From: Comamonadaceae bacterium 2PF
Lineage (GTDB): Bacteria > Pseudomonadota > Gammaproteobacteria > Burkholderiales > Burkholderiaceae_C
Assembly (NCBI GenBank): GCA_005502875.1
Contig: SCMV01000003.1
Coordinates: forward strand, 62,001-126,000
Length of the DNA stretch: 64,000 nucleotides
Direction: 5' to 3'
Shown here: positions 1-64,000 of the stretch, piece by piece
Layout of the letters: every line of letters begins with the position of its first letter
Numbering within the stretch: the stretch's first letter is position 1
Made by a program: the position numbers and the translations under genes
The notes under the pieces: model-generated
Seen by the model: only the letters and a program-made list of their open reading frames with translations
Databases searched by the model: none
What the model was told of the DNA's origin: nothing

Positions 1-276
1 TGCGTGCACTGCAAGCGCCAGGACGACCAGGGCAAGTGGCACCCCGTGGGCTGCCCCGAATGCGGCATGAGCGGCTACAAGGGTCGAACCGGCGTGTACG
101 AGCTCATGGTGGCCGACGACGAGATCCGCGGCCTCATCCACGAGCAGGCGGCCGAGTCCAAGCTGTTCGAGGTGGCCCAGCTCAGCGGCATGAAGACCAT
201 GCGCGAAGACGGCGACCGCCTGGTGGCCGAAGGCGTGACCTCGCTCGAAGAGGTCTTGCGCGTCACGCGGGAATGA
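1..276 (+). CDS. gspE: Type II secretion ATPase GspE, C-terminal fragment
   Basis: The gene enters from the left edge, so only about 91 C-terminal residues are visible. They carry the end of the tetracysteine zinc motif (CVHC at the edge, then CPEC), followed by the SGYKGRTGVYEL segment typical of GspE/PilB secretion ATPases and the closing helical region. GspE powers pseudopilus assembly at the inner membrane. GspF follows 43 bases downstream on the same strand, which supports GspE over PilB. The start lies outside the window. Confidence 0.9.
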   Translation, partial: CVHCKRQDDQGKWHPVGCPECGMSGYKGRTGVYELMVADDEIRGLIHEQAAESKLFEVAQLSGMKTMREDGDRLVAEGVTSLEEVLRVTRE

Positions 277-319
277 CCGCCCGCACGACGGCCCTGACCC
301 GAGCACCTGAGTAAACGCC

Positions 320-1540
320 ATGCCCGCCTTCCGCTTTGAAGCCCTGGACGCCACCGGCAAGACCGTCAACGGACTGGTCGATGCCGACAACCCCAAGGCC
401 GCGCGCGCTCAGCTGCGCACCCAGCACATGGTGCCGCTCAAGGTTTCGCCGGTGCAGGTGGCCGAGAGCGAGCAGAGCACGTCGACCAAGTTGTTCGCGC
501 GGCGGGTGTTCAACTCTTCCGAGCTGGCCGTGTGGACGCGTCAGCTCTCGGGCCTGGTGGTGGCCGGCCTGCCGCTCGAGCGCGCGCTGACCGCCCTGGC
601 CGACGAAGCCGAAGACCCGCGCCAGCGCGAGCTGGTGGCGCACTTGCGTGCCGAGGTCAACGCCGGCTCACCCTTTGCCCGGGCGCTGCTCGGTTCTCCC
701 CGAGAGTTCGACGAGGTCTATTGCGGCGTGGTGGCCGCGGGCGAGCAAAGCGGCCAGCTCGGCGGCGTGCTCGACAAGCTCGCCAACGACCTCGAAGAGC
801 AGCAGGCGCTCAAGTCCAAGCTGATCGGGGCCACGCTGTACCCGGCCATCGTGTCGCTGTTCGCGGTGGTCATCGTGGTGGCGCTGCTGGTGTTCGTGGT
901 GCCGCAGGTGGCGCAGGTGTTCTCCAGCAGCAAGCGGGCGCTGCCCTTCCTCACGCAGTTCATGCTGGGCCTGAGCGCCTTCATGCGCAACTGGGGCTGG
1001 CTGATGATGCTGGGCATCGTGGGCGGGGGCTCCGGTTTGCTGGTGGCGCTGCGCGACGAAGCCTTCCGCCAGAAGTTCGATGCCTTCTGGCTGGAGCTGC
1101 CCATCATCGGGCGCCTCTCCCGGGGCTACAACGCCGCGCGTTTTGCCGGCACGCTGGCCATGCTGGCCGGCTCGGGCGTGCCCATCCTCAAAGCGCTGCA
1201 GGCGGCGGCTGAGACGCTGTCGAACCGCGCCATGCGCGCCGACGCCATGGACGCGCTGGTGCAGGTGCGCGAAGGCGCGCCGCTGGCCTCGGCCATCGCG
1301 GCCAAGAAGCGCTTTCCAGGGCTGTTGTCGATGTTCGCCCGCCTGGGCGAGCAGACCGGCCAGCTGCCGCTGATGCTGCAGCGCGCCGCCGTGCAGCTCT
1401 CGGGTGAGGTGCAGCGGCGAGCGCTGGCGATTGCCACCGTGCTGGAGCCTTTGCTCATCGTCGTGATGGGCCTGGTCGTCATGCTCATCGTGATGTCGGT
1501 GATGCTGCCGATCATGCAGATGAACACCTGGGTGAAGTGA
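320..1540 (+). CDS. gspF: Type II secretion inner-membrane platform protein GspF
   Basis: 406 residues, the usual GspF length. It has two T2SSF repeats (about residues 70-195 and 270-400) and hydrophobic segments near residues 170-195, 220-245 and 375-400, the standard three-pass layout. The N-terminal MPAFRFEALDATGKTVNG opening is typical of the family. GspF forms the inner-membrane platform that contacts GspE and GspL. It sits directly behind gspE, so the two are probably one transcript. No other gsp genes follow; the next gene is a response regulator. Confidence 0.93.
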   Translation: MPAFRFEALDATGKTVNGLVDADNPKAARAQLRTQHMVPLKVSPVQVAESEQSTSTKLFARRVFNSSELAVWTRQLSGLVVAGLPLERALTALADEAEDPRQRELVAHLRAEVNAGSPFARALLGSPREFDEVYCGVVAAGEQSGQLGGVLDKLANDLEEQQALKSKLIGATLYPAIVSLFAVVIVVALLVFVVPQVAQVFSSSKRALPFLTQFMLGLSAFMRNWGWLMMLGIVGGGSGLLVALRDEAFRQKFDAFWLELPIIGRLSRGYNAARFAGTLAMLAGSGVPILKALQAAAETLSNRAMRADAMDALVQVREGAPLASAIAAKKRFPGLLSMFARLGEQTGQLPLMLQRAAVQLSGEVQRRALAIATVLEPLLIVVMGLVVMLIVMSVMLPIMQMNTWVK

Positions 1541-1665
1541 GTCCTGCAGGGGCGCGTGCGCCACGATGTGGAACGTGACGCAAAACCTCTCCCCCGCAGC
1601 TGGGTGTGTTCGGCCTGGCGCGATTCATCCATTTGTATCAGTTTGAATCGCGTACGATCGAAGCC

Positions 1666-2358
1666 ATGAAGTTGCTGCTGATCGACGACCACCCCCTGTT
1701 CCGCGATGGGCTGAGCCTGCTCATCCAGCATCGCCTTGACCTGGCCGACCACGGCGGCGCCGAGGTGCTCGAGGCCGGCAGCTTGCGTGAAGCCCTGGCG
1801 ACGCTGGCGACGCACCCCGATGTGGACCTGGTGCTGCTCGACCTGGGCCTGGCCGATCGCCAGGGCCTGGGCACGCTCGCCGAGTGGCGTGAGCTGGCGC
1901 CCCAGTTGCCGGTGGTGGTGCTGTCTGCCGACGACCGTCCAGGCACCATCGTGGCGGCCATCGACCAAGGGGCGTCTGGCTTCATCCCCAAGACGGTTGA
2001 ATCCTCGGTCATGCAAGAGGCCCTGCACCGCGTGCTCTCCGGTGGCGTTTACCTGCCGCCTTTGCCCACCGATGCGGTGATCGAGGCCGAACCCCTGGCG
2101 CAGCAGGACGACGAAGGCCAGCGCGACGAACCGGTGGGCCCCGATGCCACGCTGGGGCTGTCCGGCCGTCAGCTCGACGTCTTGCGCTTGCTCGTTGAAG
2201 GCAAGCCCAACAAGGAGATCTGCCGCGTGCTGTCGCTGTCCGAGTCGACGGTCAAGACGCACCTGTCGGCGATTTTCCGCAAGCTCAAGGTCAGCAGCCG
2301 CACCCAGGCCGTGGTGGCCGTGGCGCGTGCCGGCGTCACGCTGGGGCGGGCGGGCTGA
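1666..2358 (+). CDS. NarL/LuxR-family response regulator
   Basis: 230 residues. An N-terminal receiver domain has the acidic pair D7-D8 and the phospho-acceptor D59 in LVLLDLGL. The C-terminal LuxR helix-turn-helix runs from about residue 160 (LSGRQLDVLRLLVEGKPNKE to VKTHLSAIFRKL). An in-frame codon 60 bases upstream exists, but the conserved MKLLLIDDHP opening fixes the start at 1666. The gene is convergent with a hybrid histidine kinase 18 bases away. That kinase is a plausible partner, though this is inferred only from proximity. Confidence 0.92.
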   Translation: MKLLLIDDHPLFRDGLSLLIQHRLDLADHGGAEVLEAGSLREALATLATHPDVDLVLLDLGLADRQGLGTLAEWRELAPQLPVVVLSADDRPGTIVAAIDQGASGFIPKTVESSVMQEALHRVLSGGVYLPPLPTDAVIEAEPLAQQDDEGQRDEPVGPDATLGLSGRQLDVLRLLVEGKPNKEICRVLSLSESTVKTHLSAIFRKLKVSSRTQAVVAVARAGVTLGRAG

Positions 2359-2376
2359 TCTGTGTCGCCTGCTTGC

Positions 2377-4773
2377 TCAAGGCTGCCCGGATCGGGTCAT
2401 GCCTTGCGCGAGCAGGGTGTGAAGGTCCTGGGCCCTGAAGGGCTTGTGCAGCACCGGCAGGCCACTGGCCGCGAGTTCCGCCAGCTGCTGCGGTGATGTG
2501 TCACCCGTGATGATCAGCGCAGGCAGACCGGGCTGATGCTGGCGCAGGTGGCTCACGACATCGCGGCCGCTGCCATCCGGCAGGCGGTGGTCCGACACCA
2601 CCATGTCCCAATGCTGCGGCGCTTGCGAGCGGACCCAGCCCAGGCTGTGGCCCGCCACGGCCTCGAGCCCCCAGTTGCGAAGCCACAGCACCAGGCTCTC
2701 ACCCAGGGCCTCGTCGTCCTCGATCACCAGCACCCGCTTGCCGTCCAGGCGGTCGGGCGTCGGGGCTTGCGACGCGGCCGTGGCAGGGCCCATGGCCAGC
2801 GTGGTGGCGGGCAGGCTGACGGCGAAACACGAGCCACGCCCGACCCTGGACTGCACCCGCAGCGGATGTTCCAGCACCTGTGCGGCGCGTTGCACGATGG
2901 CCAACCCCAGCCCCAGGCCTTGTGAGCGCTCGCGGCCCGGGTTGCCCAGTTGCACGAATGCCTCGAAGATGCGGGGCTGGTCTTCAGGGCGGATGCCAGG
3001 GCCGGTGTCCCAGACTTGCACCTCCCACAGGTGTCCGGGTGTTTCGCAAGGCGAGGCAGGTTTGCCTCGGCGGCGCACGCTCACCAGCACCCCGCCTTGT
3101 TGCGTGTGGCGGATGGCGTTGCCCACGAGGTTGCGCAACACCTGCTCGAGCAGCACGGGGTCGGTCCAGGCGATGGCCTGTGTGCGGCGCACGCGCAGCT
3201 GCAGGTTTTTCTGGCGCGCGGCCTCGGCCTCGTGCGATGCGACGGCCTCGAGCAGGGTTTGCAGGTGCACGCGCCGGCGCTGCACTTCCACGGTGCCCGA
3301 GTCCAGCCGAGACAGGTCCAGCAGGCCCTTGAGCAGGCTCTCCATGGAGCGCACCGCCCGCGTCAGCCGGTCTGCCAGGCTGCGCACCGTCGGGTCGGTC
3401 ACCTGCACGCGCAGCAGGTCGGTGATCAGGCCGATGGCCGCCACCGGTTGACGCAAGTCGTGGCTGGCAGACGCCAGGAAATGGCTCTTGGCGGCGTTGG
3501 CTGCGGCCAGCTCTCGGGTGCGCTCGGCCACCTTGTGTTCGAGTTGCTGGTTGGCTTCTTCGATGTCGTCGAAGGCCTTGACCACGCGCTGCACCACCAT
3601 CAGCACGAACGAGGGCGAGGCCAGCGGGATCATCCAGCCCATCCAGTGGTTGAAGTTGACCTGGCCGATGACGCGCCCGAAGATGAAATCGTGCACCCCG
3701 GCCACCAGCAAGGCGGCCCAGCCCACGGCCAGCCCGGTGTGCATCGACGAGCGCAGGCCTTCGCGCAGCACCCATTGACCCATCAGCCAGATCGAGGGCG
3801 GCAGCGTGAGGATCAGCGCGCCTTGCAGGTACCCCCGCGTCAAGCGCAGGTCGGGGTCAAAGGGCAGGGCGAGCACGCCCAGCAAGGGGAAGCCGATCAC
3901 CACAGCCCACAGGACCCGGTTGAACCAGTTCAGGTGCCGCCCGACCAGGGCCATCACGAACCAGCCTTGCAAGCATGCCGTGAGCACGTGGGCCAGGAAG
4001 TACAGCCACGATTCCGCGCCGACCGACAGGCCGAGGTCTTCGGTGATGAAGTAGCGGCAGTTGCGCAAGCCGCCCACCAGGATCATCAGGCCGAAGAGGC
4101 CAGCGGCCGCTTCCTGGCGCCGCATCCACCACAGCAGCACCACGAACATCGAGAACGCGATCCAGATCAGGTTGAGCACCACGAGCGCATCGCGCGTGAG
4201 AAAGCGCAGCATCAGGTGGTCGTGTTGCAGGTCGGCCTTGGGCGCCAGCACCGCAGGCGACATGCCGCCTTGTTGCACGGCCTGGATCTCGATCTCCAGC
4301 GAGTTGTGGCCGGCGTTGAGCAGGCGGCCCGGCACGTCGATGAGCGATGGGCCCGGCAAGCCCAGCCAGCCTGGGCGTGGCAGCGTGCTTTGCAGCAACT
4401 CGCCATTGAGCCAGATGCTGTGCACGTAGTTCAGGTAGTCGATGCGCAGGGACCAGGGAGCGCTCCTGGCGCTTTGAACCACGTCGTCGCTGACTTCGAA
4501 GTTCAGGCGGTAGCGGCCGATGCCTGCTGCTTGCAACCCAGCGGGTTTCCAGCTGTCAGGCAGGCTCACCGCCACAGGCTGGTCGGCCAGCACCGCGCCG
4601 CTGACGTCTTGCATCCACAGGCGTTGCGCCGACAGCCAGCGCACACCGCTGGCATCGGACGGCGGTGGCGGTTGCAGCCAGAAGAAGGTCAGCAGCGCCA
4701 GCGCCAGCAGCCACAGCCCGCCCACCCAGCTTTGGGTCAGCGAGCGCAGGAGGGTTGGCAGCAAAGGCTTCAT
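2377..4773 (-). CDS. Hybrid sensor histidine kinase with 7TM sensory region and C-terminal receiver
   Basis: 798 residues from the MKPLLPTLL start, which opens with a membrane anchor; an in-frame upstream extension of 49 residues looks non-coding. A periplasmic jelly-roll-like region (about 45-215) is followed by a 7-helix membrane block (about 220-400), a short coiled coil, and a HisKA domain with H438 in SHDLRQP. An HATPase domain follows with an N-box (NLVGNAIRH), G1 (DTGPGI) and G2 (GLGLGLAI). A receiver domain ends the protein, with phospho-acceptor D728 in SDHRLPDG. The layout matches 7TMR-DISM hybrid kinases. The ligand is unknown. It faces the LuxR-type regulator gene at 1666. Confidence 0.9.
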   Translation of the reverse strand: MKPLLPTLLRSLTQSWVGGLWLLALALLTFFWLQPPPPSDASGVRWLSAQRLWMQDVSGAVLADQPVAVSLPDSWKPAGLQAAGIGRYRLNFEVSDDVVQSARSAPWSLRIDYLNYVHSIWLNGELLQSTLPRPGWLGLPGPSLIDVPGRLLNAGHNSLEIEIQAVQQGGMSPAVLAPKADLQHDHLMLRFLTRDALVVLNLIWIAFSMFVVLLWWMRRQEAAAGLFGLMILVGGLRNCRYFITEDLGLSVGAESWLYFLAHVLTACLQGWFVMALVGRHLNWFNRVLWAVVIGFPLLGVLALPFDPDLRLTRGYLQGALILTLPPSIWLMGQWVLREGLRSSMHTGLAVGWAALLVAGVHDFIFGRVIGQVNFNHWMGWMIPLASPSFVLMVVQRVVKAFDDIEEANQQLEHKVAERTRELAAANAAKSHFLASASHDLRQPVAAIGLITDLLRVQVTDPTVRSLADRLTRAVRSMESLLKGLLDLSRLDSGTVEVQRRRVHLQTLLEAVASHEAEAARQKNLQLRVRRTQAIAWTDPVLLEQVLRNLVGNAIRHTQQGGVLVSVRRRGKPASPCETPGHLWEVQVWDTGPGIRPEDQPRIFEAFVQLGNPGRERSQGLGLGLAIVQRAAQVLEHPLRVQSRVGRGSCFAVSLPATTLAMGPATAASQAPTPDRLDGKRVLVIEDDEALGESLVLWLRNWGLEAVAGHSLGWVRSQAPQHWDMVVSDHRLPDGSGRDVVSHLRQHQPGLPALIITGDTSPQQLAELAASGLPVLHKPFRAQDLHTLLAQGMTRSGQP

Positions 4774-4970
4774 GGAGGCGGGGCAGGGGCGCGTGGTGCG
4801 CCATTGTGCGCATTTCAAGCCCACCCGCGAACCCTTTGCGGGGCTTCCCGCTGTGACGCGGGCGGATGCAGTGATATGACGTGGGCTGTGCCCCTTGTTT
4901 CGGGGCTCAACACCAGGCACGTTTGCTGCAATGGTGGAACGCAGGGTCTGGTTTGATCTGGAGGGCTGAC

Positions 4971-6002
4971 ATGAGTGGCTGCACCGATCTGGTTCCGGTT
5001 GGCCGGGACACCGTGGAAGGCAAGTGGGAATCGCGCCATCCCGGGCGCATCCCGATCGCGCACATGCGCCATGTCTACCGGCTCGACGAGGTCGAGCGAC
5101 GGCTGGGCAAGTTGCCCGCCCGCGACCACGAAGCCCTTCGTGCCACCTACGAGCGCATGCTCGAAAAAGGCCCCGAGCGCTTCCAGGTCAAGCCCTCAGG
5201 CCTGCCCGCGATGGACCACCTCTACGACGAGCTGCCCAACTTCCACGAGGTGCTCGACGACCTCAAGCGCCAACTCGCCCTGTGCAGCGACAGCCGCGAC
5301 GCGCTCGAGCTCACGCCCATGCTGCTGCTGGGCCCGCCCGGTGTCGGCAAGACCCACTTTGCGCGCGAGGTGGCGCAGCTGCTGGGCACGGGCATGGGCT
5401 TCATCTCCATGAGCTCCATGACCGCCGGCTGGGTGCTCTCGGGCGCCAGCTCGCAATGGAAGGGCGCGCGCCCCGGCAAGGTCTTCGAGACGCTGGTGGA
5501 CGGCCAGTACGCCAACCCCGTGATGGTGGTCGACGAGATCGACAAGTCGGGTGGCGAGCACGCTTACGACCCGCTGGGCTCGCTCTACAGCCTGCTTGAG
5601 CACGACACGGCTGGCAGCTTCACCGACGAGTTCGCCGAGGTGGCCATCGACGCCAGCCAGGTGATCTGGGTGGCCACGGCGAACGACGTGCGCAGCATCC
5701 CCGATCCCATCCTCAACCGCGTCAACGTCTTCGAAATCGAGGCGCCCGACGAAGCGGCCGCGCGCAAGATCGCCGCCAAGCTCTATCGCAGCATCCGCGC
5801 CGACCACGACTGGGGCCAGCGCTTCGAGCCCGAGCTGTCGGAAGGGGTGTTGGGCGCGATGGCCAAGCTGGCGCCGCGCGAGATGCGTCGCGCGCTGATG
5901 ACCGCTTTCGGCAACGCCAAGCTCGACGGCCGCTTCGCGCTGCAAGAGCGTGACCTGCCGGACGGCGGGCCACGTCGCTCGCCCATCGGCTTCGTGCAAT
6001 GA
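4971..6002 (+). CDS. AAA+ ATPase, Lon-like ATPase module without protease domain
   Basis: 343 residues. Walker A is GPPGVGKTH at about residue 120 and Walker B is MVVDEIDKS at about 185. A sensor-1-like segment VIWVATANDV and a C-terminal lid follow. The ATPase core looks closest to Lon, but no N-terminal substrate domain or Ser-Lys protease domain is present. The start at 4971 is chosen because a GGAGGG ribosome site lies just upstream; an in-frame ATG 90 bases earlier has none. It is followed within 30 bases by a nucleotidase-like gene on the same strand. Its substrate is not known. Confidence 0.85.
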   Translation: MSGCTDLVPVGRDTVEGKWESRHPGRIPIAHMRHVYRLDEVERRLGKLPARDHEALRATYERMLEKGPERFQVKPSGLPAMDHLYDELPNFHEVLDDLKRQLALCSDSRDALELTPMLLLGPPGVGKTHFAREVAQLLGTGMGFISMSSMTAGWVLSGASSQWKGARPGKVFETLVDGQYANPVMVVDEIDKSGGEHAYDPLGSLYSLLEHDTAGSFTDEFAEVAIDASQVIWVATANDVRSIPDPILNRVNVFEIEAPDEAAARKIAAKLYRSIRADHDWGQRFEPELSEGVLGAMAKLAPREMRRALMTAFGNAKLDGRFALQERDLPDGGPRRSPIGFVQ

Positions 6003-6027
6003 GCGAGAGCAACTGAGCCGCGGCGGC

Positions 6028-6999
6028 ATGGGCGATACTGCGTCCATGCCTGCCAGCCTCGACGGCCGCCTGGTGGTGGCCATTTCCTCGCGCGCCCTCT
6101 TTGACTTCGAAGAGGAGAACCGCCTTTTCGAAGGCGCGGACGACCGTGCCTACATGGACCTGCAGCTCGATCGCATCGAGGTGCCCGCCAAGCCGGGCGT
6201 GGCCTTCTCTCTGGTGCGCAAGCTGCTGGGCTTCAACACACCCGAATCAACGCACTCGCCAGCCGACGCGCGCGTCGAGGTCGTCATCCTCTCGCGCAAC
6301 GACCCGGCCTCGGGCCTGCGCGTCTTCCGCTCGGTGTCGCACCACGGGCTCGAGATCGAGCGGGGCGTGTTCACACGCGGGCGCAGCCCCTGGCGCTACC
6401 TCAAGCCCTTGCAGGCCCACCTCTTCCTCTCTGCCAACGAGGCCGATGTGCGCCAGGCCCTGGCCGCAGGCGTGCCCGCCGCGCGCGTGCTGCCGCATGC
6501 AGCCCGCGCGGGCGACGCCCACCCTGACGAGGTGCGCATCGCCTTCGACGGCGACGCCGTGCTGTTCTCCGACGAGGCCGAGCGCGTTTTCCAGCAAGCC
6601 GGTCTGGGCGCCTTCCAGGACCACGAGATCGCGCGGGCGCGCAAGCCCCTGCCCGATGGGCCGTTTCGACCGTTGCTTCAGGCCCTGCACGACCTGCGCC
6701 GCGCCATCGAACAACCAGGCGCCTCGCCCATGCGCATCCGCACCGCGCTGGTGACGGCGCGAGGTGCTCCGGCACATGAGCGCGCCATCCGCACCCTGAT
6801 GGACTGGGGCATCGAGGTCGATGAGGCCATGTTCCTGGGTGGCCTGCCCAAAGGCGAGTTCCTGCGCGAGTTCGAGCCGGACTTCTTCTTCGACGACCAG
6901 ACCGGCCACGTCAACAACGCCGCGCCGCACGTGCCGGCCGGGCACGTCGCCGCTGGTGTCGCCAACTTGCAAAACGCCGAAAGCCCTCAGCGGGGCTGA
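6028..6999 (+). CDS. 5'-nucleotidase family protein
   Basis: 323 residues from the ATG at 6028; a second ATG at 6046 is an equally possible start. The sequence resembles the cytosolic 5'-nucleotidase (NT5C1-type) family: LVVAISSRALFDFEEEN near the start, DDRAYMDLQLDR next, and a conserved C-terminal FFFDDQTGHV segment. Such enzymes dephosphorylate nucleoside monophosphates. It lies in a probable operon between the AAA+ ATPase (25-base gap) and the 110-residue unknown protein. The family call comes from recalled motif resemblance, and substrate specificity cannot be read. Confidence 0.8.
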   Translation: MGDTASMPASLDGRLVVAISSRALFDFEEENRLFEGADDRAYMDLQLDRIEVPAKPGVAFSLVRKLLGFNTPESTHSPADARVEVVILSRNDPASGLRVFRSVSHHGLEIERGVFTRGRSPWRYLKPLQAHLFLSANEADVRQALAAGVPAARVLPHAARAGDAHPDEVRIAFDGDAVLFSDEAERVFQQAGLGAFQDHEIARARKPLPDGPFRPLLQALHDLRRAIEQPGASPMRIRTALVTARGAPAHERAIRTLMDWGIEVDEAMFLGGLPKGEFLREFEPDFFFDDQTGHVNNAAPHVPAGHVAAGVANLQNAESPQRG

Positions 7000-7029
7000 G
7001 CACCACATCTGCCCCAATAGGAGCCTGAC

Positions 7030-7362
7030 ATGAGCGACGACTTGGGTGACTTCTTTGCGCTGCCGCCCTTCAAGCCGGACGAGGCCCTGGTGCAACTGCG
7101 CCGTCAGCTCAAGGAGCTGAAGCTGCAGGAGCAGCCTGGCAGCGCGCCCCACCGCTTCGCGCTCAAGGGCGTGGTGGTGGCCGAGTTGCAAGTGGCGGCC
7201 ATGACCGGTGACGCGCCCAAGCCTGCCCTGGCTGCAGCCGTTGTCAAGCGCCCCTTGCAGCGCCCCGAGTGGGTGCGCCAGCAGCTCGACAGCCGCGATG
7301 CCGTGCGCAAGTGGCTCGATGCGCTCAAGCGCCAGGTGGCCAACTGGAGCGACGACGAGTGA
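7030..7362 (+). CDS. Conserved hypothetical protein, 110 aa
   Basis: A soluble 110-residue protein with a charged amphipathic helix (residues 20-45, VQLRRQLKELKLQ), a short beta-rich middle and a helical C-terminus rich in Trp and Arg. No signal peptide or membrane segment is seen. It follows the nucleotidase-like gene by 30 bases on the same strand, so it is likely the last gene of that operon. A possible ribosome site (AGGAG) lies 9-13 bases before the ATG. I do not recognise a family. Confidence 0.75.
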   Translation: MSDDLGDFFALPPFKPDEALVQLRRQLKELKLQEQPGSAPHRFALKGVVVAELQVAAMTGDAPKPALAAAVVKRPLQRPEWVRQQLDSRDAVRKWLDALKRQVANWSDDE

Positions 7363-7377
7363 GGGAGCAGCCCTGGC

Positions 7378-7953
7378 TCAGCCGGCGTTCGCTTCCTTTT
7401 GCATCTTGGCCCTGAACAGCTCGCGGATGCTGACCTCGCGCGGGCCGGGGATCAGCTCATAGCCTTCTCCCGCCGCGATGGTGCCGGGCGTGCGCACGGC
7501 CAGGTAAAAGCCGCAGAACCCCGACTGGGCCATCATCTTGATCGCATGCTTGAAGCCCAGCTTGGCCTCCAGCTTGAAGCAAGGGCGACGTGGCTCGCTG
7601 ATCGCCAGTGCGCAATCCGCGAAGCGCAGCACATCACCGATGTGGGCCTCGTCTTCCAGCAGGCCAGACAGCGTCAGGTTCTCGCCCAGCGAGCCCGCCG
7701 GCAGCGCCTCGCCCCAGGCCTGCAGGCCAGCTTGGGCGCGCACCGTCTGCCAGAAGGCGTAGTGCTCGATCGGGTATGCGTAGACCGCTTTGCTCAGGCC
7801 ACCGTGAACGCTGAGGTCGGCCTGCTCGTCGCCCGCCAGGCCCAGCGCCTTGACCTCGATGCGATCGGGGTGGGCTTCGGTGCTCACCGGCTGTTTGCCG
7901 ATGGCCGTCAGGATGCGGCGCCCCTGGATCTCGACGTGGCGGGCCTGGGCCAC
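7378..7953 (-). CDS. MOSC domain protein (YiiM-like)
   Basis: 191 residues from a GTG codon. The conserved MOSC features are visible: GLAGDEQADLSVHGG, YPIEHYAFW, SLGENLTLSG and the IGDVLRF...ISEPRRPCFKLE segment whose cysteine is the likely cofactor ligand. YiiM-type proteins use a molybdenum cofactor and are linked to resistance to N-hydroxylated bases. The frame stays open upstream of the GTG and encodes RRLLSVNV, a stretch usually found at the N-terminus of this family. No ATG, GTG or TTG codon lies there, so the true start is uncertain. It is convergent with the 110-aa gene. Confidence 0.87.
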   Translation of the reverse strand: MAQARHVEIQGRRILTAIGKQPVSTEAHPDRIEVKALGLAGDEQADLSVHGGLSKAVYAYPIEHYAFWQTVRAQAGLQAWGEALPAGSLGENLTLSGLLEDEAHIGDVLRFADCALAISEPRRPCFKLEAKLGFKHAIKMMAQSGFCGFYLAVRTPGTIAAGEGYELIPGPREVSIRELFRAKMQKEANAG

Positions 7954-8099
7954 GTTGACGGACAGCAGGCGGCGGGCGGAGATGAAAAGGTGACGGCGCT
8001 CATGGGCTGAGACGATACCCCAGTCGCCAAGTCCTGGGTGGTGCCCATGTCGGCCGGCCCGGGTGGCCTGGGGGCATCAGGCGGTCTCTGGCGGGGCCC

Positions 8100-9287
8100 T
8101 CAACCCCGTTTGGACGAGGTCCAGGGCAGCGGCGTCACCTGCGCCGCCATCGCATTGAAGCCGACCACGCAGGGCTCGCCCGGCTGCCAGTTCATCTGCT
8201 CGATGGCCTGGCGCGTGACCAGCCCCCAGATCTGCGCGCCGGCCTTGAGCTCGAGCCGTTCGTCGAACTCGCGCGCAAGCTCCACGCCCACGGCGCCATA
8301 GGTGCCGCTCTGCCCGGCCAGCATCACCTGGGTGATGCGCCCGCGCAGCACGTTGGTGTTGCTGCTGTCGGTGGGCACCTCGCGATGCAGGCTCACGTCG
8401 CGGGCGCGCACCTTCAGGCGCACGCGGGTGCCGACGGGGTGCAGCGTGGCGGGCACGGTCACGCATTGCCCGCAGATGTCGACCTCGCTGATCACCCATT
8501 CGATGTCGTGCCGCGTGACCGCGCCTTCGAGGATGCTGCCGGCGTGAAAGCCCTCCAGGAAAGTTGACAGCGAGACGTCGGACAGCACCTGGGCGATCGG
8601 CCCGGCGCCTGCCATGCGCCCGTCGTGCAGGATGACCACGTCATCGGCCATGCGCACGACCTCTTCCATGCGTGGCGTGGCCATCAGCACCGGCAGGTGG
8701 AAGCGGTGCGCGACCTGGGCGAGCAGCTCCAGCAACTCGGGACGCTCCGGGTCGGGCACGCGACCGAGCGGGTCGTCCATGAGCAGGCCCTGCGGATCGG
8801 CGGCGAGGGCCCGACCGAGCGCGGCGCGCACGCGCTGCGAGGCGTTGAGCTCGTGGGGGCGGCGCTCCATCATGGCGCTGAGGTCGAGCCACTTGACCAG
8901 TGAGGGCACGTCCAGCCCAGCAGCGACCTTCATGCGCGAGCCCTGCGCCCGGGCCCCGTAGGCCAGGTTGCGCTCGATCGTCAGGTGCGGGAAGAGGTGC
9001 GCCTCGGCGTCGAGCCAGCCCAGCCGGCGCTGGTGTGGCGGCAGGTTCAAGCCGCGCCGGGATTCGAACAAGGCGTCGGCACCCAGGGCCACCCGCCCCG
9101 CGATGACCGGGCGCAGGCCCGCCACGCCTTCCAGGATGGCCCGCTGCCCGTTCTCGACCCGACCGACCAGTGCGCTGACGCGACCTGGCAAGGCGCGCAG
9201 CTGTGCCTGCACCTCCATGCCGGGTTGGCGCACGTGCAGGTCAACGCTCAGGCTGCGCGGCAGGCGCGAGGGGCTGTCGCTGCTCAT
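8100..9287 (-). CDS. ModC-like ABC subunit with degenerate nucleotide-binding motifs
   Basis: 395 residues with the order of a ModC ATPase (ABC domain, then TOBE domain from about residue 260), and its start overlaps the end of modB in an ATGA. Every catalytic motif is changed. Walker A reads GRVENGQRA (residues 42-50), with Lys and Thr replaced by Gln and Arg. The Q-loop is WLDAEAHLF with Gln lost, the signature LSGGQ is LNASQ, Walker B is LLMDDP with Glu changed to Asp, and the switch His is gone (ATPRMEE). The overall fold pattern (LFPHLTIERNLAYG, ALGRALAADP) remains. The frame is intact, so this is a preserved pseudo-ATPase rather than obvious decay. Confidence 0.85.
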   Translation of the reverse strand: MSSDSPSRLPRSLSVDLHVRQPGMEVQAQLRALPGRVSALVGRVENGQRAILEGVAGLRPVIAGRVALGADALFESRRGLNLPPHQRRLGWLDAEAHLFPHLTIERNLAYGARAQGSRMKVAAGLDVPSLVKWLDLSAMMERRPHELNASQRVRAALGRALAADPQGLLMDDPLGRVPDPERPELLELLAQVAHRFHLPVLMATPRMEEVVRMADDVVILHDGRMAGAGPIAQVLSDVSLSTFLEGFHAGSILEGAVTRHDIEWVISEVDICGQCVTVPATLHPVGTRVRLKVRARDVSLHREVPTDSSNTNVLRGRITQVMLAGQSGTYGAVGVELAREFDERLELKAGAQIWGLVTRQAIEQMNWQPGEPCVVGFNAMAAQVTPLPWTSSKRG

Positions 9288-10018
9288 GGGCGCTCCTGTC
9301 GCCAGTCCATGCGCGCGCTGCCTTGCCAGCGGTGCTGCCACTGCCAGCGCAGCAACTCGCTGAGCAGGATGGCGATGGCGGCCACACCCAGCGACAGCGC
9401 CGCCACCTCCCAGGCCAAGGCCTTCGGTCGGCCAGGCGAGGCCAGGGCCTGCCACAAAGCGAGGGGCACGGTCGGGTCTTCTGCGCCGGCGGTGCCACCC
9501 GCTTGCCCGGCGGCCAGCACCAGCACGGCCCCGGATTCGCCCCAGGCGGCCGCAAACCCCAGCGCCATCGCCGAACCGATCGCCGGCAGCGTCAGCGGCA
9601 ATGCCACGGTGCGCCAGGCGTGCCAGTCGCTGGCGCCAAGGGTGCGGGCCACGGGCAGCAGCATCGGGTCGTGCGCCTCGAAGACGGGGCGCAGCATGCG
9701 CGCCATCATCGGCACCGTCATGATGCAGGCTGCCAGCACGGCGCCCGTGGGGTACAGGGCCACGGCCCAACCCAGGTCCTGGCGCAGCCAGCGGCCCAAG
9801 GCTCCTTGCTCGCCCAGGCCGGTCGTCAGCCAGAAGCCGATGACGGCCGGCGGCAGGCCCAGTGGCAACAGGATGACGGCGTCGAGCAGCACCTTGCCGC
9901 GCCACCTCACGCGGGCCATCCACCAAGCCAAGGTGATCGACAGGGGGGTGGCGATCAGCAGGGTGATGGCGGCCAGTTGCAGGCTCATCCACATCGCGGA
10001 CAGGGCGGCGTGCGACAT
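9284..10018 (-). CDS. modB: Molybdate/tungstate-type ABC permease
   Basis: 244 residues with about five to six hydrophobic segments. The cytoplasmic EAA loop (EAHDPMLLPVARTLGASDWH) is well conserved for docking an ATPase. Family features AVILLPLGLPPAVIGFWL and GFAAAWGESGAVLVLA match ModB. The stop overlaps the start of the ModC-like gene by four bases (ATGA), and the binding-protein gene lies four bases upstream, so the three genes are one transcript. The permease looks intact, in contrast to its ATPase partner. Confidence 0.88.
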   Translation of the reverse strand: MSHAALSAMWMSLQLAAITLLIATPLSITLAWWMARVRWRGKVLLDAVILLPLGLPPAVIGFWLTTGLGEQGALGRWLRQDLGWAVALYPTGAVLAACIMTVPMMARMLRPVFEAHDPMLLPVARTLGASDWHAWRTVALPLTLPAIGSAMALGFAAAWGESGAVLVLAAGQAGGTAGAEDPTVPLALWQALASPGRPKALAWEVAALSLGVAAIAILLSELLRWQWQHRWQGSARMDWRQERP

Positions 10019-10021
10019 CGA

Positions 10022-10867
10022 TCAGCCTTTTGCGTTCTGCCAGCCGGCCACGCCGCGCAGCGTGCCCCGGGCCAAGGGGCGGTCCAGCCAGTCGACCAGG
10101 AGCTTGCCGCCAGGGTGCTTGCCCCGGAAAGAGCGGGCCACCTCGGCGTGGAGCACCAGGGCCGGGTGCCCCTGGAACCAGACCCGGGTGCCGCGCGCCT
10201 GGCCCTGGCGCAGCCAGGCGGCCTGGGTCACCAGCCGGTAGGCCGGTGCGCCCGGGTTGACCTGTTTGTTGCCCAGGCCCGCAGGCGTCGGCAGCGGTTG
10301 CGCGGAAGCTGGCTGAGCCATCAGCTGTGCGGCCAACTGGGCCAAGGGGGAGTCGAGGCCTTGTGGCGCCGAGGGCTCACCCGGCAAACCGGTGTGCCAG
10401 CTGGCCACCCCGGCCGCCTGGGCCGCCAGAACCTGGGCGATGGCGCGCGCCGGGTCCTTTTCTGAGCGGATGCCAGCGGGGTCGTCTGCAGGGCCGACCA
10501 GCCAGACCTCGGTGCGCGCCAGCTTGCGACGGTCGTGGATGAGGCCTTCTTTTTCCAGGTGGCTGGCGCGGGGGTGGCTCAGGAAGAGGCCGACTTCGGC
10601 CTCGCCCGACTCCAGTCGGTCCAGCACCTGGCGACTGGGCGTGGCGTGCCACTGCGCGGCCCAACCCAGGTCGCGCCGCATCGCCGCCCCCCAGCGAGCG
10701 GTCAGCCCGGTGTCGGCGAGCAGCGGGTCGACCGCGACTTCCGGGCTTTCTGCCCGGGGGCGCAGTGCCCAAGCGGGCTGGCACAGGCTGGCGCAGAGGA
10801 TGCCCGAGGCACCCAGCGTGCGCATCAGCAGGGCGCGGCGGACAGCAGATTCGGTCGTCTCGGGCAT
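10022..10867 (-). CDS. Tungstate/molybdate-type periplasmic binding protein, divergent
   Basis: 281 residues from MPETTES, with a twin-Arg-free signal region ending near CQPAWA. The body resembles TupA-type binding proteins: DTGLTARWGAAMRRDLG, LESGEAEVGLFLSHPRASHLEKEG and WLVGPADDPAGI align with the TupA pattern. The usual Thr/Ser-rich oxyanion motif at the mature N-terminus is replaced by EVAVDPLLAD. The ligand may therefore not be tungstate or molybdate. An in-frame ATG at 10966 would extend the protein across a terminator-like hairpin and is not preferred. First gene of the operon with modB and the ModC-like gene. Confidence 0.75.
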   Translation of the reverse strand: MPETTESAVRRALLMRTLGASGILCASLCQPAWALRPRAESPEVAVDPLLADTGLTARWGAAMRRDLGWAAQWHATPSRQVLDRLESGEAEVGLFLSHPRASHLEKEGLIHDRRKLARTEVWLVGPADDPAGIRSEKDPARAIAQVLAAQAAGVASWHTGLPGEPSAPQGLDSPLAQLAAQLMAQPASAQPLPTPAGLGNKQVNPGAPAYRLVTQAAWLRQGQARGTRVWFQGHPALVLHAEVARSFRGKHPGGKLLVDWLDRPLARGTLRGVAGWQNAKG

Positions 10868-11215
10868 GGTGAAGGGTGAAAAAACGCAGGCAGAAGTGTG
10901 CCTGCAGCCAGCGACAGGCCTCGTCATGGCTGTCCCGCAGTTGTCCTCAGTTGTATCAGCATCCAAAAAAAGGGCGTTTCCGTGACGCTTTGCCGCCCTC
11001 GCCCTGGGGGCACCCCTGGACGCCCCACGGACGAGGGGGCAGGCGCGAATCGGTCCGATCGTCTAAACTACGAGGTTCCCGCCGAGCGCCTTCGGGCGTC
11101 CTCAGGACACAGCCGACGGGGTGTCGAGAGCGTTGCCGTGACCGGGCCCGAGCTGGCCAAGCCAGGTTGCCGCAGCGCTGTCGAGACCTCGTTTTTTACT
11201 TTCTGGAGCCTTGTC
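10868..11215. promoter_or_regulatory. Divergent intergenic region between the ABC importer operon and pckG
   Basis: This 348-base gap must hold the promoters of the leftward importer operon and rightward pckG. On the left it contains a hairpin with a T-run (10879-10905). Near 11060-11080 a TAAACT-like -10 element may serve pckG, leaving a leader of roughly 150 bases. I see no gene inside it. Confidence 0.5.
10879..10905 (-). terminator. Terminator-like hairpin in the leader of the ABC importer operon (possible attenuator)
   Basis: On the minus strand a 7-bp stem GCAGGCA/TGCCTGC with a 6-base loop is followed by G and six T residues, ending about 12 bases before the ATG at 10867. No gene lies upstream on this strand that it could terminate, so it may attenuate the operon. 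No known metal or cofactor riboswitch was recognised upstream. Confidence 0.5.
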
Positions 11216-13075
11216 ATGTCGAACGTTGCTGCTCAGGTCAATGCACCTGCCTACGTCAAAAACACCAAGCTGATTGCCTGGGTGGCCGAGATGGCCGCCC
11301 TGCTGCAACCCAAGGACGTCGTCTGGTGCGACGGCACCACCGAAGAGTACGACCGCCTGTGCGCCCAGCTCGTGGCCGCCGGCTCGTTCAAGAAGCTCAA
11401 CCCCGAGCTGCGCCCCAACTCCTACCTGGCCTGGACCCACCCGTCCGACGTGGCCCGCGTCGAAGACCGCACCTTCATCTGCTCCGAACGCAAGGAAGAT
11501 GCCGGCCCCACCAACAACTGGTGCGAGCCCGCTGAAATGCGCGCCAAGCTGCAAACCGGTGAAAACGCCCTGTTCAAGGGCGCCATGGCTGGCCGCACGA
11601 TGTACGTCGTGCCCTTCTCGATGGGCCCCCTGGGTTCGGACATCGCCCACATCGGCGTCGAGCTGTCCGACAGCGCCTACGTGGCCGTCAACATGAAGCT
11701 CATGACCCGCATGGGCCGTGGCGTGATCGACGTGCTGGGCGCCGATGGCGAATTCGTGCCTTGCGTGCACACGGTTGGCGCCCCCCTGGCCGAAGGTCAG
11801 AAGGACGTGGCCTGGCCTTGCAACCCCGACACCAAGTACATCGTCCACTACCCCGCCACGCGCGAGATCTGGTCCTACGGTTCGGGCTACGGCGGCAACG
11901 CGCTGCTGGGCAAGAAGTGCTTCGCCCTGCGCATCGCCTCGACCATGGGCCGCGACCAGGGCTGGCTGGCCGAGCACATGCTGCTGCTGGGCGTGACCAA
12001 CCCCGAAGGCAAGAAGTACCACGTCGCTGCCGCCTTCCCCTCGGCCTGCGGCAAGACCAACTTCTCCATGCTGATCCCGCCCGAGGGCTACAACGGCTGG
12101 AAGGTCACCACCATCGGTGACGACATCGCCTGGATCAAGCCCGCTGCCGACGGCAAGCTCTACGCCATCAACCCCGAAGCCGGTTACTTCGGCGTGGCCC
12201 CGGGCACCAACACCCTGACCAACTTCAACTGCATGAAGTCGCTCGACCGCGACGTGATCTTCACGAACGTGGCCCTGACCGATGACGGCGACGTGTGGTG
12301 GGAGTCGATGACCGACGAGGCCCCGGCTCACCTGATCGACTGGCAAGGCAACGACTGGACCCCGGCCATCGGCAAGGAAAAGGGCGTCAAGGCCGCTCAC
12401 CCGAACGCCCGCTTCACCGTGGCCGCCACCAACAACCCGGTGCTCGACCCCGAGTGGGACAATCCCGCTGGCGTGCCCATCGATGCCTTCATCTTCGGCG
12501 GCCGCCGCTCGACCACCGTGCCCCTGGTGACCGAAGCTCGCGACTGGACCGAAGGCGTGTACATGGCCGCCACCATGGGCTCTGAAACCACCGCTGCCGC
12601 CTTCGGTCAGCAAGGCGTGGTGCGCCGCGACCCGTTCGCCATGCTGCCCTTCATGGGCTACAACATGAGCGACTACTTCCAGCACTGGCTGGACCTGGGC
12701 GCCAAGCTGCAGGCCTCGGGCGCCAAGCTGCCCCAGATCTACTGCGTGAACTGGTTCCGCAAGGGCGCCGATGGCAAGTTCGTGTGGCCTGGCTACAGCG
12801 AAAACATGCGCGTGCTGGAGTGGATGCTGGGCCGACTGCAAGGCAAGGCCGGTGGCGTGGAAAACGCCTTTGGCGTGAGCCCCACCTACGAAGACATCAA
12901 CTGGAATGGCCTGAACTTCACCAAGGAGCAGTTCCAGTCGGTGATCGGTGTGGACAAGGCTTCCTGGCAGCAAGAGCTCAAGCTGCACGACGAGCTGTTC
13001 ACCCAGCTGTCGCACAACCTGCCCGCCGCCATGCCCGCCACCAAGGCCAAGCTGGAGCAACGCCTGGCTGCCTGA
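11216..13075 (+). CDS. pckG: Phosphoenolpyruvate carboxykinase (GTP)
   Basis: 619 residues, full length for the GTP-dependent enzyme (EC 4.1.1.32), which interconverts oxaloacetate and PEP at the start of gluconeogenesis. Visible motifs include the kinase-1 loop [13 protein letters not shown], the Mn-binding region, FIFGGRRS with the guanine/phosphate-binding arginines, and the C-terminal [15 protein letters not shown]. The start [16 protein letters not shown] is preceded by TTTCTGGAGCC, a usable ribosome site. It is monocistronic, bounded by the divergent importer operon and a strong terminator. Confidence 0.97.
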
Positions 13076-13139
13076 TGGGGCTGTTCGGGCCCGATCGGCC
13101 CTCGGCTGCGGGTTCGCCCCCGCGCCGATCTGGCACCCA

Positions 13140-13161
13140 CCCCGCTTCGGCGGGGTTTTTT
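13140..13161 (+). terminator. Rho-independent terminator after pckG
   Basis: CCCCGC stem, TTCG tetraloop and GCGGGG return strand, followed by six T residues, 65 bases after the pckG stop. Confidence 0.9.
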
Positions 13162-13305
13162 GTGTCCGAAGCGGCGTGGCCGGGTCCCTTTTCCCCCAAG
13201 CAAGGGGTGGGGCGCTCGACCAGACGGTGTGAGAATTTGTCACGTTTACCCAGCATTTGTGTTGGGTGTTCATTTGTTCGGGGGAGCTCCCCCCAGGGAG
13301 TCAAC

Positions 13306-13833
13306 ATGTTCGTCCGCAACCTCATCGCCGCATCCGCTTTCGTGATGGCCTCCGTCTCGGCCCACGCTGCGGTTTTTGGCCCCTTCTCCAACCTGGGCGT
13401 CGTCGGCGCCGAGGCCGTGTCCTTCGGCGGCTTCAGCCGCTTCGAAGAAGCCACCCCGTTTGAAATCTCCTACGACTTCAGCCTGTCTGCCGCTTCCGGC
13501 CTGACGGGTTTCATCGGCCAGGCTGGCACCGACTTCGAACTGATCGAAGCCACCACCACCGAGTTCACCCTGACGCCCATCACCCTGGAAAACATCCTGG
13601 TTGACGGCGTGGCTGCCACCGCTTTCGTGGCCCAGGGCGGCGGCTTTGCTTTCTCCTTCGCTGGCCTGAGCAGCGGTGACCACACCCTGACGGTGCGCGG
13701 TGTTGGCGTGCCCGAGTACGGCGCCTTCGTCGGCAACGTCACCGCCGCCATCCCCGAGCCCACCACCTACGCCCTGCTGCTGGCTGGCCTGGGTGTGGTC
13801 GGTGCCGTGGCTTCGCGTCGTCGCGCTGCCTGA
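13306..13833 (+). CDS. PEP-CTERM sorting-domain surface protein
   Basis: 175 residues. A Sec signal peptide (about residues 1-21, ending SAHA) precedes a beta-rich body with no cysteine. The C-terminus is the exosortase sorting signal: the PEP motif (IPEPTTYALL), a hydrophobic helix and a terminal RRR cluster. Such proteins are processed by exosortase and exported to the outer surface or matrix. The ATG at 13306 has GGGAG about 8 bases upstream. It stands alone between two terminators. Its specific role is unknown. Confidence 0.88.
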   Translation: MFVRNLIAASAFVMASVSAHAAVFGPFSNLGVVGAEAVSFGGFSRFEEATPFEISYDFSLSAASGLTGFIGQAGTDFELIEATTTEFTLTPITLENILVDGVAATAFVAQGGGFAFSFAGLSSGDHTLTVRGVGVPEYGAFVGNVTAAIPEPTTYALLLAGLGVVGAVASRRRAA

Positions 13834-13879
13834 TCGGCTGCTGATCCTGTTGCTGCGCTGTCAAGGCGCGGTAAAAAGC

Positions 13880-13904
13880 AAAGGGCTCCTTCGGGAGCCC
13901 TTTT
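13880..13904. terminator. Bidirectional terminator between convergent genes
   Basis: GGGCTCC (13883-13889), TTCG loop and GGAGCCC (13894-13900), flanked by an A-run on the left and TTTT on the right. It can stop the PEP-CTERM gene on the plus strand and the hydrolase gene on the minus strand. Confidence 0.85.
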
Positions 13905-13999
13905 GCATTGTGGGGTGTGTGTCGCCTGGATGAGCGGTTGCAGGGGCCATGCTCGAGGGCGGCACGCGGCCGCCCCCTGTGGCCTGGCTCAACGCAACA

Positions 14000-15262
14000 T
14001 CAAGGCAGCAGCGGCGCGATCAGGTCGGCGAACCAGTCGCTGATCAGCACGCGCTGGCTGGTGGGGTTCTTCTCGAAGGCGCGGATCGGCGTGCCCTTGC
14101 CGTCGATCAGGTTGTCGACGAAGCGGCCCACGTCCTTGAGCCCGGTCTCGACGATGCTGGTGCCGCCGAAGGTCACGATGGTCAGGCAGTGCGAGCCGTT
14201 GAGTTCGCGCTTGTTGGGGATGTAGTAGCCGATGTTGGGCTGCGTCTCCATCTGTGCGATCCAGGGCGTGATCTCCTGGCGCCACTTCTGGTTGAGCAGC
14301 TTCAGGCGCGTCTCGTTGTCCGGCGCGTTGGCGATCTCGGGGTAGAACTTCTGGTACGAGAAGGCCGAGAAGTTGGTGTCTTCCTGGAAGTTGGCGTAGC
14401 CGATGCGGTCGTTGGGGAAGATCTTGCCCAGGCCAGCGGTGATGCTGCCCAGGTTGTCGGCGCTGCCGGCGCCCGGGTACTTGGTGATCAGCTCGGTGAC
14501 CAGGCCGTTGGCGCCATCGAGGCCCCAGACGGTGCGGATCTTGTTGTGAAGCAGCACCGATGGCGCTTGCTCGGGTGTGGCGTTGCGCGGCACGTTGAAC
14601 AGCGGGCCCGAGTCGGCCAGCAGGGACATCTGCTTGGGTTTGAGCGCCTCGCGGAAGGCGGGGTACAGGGCCGCCGAGCCCACGCCGCCAGCCGAGAAGC
14701 CGGTCAAGAAGAGCTTTTCAGGCTGCTTGAGGTTCTTGGCCATCCAGGCGGCCACCGCCTTGGCGTTGACCATGCCGCGGTGGTGGTAGGCCATGGGGTT
14801 GGCCGGGTCCACGTTGTCGTAGACGGCGACCTTGTTGCCGGTGTGCACGTCGCCCGTGCAGTAGGTCAGGTAGACGATGTTCCAGCTCTGCGTCTGCACC
14901 GACTGCAGCGGGTGCAGGCGCATGGTGAAGGGCGTGACGAGACCGAGGTGGGCCTGGCGGTTCCAGTCAGTCATGTAGTTCGCCGGGATGCCATCGGGGT
15001 TGACGGCGTCGAGCAGGGTGCCACCTTTGCAGGCGCCCTGGTCCCAGCAGGCGCCACCGCCTTCGAACATCACCACGGTCTTGCTGGTGAAGGGCGTGCG
15101 GTTGACGAAGAAGCGGTAGGGGGTGCCGTTGCCGCAGGTGGCGCCGCTGGAGGCGGGCAGCTCGACGGTTTCCCATTGCAGGTAGCCAGCGTGCGCGGCG
15201 GCGCACACCAGGCTGGCGGCGGTGGCCTGGACGGCCACCTTCAGGACGGAGCGCAAGGACAT
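14000..15262 (-). CDS. Pectinacetylesterase/NOTUM-family hydrolase, secreted
   Basis: 420 residues. A signal peptide ends near CAAAHA (residue 24). An oxyanion-hole segment MFEGGGACWD and the nucleophile elbow GFSAGGVGS are typical of the pectinacetylesterase/NOTUM alpha/beta hydrolases, and a His near the C-terminus (GSHCLTIVTFGG) fits the catalytic triad. Several cysteine pairs (CGNG, CWDQGAC) suggest disulfides. The start at 15262 has a strong AAGGAG ribosome site. The substrate may be an acetylated polysaccharide or another ester. Upstream on the same strand lies a PEP-CTERM gene. Confidence 0.85.
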   Translation of the reverse strand: MSLRSVLKVAVQATAASLVCAAAHAGYLQWETVELPASSGATCGNGTPYRFFVNRTPFTSKTVVMFEGGGACWDQGACKGGTLLDAVNPDGIPANYMTDWNRQAHLGLVTPFTMRLHPLQSVQTQSWNIVYLTYCTGDVHTGNKVAVYDNVDPANPMAYHHRGMVNAKAVAAWMAKNLKQPEKLFLTGFSAGGVGSAALYPAFREALKPKQMSLLADSGPLFNVPRNATPEQAPSVLLHNKIRTVWGLDGANGLVTELITKYPGAGSADNLGSITAGLGKIFPNDRIGYANFQEDTNFSAFSYQKFYPEIANAPDNETRLKLLNQKWRQEITPWIAQMETQPNIGYYIPNKRELNGSHCLTIVTFGGTSIVETGLKDVGRFVDNLIDGKGTPIRAFEKNPTSQRVLISDWFADLIAPLLP

Positions 15263-15443
15263 GGGGTTCTCCTTCTCACGAGGTTGTTCTGTGAGAAAGA
15301 GTTTCCGTAACGCTGTTTTTTTGCGCTTGCGCGTTAACCAGCGGATGCAGGCGTTCGAGGGGGGCAAACGCCTTGGCTTTTGTCGGCTGCCCGACGGTTG
15401 TCGCCTTGTGTGGATCGGGTAAGCCCTTCCGCACCCGATGGGG

Positions 15444-16307
15444 TTAACCCACTTTGGCTTGGCGCTGGCGCGCTGCCACGAGGGCCACGCCGAGGCCCGC
15501 CAGCATCAGCGCGATGGAGGTGGGTTCGGGCACGTCGCTCACGCTGCTGCCCAGGTTTGCATAGGCCGTCGCATTCAGGAAAAACGTGTGCTCTTGTCTG
15601 TCGGCCGTGAGGTTGCTCATGAGGAGATCGAACGAGCCGCTTCGCGAGCCTTCTGGCGAGGCCTGGTCCGAATTGGTGGAGTCTTCAACAGCTTGACTCC
15701 ACGTGTCGCTCACCATCGCCAGCAAAAAGTAGGTCGAGGCGGATCCGTACGTTTGCGGGTCTTGTGTCAGAAAACGGGAGCCGAGTTCGTACTGTCCCGT
15801 GACTCGCACAGCGGTGTTCGGCGTCACCATGTAGGAGATAAAGGGCAGCGAGTCGTATGCGCTGGCCTCCAGACTGGCTCGCACCCCATTCGTTTGCTCC
15901 CCAACGGTCACGGTGTCCAGCATGGTCGAGGCGCTCACGGTGATGGACGAGGGCGTCATCACCACCGAGCTTTGCCCCGCTGGATTGCTCACCCCCGCTT
16001 GGACGGGCGCAAACCAATGGCTGCCGTCGCTCAATGCTGACTGGACGTCGGACGATGCGATGGCGTCGGGCTCGAGCGAGTTCCACTTGCCGGCCCCTGC
16101 GGATGCCGTCCAGTGCTTGGTCATGGACCCCCCGTCGACGTATTGGAGCGAGGGGGCGATGCCGTCGGCCAGGTCGAGGTCGATCAGCTCGAACGTCAGC
16201 CCGGTGACCGAGATGGAGGCCGATGCCTCCATCGGGGCAGCGTGGGCGGTGGCGCAAAGGGCGCAGGCGGTCAGCGAGGCCGCGAGGGCGGTGATGGTGC
16301 GTGTCAT
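15444..16307 (-). CDS. PEP-CTERM sorting-domain protein
   Basis: 287 residues. The signal peptide ends near ATAHA (residue 23). A long beta-rich, Ser/Thr-rich body is followed by the exosortase signal VPEPTSIALMLAGLG plus a hydrophobic stretch and a basic tail. It shares only the sorting signal with the protein at 13306. An in-frame ATG 57 bases upstream exists, but MTRTITALAASL gives a better signal peptide. It lies 181 bases upstream of the pectinacetylesterase gene on the same strand. Confidence 0.87.
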   Translation of the reverse strand: MTRTITALAASLTACALCATAHAAPMEASASISVTGLTFELIDLDLADGIAPSLQYVDGGSMTKHWTASAGAGKWNSLEPDAIASSDVQSALSDGSHWFAPVQAGVSNPAGQSSVVMTPSSITVSASTMLDTVTVGEQTNGVRASLEASAYDSLPFISYMVTPNTAVRVTGQYELGSRFLTQDPQTYGSASTYFLLAMVSDTWSQAVEDSTNSDQASPEGSRSGSFDLLMSNLTADRQEHTFFLNATAYANLGSSVSDVPEPTSIALMLAGLGVALVAARQRQAKVG

Positions 16308-16454
16308 GGTGGCTTCCCTGTTGGATGTAGCGGGCATCGTCCTCATGAAAAAGGAGGCCCGCATTCCGGTTGAGGATGCCGCATGGCAGTGGTGTCGTCA
16401 CCCCGTGCTTGAAGGGGGGTGTTTCTCCTTGGTCCTTTCTGTCGATTGGCGCCC

Positions 16455-19271
16455 TCAGTACGCCTCGGCCGGCACGCGCCGCTGCAGCACCCCGATCGGC
16501 GGTGCCCAGCGCTGGCCCTTGGGCTTCTTGGCCGTCACCAGGGTGATGTCGGCGGGCTCGAAGACCTCGACGTTGTGCGTGATCGGCGTGGTCAGCACGT
16601 ACTGCGCGCGCGTGGAGCGCAGGAAGTGGCCGACCAGCTGGATGTTGCGCACGTCCAGGTGGGCAAACGGCTCGTCGATGAAGACGAAGCCGCCCGGGGT
16701 CTCGTCGTCCTTCATCAGGCCCACCAGCAGGATCAGGGACTTGATGACCTGCTGGCCGCCCGAGGCTTCGCCGTCGTTCAGGCCAATGTGGCCCTTGCCG
16801 TCGAAGTTGAAGTGGATCTTGAGCTCGGCCTGGCGCAGCGTGGTGTCGTCGTCGCCGAGGTGGGGCAGTTCGCACTGCACGTCCACGCCTGCGAGCTGAC
16901 CGAGTTCGATCACGTTCTTGCGGTAGCGGCGCACGGTGACCTTGAGCACGTCGGTGTAGCGCTCGCGGGCGTTGTCCACCGCGATGGCGGCGGCGGCGTT
17001 GCTGGCCTTGCGCTGGCCGAGCTCGTCTTCCTGGCGCAGCACGTTGGCGTTCATCAGCGTGAGCTGCTCGACCACGGTGCCATCGGTTTCCCACTGGCCT
17101 TCGGTCAGTTCGCGGTCAACGGCTTCGGCGCGCAGGCGGGCCTGGGTGGCGTTGCCATAGTGCGCTTGCATCTCGCGGATGCGCTCAGGCGTGCGCCAGT
17201 GCTTGGGCAGCGAGTGCTTGACCTCGCGTGACATCAGCGCCTGGCCGAGCAGGTCGTCGAAGCGGGCTTGCCATTCGCGCTCGTGCTGGGCGCTGCGCTG
17301 TTCGATGTGCGCGAGCTTTTCCTGGGCCTGGCGGTAGGCGTGCTGGGCGTTGGTCTGTTCGACCACGGCGCGCTTGAGCTCGGCTTCTGCCTGCTGCCAG
17401 CGCTCGCCGGCGTCGACACGGGCCTGCTTGAGCACGGGCAGCTGACGGCGGGCTTCGGCGAACTCGGCTTCGCGCTCGACCAGCTCGGCGGCGGCGGTGA
17501 AGCCTTGCGCGGCTTGGCGGGCGTCTTGCAGCTGGCGGTCGAAGAAGGCCTGGTCGCGCACCAGGCGGGTCATCTCTTCGTCGAGCTGTGCCAGGCGGTT
17601 CTCGATGGAGTCGCGGCGCGTGGCCACGGCCGAGGCGCCGAACTGGTGCTGGCTGGGCTCGACCCACACCGAGCGGCCACCACGGCCATCGCGGTGGTAG
17701 GCCTCGGGGGTGATCCACTCGCCGCCGACCTTCACGCCGGCTTCGGTGTTGTCGACGCGGCGGATGTGTTCGAGCTGGCGCAGCAGCCAGCGCGGGGCCG
17801 GGGCAGCGAACTTCAGCACGGCCAGCAGGCTGTGCTTGTCGGCGTCCGCCGGCGCGTCTTCCACGTCGGCGACGATGTAGTGGCGATAGCGCTCGCGCTC
17901 GGCCAGGGCCATGGCCTGGGCTTCGTGGCGCGGGTTGGCCAGCACCACCACCCAGCGGCTGCCACGCAGCACGCCTTCGGCGGCGGCACGCCAGCGTTCA
18001 TCGGTGATCTCGATGATGTCGGCGATCAGGTGGTGGGCGATGCCGGCCTCATCCAGTGTGCGGCGAAAGCGCGTGACCTCGGGTGGCGGTGGCGCCTGGC
18101 GCTGGCCCTTCAAGGCGTCCATGGCGCGCTGGGCGTCGTCGCGCTGGTCCTTGAGGCGCTGCCATTGGGTGGACAGCTTTTGCTTGTGTTCGCTGAGCTC
18201 GGCGATGCGCTGCGTGAGCTGGCCGGCGTCGCCTTCGACCACGGCCAGGCCTTGCAGCTCGTCGGCGCGCTTGACCAGGACCTCGATGGGGCGCTCGGCG
18301 TCGCGGGCTTCTTCCTGCGTGCGGCGGGCGGTGCGCACCTTGGCTTCAAGCGCTTCGACGCGTTCGGCCGCGGTGGTCTGGTCTTGCAGGCGCTGCAGCA
18401 GGTCGGACTTGACCTGGCCGTGGGCGCGGCGGTCTTCGCTCGACTGGATGCGCTGGCGGTGCAGCTCGCGCAGCTTGGTCGCCAGGGACTTGCGCGTCTC
18501 CTGGTTGCTCAGCACGGGCACGACTTCGGTGGCCAGGGTTTCGCGCTCCTGGCACTTGAGCTCGTACTGGCGGTGGTTGTTGACGCGGGCTTCCAGTTCG
18601 GCGCGTTGGGCTCGGCCGTGCGAGAGCTCGCGCTCGGCGGCTTCGACCTCTTGCAGCAGCTGCTTCTGGTGGGTGCGGGCCTCGTCGTAGCGGTCGAGCA
18701 CCTCCTGGTCGCCGAAGACGTCGAAGACCAGGCGCAGCAGCTCCTTGGGGCTGTACTCGCACAGGCGGTCGGTCTGGCCTTGCTCGAGGGCCAGCACCTT
18801 GGCGATGGCGCGCGAGAGGCCAGCGCCTTCGAGGCGCTTGCGCCAGTTGTCGATGCCCAGCCAGTCGCGGTCGCCACGCTCGATCAGCGTCTCGATCGAG
18901 ATGTCGCCTTCGACCATGATGTAGCGGCGCGTCCAGTCGCCGCCATTGCGGTCGATGCGGCAGGCCAGCGTGACGACGTCGGCGTAGAGCAGGCAGCGTG
19001 CGAAGGGGCGGTTGGACGATTGGCGGTTGCGCGGGCGGTTGTCGACCGTGGCGCGCAGCCAGGCGCTGTCGGCGTTGGCGTGGCGCGCGTAGGTCTTGTA
19101 GTTGCGCCCGCCCGAGCATTCGAGGCCCAGCAGGGTGCGCATGGCGTCGAGCAGGGTGGTCTTGCCCGAGCCATTGGGGCCGGCGACGGTGATGATGGCG
19201 CCGTCGAGCGGCAGGGACAGGCGCTGGCAGTAATCCCAGTGCAGCAGTTCGAGGCTTTGCAGGTGGAACAT
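16455..19271 (-). CDS. SMC-like ATPase, MksB/JetC type
   Basis: 938 residues. Walker A is GPNGSGKTT at residues 31-39. Two long charged coiled-coil regions (about 190-400 and 560-790) flank a hinge-like globular segment (about 405-555). The C-terminal head has the signature ASGGQ (836-840) and Walker B VFIDEP (D866, E867), with D-loop AHLD. This is the SMC architecture, shorter than canonical SMC and close to MksB/JetC of condensin-like or Wadjet systems. Probable partners, an MksE-like and a kleisin-like gene, lie on the same strand at 21960-24106 but are separated from it by a DAPG-hydrolase-like gene and a tetR. Confidence 0.85.
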   Translation of the reverse strand: MFHLQSLELLHWDYCQRLSLPLDGAIITVAGPNGSGKTTLLDAMRTLLGLECSGGRNYKTYARHANADSAWLRATVDNRPRNRQSSNRPFARCLLYADVVTLACRIDRNGGDWTRRYIMVEGDISIETLIERGDRDWLGIDNWRKRLEGAGLSRAIAKVLALEQGQTDRLCEYSPKELLRLVFDVFGDQEVLDRYDEARTHQKQLLQEVEAAERELSHGRAQRAELEARVNNHRQYELKCQERETLATEVVPVLSNQETRKSLATKLRELHRQRIQSSEDRRAHGQVKSDLLQRLQDQTTAAERVEALEAKVRTARRTQEEARDAERPIEVLVKRADELQGLAVVEGDAGQLTQRIAELSEHKQKLSTQWQRLKDQRDDAQRAMDALKGQRQAPPPPEVTRFRRTLDEAGIAHHLIADIIEITDERWRAAAEGVLRGSRWVVVLANPRHEAQAMALAERERYRHYIVADVEDAPADADKHSLLAVLKFAAPAPRWLLRQLEHIRRVDNTEAGVKVGGEWITPEAYHRDGRGGRSVWVEPSQHQFGASAVATRRDSIENRLAQLDEEMTRLVRDQAFFDRQLQDARQAAQGFTAAAELVEREAEFAEARRQLPVLKQARVDAGERWQQAEAELKRAVVEQTNAQHAYRQAQEKLAHIEQRSAQHEREWQARFDDLLGQALMSREVKHSLPKHWRTPERIREMQAHYGNATQARLRAEAVDRELTEGQWETDGTVVEQLTLMNANVLRQEDELGQRKASNAAAAIAVDNARERYTDVLKVTVRRYRKNVIELGQLAGVDVQCELPHLGDDDTTLRQAELKIHFNFDGKGHIGLNDGEASGGQQVIKSLILLVGLMKDDETPGGFVFIDEPFAHLDVRNIQLVGHFLRSTRAQYVLTTPITHNVEVFEPADITLVTAKKPKGQRWAPPIGVLQRRVPAEAY

Positions 19272-19464
19272 GGGGGCGGCAAACGGTTGGGCTCACTCGT
19301 TGCCTGGCGACGGGGCCGGGCGGTTTCGCCCAGGGTCGCCGGCCGAGGTCGCCGGTCAGCGATTGTGCCGGAGTCTGCCGCCTTGCCCGCCCAGGGTTCG
19401 GCCGGGTGCGCGGGCCGCCATGACGGGAACACGTGCGGTCCCCGCCTGGCTTGACACCCGCTGG

Positions 19465-20766
19465 TCACTCGCCCAGTTGCTCGCGCCGGTACAGCCGCGG
19501 CAGGAAGTACGGCAGCATCTGGAACTCGCGCAGGGCGTGCGAGCCCAGGTCTTCGAAGAAGCGCGGGTTGAGCACGCGCACCAGGGCCGTGTTCAGGAAG
19601 GTGCTCGTCAGCACCACGCCGTCGCCGCTGGCGTTGGGTTTCCAGCTGTGCAGCAGGGTGTTGGCGGGCAGCAGGCCGTTGAGCAGGGGCGGGTTGGCGG
19701 TGGCGAAGAAGAACGGGTCGGTGCCCAGCGGCGCGGGCGGTGCCTTGACCTTGGGGTCGGCACCGGTGATCAGCAGCGTCCAGGCCGACTTGCCGACGTA
19801 CTCCTTGACCTTTTGCACCGCGCCGATGTCGTATTGCATGTCGGGCATCGTGGGCTCGACCGTCCACTCGAAGGTGACGTGGTCGATGGGCTGCCAGAGC
19901 TTGTAGCGCTCGGTGTTGCCGATGTGGTCCCACCACCAGCGCAGCATGTCCGCGTCGATGCCCTTGATCTCCTGCACGACGGTCAGCGGCACCATCCATT
20001 TGCTGTCGACCTGGCCGACGCGGTAGAAGCCGCGCGTTTTCAGCACGGCGTTGAAGTAGCGCTGGTCGAGCTCGGTCATCACCGTGGGACGCAGGCCCTG
20101 CAGCAGTTCGGTGAAGTGCTGGACCCAGGCGGCGGACTGACCGCCCTGTGCGGAAGGGGGGGCTTCGATCTGCACGGCGGTGTCGCCGAAGCCGCTGCCG
20201 GTGGCGCGGTATTGCACCAGCACCGTGAAGGGCGAGCCGTTGTCAACCGACACGCGGGCGGCCAGGAAGCTGTAGGGCTTGGCGCCCAGGAAGTTGTCCG
20301 AGGCCACGCGGGTGCGCACGGCGCTCGGGTCGAGGTGGGTGAGCTCGATGCGGTGGTTGGCGCCACCCCAGGTGACGGTGGCTTCGTAGCGGGCCGCACT
20401 GGAGTAGCCGAGGTGCTGGGGCGTGGCTGGGGCGTTGAGCCAGCGGAAGGCTTGGTGCTTGGCGCTGGCGCGCTTGAACAGGCCTTCGTCGAGGTTGTCC
20501 CACAGCCAGCTCAGGGCCTCGGGGCGCACGCCGGAGAGGGTGAAGCTGGCGGTGGCTGTGGTCGATGTGGTTGCCGCGGTTTGGGTGGCCGTGCTGGTGG
20601 TGGCGTGGGCCGATGCGTGTGCCCAGGTGGCGAGCACGCCCACGGCAAGCGCCGGCAGCACGCGCATGGCGCCTGTCAGCAGCGACAGGGTTCGGTGGTG
20701 TGTGTGGATGCGAGCCAGGCCGTGTGCGGCATGGCGAGCGGTTTGCAGGGCGAAACGGTGGATCAT
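19465..20766 (-). CDS. DAPG hydrolase (PhlG)-like protein with export signal
   Basis: 433 residues. The N-terminus holds a basic stretch and then a signal-like hydrophobic segment (MRVLPALAVGVLATWAHASAHA, about residues 34-55 in pieces). The body contains the DAPG-hydrolase family segment MLRWWWDHIGNTERYKLW...DHVTFEW. PhlG cleaves the C-C bond of diacetylphloroglucinol in the cytoplasm, so an exported relative is odd. The gene diverges from a TetR regulator, and two palindromic operators lie between them. Substrate unknown. Confidence 0.75.
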   Translation of the reverse strand: MIHRFALQTARHAAHGLARIHTHHRTLSLLTGAMRVLPALAVGVLATWAHASAHATTSTATQTAATTSTTATASFTLSGVRPEALSWLWDNLDEGLFKRASAKHQAFRWLNAPATPQHLGYSSAARYEATVTWGGANHRIELTHLDPSAVRTRVASDNFLGAKPYSFLAARVSVDNGSPFTVLVQYRATGSGFGDTAVQIEAPPSAQGGQSAAWVQHFTELLQGLRPTVMTELDQRYFNAVLKTRGFYRVGQVDSKWMVPLTVVQEIKGIDADMLRWWWDHIGNTERYKLWQPIDHVTFEWTVEPTMPDMQYDIGAVQKVKEYVGKSAWTLLITGADPKVKAPPAPLGTDPFFFATANPPLLNGLLPANTLLHSWKPNASGDGVVLTSTFLNTALVRVLNPRFFEDLGSHALREFQMLPYFLPRLYRREQLGE

Positions 20767-20773
20767 GGTGAGC

Positions 20774-20793
20774 CTCTCTACATGTGTAGAGAG
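20774..20793. promoter_or_regulatory. TetR-type operator 1
   Basis: Perfect inverted repeat CTCTCTACA-TG-TGTAGAGAG between the divergent PhlG-like gene and tetR. Its centre is 21 bp (two helical turns) from operator 2. Confidence 0.75.
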
Positions 20794-20796
20794 TGA

Positions 20797-20812
20797 CTCT
20801 ACTTTTGTAGAG
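20797..20812. promoter_or_regulatory. TetR-type operator 2
   Basis: Inverted repeat CTCTAC-TTTT-GTAGAG, sharing the CTCTAC/GTAGAG half-sites of operator 1. The pair probably lets the TetR protein repress both itself and the PhlG-like gene. Confidence 0.7.
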
Positions 20813-20887
20813 AAGCCGCGTCAGCCGAGGAAACCCGCGGGCGCAATGGAGCGAAACGGGCGTCAACAGCCGTTACCCTCGGGGCCC

Positions 20888-21454
20888 ATGGAGCCCGATC
20901 GCAAGACCCTCATCGCCGACGCCGCCATCGCCTTGCTGGGCAGCGTGGGTGCGCGTGGGCTCACGCACCGCGCGGTCGATGCCCAGGCAGGTTTGCCGGC
21001 GGGCTCGACGTCGTTTTATTGCCGAAGCCGGCTGGACCTGCTGCGCCTGACCTTGCGCCGGCACGCCACGCTCGATTTGGCCGACCTCGAGGCCGATGCG
21101 TTGCGGGTGACCGTGCCAACGTGGACGCGCGCCGACCTGATGGCTTTGGTGGCCCACCGCGTGCGCGAGTGGCTGGCGCCAGCGCAGCGGGCGCGGCTGG
21201 TGGCGAGGTTCGAGCTGTTCCTGCTGGCCTCACGCGAGCCAGAGTTGGCCGAGATCGTGCGGGAGTTGCGTGCGCAGTTCTTGTCGGCCACGCAGGCGGC
21301 CCTGGTGCGTGCGGGGGTGAGTCAGCCTGAGGCACGAGCGCGCTTGCTGGCGCAGCTCGTCGATGGGCATTTGCTCGATTGCGTGGGGGCCGATCAGGCT
21401 CGGCCGCTGGACGAGGTGCAGCTCAAGATGCTGGAGCGCGTGTTGGCGGATTGA
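20888..21454 (+). CDS. TetR-family transcriptional regulator
   Basis: 188 residues. An N-terminal helix-turn-helix (about 9-50, RKTLIADAAIALLG...LTHRAVDAQAGLPAGSTSFY) precedes an all-helical ligand domain. It is divergent from the PhlG-like gene, with two matching palindromes in the 121-base gap, so autoregulation and repression of that gene are likely. By analogy with PhlF/PhlH-type regulators its ligand may be a phenolic, but this is inference. A 505-base region with a large inverted repeat follows. Confidence 0.87.
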   Translation: MEPDRKTLIADAAIALLGSVGARGLTHRAVDAQAGLPAGSTSFYCRSRLDLLRLTLRRHATLDLADLEADALRVTVPTWTRADLMALVAHRVREWLAPAQRARLVARFELFLLASREPELAEIVRELRAQFLSATQAALVRAGVSQPEARARLLAQLVDGHLLDCVGADQARPLDEVQLKMLERVLAD

Positions 21455-21959
21455 TTTTTTGGGTGGAGGGTTTGCCACGCTGGAGCAACGTTCAGGGGGC
21501 GAGGGTTGCCTGCTCCGGCCCTGCGCGGGGCACCAGCGAGTCCCATCACCGTCACCCCTTGAACACGAGTCAGGCAGGTGCCGAGCCATGACACCGCACA
21601 TGTCGGGCCTGCGCAGGCACCCCTCGCCCCCTGCCCGCGACACAACGTGGCAGGCGGAGAAGGGAGAAGGGCGACGCAAAGCGTCGCCCTTCTTCCGCCA
21701 ACCCCGCAGTGCGCGGTGGTTCGGGTTCGATGGGTGGGGAGCGTGTGAGCCGGCCCGACATGTGCGGTGTCATGGCTCGGCAACCACCTGGTCGGCGTTC
21801 AAGGGGTGACGTCAGCAAAGCTCGGTGGTGCCCCGCGCAGGGCCGGATCACACGCTCCCCACCCAGCGAGCCACGCTCCAGCCGCCGCACAACCCACCCC
21901 CAAAAATGGCTCACCGTCACAAACAAGGCGACCTTGCCCCGCAGTGCGTGAGGGACCCT
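21455..21959. other. Gene-free region carrying a large inverted repeat
   Basis: This 505-base gap separates tetR from the leftward MksE-like gene. I see no convincing coding frame in it. About two thirds is taken up by an imperfect inverted repeat (21515-21846). The remaining right-hand part (21850-21959) shows no clear signal. Confidence 0.7.
21515..21846. repeat. Large imperfect inverted repeat with central hairpin
   Basis: The left arm (21515-21609) and right arm (21752-21846) are reverse complements over about 95 bases. The outer 26 bases match at 25 positions. A middle block GTCACCCCTTGAAC is identical, and the inner block from 21581 to 21609 is identical over 29 bases. The spacer has its own hairpin, 21665-21677 with 21681-21693 (13 bp, AAA loop). 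It could be a dispersed palindromic element, a relic of a mobile element, or a long structured RNA. Confidence 0.85.
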
Positions 21960-22724
21960 TCAGCCCTGCGGTGAGTCTTGCTGAGCGCCTTGCGAAGGCT
22001 CGGCCGGCTCGTCATCAACGAACTCCTCTTCACCTTCTTCCGGATCCGGGTGCGTCAACGCCAGCGGCAAGCTGGCCTGCAGCTCCTTGGCCTGCACCAG
22101 TACATCGGCCAGCGCACCTTGCAGGATGCGCGGCGCCAAAGCGTCGTAGTCGAGCAGCAAATCCAGCAGCGGCCCTTCGCCGATGTCCTCGCCCTTGCGC
22201 ACGATGAAGCCGTGGTTCTCCAGGCGCTTGAGGTTGGTGTCCAGGCGCGTCTTCTTGCCCAGCTGCACCCCGAAGTCGGCCAGCAGCGCGCGATACGGCA
22301 CCAGCGGGCTGACGCTGGCCGCCGTGGGCACCGGGCGCTCGCGGCCGAACATGTCGTTCTGGTCGTCGCCGTTGGCGCTGGCGGCGCGGGCCTGCTGGCG
22401 CTCGCGCTTGGGCAGGATGATCAGCGCCCACAGCAGCACCAGCAGCGAGACGGCGTCGCGCGGCAGGTCGATGTTGTTGTGGCTGTTCAGGCCCGCCTCG
22501 CCGAACACGGCGGTCTCGGCCGGGCGCAGCAGCGCCACGCTGACGTGGTCGGCGTAGAGGTTGTCGATCAGTCGCAGGCCGACCTGGGCCAGGCGGTCTT
22601 GCGTGGCGGCCCACAGGTCGGCGTCGACCAGCGCGCGGCGCACCTTGGGGTGCTGGCGGGGCAGCCAGCGGCGGGCAAGCAGCTCGGCCGCCAGCAGCGC
22701 GGCGTCGTCCAGGTGTTGGCTCAT
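21960..22724 (-). CDS. MksE/JetB-like condensin accessory protein
   Basis: 254 residues. Paired winged-helix pattern: a helical N-terminus, a central block LPRDAVSLLVLLWALIILPK, then VSPLVPYRALLADFG and a second winged helix (LDTNLKRLENHGFIVRKGED). This is the layout of MksE/JetB (DUF4194-like) subunits that bind the kleisin. The C-terminal 35 residues are acidic and low in complexity. Its ATG overlaps the stop of the kleisin-like gene by four bases, so the two are translationally coupled. Family membership is inferred from motif layout and context. Confidence 0.75.
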   Translation of the reverse strand: MSQHLDDAALLAAELLARRWLPRQHPKVRRALVDADLWAATQDRLAQVGLRLIDNLYADHVSVALLRPAETAVFGEAGLNSHNNIDLPRDAVSLLVLLWALIILPKRERQQARAASANGDDQNDMFGRERPVPTAASVSPLVPYRALLADFGVQLGKKTRLDTNLKRLENHGFIVRKGEDIGEGPLLDLLLDYDALAPRILQGALADVLVQAKELQASLPLALTHPDPEEGEEEFVDDEPAEPSQGAQQDSPQG

Positions 22725-24106
22725 GAGGGTGTCGGTTCGGTGTCGGGGGCGGCGGCCGCAGGCGCTGCGCCAGGTGCCGTCAAGGGCGTCAGCACGCCGT
22801 CGCTGATGAGGGCCACGGCTTCGTCCTGAGGCTCGATCTGGCGTGGCTCGAACTGCCAGCGCCATGGCGAGCGCGCGAGGTCCCCTGTGAGGCCCTTCAA
22901 GGTTTGCGCCTGCGGGTCGCCCAGCAAAGGCATCAGCTGCATGCGGTAGGCGGCTTGAGCAAAGCGGCCACCCAGCACGGCTTCGTGCACCTGGCGTGGC
23001 GCATCGCCAGCGCTCTGCCATTGGCTCAGTCGGTCGATCAGGTTGCCGAGCTCGGCTGGCAGGCTCAGGGTTTCGAGCGAGCCGGTGGCGGCTTCGGCGG
23101 GCGGTGGCAGGCCATCGGCCAGCCCGGCGGGCGGGCGATCGCGCTCGAACTCGCCTTCGGCCACATCGAGCAGGTCGTGCTGGCTGACCAGCACGGTGCG
23201 CACGGGCAGGCTCAGCGCCTCGCCCAGCAGGGTGTCGAGCGCGGGGTGGCGCTGCAGCCACAGGCGCACGTCCGATGTCGTCAGGCCGGTCGAGCCCAGC
23301 GTCACGCGTTGGCGGTCGGCCTGCTGCAGCGCGCGCGTGAACTGGCTGGCCATGGCCAGCAGGCGCGCTTGCTCTTGCCCGATGGCACGGGCCTCGCGCT
23401 CCAGGCGTGGGTCGTCGTGCTCGGCGCGGATGAGGGCGGTGAGCGCCTGGCCAGCGCGGTCAACGAGGTCGATCGCGCGGTCGAAGCGCGGCTGCGCGGC
23501 CCGCAGGCGCGACTCCGAGCCGCTCGCGATCGCCTCGGCGAACTCGTCGTGCAGGCGCGCGAGCTGCGCATGCAGGTGCTTGAGCTGGTTGGCGTTGACC
23601 AGGCCGAGTTGCTGGGCGCCGGCCACCTGGGCCAGCAGCGAGGCCATCTCGTCTTCTTCGACCAGGGCGGGCGGGGCGGTCAGTGGCGCCAGCAGGCCGT
23701 GCACCTGTTGCGCCAGCGGGGGCAGGTGGTAGTCCTGCGCGGTGGCGTCCCAGGCCAGCAAGCCGATGTCGCGCAGGCGCTTGAGCGCGGCCTCCAGCGC
23801 CTCGGGCAGCAGCATGTGAAAGAGGCGGTTGACCTCGTCGCGCGACAGGCGCGCCTGCGGCTGTGTGGCCAGCTCCATGAAGCACCACAGGCGCAGCTGC
23901 ACGTGGGCCTGCGGGCCGTTGAACAGGCCTCGCAGCGCGTCGATCAGCGGGGTGCGCGATCGCAGCGCCCAGGCCAGGGGGGGCTCGGCGGCGGCCTCGG
24001 CGTCGCGAAAGAAGTGCTCGAAGCGGACGGCTTCGCTGCCTTCGGCGCTGTCCGCTGGGTCGGCAGACAGGTTGGGCAGGGCGTCCGGGTGGGGGGCCTC
24101 GGTCAT
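22721..24106 (-). CDS. Kleisin-like subunit (MksF/JetA type)
   Basis: 461 residues. The N-terminus is a winged-helix domain (about 30-140, FEHFFRDAEA to LRDIGLLAWDATAQDYHLP). A long helical middle rich in Gln/Arg (about 170-290) and a C-terminal domain ending in an Ala/Pro tail follow, with no membrane segment. This matches the three-part layout of bacterial kleisins that bridge SMC heads. It leads the operon, overlapping the MksE-like gene by four bases, and diverges from a methyltransferase gene 72 bases away. The matching SMC-like gene is downstream at 16455-19271. Confidence 0.75.
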   Translation of the reverse strand: MTEAPHPDALPNLSADPADSAEGSEAVRFEHFFRDAEAAAEPPLAWALRSRTPLIDALRGLFNGPQAHVQLRLWCFMELATQPQARLSRDEVNRLFHMLLPEALEAALKRLRDIGLLAWDATAQDYHLPPLAQQVHGLLAPLTAPPALVEEDEMASLLAQVAGAQQLGLVNANQLKHLHAQLARLHDEFAEAIASGSESRLRAAQPRFDRAIDLVDRAGQALTALIRAEHDDPRLEREARAIGQEQARLLAMASQFTRALQQADRQRVTLGSTGLTTSDVRLWLQRHPALDTLLGEALSLPVRTVLVSQHDLLDVAEGEFERDRPPAGLADGLPPPAEAATGSLETLSLPAELGNLIDRLSQWQSAGDAPRQVHEAVLGGRFAQAAYRMQLMPLLGDPQAQTLKGLTGDLARSPWRWQFEPRQIEPQDEAVALISDGVLTPLTAPGAAPAAAAPDTEPTPS

Positions 24107-24178
24107 GGGGGGAGATTGTGCCGGATCGCCCGGGCGCTGCATCCCGTTGTGTGCGTGGGCCGGGTACCATCCCGCCCG

Positions 24179-25417
24179 ATGACCGATGCCCCCCGCCTCC
24201 ACTGGACCGATGGCGACGAGCCGCGCAGCGCCCGCTGGCGCAGCCTGGCCGACGTGCCGCCACCCAAGCGCGTGGTGCTCGCCGACGACACCCTCTCGGC
24301 CGACGCCGCCTACAAACTGGTGTGCGAGGGCACGGCGCTGCTTTGGCAGGGCGACTTTCACCACGCCCGCCAGATGCTGCAGGCCTTGGGGCGGCGCGTG
24401 GACCGGCGCCAGCAGCGCAAGCCTGGGGCGGGCGCCAAAGCGCCTCATCCTGCACCCGACAACCTGACCCAGGCGCATCACCTGCACCGCAAGGCCCAGG
24501 CCGAGCGCGCGCGCCTGCTGGGTTTGCTGCTGCTGCCCTTTGACGCCGATCACGGCGTGCCCCTGCGCCGCGCGCCCGACGTGCGCCAGGCCTGTTTTGA
24601 AGCCCATGGCGAGGTCGCCGAGCCTTACGTGGCGTCGCTGCGCGAACTGCAAGGCCTCGTCGGGGCGCACGAGTGGCGCAAGCAGGGTGTGCCCGTGGCC
24701 GCGCTGGGCGGCCTCATCCACCCACACCATGGCGTGTTTTCGCCGGTGCGAGGCGAATACGTGGACCTGGTGGCGCAGGCGCCTTTGCCTGCGGCCATGC
24801 GGGCGTTGCAGGCTTTGCCGTGCGACCCAGCCGAACCCGACGCAGGCGGCCCGGTCGCCTGGGACATCGGTACCGGCACCGGCGTGCTCTCGGCCGTGCT
24901 GGCGCGCCGCGTCGCGGGCCATGTGATCGCCACCGAGCTGGCCCCCAAAGCCATCGCCTGCGCACAGGACAACCTGCAGCGCCTGGGGCTGACCGACCGC
25001 GTTCAGGTCGTTCAAGCCGATCTCTTCCCGGACCCGGCACGCTTCGGTCGATCGGCCTTGATCGTCTGCAACCCGCCCTGGTTGCCTGGCCAACCCAGCT
25101 CTGCGGTGGAGCAGGCGGTGTACGACCCCGACAGCCGGATGCTGCGTGGCTTCCTGGCTGGCTTGGCCGCGCACTTGCTGCCGGGCGGCGAGGGCTGGCT
25201 CATCCTGTCCGACATCGCCGAGCGACTGGGCCTGCGCTCGCGCGAGCAGTTGGAGGGCTGGATCCGCGATGCGGGCCTGAGCGTGGCCGGGCGCCTGGAC
25301 ACCCGCCCCCGGCATCGCAAGGCGCAGGACGCTTCCGACCCCTTGCACGCCGCCCGCAAGGCCGAGGTCACCAGCCTTTGGCGCCTGGTGGCCGCGCCTG
25401 AATCGGGTGCCTGCTGA
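24179..25417 (+). CDS. Class I SAM-dependent methyltransferase, HemK/PrmC-like
   Basis: 412 residues. A family-specific N-terminal half (about 1-210) precedes a Rossmann methyltransferase domain with motif I WDIGTGTGVLSAVL, an acidic end of strand 2 (ATELAPKA), and the NPPW catalytic motif (IVCNPPWLPG). NPPY/NPPW enzymes methylate planar amides or exocyclic amines of proteins, rRNA or DNA. The N-terminal domain is longer than in PrmC, so the substrate is open. Divergent from the kleisin-like gene. Confidence 0.87.
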   Translation: MTDAPRLHWTDGDEPRSARWRSLADVPPPKRVVLADDTLSADAAYKLVCEGTALLWQGDFHHARQMLQALGRRVDRRQQRKPGAGAKAPHPAPDNLTQAHHLHRKAQAERARLLGLLLLPFDADHGVPLRRAPDVRQACFEAHGEVAEPYVASLRELQGLVGAHEWRKQGVPVAALGGLIHPHHGVFSPVRGEYVDLVAQAPLPAAMRALQALPCDPAEPDAGGPVAWDIGTGTGVLSAVLARRVAGHVIATELAPKAIACAQDNLQRLGLTDRVQVVQADLFPDPARFGRSALIVCNPPWLPGQPSSAVEQAVYDPDSRMLRGFLAGLAAHLLPGGEGWLILSDIAERLGLRSREQLEGWIRDAGLSVAGRLDTRPRHRKAQDASDPLHAARKAEVTSLWRLVAAPESGAC

Positions 25418-25565
25418 CTTCGCTCGAGGGGCTGGTCGCACCTCCCCCTCATTCGGGGCATCTGTGTGCCAGACGCCACCCACTTCGCGTGACGCCGCCT
25501 GAACGCCTGTGGCACATTGAGGTCACCAGGGCTGTGTTGAAGCCCTGTCCGCGAAGGAGGTCCAC

Positions 25566-25751
25566 ATGCAAACGCTCGACGAGATGCTTTCGCTGAACCT
25601 GTTGACCGCGGACCAGCACCAGGCGATCGGCGCCTGGGTCCGGCAGGCCCGCACGCCTGAGCGCATCCTGCAGATGCCCGCCCACCTGTGGGCCGTGCTG
25701 GAGCAGGCCACCACCTTGCTCGACTTCGACGGCAGTGGCCCGCCGCACTAG
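25566..25751 (+). CDS. Small conserved-looking protein, 61 aa
   Basis: 61 residues, soluble and helical (LDEMLSLNLLTADQHQAIGAWV), ending in a short polar tail. A near-perfect Shine-Dalgarno AAGGAGGT lies 4 bases before the ATG, one of the strongest in the window, which is the main support for this being a gene. It stands alone between the methyltransferase and an AraC regulator. No family recognised. Confidence 0.7.
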   Translation: MQTLDEMLSLNLLTADQHQAIGAWVRQARTPERILQMPAHLWAVLEQATTLLDFDGSGPPH

Positions 25752-25866
25752 GGATGTCCCGCATCGCGTGCAGGTAAACCCGGGGTGAGCCATCCGGGCG
25801 GCATGGAACGCGACACACTACGGGCCGCGCAGCGACCCATGTGACACGTCGGCGCACCAGATCGAC

Positions 25867-26856
25867 ATGCTGATTTCGCCGATACACCTCCGCACCCTGG
25901 TTGACACCCTGGCGCTCGATGGCCACCCCTTTCGAGACGCGATGGCCCTGGCCGGGCTGGATGAGCGCGACATCGATGGACAAGGCCCGTGGATCGATGA
26001 GTCGGTGTTCGACGGGCTCATGCGCGCCGCCATGACGGTGACGGCCGACCCTGCCTATGGGTTCACCGCCAGCACCAGCCTGGCCCAGACGCGCTACGGC
26101 CCGCATGCCCTGCTGATCGTGCATGCGCCCACCTTGCGCCATGCCTTCGAAGACATCCGCATGTTCTCGCCGCTCATCGTGGAGGAGACCGAGCTGGACA
26201 TGGTGATCTCTGGTGCCGAGGCCTGCCTGCTGGCTCGGCCCATGGGGGTGACGCCCGATGGGTTTCGCTTCCGCATGGAGTGGTTGATGTCGCTGTGCGT
26301 GCAGCTGTCGCGCCGAGCCGGCAGCCACGAACGCGACATCATCGATTGCACCTTTCCCTATCCGGCGCCGGCGCACGCACACCGATACGAGACCCTGTTC
26401 GGTCGCCATGTTCGCTTCAATGCCAGCCAGGGCACCCTGCGCTTTCCATCGGCCTTGCTCGACGCGCCCTTGCCTGGCCACGACCGCGTGGTCTACGACA
26501 CCCTGCGCCTGCAGGCCGAGACGCTGCTGGCCACCCGTTACCAGCGCCTGGACCTGGTGCAGGCGCTGCGCCAGGCCATCTTCCGCTCCTTGCCGCGCGT
26601 GCCCGATGCCGCCGAGCTCGCGTCCCTCATTGGCCAAAGCGAGCGCAGCATGCGGCGTCAGTTGGCCAAGCGCGAACTGAGCGTGCCCGATGTGGTGCAG
26701 CGCTGCCAGCGGGAGCTGTCAGAGCGGCTGCTGCGCGAGGGCCTGCTGCCGATCAAGCAGATCGCCGATGAGACCGGGTTTTCGTCGCCGAGCTGCTTCC
26801 ATCGGGCCTTTCGCCGCTGGCACGGGGTGACCCCCAGCGAGTGGCGCGAGCGCTGA
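25867..26856 (+). CDS. AraC-family transcriptional regulator
   Basis: 329 residues with an Arabinose_bd-like ligand domain of the OruR type (about 20-200) and a C-terminal AraC double helix-turn-helix (about 230-329), ending with the canonical FSSPSCFHRAFRRWHGVTPSEWR. The ATG lies just downstream of a gap with no recognisable operator. The gene it controls is not obvious: a diguanylate cyclase lies 87 bases downstream on the same strand. Confidence 0.9.
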   Translation: MLISPIHLRTLVDTLALDGHPFRDAMALAGLDERDIDGQGPWIDESVFDGLMRAAMTVTADPAYGFTASTSLAQTRYGPHALLIVHAPTLRHAFEDIRMFSPLIVEETELDMVISGAEACLLARPMGVTPDGFRFRMEWLMSLCVQLSRRAGSHERDIIDCTFPYPAPAHAHRYETLFGRHVRFNASQGTLRFPSALLDAPLPGHDRVVYDTLRLQAETLLATRYQRLDLVQALRQAIFRSLPRVPDAAELASLIGQSERSMRRQLAKRELSVPDVVQRCQRELSERLLREGLLPIKQIADETGFSSPSCFHRAFRRWHGVTPSEWRER

Positions 26857-26943
26857 CCTCGGTTGCCGAGCCGCGAGGTGGCGGCCGGCCACCGTGTCAT
26901 CCGATGGCGCTAAAGTGTCTGACGTGTGTCCAGACTTTGACAA

Positions 26944-28734
26944 ATGTCAGCTCCTGCGCCCTCTCACCATGCTTTGACCCTTCGTGGCTGGTTCCGGCTC
27001 ATCGCCGTGGGCTTGGTGCTGGTCGTGCTCGTGGGGGTGGTTCGGCTGGTGGGGCTGGAGTGGCGACAGTTCGAGCAGGCTCGCCTGGCCAAGCAAGCCG
27101 TCCAGAAGCTGCGCGTGACGCTCATCGCCGCCGAAATGGTGTCGCGCGAGCGTGGCCCCATGAACGGCTCGCTGGGGGACCTCAGCCCGAACGGTGACCC
27201 GGTTCTGCGCGAAAAACTCCAGAAGGCCCGGGCGCGCACCGACGAGGCCTTTGACGCCTACCAGCAGGCGCTGCATGACGCCGAGCCCGGCAAAGCCTGG
27301 CTGGTGAGGCACCAACTGGCCATGCGCGAGTTGAGCGCTTTGCGCCTGAGCCTGTCCCATGCCCGCGCACAGGTCGATCAGCTCATTGGGCGATCGCCGG
27401 CCGAACGCTCAGGCGACGAGATCCGCTCAGCGGTCCAGGCCATGGTGGACCTGGTGCCCAGGTTGTCCCCGGCCATGACCTTGTTCGCCGACGAAGCCCA
27501 GCAGGCCGACCCCGCCTTGGCGCCTGCGGTCTGGGGCGCGCGCATGGCCTCGGAGTTGCGTGAACGCGCGGGGTTGTTGGGCTCGCTGTTCACCCCCGCC
27601 CTGACGCGGCAGTTGCCCTTCACCGTGTCGGAGCACGAGCGCATCGACGAGGCCACGGGGCGCATCGACGAGTTGCGTCACCTCATGGTCTTGCGGGTGG
27701 AGTCGAGCCCCACATCCGATCGGGTGCGGCAAGCCCATGTCCACATGATGCAGCGCTACTTCGGGCACGCCGCACAGCTGCTCAACGGGGTGCAGGAGGC
27801 CGGCAGGACCCACGGGCGCTACGGCCTGAACCCCGCCGAGTTCGCGGCGCTTTACGTGCCCGAGATGGACGCCATCGTGGCCCTGAGAGACGCCCAACTG
27901 GCCGAGGCCGAGCAGCACAGCATAGCGGCCCGGGAGCGCTCTCGCGCTTCGCTGGCCTGGCTGGCCGGGCTGACGACCCTGCTCATGGCCCTGGTGCTGG
28001 TGATGCTGCTCATCATCCGCCAACGCGTGGTGCAGCCGCTGACGCAGGCCGCAGAGGCCCTGCATGCCATGGGACGGGGTGACCTGAGCCCGGCCTTGCC
28101 GGTGCCCCGTGCCAACGATGAGATCGCCGCCATCATGGGCGGCATCGAGGCCTTGCGCCAACAGAGCCTGGAGCGGGCCGACCTGGAGCGCGAGCGCGAC
28201 AAGCTCATCGAGACCTTGCGCGAGCAGTCCACCACCGACTTCCTGACCGGGCTGCAGAACCGTCGCGCGTTCTTCGATGCGGCCGAGGCCGAAATGGCGC
28301 GGGCCCGTCGGCATGGTTTCGGCCTGGTCGTGCTGCTGCTGGACGTCGATCACTTCAAGCGCGTCAACGACCAGTTCGGGCACACCGCTGGCGACCTCGC
28401 GCTGGTGGCCGTCGCTGGCGTGCTGCAGCGTGGCATGCGACAGGGCGACCTGGCCGCGCGGCTGGGGGGCGAAGAGTTCGTGGTCTTGCTCAGCCATTGC
28501 TCGCTGGAGGCCGGCATGGCCTTCGCCGAGCGCTTGCGAGAGGCCATCCACGCCGAGCCCATCGATGTGGGCAATGGGCAGACCTCCCTGCGCCTGACGG
28601 TCAGCATCGGCTTGGCCGACTCGGCACACCACGGGCTGCAACTGGATGCCCTCATGGCCCGGGCCGACGAAGCCATGTACCGAGCCAAGCACGAGGGCCG
28701 CAACCGGACCGAATGGGCGGGGCGGATGGGGTGA
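26944..28734 (+). CDS. Membrane diguanylate cyclase with HAMP and GGDEF domains
   Basis: 596 residues. TM1 (about 15-38) and TM2 (about 337-358) enclose a helical periplasmic sensor region. A HAMP domain (about 359-415) and coiled coil follow, then a GGDEF domain from about residue 430 with active site RLGGEEF near 505. The intact GGEEF signature predicts synthesis of cyclic di-GMP. No EAL domain is present. It ends 12 bases from the convergent flotillin gene. Confidence 0.92.
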   Translation: MSAPAPSHHALTLRGWFRLIAVGLVLVVLVGVVRLVGLEWRQFEQARLAKQAVQKLRVTLIAAEMVSRERGPMNGSLGDLSPNGDPVLREKLQKARARTDEAFDAYQQALHDAEPGKAWLVRHQLAMRELSALRLSLSHARAQVDQLIGRSPAERSGDEIRSAVQAMVDLVPRLSPAMTLFADEAQQADPALAPAVWGARMASELRERAGLLGSLFTPALTRQLPFTVSEHERIDEATGRIDELRHLMVLRVESSPTSDRVRQAHVHMMQRYFGHAAQLLNGVQEAGRTHGRYGLNPAEFAALYVPEMDAIVALRDAQLAEAEQHSIAARERSRASLAWLAGLTTLLMALVLVMLLIIRQRVVQPLTQAAEALHAMGRGDLSPALPVPRANDEIAAIMGGIEALRQQSLERADLERERDKLIETLREQSTTDFLTGLQNRRAFFDAAEAEMARARRHGFGLVVLLLDVDHFKRVNDQFGHTAGDLALVAVAGVLQRGMRQGDLAARLGGEEFVVLLSHCSLEAGMAFAERLREAIHAEPIDVGNGQTSLRLTVSIGLADSAHHGLQLDALMARADEAMYRAKHEGRNRTEWAGRMG

Positions 28735-28746
28735 GCGGGTTGGCGC

Positions 28747-30441
28747 TCAGGGTGACGGTTGTTCGACCACGACCGGTGTGCCTGCCGACAGCATGCCCGT
28801 CAGCGCCTGCGAGATGCCGGTGATCCCCTCGTTGGACAAGCCAGCGTCTTTCATCACGGCATCGACGATCGGTTTGGCGATCTGGTATTGCAGCGCGGAG
28901 TTCATGACCTGCTCGGGGAAGGTGCCCTGGGTGCCTGGCGACGCACCTGTTGCTCCGCTCTGACCTGGCATGCCGCTGACCTGGAACAAGCGGATCGATT
29001 CGATCTTCTCGATCGGGCGAACGGCCTGTTCCAGGATTTGTGGCAGTTGCTGCAGGAGCAAGGTGCGCACTTGCAGGTCGATTTGAGCGGCTGACAGGGT
29101 GTTGAGCGCCTCGTTGATGGCTCGCTTGCCTTCGGCTTCGGCCAACGCCGCTGCCTGCTTGGCCTTGGCCTCGATGGTCAGCGCCTCTGCGCGGTCCATG
29201 GCCGCTTCTTTTTCTGCGCTGGCCGACACCTTCACCGAGATGGCGTTTTGTTCGGCCTCCTTGGTTGCCTCGATGAGCTGAATGCTCTTGTCGCGCTCGG
29301 CCACGGCCACCTGACGGGCCGTGTTCACGCCTTCTTCAGCCTTGACGGCCTCGGCCTTGGCCAGGTTGGCGGCGGCATCGGCATCGGACTGCTCACGCGA
29401 CTTGTTGGCGATCGCGATCTGTGTGTCCTGGCGGGCGATCTCGACTTGCTTGCGCTGCTCGGCGCGCTGCATCTCGGTCTTGCGCTCCAGCTCGATCTCC
29501 CGGGTCTGGATGACGAGGTTCTTCTCGATCTCGGCGGCCTTGATTTCGCGCTCGGCCTCGATGCGCTTTTGGCTCACCTGGCGCTCGGCCTCGATCTTGG
29601 CGGCCTCGGCCTCGCGACTGCGCTCGGCTTGCTGAGATGCGATCAGGGCCGCCTGCTCGGCACGCGTGACCTCGATTTCGCGTTGCTGACCCAGCGTGGC
29701 GAACTCCTGATCCTTCTCGATGGTCAGTTTCTGGCGCGTCGCGTCGAGGTTCTTGGTGCGCACCTGCACCTCGGTGTCCTGCTCGACGTCGTTGCGCTGC
29801 TTGCGGCGCGCCTCGGTCTGCTCGGTCAAGCGGGTCAGGCCTTCGGCGTCGAAGGCGTTGTTGGGGTTGAAGAACTGTTTGTCGGTCTGGTCCAGGCTGG
29901 TCAGCGACACCGACTCCAACTCCAGGCCGTTCTTCTCCAGGTCTTCGGCCACGGCGTTCTGCACGGCCTGGACGAAGTCGCGCCGCTTGTCCTGCAGCTC
30001 CTGGATGGTCATGGTGGCTGCGGTGGCACGCAGCGAGTCGACGAATTTGTCTTCGACCAGGGCCTTGAGCTCATCGGGGCTCATGGTGCGCGCGCCCAGC
30101 GTCTGGGCGGCGATGCTCACGGCTTCTTCCGTCTGCTTGACGCGCACGAAGAAGGCCGCCGTCACGTCCACGCGCATGCGGTCCTTAGTGATGAGGCTTT
30201 CGCGCTCACGTCGCAGCACCTCGAGCTTGAGCGTGTTCATGTTGACGAGCACGCGCTCGTGGAAGACGGGCAGCACGATGGCGCCGCCATCCATGATCAC
30301 CTTCTGGCCGCCCAGGCCTGTGCGCACGAAAGCGGTTTCCTTGGTGGAGCGCTTGTACAGGCGCGCGAAGATGATGCCGATGGTCACCAGCGCCAGCAAG
30401 GCGACGCCGACGATGACAAGCAGGTCGAGCAGGTTGCTCAT
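28747..30441 (-). CDS. Flotillin-family membrane scaffold protein (YqiK-like)
   Basis: 564 residues. An N-terminal membrane segment (about 7-28) precedes an SPFH/Band-7 domain (about 40-200), then a long coiled-coil region (about 215-450) of repeated Glu-Ala-Lys heptads typical of flotillins, and a C-terminal tail. Flotillins organise membrane microdomains. The gene is last in a leftward operon behind an NfeD/YqiJ-like gene (73-base gap), a PspA-like gene and a 167-aa gene, matching the yqiJK arrangement of enterobacteria with PspA added. Confidence 0.92.
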   Translation of the reverse strand: MSNLLDLLVIVGVALLALVTIGIIFARLYKRSTKETAFVRTGLGGQKVIMDGGAIVLPVFHERVLVNMNTLKLEVLRRERESLITKDRMRVDVTAAFFVRVKQTEEAVSIAAQTLGARTMSPDELKALVEDKFVDSLRATAATMTIQELQDKRRDFVQAVQNAVAEDLEKNGLELESVSLTSLDQTDKQFFNPNNAFDAEGLTRLTEQTEARRKQRNDVEQDTEVQVRTKNLDATRQKLTIEKDQEFATLGQQREIEVTRAEQAALIASQQAERSREAEAAKIEAERQVSQKRIEAEREIKAAEIEKNLVIQTREIELERKTEMQRAEQRKQVEIARQDTQIAIANKSREQSDADAAANLAKAEAVKAEEGVNTARQVAVAERDKSIQLIEATKEAEQNAISVKVSASAEKEAAMDRAEALTIEAKAKQAAALAEAEGKRAINEALNTLSAAQIDLQVRTLLLQQLPQILEQAVRPIEKIESIRLFQVSGMPGQSGATGASPGTQGTFPEQVMNSALQYQIAKPIVDAVMKDAGLSNEGITGISQALTGMLSAGTPVVVEQPSP

Positions 30442-30514
30442 GTTTTGATATCTCCCTTGTTGCGTGAAAGAAAAAGTGGGCGCATGCGGGCTCGGAGGAC
30501 AGGGCCCGCAACGC

Positions 30515-31141
30515 TCACATCAGGTCGGGGTGCGGGTTGACGATGCACCGATGGAAGGCCCCCACCTTGCGCACGATCAGGACCTGGCAGCCTTCGTCGA
30601 AGACCTCGTTGTCGAGGTCGGGCTCGACCATGAGGTAGTGCGTGCGCCCGAGGGCGTCCTTGACGCGGGCCTGCGCGGCAAGCCCGCGGCGCGCCGTGCC
30701 TCCACTGATGGTGCCGGTGCGCCCGATCAGCGTGTTTTCGCTGACCGCAGAGCTCTCGTCTTTGGGAATGATCCGAGCGATCAAGGCACCCAGGCCTCGC
30801 ACGGTCGCGAGGCCTGACGGCACGGCAAGCAAGCCGGCCAGCCAGCCAGGCAGGTAAAAGCCGAGCAAGCCGTGGCAAGCCATCTGCAACGAGTAGCCGA
30901 ACACCGTGTATCCCATGAGGAACAGGATCAGCAGCACCAGCGAAGGCACCTTGCCCAGGTGCAACCAGCCCAGCAGTTTGTCCAGCCCGCTGTCGCTGCT
31001 GACGTCGGGCAGCAGGTCATCAAGCCAGTTGCTGGGACTCAGCGACATCATCATGCCGATGCCTTCGAGCAATGCGATGGCAACGATCAGTGCCAGGCCA
31101 ATGCCGAACGGCAAGGTTTCGGGGGCGGCGTAAAGGCTCAT
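30515..31141 (-). CDS. YqiJ/NfeD-like membrane protein with OB-fold domain
   Basis: 208 residues. Membrane segments lie near residues 8-30, 60-85 and 90-115, followed by a soluble C-terminal OB-fold (about 135-208, IGRTGTISGGTARRGLAAQARV...YLMVEPD). NfeD-type partners pair with flotillins in bacteria. The start overlaps the PspA-like stop by four bases. The flotillin gene follows, so they are co-transcribed. DUF1449/YqiJ is the closest description. Confidence 0.85.
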   Translation of the reverse strand: MSLYAAPETLPFGIGLALIVAIALLEGIGMMMSLSPSNWLDDLLPDVSSDSGLDKLLGWLHLGKVPSLVLLILFLMGYTVFGYSLQMACHGLLGFYLPGWLAGLLAVPSGLATVRGLGALIARIIPKDESSAVSENTLIGRTGTISGGTARRGLAAQARVKDALGRTHYLMVEPDLDNEVFDEGCQVLIVRKVGAFHRCIVNPHPDLM

Positions 31142-31815
31142 GCCTTGCTCGCCTTGATCTGGGCCATGCGCTCGGCGATCTTGTTGTCACGCACCAGGTC
31201 GTCGAGCTCCTTGAGCTGTGCTGACTGCTGCAGGCTCTTTTTCTGGTCGGTGCCACTCAGCCCCGTCTGGCGCTGGTGGATGCGATCAAAGGCGCCGGTG
31301 ATGTCGTCCATGCGGTGCTCGGCCGATCGGCTTGGGGTCACGCCCTGCGTCCCGGTTGCAGCCTGGCTTGCTGCGCGACTGGCCCGGAAGGCCTGCAAGG
31401 CTTCTTCCATCTCCCGCTTTTTGGCCAGCAGGGCCGCCACGTAGCCCTGCAGTTCTGATTCCTGGAGGGCGAAATCGGCAAGCGTGGTCTCGAGCACCGG
31501 GATTTGGGCTTCGATGTCGAGTTGACGTGCCACCGCCGCCCGAGCGAGGTCTTCGCGAGCTTGGGCCATGGCGGTGTCGATTTGCCCGGTCAGTTCAACG
31601 TGCTGGCTGTTGAGTCGGGCGTGCTGCTGCTGGGCAAGGTGTCGGTTGGCGCTTGTCTTGCCCAGTTCCTGGCGCACCTCGTCGATCACGCCATCGGCCT
31701 CGCGCAGGCTTTGCTCCATCGCAGCGCCCGGGTTCTGGTCCTCGATGTGATCGATCAGGGCGTGAACGCTGGCCGCGACCATGCGTGCGACACGTGCTTT
31801 GAGTGAATCTGCCAT
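31138..31815 (-). CDS. PspA/IM30-family protein
   Basis: 225 residues, nearly all coiled coil, with the PspA-like start MADSLKARVARMVAASVHALID containing an amphipathic helix, and conserved spacing of helices 1-4. PspA/Vipp1 proteins bind and protect stressed inner membrane. The ATG at 31815 lies one base from the stop of the preceding gene, and its AAGGAG ribosome site is inside that gene, so the two are tightly coupled. Position between the 167-aa gene and the YqiJ-like gene supports a membrane-maintenance role. Confidence 0.87.
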   Translation of the reverse strand: MADSLKARVARMVAASVHALIDHIEDQNPGAAMEQSLREADGVIDEVRQELGKTSANRHLAQQQHARLNSQHVELTGQIDTAMAQAREDLARAAVARQLDIEAQIPVLETTLADFALQESELQGYVAALLAKKREMEEALQAFRASRAASQAATGTQGVTPSRSAEHRMDDITGAFDRIHQRQTGLSGTDQKKSLQQSAQLKELDDLVRDNKIAERMAQIKASKA

Positions 31816-31816
31816 C

Positions 31817-32320
31817 TCAGCCTCCTTGCAGTTTGTGGATCGATTGTGCGAGCTCGAGCGTGGTGGCCATGTGCCGTTGCACGACATCGGGGTCGTGCGC
31901 GCGAGCCTGGGTGGTGGTGCCTTGTCGAAGCAGGCCTTCAGCGAGCGAGAAGGCGCGGCGAACCAGCGCGTCTTCCAGTTTCGCGGCATCGGCGGGGCCC
32001 TGAGGGCTGGCGCCCACGACCATGGCGAGGCTGCCCGTGAGGTGATCCAACAGCAGGTTCATGACCTCCGAATGACCACTGCCCTGACCTTCGATGTGGG
32101 CCAGTGCGTCGCGCAGGCGCGAAACGAGCTCGCGCGCCCAGGCGTGGGCCGCAGCGAAATCGGCCAGACCGTCGTGCTGGCGCTTGAGTTGCCCGAGCAA
32201 GACCCGCAACTTGTCGCTGTTGGTGGTGGCGCCATCGACCTGCAGTTGGGCGAGCCAGAGGTACAGGTCGCTCGGTATGCGCGCCGACAAAGGCTCCATC
32301 GTTGGGGCTGGTCCAGCCAT
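31817..32320 (-). CDS. Hypothetical protein with possible ribbon-helix-helix N-terminus, first gene of the flotillin operon
   Basis: 167 residues. The N-terminal segment LSARIPSDLYLWLAQLQ followed by a Ser/Asn turn and a second helix (SDKLRVLLGQL) resembles a ribbon-helix-helix DNA-binding fold. The rest is helical. A perfect 16-bp palindrome sits 42 bases before its ATG, so it may be the operon's autoregulator. This is inference from pattern and context, and the family is not firmly recognised. An alternative start is the Met at residue 8. Confidence 0.72.
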   Translation of the reverse strand: MAGPAPTMEPLSARIPSDLYLWLAQLQVDGATTNSDKLRVLLGQLKRQHDGLADFAAAHAWARELVSRLRDALAHIEGQGSGHSEVMNLLLDHLTGSLAMVVGASPQGPADAAKLEDALVRRAFSLAEGLLRQGTTTQARAHDPDVVQRHMATTLELAQSIHKLQGG

Positions 32321-32361
32321 GGCGGTTCCCGTTGCAGAATCTCGATGAATGCAAGTGTATT

Positions 32362-32377
32362 CAAACGAATTCGTTTG
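32362..32377. promoter_or_regulatory. Perfect 16-bp palindrome upstream of the flotillin/PspA operon
   Basis: CAAACGAATTCGTTTG is fully self-complementary and AT-richer than its surroundings. It lies 42 bases before the first gene of the operon and fits a repressor operator or promoter overlap. Confidence 0.7.
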
Positions 32378-32400
32378 TCAACGGGTGCGATGGCGCCGCC

Positions 32401-32432
32401 TCAACGCCTCAACGCCTCAACGCCTCAACGCC
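32401..32432. repeat. 8-base tandem repeat, four copies
   Basis: TCAACGCC is repeated four times without change and overlaps the last codons of the lipoprotein gene on the minus strand. A slippage-prone array that could vary the C-terminus. Confidence 0.85.
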
Positions 32433-32910
32433 GCGCCCACTGCGCCGGCAACTCCAGCTCGCCACTGCTGGTGAACCCCACGCTGCCCAGCGCCGTGCCA
32501 GCCAGGCGCCCCTTGAGCACGTAGTCGATGCGAGGGTTGCCGCCGCGGGCCACGTCCAGCGCCTGGCGCACGAGCGACAGCGCGGGCACCGACACCGGCA
32601 CCGTGATCAGCGCCTCGCCAAAGCGGGGCACCTCGCCGCGTTCGTTGCTCACGCCGCTGGCGAAGTGCTGGCCGCGCACATCGAGCGACACCGACAGCCC
32701 GTCGTAGGTGATGGCCGCGTCATTGGGGTTGGTGACGCGCAGCTTGAGCGCCAGGCGCGCCTCCAGGCCTTCGCCACGCAGGGGCTCGACGCCCACCACG
32801 TTGACGCGCACCGGCTCGCGATCGAGCAGGCTGGCGCAGCCGGACAGGGCCAAGGCCGTGGCGCTCAGCAGCAGCCACTGGGTGCATCGGCGTCGGTTCA
32901 TCGTTGGCAT
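32425..32910 (-). CDS. LEA-type-2/WHy-domain lipoprotein
   Basis: 161 residues. Signal peptide with lipobox LALSGC, the Cys being the lipid anchor at about residue 25. The mature part has the LEA14/water-stress-hypersensitive pattern (LRVTNPNDAAITYDGLSVSLDV) typical of outer-membrane LEA-type lipoproteins in proteobacteria. The start at 32910 has an AGGAG site upstream. It diverges from the DsbA-like gene, and its 3' end overlaps the 8-base tandem repeat. Confidence 0.87.
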   Translation of the reverse strand: MPTMNRRRCTQWLLLSATALALSGCASLLDREPVRVNVVGVEPLRGEGLEARLALKLRVTNPNDAAITYDGLSVSLDVRGQHFASGVSNERGEVPRFGEALITVPVSVPALSLVRQALDVARGGNPRIDYVLKGRLAGTALGSVGFTSSGELELPAQWARR

Positions 32911-32973
32911 GGGGCTCCTGTTCGTGCGGTGGTTTTCTGGCATTGTAGGAAGACCCGCATCAGGCTCACCCAC

Positions 32974-33636
32974 ATGCCCACTCAGCTCAAAATCGATTTC
33001 GTCTCCGATGTTTCCTGCCCCTGGTGCGCCGTGGGCTTGTGGTCGCTCCAGCAAGCGCTGGGCGAGTTGCACGATGAGGTCGCCGCCGAGATCCACTTCC
33101 AGCCCTTCGAGCTCAACCCGAAGATGGGGCCGGGTGGGCAGGACATTGGCGAGCACCTCACGCAGAAGTACGGCAGCACCCCCGAGCAGCAATCGCAGAT
33201 CCGCGAGGAGATCCGCCAGCGCGGCGCGGAGGTGGGCTTTTCCTTCAACATGGCGGGGCGCGGCCGCATCTACAACACCTTTGACGCGCACCGCTTGTTG
33301 CACTGGGCAGGCGAGCTGGGCCCCAGCCAGCCTGGCGCCCAGCTTGCGCTCAAGCAGGCCTTGCTCAAGGCCTGCCACGAACACCGCCAGGCGATGGACG
33401 AGCACCCCGTGCTGCTGGCCGCCGTGCGCGACGCTGGGCTTGACGAGACGCGTGCGGCGCAGGTGCTGGCCAGCGATGAATTCGCGCAGGCGGTGCGCGA
33501 GCAGCAGGCCTTCTACGCCGAGGCGGGCATCCGCTCGGTGCCGGCGGTGATCGTCAACGACCGGCACCTGATCTCGGGCGGGCAGCCCGTCGAGGCGTAC
33601 GTGCGGGCCTTGCGGCAGTTCGCGGCCGAGGGCTGA
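32974..33636 (+). CDS. DsbA-family oxidoreductase, FrnE-like
   Basis: 220 residues with a thioredoxin fold and helical insertion. The active site CPWC is at residues 15-18 and a cis-Pro segment RSVPAVIV lies near residue 185. There is no signal peptide, which fits the cytoplasmic FrnE-type DsbA relatives rather than periplasmic DsbA. Disulfide isomerase or 2-hydroxychromene-isomerase-like roles are known for the group. Divergent from the LEA lipoprotein. Confidence 0.92.
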   Translation: MPTQLKIDFVSDVSCPWCAVGLWSLQQALGELHDEVAAEIHFQPFELNPKMGPGGQDIGEHLTQKYGSTPEQQSQIREEIRQRGAEVGFSFNMAGRGRIYNTFDAHRLLHWAGELGPSQPGAQLALKQALLKACHEHRQAMDEHPVLLAAVRDAGLDETRAAQVLASDEFAQAVREQQAFYAEAGIRSVPAVIVNDRHLISGGQPVEAYVRALRQFAAEG

Positions 33637-33698
33637 CGACGGGGCCCGAGCCGGCGTAGCATCCGCTCCCATCCCAAACGAATTTCGCAAGGCCTCCC

Positions 33699-33980
33699 AT
33701 GAAAGCAACCTGGAACGGCGTTGTCGTTGCCGAAAGCGACGACATCGTCACCCTCGAAGGCAACCACTACTTCCCGCGCGCCGCGCTGAAAGACGCGTAC
33801 ACCACATTCAGCAACCACCGCAGCAGCTGCGTCTGGAAGGGCCAGGCGCAGTGGCTGAGCCTGTTCGTCAACGGCGAGATGAAGCCCGACGCCGTGTGGT
33901 TCTACCCCGAGCCCACCGAGGCCGCGCAGGAGATCAAGGGGCGCGTGGCCTTCATGCCCGGCGTGGACATCTCCGACTGA
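33699..33980 (+). CDS. DUF427 family protein
   Basis: 93 residues matching the compact beta-rich DUF427 fold: MKATWNGVVVAES at the start, NHYFPRAAL and WKGQAQWLSL in the middle, and the WFYPEPTEAAQEIKGRVAF signature. Function is not established for this family. It follows the DsbA-like gene by 62 bases on the same strand. Confidence 0.92.
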   Translation: MKATWNGVVVAESDDIVTLEGNHYFPRAALKDAYTTFSNHRSSCVWKGQAQWLSLFVNGEMKPDAVWFYPEPTEAAQEIKGRVAFMPGVDISD

Positions 33981-34073
33981 AACCCGGGCCAAGCGCTGGC
34001 CCTGGGGCCAGCAATGCGCGACAATGGCCCCAAGAATGATTGGTCGCTTTGGTTTGTGGCCCTGGAGATTTTC

Positions 34074-34952
34074 TTGGTCCGCATTGAACTGTCCATCGAC
34101 CTGATCTACGAGGTCGCAGCCCCCGGGGCAGATTTCGTCTTCAACATCCACGGCGCGCACACCCGCTGCCAGGTTGTCCGCAGCGAACGGCTGGACATCA
34201 GCCAGCCTGTGTTGCCCCTGGTCTTCACCGACCCCGTCAGCCTCAACCGCTACCTGCGCCTGAGCGCCTGGGCCGGCCCCCTGAAGGTCAGCTACCACGC
34301 GGTGGTCGACCTGCACCACCACCTTTGCGCCCCTGAGCTCATCGCCGAGACCCCGGTCTCGCGCCTTCCCACCGAGGTGCTGAGCTACATCTACCCCAGT
34401 CGCTATTGCCAAAGCGACCTGCTCGGACCCTTGGTGATGGCCGAGTTCGGCAACCTGCCGCAGGGCTACAGCCGCGTGGTCGCCATCCAGGACTGGGTGC
34501 GCCGCCGGGTGAAGTTCGAGGGCAACACGACCACCAGCGCCACCTCGGCCATCGACACGCTCAACGAAGGCCGGGGCGTGTGCCGCGACTTCGCCCACCT
34601 GATGATCGCGCTGTGCCGCGCGCTGAACATCCCGGCGCGCTTTGCCACCGGCATCGACTTCGGCGCCGATCCGGCGCTGGGCCCCACCGACTTCCATGCC
34701 TACGTCGAGGTCTTCCTGGGTGGGCGCTGGTACATCTTCGACCCGTCGGGCACCGCCATCCCCATGGGCTTCGTGCGATTCGGCACAGGGCGCGACGCCG
34801 CCGACGTGTCGTTTGCCACCATCTTCGGCTCGGTGCAGTCGCAGCCGCCGCTGATCCGCGTGCAGGCATTGCAGGATGCGCAAGGCCTGAGCGAAATGCC
34901 GCGCCACCGCGTTGAGGCCATCTCCACCGACGCCCCCGTTCACTGGGGTTGA
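34074..34952 (+). CDS. Transglutaminase-like protein
   Basis: 292 residues from a TTG codon preceded by GGAG at 34064. The sequence LVRIELSIDLIYEV matches the family opening; an ATG 60 bases upstream would add a non-conserved stretch. The N-terminal beta domain is followed by a transglutaminase core with the catalytic Cys in GRGVCRDFAHL, His in TDFHAYVEVFL and Asp in WYIFDPSG. Such proteins are usually peptidases or amidases in bacteria. Neighbours give no clear pathway. Confidence 0.88.
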   Translation: MVRIELSIDLIYEVAAPGADFVFNIHGAHTRCQVVRSERLDISQPVLPLVFTDPVSLNRYLRLSAWAGPLKVSYHAVVDLHHHLCAPELIAETPVSRLPTEVLSYIYPSRYCQSDLLGPLVMAEFGNLPQGYSRVVAIQDWVRRRVKFEGNTTTSATSAIDTLNEGRGVCRDFAHLMIALCRALNIPARFATGIDFGADPALGPTDFHAYVEVFLGGRWYIFDPSGTAIPMGFVRFGTGRDAADVSFATIFGSVQSQPPLIRVQALQDAQGLSEMPRHRVEAISTDAPVHWG

Positions 34953-34998
34953 ATCGCGCCGGGTGCCCCGTTTCGGGCCGGATCCCGGATAATCCGGC

Positions 34999-36450
34999 AT
35001 GAACCATCCATCTTCGCCGGCCAACCCGGCGACCTCGGCGTCCGCCAACCAGGCCACGCCCGCCGCCGTCAGCGGCCCTTCCTTCTCGCAACTGCCTTTG
35101 TCCGAGGCCATGCAGGCGAACCTGCAGACCCTGGGCTACCTGGCGATGACGCCCATCCAGGCCGCCAGTTTGCCGCTGGCGCTCGCGGGCAAGGACCTCA
35201 TCGCCCAGGCCAAGACCGGCAGCGGCAAGACCGTGGCCTTCGGCCTGCCCCTGCTGACCTCGCTGAACCCGCGTCGCTTTGCCGTGCAGGCGCTGGTGCT
35301 GTGCCCCACGCGCGAACTCGCCGACCAGGTCACCACCGAGATCCGCCGCCTGGCGCGCGCCGAAGACAACATCAAGGTCGTGACCCTGTGCGGCGGCAGC
35401 CCCATCCGCCCTCAGCTCGCCAGCCTGGAACACGGCGCGCACATCATCGTCGGCACGCCGGGCCGGGTGCTCGACCACCTCGCGCGCGAAACGCTCAACC
35501 TCGAAGCCCTGCAGACCCTGGTGCTCGACGAGGCCGACCGCATGCTGGACATGGGCTTTGCCGACGACATCGCGCAGGTGGTGGCGCAGGCGCCCAAGCA
35601 GCGCCAGACGCTGCTGTTCTCAGCCACCTACCCCGAAGGCGTGGACAAGCTGGCGCGCCGCTTCATGCGCGATCCGCAAGAGGTCAAGCTGGCCGAGCGG
35701 CACGACACCAGCCGCATTCGTCAGCGCTTTTATGAAGTCAAGGAGGCCGAGCGACTGCACGCCGTGGGCCTGCTGCTCGACCACTTCCGCCCGGCCAGCA
35801 CCATCGCGTTTTGCAACACCAAGCAGCAGTGCCGCGACCTGGTGGAGGTGCTGCAGGCGCAAGGCATCGTGGCGCTCGAGTTGCATGGCGACCTCGACCA
35901 GCGCGATCGCGACCAGGTGCTGGTGCGCTTTGCCAACGGCAGCTGCAGCGTGCTGGTGGCCACCGACGTGGCCGCGCGCGGCCTGGACATCGCCCAGCTC
36001 GAAGCCGTCATCAACGTCGACATCACGCCCGATGTCGAGGTGCACACCCACCGCGTGGGCCGCACCGGCCGCGCGGGCGAGTCGGGCTGGGCCTTCAGCC
36101 TGGCCAGCATGGACGAGATGGGCCGCGTGGGCCGCATCGATCAGATGCAAGGCCGCGCCAGCGAATGGCACCCCTTGAGCGAGCTCACCCCATCACCTGA
36201 GCGCGAGCCGCTGCGCCCGCCACGCGTGACGATCCAGATCCTCGGTGGTCGCAAGGAAAAGATCCGCCCTGGCGACGTGCTGGGTGCGCTGACCAAAGAC
36301 CTCGGCTTCGATGGCGCCAAGATCGGCAAGATCAACGTCAACGAGTTCTCGACCTACGTGGCGGTGGACCGCGACATCGCCGACAAGGCCTTGAAGGGCC
36401 TGCAAGGCGGCAAGGTCAAGGGCAAGTCCGTGAAGGTGAGGGCGCTGTGA
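34999..36450 (+). CDS. dbpA: DEAD-box RNA helicase DbpA
   Basis: 483 residues. Q-motif, Walker A AKTGSGKT, DEAD box (VLDEADRMLD), SAT, and motifs V-VI (RGLDIAQ, HRVGRTGRAG) are all present. The C-terminal domain (about 405-483, VTIQILGGRKEKIRPGDVLG...) is the DbpA RNA-binding domain that recognises 23S rRNA hairpin 92 during 50S assembly. The next helicase gene starts with GTG inside its last codons. Confidence 0.95.
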   Translation: MNHPSSPANPATSASANQATPAAVSGPSFSQLPLSEAMQANLQTLGYLAMTPIQAASLPLALAGKDLIAQAKTGSGKTVAFGLPLLTSLNPRRFAVQALVLCPTRELADQVTTEIRRLARAEDNIKVVTLCGGSPIRPQLASLEHGAHIIVGTPGRVLDHLARETLNLEALQTLVLDEADRMLDMGFADDIAQVVAQAPKQRQTLLFSATYPEGVDKLARRFMRDPQEVKLAERHDTSRIRQRFYEVKEAERLHAVGLLLDHFRPASTIAFCNTKQQCRDLVEVLQAQGIVALELHGDLDQRDRDQVLVRFANGSCSVLVATDVAARGLDIAQLEAVINVDITPDVEVHTHRVGRTGRAGESGWAFSLASMDEMGRVGRIDQMQGRASEWHPLSELTPSPEREPLRPPRVTIQILGGRKEKIRPGDVLGALTKDLGFDGAKIGKINVNEFSTYVAVDRDIADKALKGLQGGKVKGKSVKVRAL

Positions 36451-37916
36451 GCGAGGTCCCCAACATCCCCCACGAACCGCAGTCGCCTGAAGTGCCGGAG
36501 GCACCCGAGGTGGCCCATGCGACCACGGCGGTCGAGGACTCAGCCGCGCCCGCCGTCACCTTCGCCGCGCTCGGCCTGTCTGGCTCGCTGCTGCAAAGCC
36601 TGTCCGATGCCGAGCTGGAAGAGCCCACCCCTGTGCAGGCCGACGCCATCCCGCCCGCGCTGGCTGGCCGCGACGTGCTGGCGCTTGCACAGACCGGATC
36701 GGGCAAGACCCTGGCATACGTGTTGCCCTTGCTGCAGCAGGTCGAAGCGGCGTTCCAGCGCCAGGAACGCGCGCGCGCGCAGGGTGCCGGTCCAGGCGAT
36801 CGAGGCGGTCCGACTTCGGCCGCACGCGCACCTCGGCAGGCCGCTTTGCATGCGCCCAAGCCCGAACGCCGTCCCACGCTCGCCCTGGTCCTCGTGCCCA
36901 CGCGCGAGCTGGCCCTGCAGGTCGGCGAAACCCTGCGCGACATGTCGGAGCACCTGCAGGCGCCGCTGCGCTGGGGCTGCGTGTTCGGTGGCGTCTCCAT
37001 CAACACGCAGATGCTGGCCTTGCGCGGTGGCGCCGACATCGTGGTGGCCACGCCGGGCCGCCTGCTCGACCTCATCGAGCACAACGCCCTGAGCCTGGAC
37101 GGCGTGCAGACCCTGGTGCTCGACGAGGCCGACCGCCTGCTCGACAAGGGCTTCGAAGAAGAGCTCGCGCGCGTGCTGGCCCTGCTGCCCAAGCGGCGTC
37201 AGCACTTGCTGTGCTCGGCCACCTTCGCGCCCAGCGTGCAAGCGCTGGCCGAGCAACTGCTGCGCGAGCCCGTGCGCATCGACCTTCGCGCCGAGGCGGT
37301 GTCCGTGCCCGACATCCAGCAGCGCGCCATCCAGGTCGACGCGGCCCAGCGCACGCCGCTGCTGCGCCACCTGCTCAAGCAGGAAGGCTGGCGGCAGGTG
37401 CTGGTGTTCGTGGCCACGCGCCATGCCTGCGACGTGGTCGCGCACAAGCTGCAAAAGCACGGCGTCAAGGCCGCGGCCTTCCACGCCGACGCCAGCCAGG
37501 GCGCGCGCCGCGAGGTGCTGCGCGCCTTCAAGGCCGGCGAGCTGCAGGTGGTCGTGGCCACCGACCTGGCCGCACGCGGCCTGCACGTGGACGCGCTGCC
37601 AGCCGTGGTCAACCACGACCTGCCGCGCTCGCCCGACGACCACATCCACCGAATCGGCCGCACCGCGCGCGCCGGCCACAGCGGTGTGGCGGTCAGCTTC
37701 GTCAACGCCGACAACGAGGCGCACTTTCGCCTGATCGAAAAGCGCCAGGGCCTGCGCGTGCCGCGTGAGCAGGTGCCGGGCTTCGAGATGAAGCAGACCG
37801 AGCCCGAGAACCGCAACCCGCTGACCGACCCGCAGGGCACCGGCGGCATCAAGGGCAAGCGCAAGAGCAAGAAGGACAAGCTGCGCGAGGCGGCGTCCAG
37901 AGGGGCCGGTAGCTGA
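36447..37916 (+). CDS. DEAD-box RNA helicase, RhlE-like
   Basis: 489 residues from a GTG that overlaps the dbpA stop by four bases. Motifs: AQTGSGKT, an Arg/Gly-rich insertion (about residues 100-140), PTRELALQ, DEADRLLD, SATFAP, RGLHVDAL and HRIGRTARAG. The basic tail (KGKRKSKKDK) fits RhlE-type helicases. Translational coupling to dbpA suggests linked roles in ribosome assembly or RNA turnover. No dedicated RNA-binding domain is seen. Confidence 0.92.
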   Translation: MSEVPNIPHEPQSPEVPEAPEVAHATTAVEDSAAPAVTFAALGLSGSLLQSLSDAELEEPTPVQADAIPPALAGRDVLALAQTGSGKTLAYVLPLLQQVEAAFQRQERARAQGAGPGDRGGPTSAARAPRQAALHAPKPERRPTLALVLVPTRELALQVGETLRDMSEHLQAPLRWGCVFGGVSINTQMLALRGGADIVVATPGRLLDLIEHNALSLDGVQTLVLDEADRLLDKGFEEELARVLALLPKRRQHLLCSATFAPSVQALAEQLLREPVRIDLRAEAVSVPDIQQRAIQVDAAQRTPLLRHLLKQEGWRQVLVFVATRHACDVVAHKLQKHGVKAAAFHADASQGARREVLRAFKAGELQVVVATDLAARGLHVDALPAVVNHDLPRSPDDHIHRIGRTARAGHSGVAVSFVNADNEAHFRLIEKRQGLRVPREQVPGFEMKQTEPENRNPLTDPQGTGGIKGKRKSKKDKLREAASRGAGS

Positions 37917-38037
37917 GCCCAGGGCGAGATTCCAGCTCACGAAAACGCCCAACCAAGGGGGCAAAGAGACCAAGAGCCACCGTTAGCATCCGCGCCAGCC
38001 GTCAGGTGTTCAAGCAAAACGGCAAGGGAGCAAGAGG

Positions 38038-39615
38038 ATGTTCAAGGTGACATGGGCGCGGTGCGCCCTGCTGGCTTTTTGTGTTGGCCTTTCGGCCTGT
38101 GGTGGAGGCGGCGGCGGTGATCCGGCGCCACCGAGCTCCGAAGTCCCCACGCCGCAACCGCAACCACAGTCGGCATCCGTCGCGGTCAGATCGTTGGCCA
38201 CCGATGCGTTCATCCTGGCGCTCCAGTCACCCTCCACGACGTCCAGTTTCCAACAGCATGGACAGCGCTTGTGGCTGGCCCAAGGGGCAGCGAGGTCCGC
38301 GTCCATCGTTTCTCGCGAACTTGGCACGCAGGGGTGGTTGCCTGCGAGGGCATGGATGACGTCTTCCGCGTGGCAGCCAGACATGATCCGGATGTTCTTT
38401 GCAGGTGACCACGTGGCAGCGACCTGGGAGCACGAGGACAACACGCTGGCAGGTAGCGCTCCCACAGTGGCCCGGGTGATCGGCCCAGGGACAGACTCTG
38501 GCGAACAAATTGCTCCGGTGAGCGCCTCGACCACCTTCAACAACATCGCGTTGTCGCCTTCGGGGTTGCTTCGAGTGGCCGCGACAAACCCCCAGACCGG
38601 GACGTGGGTCTTGAACGCGGGACAGTGGCAGTCGGCGACCGCGGGTGGCATCGCGCACCTCTCCATCGATTTCTGGGACGAGGCCGGAAACGGCAGTGCT
38701 TTGAAGTCTGTGAACACACCTTCGGGTGAGCAACTTCGGCTGATGTCATTCGACGCTGAGCAAGGGGTTGTCCTGGACACGCGAGCCTTCGCCAACGACC
38801 CGGATTGGGTGCCAACCGGAGAGGCCATGGCCGCCAAGTTGCCCAACGGCAAGTTGCTCGCCGTGGCGCGATTGCAGTCGCGTTTCTCGCACTACGCACG
38901 GGCCATCGCGGTCAGCGAGTTCGACGGCAATGCGTGGTCCCCTTCGGTCCACGTCGTGGAGTCGGATCTGCCGTCAGCGACCCATTGGCAAATCCTGGTG
39001 GACACCAACCAGGCTGGGCACGTCGCCTTGGCCTGGGGTGACAACCGACAGGTTTTCGCAGCTCTGCGCTCGCCGGCCGGACAATGGAGCAGCGCTCAGC
39101 AAGTCCTGTACCTGTATCGCGCAGGTGCGGCTTACAACGACATCACTTTCATTGAAGACCTGTTCCTGAAGTTGACCCCCGATGGGCGAGCCGTGCTGCT
39201 CGGCACCCTGGATGGTTCGGGACGGGTCGCGGATGCAGATCCGCGCTTGTTTGTGACCAGCACCCCTGACGGGGCATCCTGGAGCCCTGTGATCATGGCG
39301 ACCTTGGCGGGCAAGCGGGTGGTGGGGCTGGCCGTGCAGGCCAGTGAGACGGTCTCGGAGGTCGGCGTGCTGGCCTTTGTGGAGCGAGACGGCATCTTCG
39401 ACACTTACCTGGCCAGGACGGCGGGGTTGTCTTGGACGGAGCACCTGCTTCAGGCCAACAAGCGACATCGACATTTCCCGTGGGGGCTGCGCAATGGCAT
39501 TTTCTTGCCGGACAACCGCCATGTGGCGCACAGTGCCGAAAGGGGCTGGGAGGCGTTTTGGCGGGTGGAGTACGAGTCTTCTGGCTCCGAAGTGTTCACC
39601 GCGCAGGTTCGGTGA
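38038..39615 (+). CDS. Large lipoprotein of unknown function
   Basis: 525 residues. Lipobox GLSACG with lipidated Cys at residue 21, followed by a poly-Gly and Pro/Gln-rich linker typical of outer-membrane lipoproteins. The mature part has repeated blades with WSP/WSSAQ and ASWSPV-like motifs, suggesting a beta-propeller of exo-alpha-sialidase or BNR type. Codon use is less GC-rich than the flanks. No catalytic motif identified. It stands alone, convergent with the MFS gene. Confidence 0.8.
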   Translation: MFKVTWARCALLAFCVGLSACGGGGGGDPAPPSSEVPTPQPQPQSASVAVRSLATDAFILALQSPSTTSSFQQHGQRLWLAQGAARSASIVSRELGTQGWLPARAWMTSSAWQPDMIRMFFAGDHVAATWEHEDNTLAGSAPTVARVIGPGTDSGEQIAPVSASTTFNNIALSPSGLLRVAATNPQTGTWVLNAGQWQSATAGGIAHLSIDFWDEAGNGSALKSVNTPSGEQLRLMSFDAEQGVVLDTRAFANDPDWVPTGEAMAAKLPNGKLLAVARLQSRFSHYARAIAVSEFDGNAWSPSVHVVESDLPSATHWQILVDTNQAGHVALAWGDNRQVFAALRSPAGQWSSAQQVLYLYRAGAAYNDITFIEDLFLKLTPDGRAVLLGTLDGSGRVADADPRLFVTSTPDGASWSPVIMATLAGKRVVGLAVQASETVSEVGVLAFVERDGIFDTYLARTAGLSWTEHLLQANKRHRHFPWGLRNGIFLPDNRHVAHSAERGWEAFWRVEYESSGSEVFTAQVR

Positions 39616-39666
39616 TTGATCTTGGCGGTGATGGGGCCTGTCATCGCCAGGCCGATGCACGCGCCC

Positions 39667-41085
39667 TCATGCTCTAGGCTTCGTCTGCACCGCCAGGCAC
39701 AGCAGGGCCGCCAGGCAGGCCAGGCCCGCATGGGTCCAGGACAGGCGCTGGAACGCGGCCAGCTGCAAGGTGCTGCCACCCAGCAGGACCACGGTGAGGG
39801 CCACCCCCACCACGCTGCCGAACTGGCGCATGGCCTGGTTGACGGCACTGCCCGCGCCGAAGTGGGCCGGCCCCAGGCTGGCCACCGCCGCACCAGACAG
39901 CGAGGGCAGCGCCAGGCCCACGCCGATGCCCGTGAGCAACTGAGCGGGCAGCCAGTGCAGCAGGTAGTTGGGTTGCAGGCCAGGCACGGTGGCCTGCCAG
40001 ACCCCGCCGATGGCCATGAGCAGGCAGCCTCCGACCAGCACCGGCCGGTGGCCTGCGCGCGCCGCGATGCGCCCGGCCAGCATCGCCACGGGGATCACCA
40101 TCAGCGGCCCTGGCGTGATGGCCAGCCCGGCCAGTGGCAGGCTGTAGTGCCAGATCCCCGTCATGAAGAAAAAGAAGCCGAAGAACATCATCGAGAAAGC
40201 GATGCCGAAGACCAGGGTGGCCAGGTTCACGGCGCTGTAGCTGCGGTTGGCAAACAGCGACAGGTCGAGCGCTGGCGCCGGGTGGTGTCGAGCCCAGGCC
40301 ACGAAGGCCAGCAACGCGGTGGCACCGCTCACGGCAGCCAGCCACACCTGCGGTTGATGCCAGGCATGGCTTTCGGTGGCCACCACGCCAGCGGTGAGGC
40401 CGCCCATGCCCAGCACCAGCAGGCCCACGCCGACCTGGTCGATCCGTCCCGTCCCACCCAGGCCAGGCGCGTCGGCTGACAGGTGGTGGCGGGCCCGCCA
40501 GATGGCCCACAGCGCTGGCGGCACGTTGATGAAGAAGGCCCAACGCCAGCCCAGTGTGTCGACCAGCAGCGAGCCCAGGCTGGGCCCCACCGCCGCGGCC
40601 AGCCCGCCCACCGCGCCCCACAGGCTCACGGCCACCGCCCGGCGTGACGCAGGGAAGGCCCCCAGGACGATGGACAAGGAAGCGGGGGTTAGCACGGCCG
40701 CGCCCACGGCTTGCACGGCGCGCGCGGCCACCAATGCGGTCACGTCGGTGGCCAGCCCGCAGGCCAGCGACGCCAGCATGAACAGGCCCGTGCCGACGAC
40801 GAACATGCGGCGCCTGCCGTGCGTGTCGGCCAGTCGTCCGGCCGGCACCAGCAGCGCGGCATAGACCACGGTGTAGGCGTTGAGCACCCAGGACAGCTCG
40901 GCGGCCGAGCTGCCCTCGAAGCTGTGCCTGAGCGCGGAAAAGGCCGCGAACAGCACCGTGGCATCCACGGACACCAGGAACACCGCGATGCAGGCCGTGA
41001 AGAACATGGGCCAGGGCGATGCATCGGTGGCCGTGTGCACCGAATTGGTGGACGGGGACGAGGCGGGTGTCAAAGGGGCGGCCAT
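39667..41085 (-). CDS. MFS drug/solute transporter, DHA2 (14-TMS) type
   Basis: 472 residues with 14 predicted membrane segments. Motif A-like LVPAGRLADTHGRRR lies between TM2 and TM3, and the antiporter motif C-like region GAAVLTPASLSIVLGAFP follows. This is the EmrB/QacA layout. It lies 60 bases downstream of a thiolase gene on the same strand and belongs to a probable tetR-thiolase-MFS operon, so export or import of an acyl-related compound is possible but unproven. Confidence 0.9.
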   Translation of the reverse strand: MAAPLTPASSPSTNSVHTATDASPWPMFFTACIAVFLVSVDATVLFAAFSALRHSFEGSSAAELSWVLNAYTVVYAALLVPAGRLADTHGRRRMFVVGTGLFMLASLACGLATDVTALVAARAVQAVGAAVLTPASLSIVLGAFPASRRAVAVSLWGAVGGLAAAVGPSLGSLLVDTLGWRWAFFINVPPALWAIWRARHHLSADAPGLGGTGRIDQVGVGLLVLGMGGLTAGVVATESHAWHQPQVWLAAVSGATALLAFVAWARHHPAPALDLSLFANRSYSAVNLATLVFGIAFSMMFFGFFFFMTGIWHYSLPLAGLAITPGPLMVIPVAMLAGRIAARAGHRPVLVGGCLLMAIGGVWQATVPGLQPNYLLHWLPAQLLTGIGVGLALPSLSGAAVASLGPAHFGAGSAVNQAMRQFGSVVGVALTVVLLGGSTLQLAAFQRLSWTHAGLACLAALLCLAVQTKPRA

Positions 41086-41145
41086 GTTTGGGGTTCCTGG
41101 TTCCTGATCGGGCTGCGGGAGGCTCGTCGCGAGACGCTCACCAGG

Positions 41146-42285
41146 TCAACCCATGTTCTCGAGCACGGTGGCCACACCTTGGCCGCCGCCGATGCACTGT
41201 GTGGCCAGCGCGTAGCGGCCCTTCGTGCGTTGCAGCAGCGCTGCGGCCTTGCCAGTGATGCGAGCCCCCGTTGCACCCAGCGGGTGCCCGATGGCCAGGC
41301 CGCCGCCATCGAGGTTGACGGTCTCGGGGCGCAGGCCCAGCTCGCGGATGCAAGCCAGCGCCTGGGACGAGAAGGCCTCGTTGATCTCGACCACGTCGAG
41401 GTCGGCCGCTGTCAGGCCAGCGCGCGCCAGGGCCGTGCGGGTGGCCGGCACCGGCCCGATGCCCATGACGTCCGGGTCGACACCGGCCGACGCGCACGAC
41501 ACGATGCGCGCCAGCGGCTTGAGCCCGTGGCGCCGCGCGAAGTCCTCGTGCACGACCATGACGGCCGCGGCCCCATCGGTCAGCGGCGACGAGGTGCCGG
41601 CCGTCACCACGCCATCGGGGCGGAAAGCAGGCTTGAGCGAGGCCAGCGCCTCCAGCGTGGTCTGCGGGCGGATGCAGCCGTCTTCGCGCACCACTTCGCC
41701 AGTGGGCGTCGTCACCGGCACGATTTCGTCGCTCAACAGGCCGTTGGCGCGGGCGGCCGCGGCCTTGTGGTGCGAGGCCAGCGCCAGTGCCTCCTGGTCG
41801 GCACGGCTGACGGTCCAGCGTTCGGCCACGTTTTCTGCCGTCTGGCCCATGGGCATGTACAGGTCGGTGCCCGCTTCCACCAAGCCCGGGTGCGGATCGA
41901 AGGTGAGGCCGCCTTGCGGCACCATCGTCATCGACTCGACCCCGGCGCAGACATAGGCCTCGCCAATGCCGGCTTCGATCTGTGCGGCCGCCAGGTGCAC
42001 CGCCGTCATCGACGAGCCGCAGAAGCGGTTGACCGTCATGGCGCTGACGGTGTTGGGCAGGCCGGCCATCGAGGCCGCGATGCGGGCGATGTTGTTGCCC
42101 TGCGGCCCTTCGGGGTAGGCGCAGCCCGCGATCACGTCTTCGATGGCTTCGTGTGGCAAAGGTGCCTTGGCCAGCAAGCCACGGATGGCCGTGGCCAAAA
42201 GGTCTTCAGGGCGGGTGGTGGCCAGCGCACCCTTGCGGGCGAAATGAAAGGGGGTGCGGGCGTAAGCGACGATGACGGCTTTCAT
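41146..42285 (-). CDS. Acetyl-CoA C-acyltransferase (thiolase)
   Basis: 379 residues, normal thiolase length. Nucleophile C89 in VNRFCGSSM, the GGGLAIGHPLGATGA His motif and the C-terminal Cys in ATQCIGGGQG are all present, so it should be active in cleaving or forming beta-ketoacyl-CoA. The gene has a CTACC-N8-GGTAG operator just before its ATG that matches one in front of tetR, placing it under the same regulator. Confidence 0.94.
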   Translation of the reverse strand: MKAVIVAYARTPFHFARKGALATTRPEDLLATAIRGLLAKAPLPHEAIEDVIAGCAYPEGPQGNNIARIAASMAGLPNTVSAMTVNRFCGSSMTAVHLAAAQIEAGIGEAYVCAGVESMTMVPQGGLTFDPHPGLVEAGTDLYMPMGQTAENVAERWTVSRADQEALALASHHKAAAARANGLLSDEIVPVTTPTGEVVREDGCIRPQTTLEALASLKPAFRPDGVVTAGTSSPLTDGAAAVMVVHEDFARRHGLKPLARIVSCASAGVDPDVMGIGPVPATRTALARAGLTAADLDVVEINEAFSSQALACIRELGLRPETVNLDGGGLAIGHPLGATGARITGKAAALLQRTKGRYALATQCIGGGQGVATVLENMG

Positions 42286-42288
42286 GAT

Positions 42289-42306
42289 CTACCTTCCAGT
42301 TGGTAG
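42289..42306. promoter_or_regulatory. TetR operator in front of the thiolase gene
   Basis: CTACC-N8-GGTAG spanning 18 bp, immediately upstream of the thiolase ATG. The same half-sites and spacing recur at 42967-42984. Confidence 0.75.
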
Positions 42307-42349
42307 GTTGTCGGGCGAAAAATCACCGGCGCGAGGCCGGTCGGTTGCG

Positions 42350-42964
42350 TCACGCCTGCGGCGAAGACGCGAACTGGTTCAACAAGGGGGCGACGGAGAG
42401 GTCATAAAGCGCCAGGTCACCGTGCATGCGGGCACTCAGCAACGCGCCCTGGCAAGTGGCGTTGAAGTGGGCGGCCCATTGCTGCGGTGACATCGCGGGC
42501 GAGCCCAGCTGCCCCAATGAGGGCTGAGGCAGTTGCGTGACGCACGCCTCCAGCCAGGTCAGCTGCTGCCGGTGAAAGCGCTTGACGGTGTCCTGCAGTT
42601 CGGGCTCCAGCCCGTCCCATTCGCCCGCCGTGGCCCCGATCGGGCAGACCATGCCGCCCGCCGCCAACGCGTCACGCAGCATCTGCACATAGGCCTGCAG
42701 CTGTTGTGCTGCGGGCAGGTGGGCGATCGCGTCGGACCAGCGCTGAAACCTCTGAGCGCTGTCGTCGATCACGGCCTGGCCCACCGCCAGCTTCGAAGGG
42801 AAGTGGTGGTACAGGCTGGCCTTGCGGATGCCGATGCGGTCGGCCAGCTCCTGGAAGTTGAGTCCCAGGTAGGCGTGCGACAGCAGCAGGCGCCTGGCCG
42901 TGCGGACGATCTCGCCTCGCGTGTCGGGGCGACGGTCAGAACGGGTGGCTTGGGCGGTGCTCAT
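42350..42964 (-). CDS. TetR-family regulator
   Basis: 204 residues. The N-terminal helix-turn-helix (about 14-60) contains LLLSHAYLGLNFQELADRIGIRKASLYHHF in pieces, typical of TetR/AcrR. The C-terminal domain resembles TetR_C of the YcdC type. It is followed by the thiolase and MFS genes on the same strand. A palindromic operator straddles its own start, and a second copy precedes the thiolase gene. Confidence 0.9.
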   Translation of the reverse strand: MSTAQATRSDRRPDTRGEIVRTARRLLLSHAYLGLNFQELADRIGIRKASLYHHFPSKLAVGQAVIDDSAQRFQRWSDAIAHLPAAQQLQAYVQMLRDALAAGGMVCPIGATAGEWDGLEPELQDTVKRFHRQQLTWLEACVTQLPQPSLGQLGSPAMSPQQWAAHFNATCQGALLSARMHGDLALYDLSVAPLLNQFASSPQA

Positions 42965-42966
42965 GG

Positions 42967-42984
42967 CTACCTACTGTAAGGTAG
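42967..42984. promoter_or_regulatory. TetR operator in front of tetR
   Basis: CTACCT-ACTGTA-AGGTAG, 2 bases upstream of the tetR start codon. Shares CTACC/GGTAG half-sites with the site at 42289. Confidence 0.75.
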
Positions 42985-43018
42985 GTTTTGGGCCCTGTCA
43001 AATCAGCGCTTGGCGTGC

Positions 43019-43732
43019 TCAGGTGCCCGCGCCACCGCGCGAATACCGCAGCAACTTGCCCCGATACGGCAGGCCATCGGCCTCGGGTGTGCTCAGGGTG
43101 GTCTCGTTCAACTGGAAGCCATGCTCGCGCATGCGCCGCGTGAAGGCGGGTCGGTTGCCCCGGTTGGGGTCGACGATGATGACTTCAGCCGTGGGGCAGG
43201 CGTGCCGTTCGATGAAGCCAGCCAGGTGGCCGGGCTCGTCGCGCTCGTAGAGCACATCGCTGCCCATGATCACGCTGAAGCGGCCGTTCACCACGGGGTG
43301 CCGGTCGTGCACGCTGTCATGGGTGTGGGCGGCCCAGTCGCCGTGCCGGTACGGCAGGGGCATCAGGTCGTTGAGCTGAACGTTTTCAGCCAGGAAGCTC
43401 AGGGCCAGCGGGTGCGCGTCGGACGCGGTGACGTCGTCGCCCCGCCGATGGCAGACCAGGCTGGCCAAAGCCAGGCCGCACCCCACTTCGAGGATGCGCT
43501 CGCCCGGTGTCAAGGGCCGCGTCAGCATGTGCGCGGCCAGCTGCAGGCTCGAGGGCCACAGCACGCCAAACAGCGGCCAGTTGGCCGCTGAGAAGCCCGA
43601 AGCAGCCGCCTCCCCGTGTGGGTCGGCGTATTGCTGTCGATCGAGCAGGGATCGGATCTGGAGGTCGTTGCCACCTCGGATGGCCACGCACGACTGGTGA
43701 GTCTGGTAGCCCGGTGAGGTGGACGACGACAT
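43019..43732 (-). CDS. Methyltransferase, METTL21/nicotinamide-N-methyltransferase-like
   Basis: 237 residues. SAM-binding motif I is ILEVGCGLALASLVC, followed by the acidic strand-2 end DVTASDAHP and post-motif IMGSDVLYERDEP, the D-x-x-Y pattern of the Methyltransf_16 family that methylates lysine in proteins in eukaryotes. The bacterial substrate is unknown. It ends 54 bases from tetR and lies 23 bases downstream of an RRM gene on the same strand. Confidence 0.82.
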   Translation of the reverse strand: MSSSTSPGYQTHQSCVAIRGGNDLQIRSLLDRQQYADPHGEAAASGFSAANWPLFGVLWPSSLQLAAHMLTRPLTPGERILEVGCGLALASLVCHRRGDDVTASDAHPLALSFLAENVQLNDLMPLPYRHGDWAAHTHDSVHDRHPVVNGRFSVIMGSDVLYERDEPGHLAGFIERHACPTAEVIIVDPNRGNRPAFTRRMREHGFQLNETTLSTPEADGLPYRGKLLRYSRGGAGT

Positions 43733-43755
43733 CCTCAGATCGATCCGGGGGGCGA

Positions 43756-44070
43756 TCAGTAGCTGCTGCGACCGCCGCGGTAGCCGCCTTGGCCACCACC
43801 GCCGAAGCCACCCGAGCGCTCTTCGCGAGGACGGGCTTCGTTGACCACCAGGGCGCGACCGTCAAACGACTGGCCGTTCATGCCGCGGATGGCGGCTTGG
43901 GCTTCATTGCCCGAACCCATTTCCACGAAGCCGAAGCCCTTGGAGCGGCCGGTGTCGCGGTCCATCATGACCTTGGCCGAAGAGACTTGGCCGAATTCGG
44001 CGAAATGCTGTTGCAGGTCGTCGTCGCGCATCGAGTAAGGCAGGTTGCCGACGTAGAGTTTGTTTTCCAT
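43756..44070 (-). CDS. Glycine-rich RRM RNA-binding protein, copy 1
   Basis: 104 residues. A single RRM (about 1-80) has RNP2 LYVGNL and RNP1 KGFGFVEM, then a Gly/Arg-rich tail. It is a paralog of the protein at 50756 (most of the RRM is identical). Such proteins are cold-induced RNA chaperones in cyanobacteria and betaproteobacteria. It lies downstream of a 78-aa gene whose leader is shared with the second copy. Confidence 0.92.
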   Translation of the reverse strand: MENKLYVGNLPYSMRDDDLQQHFAEFGQVSSAKVMMDRDTGRSKGFGFVEMGSGNEAQAAIRGMNGQSFDGRALVVNEARPREERSGGFGGGGQGGYRGGRSSY

Positions 44071-44184
44071 TTGAGACTTTCAGTGAACACCGCGTTGATT
44101 CGAGTTGGCCTGCTGCGGCAGTCTCAGGCCATTCGTTGGGGTGCCCCGAGGGGCGTTGTGTGATGCGGCGCGGCCGACCTGTGG

Positions 44185-44421
44185 TCAGGCGGGCAGCGCC
44201 GATTGGCTCAGGTACCCCATGCCTTGCGCCATCGCGTACTGCTGGGCGGCCAAAGGCGTGGAGAACAGCGGGATGAAGCGGAACACCCTGTCATGGGTGG
44301 CCGAACCCTGGCCGCTGCGGATGGAGAGCGAGGCGGCGTACTGGCCGCAATCGGTTTGACGGGTCACAGGTGACAGCAGGAACCTGCCGACCTGGCGTCG
44401 GAGCAAAGAGAGATCGTTCAA
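44185..44421 (-). CDS. 78-aa conserved protein, copy 1
   Basis: 78 residues from a TTG codon. Core motif VGRFLLSPVTRQTDCGQYAA, then SLSIRSGQGSATHDRVFRF in continuation, matches the protein at 50140 over its whole length including the TTG. It is followed by an RRM gene, as in the second copy. The matching length of the two proteins supports the TTG start, although no clear ribosome site is seen. No known family recognised. Confidence 0.75.
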   Translation of the reverse strand: MNDLSLLRRQVGRFLLSPVTRQTDCGQYAASLSIRSGQGSATHDRVFRFIPLFSTPLAAQQYAMAQGMGYLSQSALPA

Positions 44422-44741
44422 GTGAAATCAGATCAGGCCGCACGGAACGTGTCCGGGCGGCTCAAGCAAGGCATGTGAGCCGATGGCGACGAACAACGTG
44501 GCCAGCAGCGATGCCAGGTGAAAAGGAGGCAGATCAGGATCCGGCTTGAGTGAAGCACCCGTGACACACGGGCGAGCGGGATCGGTGAACCAGACGAAGC
44601 TTGCCTGGGGCGGCAGGCGACCGCGCGATGGGGTCAACACTGCTGAGGAGCGAGGCGCAGCCCGGGGTGGGCGCGCATGGCGACAAATGGCTGCGGAGGT
44701 AAGCGAAACTGCAGCGAACGCGTGGCGACTGTAGCAGCGAA
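44422..44741 (-). promoter_or_regulatory. Long conserved leader of the 78-aa/RRM module, copy 1
   Basis: A TGCTACAGT promoter-like element (44729-44737) is followed by block A at 44690-44715 (GCTGCAGTTTCGCTT, then CCTCCGCAGC), which can fold through GCTGC/GCAGC. Block B, CCAGGCAAGCTTCG, lies at 44595-44608. The same elements occur upstream of the second copy. The rest of the gap to the 78-aa gene has no convincing gene. Confidence 0.7.
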
Positions 44742-44769
44742 GTGAAAAACTTGCTTGTTTATTTTTTGA

Positions 44770-44985
44770 TCAGCTCGAAAGTGGCGCGCTGGGGCCTGCT
44801 TCTGCGCCCCCTTGCCGAGTCTGCCATGCTCGCAGTGCCTGGCGGTAGGCGTCCATCGCCATGTCGTGCGCGTCGAAGATGCAAGGGTCGCAGCCACTGC
44901 CGCAGCACGCGTTGATGTCTGGCGGCTCGGGTGGCTCGGGCATCGGGTCGTGGTTCGGGGCGGTGTGCTCGAGCGTCATGCGCAC
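44770..44985 (-). CDS. Small oxidoreductase-like-domain protein
   Basis: 71 residues with the CCGSGCDPCIFDAHD motif after a Pro-rich PEPPEPPD stretch, the hallmark of the oxidoreductase-like (OXLD) N-terminal domain. Four cysteines suggest metal binding. Proteins of this size are common in betaproteobacteria, with no proven role. It is followed by a gap before the leader of the 78-aa gene. Confidence 0.85.
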   Translation of the reverse strand: MRMTLEHTAPNHDPMPEPPEPPDINACCGSGCDPCIFDAHDMAMDAYRQALRAWQTRQGGAEAGPSAPLSS

Positions 44986-45038
44986 ATTGTCTCGCAGGCG
45001 GCGGGCATGCTTGAATCACCAGGCACCGAGGGCCGTGC

Positions 45039-46013
45039 TCAGGCGTCGAGTTGAGCGCGCACCGCTGTGAGCATGCCATTGCGCACCGCCACCATCTCGG
45101 CCACGATGGACACGGCGATCTCGGGCGGCGTGTGGCTGCCGATGTTCAGGCCCACCGGGCCGTGCAGCCGAGCGATCTCTTCGGGTGTGATCTCGAAGTG
45201 CGTGACCAGGCGCTCTTTGCGCCGTTCGTTGTTCAGCCGCGAGCCCACCGCACCCACGTAGAAAGCGGGTGATTTCAGCGCCTCGAGCAGCACCATGTCA
45301 TCGAGCTTGGGGTCGTGCGTGAGCGCCACCACGGCGCAGCGCGCGTCGGGCTGCATGGCCAGCAAGGTGTCGTCGGGCATGGTGTGAACCAGCTGGGTGC
45401 CGGGCACGTCCCAGCCGGCGCTGTGTTCTTGCCGCGGGTCGCACACGGTGACCTCGTAGTCCAGCGCCAGGGCCATCTGCGCCAGGTAGCGCGAGATCTG
45501 CCCCGCACCGATGATGAGCAGCCGCCACTGCGGGCCGTGCACCGTGTGCAGGTGCGCGCCGTCCCACTGCATGGTGGCGCCGCGTGGGGCGTCCGACAGC
45601 GTCGTGGTGCCCATGGCGATGTCGACGTGTTTGAGCGTGAGCCGACGCCGGCCCAGTCGCTCGCTGAGCGCCTGCAGCAACGCGGCGCTCGGGTCGGGTT
45701 CGACCACCAGCTCCAGCGTGCCTCCGCATGGCAGGCCAATGCGAGCTGCTTCTTCCTGGGTCACGCCATAGGTCAGGGTGAAGGGGCGCTGGGCCAGCAT
45801 CTGGCCATCGCGCATGCGCGCCACCAGGTCGTCCTCGATGCACCCGCCGGAGACAGATCCTTCGATCAAGCCGTCGCCTCGCACCACCAGCCACGAGCCT
45901 GGCGGTCGGGGCGCCGAGCCCCAGGTGCGCACCACCGTCACCCAAGCCAGGCGGTGGCCGGCGGCGGCCCAGGCTCTGGCCGTCGCCAGCACTTGCAGGT
46001 CAACGCTGTCCAT
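45039..46013 (-). CDS. xdhC: XdhC/CoxI-family molybdenum hydroxylase maturation protein
   Basis: 324 residues. An XdhC N-terminal domain ([34 protein letters not shown]) precedes a Rossmann domain ([14 protein letters not shown]). XdhC binds molybdenum cofactor and helps sulfurate it before insertion into xanthine-dehydrogenase-type enzymes. It follows the two hydroxylase subunit genes within 10 bases, so it probably serves that enzyme. Confidence 0.93.
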
Positions 46014-46021
46014 GTTGGGTG

Positions 46022-48331
46022 TCAGGCCTTCAGGGTGTCGGGGCGAATGGGCAGGTTACGCACGCGTTGGCCCGTGGCCGCCGCGATGGCGTTGGCCACG
46101 GCCGGTGCCAGAGGGGGAACGCCCGGCTCACCGATGCCGGTGGGCTTCTCGCTGGAGGGCACGATGTGCACCTCCACACGGGGCATCTCGTTGATGCGCA
46201 GCAGTTGCTGGTCGTGGAAGTTCGACTGCTCGACCACGCCGTCCTTGAGCGTGATGCCGCCGTAGAGCGCGGCCGTCAACGCAAAGCCCACGCCGCCCTC
46301 CACCTGCGCCCGCACCACGTCCGGGTTGACGACGGTGCCGCAGTCCACGGCGCACACGACGCGGTCCACACGCAGCGAGCCATCGGCCTGGATGGACACC
46401 TCGGCCACCTCGGCCACGTACGAGCCGAAAGACTCGTGCACGGCCACGCCTCGGCCACGGCGAACGCCTTTTTCCGCACTTTTCTGGCCCTTCTTCAGCG
46501 GCGTGCCCCAGCCGGCCTTCTCGGCGGCCAGTTTGAGCACCGCCGCGTGGCGCGGGTGCTTGCCCAGCAGGGCCAGGCGGTAGGCCACCGGGTCTTGCCC
46601 GGCGGCAGCGGCGAGCTCGTCGATGAAGGTCTCGGTGGAGTAGGCCGTGTGCGTCGAGCCCACCGAGCGCCACCAGTGCGAAGGCACCGCGATGTCGGTG
46701 GGGGTGTGCAGGTCCACGTGCAGGGCCGGGAAGCCATAGGGCAGGTTGGCGGCGCCTTCAACCGACACGGGGTCGATGCCATCTTTGACCATGCCGTTGA
46801 AGGCCGTGCCCGCCACGATGGACTGGCCCACCAGCCGATGGCGCCAGCCGGTGACGCGGTTCTGCGCGTCCAGCGCGGCCTCGATCGTGTGGTGGAAGGC
46901 GGGGCGGTAGTAACCGCCCTTCATGTCGTCCTCGCGCAACCACACCATCTTCACGGGGGCTCGGCCGTTGATGGCCTGCGCGATGCTGACGGCTTCGCGC
47001 ACGTAGTCGGCGTCCTTGCTGGCGCGCCGCCCGAAACTGCCGCCCGCGTACAGCATGTGGATGGTGACCTGCTCGGGTTGGATGCCCAGCTGCTGCGCCA
47101 CCATGGCCTGGTCGATGCTCTGGAACTGCTCGCCGTTCCAGATCTCGCACGTGCCCTGGCCGAGCTTGACCACGCAGTTCAGCGGCTCCATCGAGGCGTG
47201 CGCCAGGAAGGGGAAGTCGAAGCTGGCGCGCAAGGTGCGTGCGGCCTGGCTGAACGCCGCGTTGACGTCGCCCTCGCTGCGCGCCACGGCGCCGGGCTGC
47301 TTGGCCAGCTCGTGGTACTTCGCGAAGATCTCGTCACTGCTCAGTCGAAAGGCGTTCGAATCATCCCATTCGACGACGAGCGCGTCGCGGCCTTTCTTGG
47401 CCGACCAGGTGTCCTTGGCCAGCACGGCCACGCCGTTGGGGATCTGAACCACCTCCACCACGCCCTTGATCGCCTTGGCCTTGGACGCATCGAAGGACTT
47501 GACCTTCGAGCCAAAGCGCGGCGGGTGGGCCACGACGGCGGTCAGCATGCCGGGCAGGTGCACGTCTTGCGTGAAGCGGGCTTTGCCGTTGACCTTCTCG
47601 GCCGAGTCCTTGCGCGAGGCGCGCTTGCCGATGAGCTTGAAGTCCTTCGGGTCCTTGAGCTTGACCTCGGTGGGCACGGCCTGCTTGGAGGCGGCCTCGG
47701 CCAGCTCGCCGAAGCCGGCCTTGCGGCCGCTGCCCGGGTGAGAGACGAGGCCTTCCGAGACCTGTACCTCGGCCGCGGGCACACCCCAGCTTTGTGCGGC
47801 GGCGGCCACCAGCATGGCGCGGGCCGTGGCGCCGGCCTGGCGCATCTGCAGCCACGAGTTGGCCATGGCGGTGCTGCCGCCCGTGCCCTGCATGGGCCCG
47901 AACAGCAGGTTGTTGTAGCGGCTCGGATCGGCCGGTGCGCCTTCGACCTTCACCTGCGGCCAGGCAGCGTCGAGCTCTTCGGCCACCAGCGTGGCGATGC
48001 CGGTGTAGGCACCCTGGCCCATCTCGATGTGCTTGGAGACGACGGTGACCACGCCATCGGTGCCGATGCGCACGAAGGCGTTGGGCTCGAAGGCTGGACC
48101 GGTGGTCGCGGCGGCCGTGGTGGTGAGGCCGGGGCCCGCTGTGGCGGACTTGGCCTGGGCGGTGGACAGCGCACCGGGCAGGAAAACCGCCAGCGTCAGG
48201 CCGGCGCCGCCTTGCAGGAAGCGGCGTCGGCTGTCGTTCTCGATGCGGGGCGCGTTGTTCGGTCCATCGGTGGCGTCGATGGGCGTGGTGTTTTGTGCGG
48301 CGTGTTGAGCCAGGCGTGAAGCGATGCGCAT
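46022..48331 (-). CDS. Molybdopterin-binding large subunit of an IorB-type aldehyde/isoquinoline oxidoreductase
   Basis: 769 residues. A Tat signal ([17 protein letters not shown]) sends it to the periplasm. Mo-cofactor domains include [27 protein letters not shown] and the catalytic Glu in [12 protein letters not shown] near the C-terminus. The layout matches the IorB-type split Mo hydroxylases with two Ald_Xan_dh_C2 repeats. It pairs with the 2Fe-2S subunit gene 11 bases upstream. Substrate unresolved (aldehydes or N-heterocycles). Confidence 0.92.
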
Positions 48332-48342
48332 GGTGTCTCTCC

Positions 48343-48801
48343 TCAGGCCAGGGCTTTGGCCGCTTCGTGGATGGCGGCGCGGATTCGCACGTAGGTGGCG
48401 CAGCGGCAGGCGTTGCCCGACATGGCCGCATCGATGTCGGCATCGGTCGGCTTGCGGTTCTTCGACAACAGCGCGACGGTGCTCATGACCTGGCCCGATT
48501 GGCAGTAACCACACTGCACCACATCCAGCTTCTTCCAGGCTTCCTGCACCGCGCGGCCCACGCGCTGGTTCTCCATCGCTTCGATGGTCACCACTTTGCG
48601 CCCGACCACCGACGACACCGGCGTCACGCAGGAGCGCATGGCTTGTCCGTCAACGTGCACGGTGCACGAGCCGCACATGGCCATGCCGCAGCCGTACTTG
48701 GTGCCGGTCATCTCCAGGGTGTCACGCAGCACCCACAGCAGCGGGGTGTCGGCATCGACGTCCACGGGCGTGGCCCGGCCGTTCACATTCAGGTTGATCA
48801 T
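48343..48801 (-). CDS. 2Fe-2S small subunit of the molybdenum hydroxylase (IorA-type)
   Basis: 152 residues with two iron-sulfur domains. The plant-type ferredoxin Cys set is C38, C43, C46 and C58 ([10 protein letters not shown]); the second set is in QCGYCQSGQ and ACRCATY. No signal peptide is present, so it would ride with the Tat-exported large subunit. First gene of the hydroxylase operon; an AraC-type regulator gene lies upstream. Confidence 0.94.
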
Positions 48802-48831
48802 CCGAGTCTCCTTGGGGGTGGGGCAGGTGGG

Positions 48832-49785
48832 TCAGGCTGCGGTCGGCGTGTGCCGCAGCAAGAGGGTGTCAACGTCTCGGCGGGGTGGTGAGCCGAACTG
48901 GCGGCTGTATTCGCGGCTGAACTGCGAGGGGCTCTCGTAGCCCACCCGGAATGCTGCGCTGGCCGCGTCCAGGTGCTCGTTGAGCATCAGGCGCCGCGCC
49001 TCGTGCAGCCGCAGCGATTTCTGGTACTGCAGCGGGCTCATGGCCGTCAGTTGTCTGAAATGGTGGTGCAGGCTCGACGGGCTCATCTGCACCCGCTCGG
49101 CCAGTTCGGGCACGCGCAAGGGCTGGGCGTAGTGCTGCTTGAGCCAATCGATGGCCTTGGCGATGCGCTGGCTCTGGCTGCCGACCGAGGCAATCTGCCA
49201 AAGGCGCGCGCCCTGGTCGCTGCCCAGCAGCCGAAAGTGGATCTCGCGCTGGATCAGCGGCGAGAGCACCGGGATGGCGGCGGGCTCGTCGATCAGACCG
49301 AGCAGGCGCTTGAAAGCCTCCAGCAGTGGCGCGGTGACCGAGCCCAGCGACAGGCCCCGGTCCGAGCCTCGCTGCAGCGGAGGCTGGATGCCGCCATGGG
49401 CGATCAACTCTGCGATCAATTGCAGGTCAAGTTTGAGCACCAGGCCCAGGCAGGGCTGGTCGCCGCTGGCCTCGATGACCTGGGACGTGGCTGGCAAGTC
49501 CAGCGAGGTGACCAGGAAGCGGTCGATGTCATAGGGGTAGGCCTCGTCGCCCACCAGCACCTGCTTGGTGCCCTGCACCACCAGCACCACGCTGGGCTCG
49601 ATCAGGCAAGCGCAGGGCTGGGTGACCTCCTCGCGCCGAAAGAGCAGCAAGTTGGGCACGGCCGTGGCGGTTTCGCCCTCACAGGGCAGGGTGCGCGCGA
49701 CCACCTGCGCCAGGGTGCTGCGCAGCTGGGGGTGGGCGCCAGGACCGTTTTGAGCGCCGGGCTGGTGGCTGACCGTGTGGGGCAT
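48832..49785 (-). CDS. AraC-family regulator (AraC_N type)
   Basis: 317 residues from MPHTVSHQPG. A cupin-like AraC_N domain (about 30-190, LIEPSVVLVVQGTKQVLVG...) is followed by the double helix-turn-helix (about 215-310, MSPSSLHHHFRQLT and GYESPSQFSREYSRQFG). It lies 30 bases upstream of the molybdenum hydroxylase genes on the same strand and may activate them in response to aldehyde or a similar signal. Confidence 0.9.
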   Translation of the reverse strand: MPHTVSHQPGAQNGPGAHPQLRSTLAQVVARTLPCEGETATAVPNLLLFRREEVTQPCACLIEPSVVLVVQGTKQVLVGDEAYPYDIDRFLVTSLDLPATSQVIEASGDQPCLGLVLKLDLQLIAELIAHGGIQPPLQRGSDRGLSLGSVTAPLLEAFKRLLGLIDEPAAIPVLSPLIQREIHFRLLGSDQGARLWQIASVGSQSQRIAKAIDWLKQHYAQPLRVPELAERVQMSPSSLHHHFRQLTAMSPLQYQKSLRLHEARRLMLNEHLDAASAAFRVGYESPSQFSREYSRQFGSPPRRDVDTLLLRHTPTAA

Positions 49786-50139
49786 GGGCGGGCCGAAGGT
49801 GGGGGCTGGCCACTGTAGCGCGGGGGCTCGAGGGCGTGTGGGGCGGTCGGGCATTTCCGGAGGATCGGGCAAGGATCTCGCAGGACCGTGCCATCCGCTT
49901 GGTGGGCGCGGCTCAACCGGGTGCAAAACAAATGAGCACGTTTTGGCTCAGGCTGCTATAGTCCGCGCGTTTGCTGCAGTTTCGCTTTCCTCCGCAGCAC
50001 ATGTCGACCGTCGCGGTCCCCGCGGCGCACCCTCGGCAGTCGCCTCCTTGCAGTATCCAGGTCCGGCAGACGCCTCCCAGGCAAGCTTCGCCCACCCGCC
50101 TGGCCCTTTGGCTGCGCACCCCAGCGCGCCCTCATCTGC
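49786..50139. promoter_or_regulatory. Intergenic region with the conserved leader of the 78-aa/infA/RRM module, copy 2
   Basis: The left part holds the AraC gene's promoter region without a clear operator. On the plus strand TGCTATAGT (49954-49962) is a good extended -10. Block A (49973-49998) matches copy 1 at 25 of 26 bases, and block B CCAGGCAAGCTTCG (50077-50090) matches at 14 of 14. The transcript would have a leader of about 170 bases before the 78-aa gene. No gene is seen here. Confidence 0.7.
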
Positions 50140-50376
50140 TTGATCCATTCCCCTCATCTCGCTCGAACGGTTGGCCGTTTCGTGCTCTCCCCGATCACCC
50201 GACAGACCGACACCGGCCAGTTCGCTGCCTCGTTGTCGATCCGCAGCGGACAAGGCTCTGCCAGCCACGACCGGGTGTTTCGCTTCACCCCGCTTTTTGC
50301 CTCTGCTCAAGCTGCCGCGCTCTACGCGCTGGACCAGGGCCTGAGCTACCTCCGCCAACCCGCCTTGCCCGCCTGA
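50140..50376 (+). CDS. 78-aa conserved protein, copy 2
   Basis: 78 residues from a TTG codon, aligned end to end with the protein at 44185, including the TTG position. Conserved core VGRFVLSPITRQTD, GQFAASLSIRSGQGS and HDRVFRF. It is soluble and beta-rich. infA follows after 47 bases and an RRM gene after that. Function unknown; linkage to RNA-handling genes in both copies suggests a role tied to them. Confidence 0.76.
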   Translation: MIHSPHLARTVGRFVLSPITRQTDTGQFAASLSIRSGQGSASHDRVFRFTPLFASAQAAALYALDQGLSYLRQPALPA

Positions 50377-50423
50377 TGGTGGCTGGTTGCGCTTGACCCA
50401 CTGTTTGTTGAAGGAATTGCCCC

Positions 50424-50690
50424 TTGGCCAAAGAAGAACTCATTGAGATGCGCGGACAGGTTGACGAAGTGCTGCCTGACTCGCGCTTTCGCGTCACGCT
50501 CGAAAACGGGCACAAGCTCATCGCCTACACGGGCGGCAAGATGCGCAAGCACCGCATCCGCATCCTCGCGGGTGACAAGGTCTCTCTGGAGCTGTCTCCT
50601 TACGACCTGAACAAGGGTCGCATCACCTTCCGTCACCTGGAGCCGCGTGCCAATGGCGCGCCCGCTGCGCCCCCGCGCCGCCGCTTCTGA
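50424..50690 (+). CDS. infA: Translation initiation factor IF-1
   Basis: 88 residues from a TTG codon ([20 protein letters not shown]), the S1-type OB fold of IF-1 with [22 protein letters not shown] conserved, and a short basic tail longer than the usual 72 residues. IF-1 occupies the ribosomal A site during initiation. The gene lies between the 78-aa gene and an RRM gene rather than with ribosomal protein genes, a common second-copy location in betaproteobacteria. Confidence 0.94.
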
Positions 50691-50755
50691 TCCTGTTCCG
50701 GCCTGACGCCGCGGCGGGCCTTCGACATCCGCGGCATGCACTGAAAGGGTCCACC

Positions 50756-51109
50756 ATGGACAACAAGCTCTACGTCGGCAACCTGCCTTACTCGATGCGC
50801 GACGACGACCTGCAACAACACTTCGCCAGCTTTGGTGCGGTCTCCTCGGCCAAGGTCATGATGGACCGTGACACCGGCCGTTCCAAGGGCTTCGGCTTCG
50901 TGGAAATGGGCTCGCGTGACGAAGCTCAAGCCGCCATCCGCGGCATGAACGGTCAATCGTTCGAAGGCCGCGCCCTGGTCGTCAACGAAGCTCGCCCCCG
51001 CGAAGAGCGTCCGGGTGGCTTCGGCGGTGGCCGTGGTGGCTCCGGCGGCGGCTACGGTGGTGACCGTGGCGGCTACGGCGGTGGCGGCGGCGGTCGTCGC
51101 GGCTACTGA
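50756..51109 (+). CDS. Glycine-rich RRM RNA-binding protein, copy 2
   Basis: 117 residues. A single RRM with RNP2 LYVGNL and RNP1 KGFGFVEM and a Gly/Arg/Tyr-rich tail longer than in copy 1. The RRM region is almost identical to that at 43756. It is last in the module with the 78-aa gene and infA, and a terminator follows before the cupin gene. A likely RNA chaperone. Confidence 0.94.
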   Translation: MDNKLYVGNLPYSMRDDDLQQHFASFGAVSSAKVMMDRDTGRSKGFGFVEMGSRDEAQAAIRGMNGQSFEGRALVVNEARPREERPGGFGGGRGGSGGGYGGDRGGYGGGGGGRRGY

Positions 51110-51186
51110 GCACGTCTCGCGCTGTTGCTTGATTCGAGGCGCCGCGCAGGCGCCTTGACCCCGCCGCAGGGACAATGCGGCATTGA

Positions 51187-51210
51187 CGCCACCTTCCAGG
51201 GTGGCGTTTT
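51187..51210 (+). terminator. Rho-independent terminator after the RRM gene
   Basis: 7-bp stem CGCCACC/GGTGGCG with a 6-base loop and four T residues, 78 bases after the RRM stop and 25 bases before the cupin gene. Confidence 0.7.
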
Positions 51211-51234
51211 CGTTGTGACAACGAGGAGCCGTGC

Positions 51235-51993
51235 ATGCGCATCCACGCCGATTTCAGCCGTCGCGTCACCCTGGCCACCGATGAGATGCCCTGGGTGCCT
51301 TCGCCCCAGGCCGGCGTGGAGCGCCGCATGCTCGACCGGATCGGCCAGGAAAAGGCGCGCGCCACCAGCCTGGTGCGATACGCGCCGGGCTCGGTGTTTC
51401 CGGCGCATGCCCATCCTGGCGGCGAAGAAATCCTGGTGCTCTCGGGCACGTTCGAGGAGGCGGGCTTGGGGCAGGGGGCGTGTGAAGAGGGCCTCTTGAG
51501 GCACCCCGCTGGCAGCTACCTGCGCAACCCCCCGGGCTCGTCGCACCAGCCGGCCAGTGCGCCCGGCGCGGTGATCTTCGTCAAGCTCTGGCAGATGCAC
51601 CCCGACGAGCGCGAGCGCGTGCACGTGGACACCACCGACCCGGGCCGCTGGCGATCACACGGTGACCGGGAGGTGTGCGAGCTGTTCGAAGGCTTTGGCG
51701 AGCGGGTGGTGCTGTTGCGCCTGCGGGCCGGTGCGCGGCTGCTGGACCGCAACGAGGGCGGTGCCGAGGCGCTGGTGCTGGACGGGGCACTGGTGGAGCC
51801 TGCAAGCGAGCTGGCGGGCTCGGGTCGCCAGGATGGCCAAGTCACCACCGAAACCTTTGGGCCTCGGGCCTGGTTGCGTTGCCCCGTGGGCGATGGCCTG
51901 GGCCTGCAGGCAGCTCCGCAGGGGGCGCTGGTTTACCTGAAGACGGGGCACTTGCTGGGTGCGATCAAGGCGCCTCTGGTGAGCACAAGTTGA
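51235..51993 (+). CDS. ChrR-like double-cupin protein
   Basis: 252 residues with two cupin barrels. The first has the metal-binding pattern HAHPGGEEILVLSG...PAGSYLRNPPGSSHQP. The second (about 160-245) is more divergent. This matches the ChrR anti-sigma cupin family, but the N-terminal zinc anti-sigma domain is absent, so it is probably an enzyme-like relative rather than an anti-sigma factor. Its end overlaps the next, convergent gene by 29 bases. Confidence 0.85.
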   Translation: MRIHADFSRRVTLATDEMPWVPSPQAGVERRMLDRIGQEKARATSLVRYAPGSVFPAHAHPGGEEILVLSGTFEEAGLGQGACEEGLLRHPAGSYLRNPPGSSHQPASAPGAVIFVKLWQMHPDERERVHVDTTDPGRWRSHGDREVCELFEGFGERVVLLRLRAGARLLDRNEGGAEALVLDGALVEPASELAGSGRQDGQVTTETFGPRAWLRCPVGDGLGLQAAPQGALVYLKTGHLLGAIKAPLVSTS

Positions 51994-53104
51994 TCGACGT
52001 GAATGAGCGGTCGTGGCCGTTTCCAGGCGTGTAGGCCACGTGGCAGCCGCCCGGCGCGATCATGAGCTCGCGCACGCTGCACTGGCCTTGCAGCGAAGAG
52101 CAGTGGACGCGGCGCAGAGGCTGGCCCACCTTCTTGAGGTAGAAGCCGGCCAGATCGCTGGTGTAGGCGGGCACCAGCAACAAGGTCGCACCCTTGAGCG
52201 GGAACGCGAACCCGCCTGGTGTGGACGTGTCGCCTCGCGGCCGCTTGACCGACTGGCCCAGCGCCTGCAAATCCGCCTTGAGCTCATCGGGCAAAGGCAC
52301 CCGACTCAGTTGGTCCTGGTCCGAGTGAAACACCAGCGCTGGGCTGCCCTTGATCGCCTCGCCATTGGCCGGGATCGTGAAGTGACCCGGCTTGAGCAGC
52401 AAGCTGTTGTCGTGCGATTGGTAGGACACGGTGGGCTCGATCTCGCCGATCTGACCGTCCAGCGGCTTGGCTGGCTGGTCATCGTTGACCAGGCGCATGG
52501 GGCTCTTGGAGCCTTCCTGCACGACCGACGTGGCGACCAGCGCCTTCTTCTCGTCCACGTACAAAATGCCCTGGCGCCTGAGGTCTTGACCGATGGCCTT
52601 CGCGTGAGCGGGCAGGGTCACCTTGCAGATGTGCGGGTTGATGTCCGTGTCGCTGGGCAGTTGCTGACGCTGCACCACCGCCTTGTTGCCCGGCGACCAG
52701 GTGTAGAGGTAGGTGTTGAGCGGGTCTGCGGCATCGGGCTTGGTCGAGGCCCGGCTGAAGAAGGTCTTCTCGTGGCTGCCCTCGGCCACCACGAAGTAAT
52801 GCTTGCGGGGGTTGGCGCACCGCAGGAAGCCGGCTGCGGTGATGGTGGTCACGCGCTTGGCCTGCAGGTCGATGGCGACGACCTTGGCGTTCCAGTGGTC
52901 GTACTTGCCTGGCTCGATGGGCGTGGTGACCAGCAAGGTGGTGTCGTCCACCCACTTGGCCTGGCCCGTCTGCTCGATGATGGCGATGCCCGTCTGGAAC
53001 CTGTCCAGCTTCACGGTGTCCACCGCGAAAACAGGGGCGCACGCCAGCACCGAGGCGGCCACGAGCCACCCCTTGTCGACCATGGACGCGAACGCTGTTT
53101 TCAT
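51965..53104 (-). CDS. Secreted protein of unknown function
   Basis: 379 residues. The signal peptide MKTAFASMVDKGWLVAASVL leads to a cleavage near PVFA. The mature part is beta-rich with recurring short repeats (WVDDTTLLVTT, FVVAEGSHEK), possibly a seven-bladed or TolB-like propeller. Two cysteines near the C-terminus (CSSLQGQCS) may pair. An in-frame ATG 36 bases upstream is less likely, since it precedes the signal peptide. No family recognised. Confidence 0.8.
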   Translation of the reverse strand: MKTAFASMVDKGWLVAASVLACAPVFAVDTVKLDRFQTGIAIIEQTGQAKWVDDTTLLVTTPIEPGKYDHWNAKVVAIDLQAKRVTTITAAGFLRCANPRKHYFVVAEGSHEKTFFSRASTKPDAADPLNTYLYTWSPGNKAVVQRQQLPSDTDINPHICKVTLPAHAKAIGQDLRRQGILYVDEKKALVATSVVQEGSKSPMRLVNDDQPAKPLDGQIGEIEPTVSYQSHDNSLLLKPGHFTIPANGEAIKGSPALVFHSDQDQLSRVPLPDELKADLQALGQSVKRPRGDTSTPGGFAFPLKGATLLLVPAYTSDLAGFYLKKVGQPLRRVHCSSLQGQCSVRELMIAPGGCHVAYTPGNGHDRSFTSINLCSPEAP

Positions 53105-53260
53105 GCTCACCCGAAAGGCACTGGAGTCGGAGCCTTCCAAAGTACGGCGAAACGCCGCCGGGTGCGCAAAGCAAGTGCAGGGTGGCGAGACCTAGTTCAC
53201 GGATGTGCGCAGGGCGTGTGGCGGCTGCAACGTGCCGCGCCACCTGGGCTGTGCGGCCCT

Positions 53261-54304
53261 TCAACCCAAGGTGGGGGTGCCGTCTTCGAAGGCCGCGGGC
53301 TCTTGCTCGGTGTGCCGCTCTGGCTCGGTGGTGCGCAGCAGTTCGGCCAGCACGGACGTGGCGTAGTTGCCCGCAGGCAGAGAGAACGTGAGCACCAGTT
53401 GATCGGCTTGCGGCCACTCCCATGACATGCCGTCCGGGAGCGCCACCAGGGCGCGGCGGTCCTGATCCAGGCCAGCATGCTCCATGCCGTCGCAAATGGT
53501 GGCGTGGCGCTCGGCCACGCCGCTTTCAAGCGCCAGCGCCTGGTCGGTGGTGCTCAAGCGGCCCCGACCCCACAGGGGCCCGGTGGGCCGGCCTGAATCG
53601 TCCATCACGTCACCGGGCAGGGTCTTGCCCCACAGCCCCTGCTCGATGCGCAGCGCCAGCACCTCGTTGAAGACGAAGGAGCGCACCGCCGACAGGTAGA
53701 TGCCCTTTTTCTTCGGGTTGCGCACGCGGATCTCGCGCGCCAGCATGGCCCGCCCCTGCTCGACGTTGCCGCCATCAAAGCCGAAGCGCTGCGCGCCGAA
53801 GTAGTTGGGCACGCCATGGGTGGCCACGGCCTTCAGGTTGGTTTCGATCGCGTCGCGGTCGCCGGCCACGTCACGCAGCACGATGCGAAAGCGATTGCCT
53901 TGCAGGTCACCGGGGCGCAGCTTCTTGACGTGGCGGCTTTGGCTCAGCACCTTGAACTCCGGGTGCTGCAGCTGGGTCAGGTCGGGCGTCTCGCCGGTTT
54001 TGCCGCTCGGAACGTAGATGCTGAACCACTGGCGCGTGATGGCGTGGCGGTCCTTCAGGCCCGCATAGCCCACATCCTTGTCCTGCACGCCGGCGGCCAG
54101 GGCCAGTTGCTGGGCGACGTAGGCGGTGTTGGCGCCGTTCTTCTCGATGTCCAGCCAGATGTGCTCGCCTTCACCGCAGGGCAGCTGCAGCGGCAGCTCG
54201 GTCACGGTGAAATCCTCGTTGAGGCTTTTCAGGGTGGCGCTGGCGCCGGTGGCCGGGTAAGCGTTGGGCCACTGCGGCAGGGTGGTGTAGGGGGCGTGGG
54301 TCAT
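53261..54304 (-). CDS. truD: tRNA pseudouridine-13 synthase TruD
   Basis: 347 residues with the catalytic Asp85 in GYAGLKDRHA, the NGANTAYVAQQL motif and PNYFGAQRFG, all diagnostic for TruD, which makes pseudouridine 13 in tRNA-Glu. The start at 54304 is preferred over an upstream frame because MTHAPYTTLPQW opens the conserved domain. A GreA/B-like gene lies upstream on the same strand. Confidence 0.95.
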   Translation of the reverse strand: MTHAPYTTLPQWPNAYPATGASATLKSLNEDFTVTELPLQLPCGEGEHIWLDIEKNGANTAYVAQQLALAAGVQDKDVGYAGLKDRHAITRQWFSIYVPSGKTGETPDLTQLQHPEFKVLSQSRHVKKLRPGDLQGNRFRIVLRDVAGDRDAIETNLKAVATHGVPNYFGAQRFGFDGGNVEQGRAMLAREIRVRNPKKKGIYLSAVRSFVFNEVLALRIEQGLWGKTLPGDVMDDSGRPTGPLWGRGRLSTTDQALALESGVAERHATICDGMEHAGLDQDRRALVALPDGMSWEWPQADQLVLTFSLPAGNYATSVLAELLRTTEPERHTEQEPAAFEDGTPTLG

Positions 54305-54414
54305 GTGGGGGATGAGGGCGCCAGCTGCCGAGGCGGGCAGGCTGCCTGGTCGACCGGGGTGGTCCAGGCGGCGATTGTCTCTTGACCAGGCCGCGTGGGC
54401 GCGCGGGTGGTGGC

Positions 54415-54897
54415 TCAAAGGGCCCAGAGCACCTCGAATTGCTGCCGGGTCGGGCCGACTTGAATCGACACCTCATCGCCCACGAATTTGCCCAGCATGG
54501 CCCTGCCCAAAGGGGATTCGCCGCTGATGACCTGAACGTGCGCATCGCCGCTGGCCAGCGACATGCTGCCCCCAGGCGGGCCGAGAAACAGCTGTTGCTG
54601 CTGATCGTCTGAGCCCACCAGGCAGACCAGGGCGCCCAGCTGGATGCCTTGGCTGTCGTCGTAGGGCCGTGGGCGGAACTGGCGCCATTGGGCCATCGCC
54701 TCGCGGATGGCTTCAGCGCGACGCGCCTGGCCAGTGGCCAGGTAGGAGGCTTCCAGCCCCAAGGTGTCGTACTTGTTCTCGGCGATGTTTTCTTCGTGCG
54801 TCGCCGTTTCATGGGCCGTCCGCGCTGCGTGCTCGGTTTGTTGCAGGTCGTCGGCGAGGCGTGCCAGCACCTGCTGGGGCAGCGAGGATTTGTCCAT
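54415..54897 (-). CDS. GreA/GreB-like transcription elongation factor family protein
   Basis: 160 residues from MDKSSLPQQVLARL. An N-terminal helical hairpin (about 5-75, ATHEENIAENKYDTLGLEASYLA) precedes a GreAB C-terminal FKBP-like domain with SPLGRAMLGKFVGDEV. The hairpin differs from classic GreA and lacks its usual tip, so transcript cleavage is uncertain. An in-frame ATG at 54951 would add 18 residues. 110 bases upstream of truD on the same strand. Confidence 0.82.
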   Translation of the reverse strand: MDKSSLPQQVLARLADDLQQTEHAARTAHETATHEENIAENKYDTLGLEASYLATGQARRAEAIREAMAQWRQFRPRPYDDSQGIQLGALVCLVGSDDQQQQLFLGPPGGSMSLASGDAHVQVISGESPLGRAMLGKFVGDEVSIQVGPTRQQFEVLWAL

Positions 54898-55154
54898 GGT
54901 GGAGGGGCGGCGGCTCGGCTTGGTGGAGGGGGGATTTTGACGCTCAGTCATGGACTGACCATTGACAGCTGGCTGCGGCCCATATCGGTGCCTGGGTTCC
55001 ATGTGCTGCTCCAGTGGCCCCGTGCTGCCAATTGGCATCCGTTCCAAAGCAGTGCTCCTCTAGGTGGCGACGATGCCGCGCAGCGTACTCGACCAGTCTC
55101 GTGGAGGCGTCATGCGTCGTACATTTCTGGGCAAAGCACAAGCGTTCCGTTGTG

Positions 55155-56072
55155 ATGCACTTTTCACCTGATCTCGCTGGACTGGACCTGCATGATGCAT
55201 CGTCCCTTGCGTGCAAGCGATTGCGCTTATTGCAGTGGTTCGTAGATCAATGGCCGCGACTACACGATCGCGAGAACCATCTGGAAATTCGTCGCTCACC
55301 GCCGCAGCATCCTGTTGATGGAGACGTGATCAACGCTCGGCGAGCGGTTGTAATTGTTGATGACGCTTCAATTGAATGGTGGAGCGCCAAAGGAGATCCG
55401 CGATTCGGTTGGGGAAGACGGACCAACGGCTTGTACATGTGCGAAAGAATTTACAGCTGGCAGACCTTCGTGGAACTGGTTCGTCATTGGCTCGTGATCA
55501 ATGGCTGGGAGGTTGATCGGTTCCTCCGAGACAACGTTGACTCATCCGACTACAGCGCGATCATCAGTAGCCATGGTGCAGCGAAAGCTGCCCAGTTCCA
55601 ATGCAACCGGGAATGGCTCATCGCCACTGCGCATGACGCCGACCCATTGCTCGGTCGGCTGATGAGTGCAGTTTTTCAGGAGGACGTTGCAATGATGGAA
55701 AGCCTGGCATCGGAACCAAGGCTGCGGACGCTCGGACTCGGCGAGAGTGACTTGCTGCATCTTTGTGAAACCATCCAAGCTGGTGACATTGAATCGACAA
55801 AGCTTGCCAAGCGTGAAGTGGCGTCAAGGCTGGGGATGCTGACATTTGGAGCGTGGCAGTCGCGCGGCCAGTTTGCTTTCTCGGGCCCAGAGGATTCGCT
55901 GCGGATCGAGGCCGATCTACTGTATTTGAAGTCCCTCGAAGCGGTGAAGGCCGCTGCGGTGGCCTTTTACACTCAGCGTTTCGAACAATGGGGCGCGCAT
56001 CGAGAACTCGGAGAGTTTGGCGATCAGCTGTTTGCGGGGCAAGCTTACGTTGACCCGTTTGACACAGTTTGA
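55155..56072 (+). CDS. Hypothetical protein, lower-GC orphan
   Basis: 305 residues from ATG 55155; an open frame upstream is not conserved-looking. It is soluble, with Trp-rich middle segments (SIEWWSAKGDPRFGWG) and a helical C-terminal half. No family recognised. Base composition is clearly lower in GC than the neighbours, and codon use differs (more A/T-ending codons), suggesting recent transfer. Flanked by a GreA/B gene and an iron-uptake operon. Confidence 0.75.
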   Translation: MHFSPDLAGLDLHDASSLACKRLRLLQWFVDQWPRLHDRENHLEIRRSPPQHPVDGDVINARRAVVIVDDASIEWWSAKGDPRFGWGRRTNGLYMCERIYSWQTFVELVRHWLVINGWEVDRFLRDNVDSSDYSAIISSHGAAKAAQFQCNREWLIATAHDADPLLGRLMSAVFQEDVAMMESLASEPRLRTLGLGESDLLHLCETIQAGDIESTKLAKREVASRLGMLTFGAWQSRGQFAFSGPEDSLRIEADLLYLKSLEAVKAAAVAFYTQRFEQWGAHRELGEFGDQLFAGQAYVDPFDTV

Positions 56073-56175
56073 GCGTCGCCGAACGCGGTTCGCATGATGA
56101 GTCGCACTTGTCGAGCCGAGTGATCAGATCAATGCGACCGCCGAAGTCAACATGACATGCCTGCTCCGATGGGTC

Positions 56176-56496
56176 TCACCCCTTGAGCCAGCCCAGCCAT
56201 AGCCGCCAAACCTGGGGTCGCCAAGCCAGCCCAAGCGTCACCACCACGGCAGCCACACTCAGCCACATCACCCACACCAGCACGGCCATGGAAGGGTGAT
56301 CCAGCCACAAACAGGTCAGCAGCGACAGGCTCAAGGCCAGCACGGCGAGGAAGCGCAAGCCCAGGGTGATCCAGGTGCTGGGCTCTGTCGGGGTCTGCCT
56401 GACCTGCTGCCAGTGTGTGGGCATGGCCAGCGCCAGCCAAACCATGCCCGCATGCGCCAGAAAGGGTGCCAGCAACCAGTGCATCCATTCATGCAT
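56176..56496 (-). CDS. DUF3325-like membrane protein of the iron-uptake operon
   Basis: 106 residues with three membrane segments (about 8-25, 43-62, 70-95). Matches DUF3325, usually found next to PepSY membrane proteins and TonB-dependent siderophore receptors. The start overlaps the PepSY gene by eight bases, so the two are coupled. Last gene of the leftward iron operon. Confidence 0.82.
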   Translation of the reverse strand: MHEWMHWLLAPFLAHAGMVWLALAMPTHWQQVRQTPTEPSTWITLGLRFLAVLALSLSLLTCLWLDHPSMAVLVWVMWLSVAAVVVTLGLAWRPQVWRLWLGWLKG

Positions 56497-58189
56497 GGGC
56501 CACCTCCGTTTGGGTGGGGGGGTGCTTTGCGGCTTGTGGCGCCATGGCAGCTTGTCTTTTGAGCTGTCGGCGAACGGCCAGGGCCAGCGCCGCCGTGGCC
56601 AACAGGCTCAGGTCCACCCCGGCCACAGGCCAGTTGCCTGCCGGAACCGTCACCCACAGGTGCGCCCCGGTGCTCCAGCCATTGGCCAACACGGCAGCCA
56701 CTGCAACCACGGCAAGGGCCAGGCATTGCTCTGCCCATGCTGGTGACCGCAGCCCTCGTGCGACCGGCGCGTTGCGCCACGCCGCATGCAGCAGGCTGAT
56801 CACCCATGCGCCCCAGAAGGCGCGCATTTGCCAGTCAGCCGAGCCGTTCAAGTCGGCGGGTAGCAGGCGATTGGCCAGCAACATGCTTGCGGTGGCCAGC
56901 AGCATGCCCGTCACGGTGGCAACGGCCAGTGCGTCCACGACGCGCGCCCCGGCCGAGCCCTGGCGTGCATGCTGCTGCTTGCGCTTCTCCACAAAAAACA
57001 CGAAGCCAGTGGCGATGCACACGCAGCCCATCAACCCACCGGCGACATAAAGCCAGCGAAGCAGCCAGTGCTCGAAGTGCTGCAGGTGCAAGCCGGTCAA
57101 GAACTGGTGAGCGGCCGAAGCTGGCTCGCGGGGTGGGTCTTCATGCAGCACGCGGCCCGTGCTGGCCTGGAAGTGGATGCCTTCACCGACGAGTGCCACG
57201 CGGTCGCTGCCGGCGCGATAGATGCTCACGTAGCTGTTGGCGTCGCCCAAGTGGTGGATCTTCAGGAAGCCCACCTGCCCGGGCATGCCGCGATCGGACC
57301 AGCGTCGGCGGGCATCGGCCACCATGGCATCGACAGAGACCATGGGTGCCTGCACCCCGGCGCGCGCATGCGGCAAGCCCGTGCGAGCCGATTCGAGTGC
57401 GCCGTGTCGATCGTGCAGGGGCTTGAGCACCGTGTGGCCCAGCGGCAGATAAATCGACGCCGCAAAGATCACCAGCCCCGTGAACGCGAAGAAGAAGTGA
57501 AAAGGCAGGGCCAGCACGCCGGTCAGGTTGTGCAGGTCAAGCGCGCTGCGTTGCAGGTGCTTGCGAGGCCGGAAGGTGAAGAACTCGCGGAACAAGCGGC
57601 GGTGGATGACGACCCCGCTGACCAGTGCGGCCAGCATGATGAAGGCAGCCAGGCCGACAACGAAGTAGCCGATGTTCTTCCATGTCAGTTGCAGGCTGTA
57701 ATGCAGCGGGTAGAAAAACGCGCTGCCGACTTTCAGCTGATCGTCTTTCAGGAATGAGCCAGTGCGTGGATCGATGGTAGCGCGCGCGTGGATGTGGTTG
57801 TGTGCGGCTGGGTCGCGTGGCAGGGGCACCGAGAAATCGGCGCCGATCAGCAGCACGGGGTCCCGGTGTGTGGTGTAGGCCCAGAACTCGTCGATGGGCA
57901 GCGCCTCACGGGGCGTCATGGGGCCTTTGGTGGGATCGTGCAGCAGCGGCATCTTGGCCGCGTACTCGACGGGTGACGGTTGGATCTGCGACATCAGTGG
58001 ATGCAGTACCCGATCGAACGAGGGCATGGGCTGTGGCGCGAACCGGGTTTGCGGAATGGCCCAACGGTCGATCTCGCGGTCGAAAACCGACAGCGAACCG
58101 AAGAAAAACACCACCATCAGCACGAAGCCCAGCACCAGCCCCAGCCATGTGTGCATCCAGGTCATTGCCTGGCGGAAAGTCCAGTTCAT
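56489..58189 (-). CDS. PepSY-associated transmembrane protein, iron uptake
   Basis: 566 residues. The opening MNWTFRQAMTWMHTWLGLVL is the PepSY_TM signature, with His motifs in TM1 and in LDLHNLTGVLALPFHFFFAF suggesting heme or metal ligands. Four to seven membrane segments and large periplasmic PepSY-type domains follow. Such proteins are thought to reduce ferric siderophores at the inner membrane. Operon with the DUF3649-like and DUF3325-like genes, divergent from a TonB-dependent receptor. Confidence 0.92.
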   Translation of the reverse strand: MNWTFRQAMTWMHTWLGLVLGFVLMVVFFFGSLSVFDREIDRWAIPQTRFAPQPMPSFDRVLHPLMSQIQPSPVEYAAKMPLLHDPTKGPMTPREALPIDEFWAYTTHRDPVLLIGADFSVPLPRDPAAHNHIHARATIDPRTGSFLKDDQLKVGSAFFYPLHYSLQLTWKNIGYFVVGLAAFIMLAALVSGVVIHRRLFREFFTFRPRKHLQRSALDLHNLTGVLALPFHFFFAFTGLVIFAASIYLPLGHTVLKPLHDRHGALESARTGLPHARAGVQAPMVSVDAMVADARRRWSDRGMPGQVGFLKIHHLGDANSYVSIYRAGSDRVALVGEGIHFQASTGRVLHEDPPREPASAAHQFLTGLHLQHFEHWLLRWLYVAGGLMGCVCIATGFVFFVEKRKQQHARQGSAGARVVDALAVATVTGMLLATASMLLANRLLPADLNGSADWQMRAFWGAWVISLLHAAWRNAPVARGLRSPAWAEQCLALAVVAVAAVLANGWSTGAHLWVTVPAGNWPVAGVDLSLLATAALALAVRRQLKRQAAMAPQAAKHPPTQTEVAHA

Positions 58190-58202
58190 GGTCGACCTCG
58201 CG

Positions 58203-58511
58203 TCATTGCATCAGTTGGTGTTGCCACAGCAAGGCCACGCCCATGGAGACCGCGGTGCCTGCGCCAACGGCGAGCCAAACCCGACCGAGGCGGGGGGCCG
58301 CAAATGCCCAGAGGAATACAGCCAGGTACACGAGGAAGGCGCCGATCAGGACGCCGTGCTCGGCTTCGTGGAAGTCCACGCCGCTGGCGACGAGGGCGAC
58401 CACTGCGAGGGCGGACAGGCCCCAGGTGAGCGCATAGGCGCCCAGGATGCTGAGCAGGATCCGGTGGATCCTGGGCCACCAGAGGGGATTGGAAAGTGGG
58501 CGGTCGGGCAT
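58203..58511 (-). CDS. DUF3649-like iron-uptake membrane protein
   Basis: 102 residues from MPDRPLSNPLWW with three membrane segments (about 16-40, 47-68 and 75-96) and His-rich loops (FHEAEHG). Matches DUF3649, a small protein typical of PepSY iron operons. A longer start at 58562 is possible. First gene of the leftward operon, with the Fur box 83 bases upstream. Confidence 0.83.
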   Translation of the reverse strand: MPDRPLSNPLWWPRIHRILLSILGAYALTWGLSALAVVALVASGVDFHEAEHGVLIGAFLVYLAVFLWAFAAPRLGRVWLAVGAGTAVSMGVALLWQHQLMQ

Positions 58512-58593
58512 GAGGCGTGAAAGAGACAGGGTTTGCAGATGTCCTTGCGTCATCCGGGGCATCTATCGCCGCCAGAATTGGGACAATTATAGA

Positions 58594-58612
58594 ATGCGAA
58601 TCCTTCTCATTA
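58594..58612. promoter_or_regulatory. Fur box in the divergent iron-uptake promoter region
   Basis: AATGCGAATCCTTCTCATT matches the AATGAGAATCATTCTCATT consensus at 17 of 19 positions. It lies 14 bases before the TonB-dependent receptor start, between divergent genes, so Fur probably controls both directions under iron limitation. Confidence 0.88.
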
Positions 58613-58625
58613 GCGTTAAATAGAG

Positions 58626-60740
58626 ATGACCACTTACGGATTCCGCCTTTCTCCGCTTTGCCTGGCCGCCTTGCTGGTCAGCGCGCCCGTTTTCCATGCC
58701 GTTGCCGCAGAGGCGACCCAACCCGAACCCGTTGAGTTGGGTGAGGGGTCGTTGCCCGTTGTGAGCGTGAAGGGCACTCGGGTGCAAGCCGACCGCCTGA
58801 TCACGCAGACGCGCTCGGCCACGGTGGGCAAGAGCCCGGTGAGCGTGAACGAGACCCCGTTTTCGATGGAGGTCATCGAGGTGTCGCAGGTCCGGGAGAC
58901 AGGCGCGCGCTCGGTCGAAGATGCGCTGACCTACAGCTCCGGCGTGCAGGCCGGACGCTACGGCTTTGACACGCGGGGTGACTGGGCTGCCATCCGAGGG
59001 CTGTCGCCTGCCTCCTACATCGACGGCCTGCGGGGCATCTATGGCTTCTACAACAACGTGCGCCCCGACATCTACACATTGGAGCGTGTCGAGGTGCTCA
59101 AAGGGCCGTCGTCGGTGCTGTACGGTCAGGCCGAGTTGGGTGGCATCGTGAACGTCGTGTCCAAGCTGCCGAAAGCAAAGCAGCATCGAGAGGTCGAGGT
59201 GCAAATCGGTTCGTACCATCGCAAGCAGGTGGCTGCGGACCTGACGGGTCCGCTGTCGGCCGATGGGCAATGGCTCTATCGACTGGTGGCGCTCAAGCGT
59301 GACAGCGACACGCAGGTTGACCATGTCAGTGACAATGCGCTGGTGTTGATGCCCTCGTTGACATGGCAACCCAAGCCCGGCACCAGCGTCACGGCGCTGT
59401 TCACACATCAGCAGTACAAGGGTCAGGTGTCGTCCCAGTTCCTGCCGTCCAAGGGCACGATTGCACCAGCCCCGCTGGGGCAGCTTGCCAGCAGCACCTT
59501 CGTGGGCGAGCCTGGCTGGGACCGCTACGACACGCGCAAGAACGAGCTGACCCTGTTGGCCAATCAACAGTTGAGCGACAACTGGCGCGCCAGCGCCACC
59601 TTGCGCAAGACCCGCTCGGCATCCGTCACGCGCGAGCACTGGGCCACGGTGGGGGCCGTGCCCGATGACGCCGGCAACATCACGCGCAACATCTACACAG
59701 CAGATCGCAAGACCGAGGTCTCGGCTGCCGATGTGCGGCTCGAGGGGCAATGGGCGCTTGGCCCGACGCATCATCAGATCGGGCTCGGCATCGATCACCA
59801 GCATGCTTTCTGGGAGGAGTACAACTACTCGTACGGCTCCGGCACGGGCATCAACCTCTACAACCCTGTCTACGGCAGCGTGAACACCTCGGCCTTGACC
59901 TGGAGCGATCGCCCGGACAACAAGCTGATCCAGACGGGTTTGTATGCCACCGATCACATCACCTGGGGGCAGTGGGTGGCTTCTGCGGCCCTTCGCCGCG
60001 ACAAAGCGCGCAACATCACCGTGGCCACCACGGGTCGGGAAGCCGTTGTGCGCAACGAGGCCACCACCGGTCGGCTGGGGTTGATGTACAGGCTACCCAT
60101 TGGGGTGTCGCCCTACGTCAGTTACTCGGAAGCCTTCGTGCCCAACCTGGGCACCGATGGAACGTCAAGTGCCAGCTACCTCAAGCCCACAGAGGGCGAG
60201 CAGAAAGAGGCCGGTCTGAAGTTCTTGTCGGATTCAGGGCAGACGTCGATCAATGTCGCGTGGTTCGACATCAAGGAGCGCAACCGCGTGGCCAACGCCA
60301 CCACGCCGGGTGGGCTGGAGCAGGTCGGCGCCACCACGCGCGGTTGGGAGTTGGAGTTGCGTCAGCGACTGGGTGCACTGGAGCTTTCCGCGAACTACAC
60401 CGACATGGATGCGGTCAACGATCAGACGGGCTTGCGCTTGTCCTCGGTGGCTCAACGCCTGGCATCGACTTGGGCGCAGTACCGTCTGCCAGGTGGCTGG
60501 CGCGTCGGAGGTGGGGTGCGGCACACGGGCTCGGTGACCGGTGCGGCCGGGCAGCCACTGTTGCCGACGGTCACCTTGGTGGATGCCATGGTGGGCTACG
60601 TGACTGGCCCGTGGGATTTCCGCCTCGATGTCCGAAACCTTGCTGACAAAACCTACCTCGCCTGGTGCCGTGGTCTGAATCAGGACTGTGGCTATGGCGC
60701 ACGCCTGAACGCCGCGTTGACGGCTCGCTACACCTTCTGA
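58626..60740 (+). CDS. TonB-dependent siderophore receptor
   Basis: 704 residues. The signal peptide (about 1-28) is followed by a TonB-box region, the plug domain (about 70-180, IRGLSPASYIDGLRG and VEVLKGPSSVLYGQAELGG) and a 22-strand barrel ending in the terminal aromatic YTF, the outer-membrane assembly signal. The plug resembles ferric-siderophore receptors (FhuA/FpvA type). A Fur box sits just upstream. It is divergent from the PepSY operon that would process the siderophore. Confidence 0.94.
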   Translation: MTTYGFRLSPLCLAALLVSAPVFHAVAAEATQPEPVELGEGSLPVVSVKGTRVQADRLITQTRSATVGKSPVSVNETPFSMEVIEVSQVRETGARSVEDALTYSSGVQAGRYGFDTRGDWAAIRGLSPASYIDGLRGIYGFYNNVRPDIYTLERVEVLKGPSSVLYGQAELGGIVNVVSKLPKAKQHREVEVQIGSYHRKQVAADLTGPLSADGQWLYRLVALKRDSDTQVDHVSDNALVLMPSLTWQPKPGTSVTALFTHQQYKGQVSSQFLPSKGTIAPAPLGQLASSTFVGEPGWDRYDTRKNELTLLANQQLSDNWRASATLRKTRSASVTREHWATVGAVPDDAGNITRNIYTADRKTEVSAADVRLEGQWALGPTHHQIGLGIDHQHAFWEEYNYSYGSGTGINLYNPVYGSVNTSALTWSDRPDNKLIQTGLYATDHITWGQWVASAALRRDKARNITVATTGREAVVRNEATTGRLGLMYRLPIGVSPYVSYSEAFVPNLGTDGTSSASYLKPTEGEQKEAGLKFLSDSGQTSINVAWFDIKERNRVANATTPGGLEQVGATTRGWELELRQRLGALELSANYTDMDAVNDQTGLRLSSVAQRLASTWAQYRLPGGWRVGGGVRHTGSVTGAAGQPLLPTVTLVDAMVGYVTGPWDFRLDVRNLADKTYLAWCRGLNQDCGYGARLNAALTARYTF

Positions 60741-60824
60741 GTCGTGGCAACGGCGCATCCGGTTGCCTTCCTGGCACGCTTGATGCGCCTGTTTTCTGTG
60801 CCTTGCGTTTTCGCTTGGCGCTGC

Positions 60825-63128
60825 TTACCCAACCCGCCACCACCCCGGCAACAACCCCCGCACCTCGGCCCGCCCATACCGGTCATCCAGCAGGTGCACC
60901 ACGCCGTGGTCCTCGGTCGTCCTGATCACGCGCCCCGCCGCCTGCACCACCTTTTGCAGCCCTGGGTAGAGGTAGTGAAAGGCGTAGCCATCGCCCACGA
61001 TCTCGTCGAGCCGTGCCTTGATGTGCTCGTTGACCGGGTTCACCTGCGGCAGGCCCAGCGTGGCAATGAAGGCGCCGATCAGGCGCTGACCGGGCAGGTC
61101 CACCCCTTCCGAGAACGAGCCGCCCAGCACCGCAAAGCCGATGCCCTGGCTGGTGGGCGTCATGCGCGCCAGGAAGGCGCGTTGCGCCTCTTCGCTCATG
61201 CCGCGCTGCTGGCGCACGGTGGGCACATCAGGGTGCGCGCGCTCGAAGTGGTCGGCCACGTCCTGCAGGTAGTCGTGGCTGCTGAAAAACGCCAGGTAGT
61301 TGCCAGGCCGCGCGCGGAACTGCTCGGCCATCAGCGCCACCATCGCCTCGCGTGAGCGGGCGCGGTCGGCGTAGCGCGTCGAGATGTGGCGCGCCACCTT
61401 CACCTGCAACTGCTCGGCCGAAAACGGCGACGCCACCTCGATGGCCACGCTGCCTTCCGGCGTGCCCAGCAGCGTTTCGAAAAAGTGCGTGGGCTGCAGC
61501 GTGGCCGAGAACAGCGTCACGCTGTGCGCCTGGCTGAGCCGGCTATTCAAAAAGGGCGCGGGCAGCACGTTGCGGATGCACAAGGTCGATCGCAGCTTGC
61601 GCGTGGACGCCAGCGAGCCCGGCTCGGGCGTCCAGTCGAACAGCGAGTGGCTGCCGAAACTGTCGGCCAGCTTGCTCATCTGCAGGCACTCGAAGTAGAG
61701 GCTTTGCAGATCGGGGTCGACCTCGGTGGGGTGCTCGGCCAGGTGGTCGCCGATGGCCGCGCACAGTTGCTGCAAGGCCAGCAGCCAGCCGTCAGGGATG
61801 TCGGGCAGCACGCGGTAGTCGGGTGCATCGCCATTTGCACTGACCTGTGCCTTGTTGATGCCTTGCCAGGCGCGGTGCAGCTTGTCCAAAGGCTTCTTGA
61901 GCGCGGTGGGCCCGTGGTGGCGCATGCCTTGCAGCGACGACTGGTGCAGCTCGCAGCTGTACATCTTGCGCCCGCGCTCGACCAGGTTGTGCGCCTCGTC
62001 CACCAGCACGCCCACGCGCCATTGGCTTTGCTGCGTCATGCTGTGCAGCAGCGCGGTCTGGTCGAAGTAGTGGTTGAAGTCGCCCACCACCACGTCGGCC
62101 CAGCGCACCATCTCCTGGCTCAGGTAGTAGGGGCACACCTGGTGGGCCAGCGCGATGGCGCGCACCGCTTCATGCGTCAGGCTGCCGGCTTGGGCGGCCT
62201 GTGCGCGGGCGGCGGGCAGGCGGTCGTAAAAGCCCTGAGCCAGCGGGCACGACTGGCCGTGACAGGCGCGGTCGGGGTGCTCGCAGGCTTTGTCTTTGGC
62301 GCGCAGCTCCAGCTCGCGCAACCGCAGCGTGGGGTGGTGGGCTCGCAGGGCTGCGATGGCGTGCAGGGCGGCCGCACGGCCCGATGTTTTGGCCGTCAGG
62401 AAGCAGACCTTGTCCAGCCGCTGCGTGGGGCAGGCCTTGAGCATGGGGAACACGGTGCCAATCGTCTTGCCGATGCCGGTGGGCGCCTGGGCCAGCAGGC
62501 ATCGGCCCGTGGCGGCGGCCTTGTAGACCGACTCGGCCAACTCGCGCTGGCCCGCGCGGAACTGCGGGTGCACGAAGGTCATCGCTGTCAGGCTGTCGTC
62601 GCGCGCGTGTCGGTGGGCCAGCTCTTGTTCGGCCCAGGCCACAAAGCGCTCGCACAGGTCGACGAAGTGGGCTTGCAGGTCGGCGGCGCTGTGGCGCTCG
62701 CAAAGCACCGTCTCTCGCTGCGAGCCGATCTCGAAGTACACCAGCGCCACGTCGATGTGCTCGAGCCCGCGCTCGCGGCACAGCAAGGCACCGTAGACCT
62801 TGGCCTGCGCCCAGTGCAGGTGGCGGTGGTTGGCGGGGATGGCGTCCACCGGGCCTTTGTGGGTCTTGACCTCTTCGACGCGGTTGAGGTGCGGGTGGTA
62901 GCCGTCGGCGCGGCCATGGACGCTCAGCAGGCCATGTTGCGCGCTGAGCTTGACCTCGCTGAGGTGGCCGGCTGGTCGGCGCGAGGCCACCAGTGCGTGG
63001 CCTGCGATGCCTTCCTGCGCGGTGGGCGTGGGCGTGAAGCGCAGGTCCAGGTCGCCGTGCTTGGCCACGAACTCGCACAGCTCGCGCACGCCGACGCGGT
63101 AGCGCGGGGGCTCACTCAGGGGTGGCAT
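60825..63128 (-). CDS. DinG/Rad3-family DNA helicase with N-terminal PD-(D/E)XK domain
   Basis: 767 residues. The N-terminal PD-(D/E)XK-like domain has D75 in GRADG, E86 and K88 in VEEVKTHKG and the QAKVYG motif (Cas4/RecB-type). The helicase core has Walker A APTGIGKT (K221), four Fe-S cysteines C282, C289, C294 and C332, and the DEAH box at 377-380. This is a Rad3/XPD-type Fe-S helicase fused to a nuclease domain, suited to DNA repair or defence. The 5' end overlaps the MmcB-like gene by 17 bases. Confidence 0.9.
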   Translation of the reverse strand: MPPLSEPPRYRVGVRELCEFVAKHGDLDLRFTPTPTAQEGIAGHALVASRRPAGHLSEVKLSAQHGLLSVHGRADGYHPHLNRVEEVKTHKGPVDAIPANHRHLHWAQAKVYGALLCRERGLEHIDVALVYFEIGSQRETVLCERHSAADLQAHFVDLCERFVAWAEQELAHRHARDDSLTAMTFVHPQFRAGQRELAESVYKAAATGRCLLAQAPTGIGKTIGTVFPMLKACPTQRLDKVCFLTAKTSGRAAALHAIAALRAHHPTLRLRELELRAKDKACEHPDRACHGQSCPLAQGFYDRLPAARAQAAQAGSLTHEAVRAIALAHQVCPYYLSQEMVRWADVVVGDFNHYFDQTALLHSMTQQSQWRVGVLVDEAHNLVERGRKMYSCELHQSSLQGMRHHGPTALKKPLDKLHRAWQGINKAQVSANGDAPDYRVLPDIPDGWLLALQQLCAAIGDHLAEHPTEVDPDLQSLYFECLQMSKLADSFGSHSLFDWTPEPGSLASTRKLRSTLCIRNVLPAPFLNSRLSQAHSVTLFSATLQPTHFFETLLGTPEGSVAIEVASPFSAEQLQVKVARHISTRYADRARSREAMVALMAEQFRARPGNYLAFFSSHDYLQDVADHFERAHPDVPTVRQQRGMSEEAQRAFLARMTPTSQGIGFAVLGGSFSEGVDLPGQRLIGAFIATLGLPQVNPVNEHIKARLDEIVGDGYAFHYLYPGLQKVVQAAGRVIRTTEDHGVVHLLDDRYGRAEVRGLLPGWWRVG

Positions 63129-63969
63129 GCGGCGGGGCGTCTGCGTTGGCCAGCTCGGCCTGGCTGCGCTCGAGCGGGCGCCTGACGGGCGAAGCCTTGG
63201 CCAGCGCCATCCACACGTCAAAGGGCAGGGTGCAGGGCGCGTGGCGGGCGGGGCGCAGCATCTCCAGCCGGCCGGTTTCGATGTCGCCGTGGATGACCCA
63301 CACACCCAGCTCTTCGGGCAGCTCTTGTGGCTCGGCCATGCCGTGCGGGAAGACGTAGTGGCACTCGCTGGCCAGCCATTGGTACGAGTTGCGTTTGGCG
63401 GTGTGGCGCAGGTCGGAGAGCAAGTCTGCGCGGCTGACCTTGATCTCGTGCACCACGGGGTGCAGGTAGTTCGGGTTGCTGGTGCGGCGCACCGAGAACA
63501 GGTCGGGGCGGGCCAGGCGCCAGCGGTGGGGCTTGCGGGTGCCGGTGGCGACGGTGCTGGGGTCGGTGTCGGCCAGCTCGTCGTCCCACAGCGGCGTGGG
63601 CTCGCTGGTCAGGAGCGGTGCGAGCGCACTGGCATCGGCCGCGGGGCCATCAGGTTCGGCGTCAACCTGCGCGCGCAGCGACAGCTCGTGCCAGACCAGC
63701 CGCCCGGCGTCCATCAGCACCTCTGTCATGCGCAGCGCGAGCTTGTCGTGGTCGCTCTCGGAGCGGCGTTGGGCCTGGCGGCTTTGCGCCAGCAGCGCGA
63801 TGCCTGCATCGGTCAGGCGCAGGCATTCGTTGGCGGGGTGATCGCCCACCAGGCTCACCCAGCCGGCGGCCAGCAGGTCGATGTCGATGGGGTCTCGGCT
63901 GGGCCAACCGGCCGAGCGCCAGATCTTCATCAGGCGCGACAGGTGCGCGCGCGTGGGCTTGGGGGGCAC
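63112..63969 (-). CDS. MmcB-like PD-(D/E)XK nuclease family protein
   Basis: 285 residues. A winged-helix-like N-terminus (about 5-65) is followed by a nuclease-like core with D156 in RPDLFSV, E175-x-K177 in VHEIKVSRADLLSDL and YVFP near 205. That pattern is seen in the MmcB DNA-repair nuclease family. A Pro/Ala-rich tail ends it. Its 3' end overlaps the helicase gene by 17 bases, so the two proteins are co-expressed and may act together on damaged DNA. Confidence 0.72.
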   Translation of the reverse strand: MPPKPTRAHLSRLMKIWRSAGWPSRDPIDIDLLAAGWVSLVGDHPANECLRLTDAGIALLAQSRQAQRRSESDHDKLALRMTEVLMDAGRLVWHELSLRAQVDAEPDGPAADASALAPLLTSEPTPLWDDELADTDPSTVATGTRKPHRWRLARPDLFSVRRTSNPNYLHPVVHEIKVSRADLLSDLRHTAKRNSYQWLASECHYVFPHGMAEPQELPEELGVWVIHGDIETGRLEMLRPARHAPCTLPFDVWMALAKASPVRRPLERSQAELANADAPPHATPE

Positions 63970-64000
63970 GGCGGAGTCCTCAGGGTGGCTCGCGGCTCAG

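Follow-up and report, generated by a model that had tools for sequence, protein, structure and literature searches.

On balance, the ModC-like protein pC, encoded on the minus strand at positions 8100 to 9287 of the window, appears to be a true pseudo-ATPase, through which an ancestral molybdate importer has become a non-pumping, membrane-tethered complex serving as a scaffold or regulatory receptor. The window is the whole 64,000 nucleotide stretch of DNA that was analysed. It is put forward more tentatively that a ModABC-type importer has turned into a 'transceptor' found across the genus, in which a pseudo-ATPase forms the basis of an inner-membrane receptor or scaffold that does not pump. 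Its transport pore would no longer be needed, and one lineage has kept only a single helix and the coupling helix, fused to pC. The genus, of which 42 genomes were compared, is probably Aquabacterium.

The locus comprises four co-directional genes (pA, pB, pC and a MOSC gene) running from 10867 down to 7378 on the minus strand of the window. The divergent gene pckG served as a synteny marker and lies outside the system.

11225..13075, plus strand: pckG, GTP-dependent phosphoenolpyruvate carboxykinase, divergent from pA (NF003253, 996.8 bits)
10022..10867, minus strand: pA, solute-binding-like protein of 281 amino acids with a signal-like N-terminal stretch (by eye)
9284..10018, minus strand: pB, ModB-like permease of 244 amino acids; docking loop retained, GEFG and N[VI]PG motifs gone
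9629..9679, minus strand: EAA coupling loop of pB, residues 114-130
8100..9287, minus strand: pC (pseudo-ModC), 395 amino acids, a motif-less ABC ATPase domain followed by a linker and a TOBE-type domain
7378..7953, minus strand: MOSC-domain protein immediately downstream of pC

The spacing between pA and pB is 3 bases and pB overlaps pC by 4 bases. The pC frame starts with ATG and encodes 395 amino acids with no internal stop, so the claim made from the sequence alone that the reading frame is kept holds. An Rfam scan of window positions 4500-13500 gave two matches (E up to 1) in or just after pckG, both below the gathering scores, and a riboswitch or other known RNA family was ruled out for that interval. 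A frame encoding an AAA-type ATPase (named by eye) lies at window positions 5030-6999 on the plus strand; it was found in 23 of 30 genus stretches near pC and the frame following it in 29 of 30.

The degenerate motifs of pC and its C-terminal domain were placed as follows, using the standard names and consensus forms of the ABC motifs.

9138..9164, minus strand: degenerate Walker A, residues 42-50, GRVENGQRA
9009..9020, minus strand: degenerate Q-loop, residues 90-93, GWLD
8832..8849, minus strand: degenerate ABC signature, residues 147-152, LNASQR (LNASQ being 147-151)
8751..8789, minus strand: degenerate Walker B and D-loop, residues 167-179, GLLMDDPLGRVPD
8667..8684, minus strand: degenerate switch region, residues 202-207, MATPRM
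8130..8540, minus strand: C-terminal TOBE-type beta domain, about residues 250-386 (Pfam TOBE below cut-off)

Both the sequence and the aligned columns show Gln for Lys, Arg for Ser/Thr and Glu for the central Gly in Walker A. Asp replaces the Q-loop Gln, Asp replaces Glu in Walker B (residues 167-175, GLLMDDPLG) with the D-loop also changed, and Pro replaces the switch His. The losses that the sequence-only reading had listed (Walker A Lys and Thr, Q-loop Gln, signature, Walker B Glu and switch His) were thus confirmed at 8100-9287 on the minus strand.

The ancestry of pC as a ModC is still recognizable. NCBIfam ModC (TIGR02142) remains its best NCBIfam family at 239.6 bits, below the cut-off of 285.05, with an alignment spanning residues 13-381, and Pfam ABC_tran is above its cut-off. 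The AlphaFold model of pC had a mean pLDDT of 81.6 and a pTM of 0.63. The ATPase domain matched the ModC chain of 2onk with a TM-score by target of 0.82, an rmsd of 3.1 Å and 28% identity. The full-chain fold search placed 3d31 first (rmsd 12.5), and 3d31 and 2onk were also the best solved relatives by profile. As the full-chain Foldseek rmsd values were 11-15 Å, only the ATPase-domain match to 2onk is a close superposition. The ABC fold with a C-terminal TOBE domain that characterizes ModC is found in pC by ABC_tran, TIGR02142, the model and the fold search. The earlier claim that the TOBE domain is kept was borne out in outline, with the TIGR02142 alignment reaching residue 381 and the C-terminal part beta-rich in the model, but Pfam TOBE scored 17 bits against a cut-off of 22.3.

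A genus-wide search found a pC orthologue in 36 of the 42 genomes; all 36 frames were open and all scored below the TIGR02142 cut-off. In aligned columns the Q-loop Gln was absent from all 36 (Asp in every one), as were the LSGG[QE] signature and the Walker B Glu, where Asp is frequent. The switch His was replaced by Pro in 35 and by Asp in one. Unanchored pattern counts gave a D-loop in 9/36 and a switch in 2/36, none of which lay at the motif positions in the aligned columns. The two alignments, A1 and A2, comprised 30 and 22 rows; G024, G218 and G818-G821 joined the orthologue set later to make 36. Walker A is intact in 28 orthologues. The eight which lack it form two clades, the window clade (G000, G033, G028, G001) and a clade of G006, G017, G032 and G035, and the loss maps to two separate changes on the tree. 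The claim that every ATPase motif is lost therefore stands for the window species and seven others but not for the genus. All 11 canonical ModCs of the genus used as controls carried Walker A, Q-loop, signature and switch, and 10 of them the Walker B Glu, the exception being in G012; the four intact sisters described below carried all motifs. The homologue alignment proposed as a check for intact motifs in the lineage found each hydrolysis motif in 0/36, which does not support a reading of the losses as errors. Sequencing error or frameshift was ruled out by identical losses in 36 genomes.

The G012 genome has no pC. Its canonical ModC (L089, G012:C19:53500-65500) has Gly for the Walker B Glu (LLLLDGPL) with Walker A, signature and switch intact, and its family match stops at profile position 315 of 353.

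Pairwise Nei-Gojobori dN/dS for pC was 0.05-0.16 in 24 hand-picked pairs, one of which (G007-G818) had a very low pC dS (0.04). The ATPase domain and TOBE part gave similar values. The proposed dN/dS check came out far from 1, and the outcome that would have spoken against a preserved pseudo-ATPase was not seen. Compared with active ModC in four pairs, pC was lower each time (0.06/0.16, 0.13/0.18, 0.14/0.20 and 0.12/0.26, pC first). These ratios put pC, as judged from its codons, evidently under purifying selection. With its catalytic residues lost, dN/dS well below 1 and conserved orthologues, pC has the properties of a pseudoenzyme under selection. A pseudogene was ruled out by the open frames and dN/dS. 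The whole permease gave dN/dS values of 0.05-0.35 (19 pairs).

The pC and MOSC genes of G007 and G818 (L077/L122) were near-identical (dS 0.04 and 0.01) while pB and pA were divergent (dS 0.52 and 0.85), a contrast which looks like recombination within the operon.

The permease has changed as well. The pB of the window was below cut-off for both TIGR02141 (153.6 against 182.6 bits) and NF006939 (164.7 against 262 bits). The GEFG and N[VI]PG motifs, present in all three intact-locus and both canonical permeases aligned, were found in none of the 32 whole permeases of the genus. The coupling loop was recognized by pattern in 32/32 (31/32 with a stricter pattern), and in pB of the window the good docking loop previously reported was present as EAHDPMLLPVARTLGAS.

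A whole permease accompanies pC in 32 of the 36 genomes. In the other four (G006, G017, G032 and G035, the same four as in the second Walker A loss) the permease consists of one membrane helix and the coupling segment in frame with pC, giving proteins of 468-470 amino acids. The fused N-terminal part, 93 codons as compared, has one hydrophobic helix at about residues 23-43 followed by the coupling segment. The start codon of the fusion overlaps the pA stop by 4 bases (ATGA) in all four. The remnant aligned to the permeases of 10 relatives by BLAST with E values of 3e-08 to 7e-04. No Pfam permease domain was found in the G017 fusion protein, the only fusion scanned, and its likeness to a permease rests on BLAST. 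In the model of the fusion protein pLDDT was below 50 at residues 49-74 and 76-89, and the coupling segment was not placed confidently. The dN/dS of the fused permease part was 0.14-0.27 (five pairs). The loss of the permease motifs and the fusion of a permease stump to pC are both evident in the predicted proteins. One helix cannot form a transport path, so in the four fusion species pC drives no pump through the permease. These species, as predicted from their frames, are the strongest argument that pC has another job.

Profile searches at 1e-75 covered 399 genomes of the family and 399 of the order. Outside the genus, four sequences scored 326-354 bits (G391, G167, G119 and G231) and three from other families 255-259 bits (G784, G510 and G759). 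The 36 orthologues formed one clade with SH-aLRT support of 100 in a quick tree, which carries a long-branch warning, and 100/100 in a careful tree. The sister of this clade was the group of motif-intact ModCs from G391, G167, G119 and G231, which belong to other genera of the family. In the larger tree a long stem of 1.15 changes per column leads to the 36; the inner branches are mostly short. The motif loss, as read from the aligned proteins and the tree, evidently predates the divergence of the 36 orthologues.

The sister loci (L113-L116) contain pB, pC and MOSC in the same order as the genus locus. The order is pckG, pA, pB, pC, MOSC in G391; pckG, pA, ModA, pB, pC, MOSC in G167; and ModA, pB, pC, MOSC in G119. 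In G231 a frame whose sequence is of that ModA type stands before pB, pC and MOSC. The ModA proteins of L114 and L115 scored 188.6 and 168 bits against a cut-off of 62.5. Each intact sister is the sole ModC of its own genome at 1e-60 and all four exceed the ModC cut-off. No ModA was found in the genus locus, where the interval between pckG and pB fits pA only, or is a gap of about 400 bases in three pA-less genomes. Since the intact sisters are the sole ModCs of their genomes and some of their loci include ModA, the ancestor of the pC locus was likely an active molybdate importer; ModA would have left the locus later, and most of the genus has another ModC.

The pA protein matched SBP_bac_11 at 22.8 bits, below the 25-bit cut-off, and had no NCBIfam match at 0.01. 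Lacking a ModA-family match, it does not give the locus a ModA-type binding protein. It was present in 33 of the 36 pC genomes and not found in G021, G024 and G025. MOSC lies beside pC on the same strand in 36/36. Three genomes without pC (G012, G020 and G030) keep pckG, pA and MOSC, with pB and pC jointly missing between pA and MOSC (L135, L136 and L137; in L135 about 70 bases separate the matches to pA and MOSC). This pattern indicates that pB and pC are present or missing as a pair in the readable genomes, and that pA and MOSC, which persist side by side there, do not need pC. In G010 the 3.4 kb next to pckG on the side of the locus yielded no match to pA, pB, pC or MOSC. The stretch of G015 has just 272 bases there, and G009 had no pckG match.

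An initial search at 1e-30 matched 42 of 61 genomes, with pC orthologues and other ModCs mixed. Within the genus a ModC over the cut-off was found in 33 of the 42 genomes, together with pC in 29, and G021 has pC along with part of a ModC at a contig edge. The suggested search for a second ModC in the window genome yielded an intact one (G000:C60, 414.9 bits to TIGR02142, canonical motifs). Six pC carriers (G002, G005, G014, G017, G032 and G036) had no canonical ModC at 1e-60, in assemblies 75-98% complete and of 60-630 contigs. Searches for a MoeA domain were positive in 41 of the 42 genomes (not in G818) and those for a molybdenum-hydroxylase domain in 40 (not in G006 and G032), indicating that molybdenum is used by most of the genus. 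As the hydroxylase domain was not found in these two of the four fusion genomes, a molybdenum role is not obvious there. A molybdenum-hydroxylase cofactor-binding domain (PF02738) is encoded at window positions 46574-47296 on the minus strand (G000:C33:108574-109296), about 36 kb from the locus.

The side-chain ligands of the oxyanion in Tub are given as Ser4, Lys60 and Ser40 in the available part of PMC11980592. In the columns read as equivalent by the author, Ser, Lys and Ser occur in 32, 30 and 19 of the 36 orthologues, respectively, and oxyanion binding by many orthologues is plausible. Only the first ligand is kept in the pC of the window, where Lys is replaced by Asn and the other Ser by Ala. 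This partial loss of the presumed ligands argues against a molybdate sensor here, and oxyanion binding or molybdate sensing by the pC of the window is doubtful.

In the proposed mechanism an active ModC of a molybdate importer would have lost its ATP-hydrolysis residues in the ancestor of the genus pC, which retained the fold, the pairing with the permease and, initially, Walker A. The importer would thereby have become a non-pumping inner-membrane complex. The permease or its one-helix remnant would anchor the pseudo-ATPase/TOBE protein at the membrane, with the coupling helix keeping hold of pC, and the complex would work as a regulatory receptor or a scaffold, which might serve the linked MOSC or pA. 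Nucleotide binding would do no more than signal, and two lineages would manage without it. In these terms pC is predicted to lack ATPase activity and presumably docks physically on the permease, and pumping has probably ceased outside the four fusion species as well. A scaffold or regulatory role of the complex is suggested, and its output may be regulation, MOSC scaffolding or ligand storage. The sequence-only reading had offered three possibilities for its putative pseudo-ATPase, namely a borrowed active ATPase, a regulator or a repurposed transporter. The pseudo-ATPase itself was supported by the hydrolysis motifs (0/36) and dN/dS, and the repurposed transporter is the best supported of the three.

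Several observations count against the reading of a non-pumping complex. Three non-carriers retain pA and MOSC without pC, Pfam reported no permease domain for the G017 fusion, the coupling segment of the modelled fusion protein had low confidence, two presumed oxyanion ligands are lost from the pC of the window, and two fusion genomes gave no hydroxylase domain. In addition, the whole permease (32/36) and pA (33/36) are what an importer needs, and the 28 orthologues with Walker A could, going by that motif, still bind ATP. Along with dN/dS well below 1 and the frequent Asp at the Walker B Glu position, these would suit a locus that goes on importing, either with a slow or unusual ATP cycle or simply through binding ATP, where pA would be the binding protein for a new substrate. 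Such an importer is unlikely, however, as the Q-loop Gln, signature and switch His are absent in 36/36, Walker A is also lost in the window clade, four species have a single membrane helix and pA was not found in three. In each ABC site one subunit supplies Walker A, Walker B and the switch, and its partner the signature. Because each site draws on both subunits, a mixed dimer of pC and ModC would have no complete site: both composite sites would be half dead, since neither the Walker B/switch side nor the signature is intact in pC. This weakens the idea of a permease powered by a borrowed active ATPase, be it canonical ModC or a different one, in a mixed complex that has pC as its partner or regulator, and so do the six carriers without a canonical ModC (assemblies 75-98% complete) and the four without a complete permease. 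Borrowing is accordingly considered improbable, although 29 of the 36 carriers have a canonical ModC over the cut-off and one more has part of a ModC at a contig edge, the coupling loop is recognizable in all 32 whole permeases, and multitask ATPases have been described for type I importers (available part of PMC7658222).

Slow decay would explain the stepwise losses, with ModA absent from the locus, Walker A lost twice, the permease truncated once and pA missing in three carriers. It would also fit the three non-carriers from which pB and pC are gone and the fourth in which the whole locus was not found beside pckG. The locus would then be a relic, slowly being lost after another ModABC took over transport. 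The open pC frame in 36/42 genomes, the dN/dS of 0.05-0.16, below that of active ModC in 4/4 pairs, and the maintenance of the fused form in four species make this very improbable. The non-pumping pseudo-ATPase complex is the preferred reading.

Compared with the ModABC importer (TIGR02142; 3d31 and 2onk), the locus is alike in domain order, fold, the gene order of permease and ATPase, and ancestry. It differs in the loss of the hydrolysis motifs of pC and the motifs of pB, in having no ModA and in its score below the cut-off. The intact sister ModC-MOSC loci share the clade, the linker and TOBE sequence and, in 4/4, the MOSC neighbour, and two of them (G391 and G167) share pckG as neighbour and pA. 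Their ATPase motifs are all intact, in contrast, and ModA is present in G167 (beside pA) and G119 with a like frame in G231. In SUR1 and FtsEX the ABC architecture is used for something other than solute pumping and an ATP-responsive site is kept; neither is known to descend from a solute importer that lost these motifs. In ABC transporters with one degenerate nucleotide site the second site remains active. The pC gene is unlike these in being the sole ATPase gene of its operon while lacking both the Walker B/switch side and the signature. The likeness lies in the loss of catalytic residues from an ABC ATPase domain, degenerate sites being known in heterodimeric ABC proteins (available part of PMC7756269). 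The TOBE oxyanion binders Mop/Tub, ModG and ModE, as described in the available part of PMC11980592, are similar in their TOBE-type domain and molybdate or tungstate context, but the TOBE domain of pC remains attached to a pseudo-ATPase and has a membrane partner, and its ligand residues are partly lost.

Among the matches listed in a search of the open literature, with subscription papers and preprints outside its scope, there was no paper on a degenerate ModC or the pC locus and no importer whose only ATPase lost these motifs and was kept genus-wide. Degenerate ABC sites are familiar from proteins in which a second site is still active; in the pC locus the degenerate protein is encoded by the only ATPase gene of the operon, in 36/42 genomes. 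Its relatives show the intact state, an intermediate with the hydrolysis motifs lost and Walker A kept, and the end state of a stump-pC fusion, and comparing them allows the change from transporter to non-transporter to be tested. The natural minimal fusion lets the role of the coupling helix be asked without a pore.
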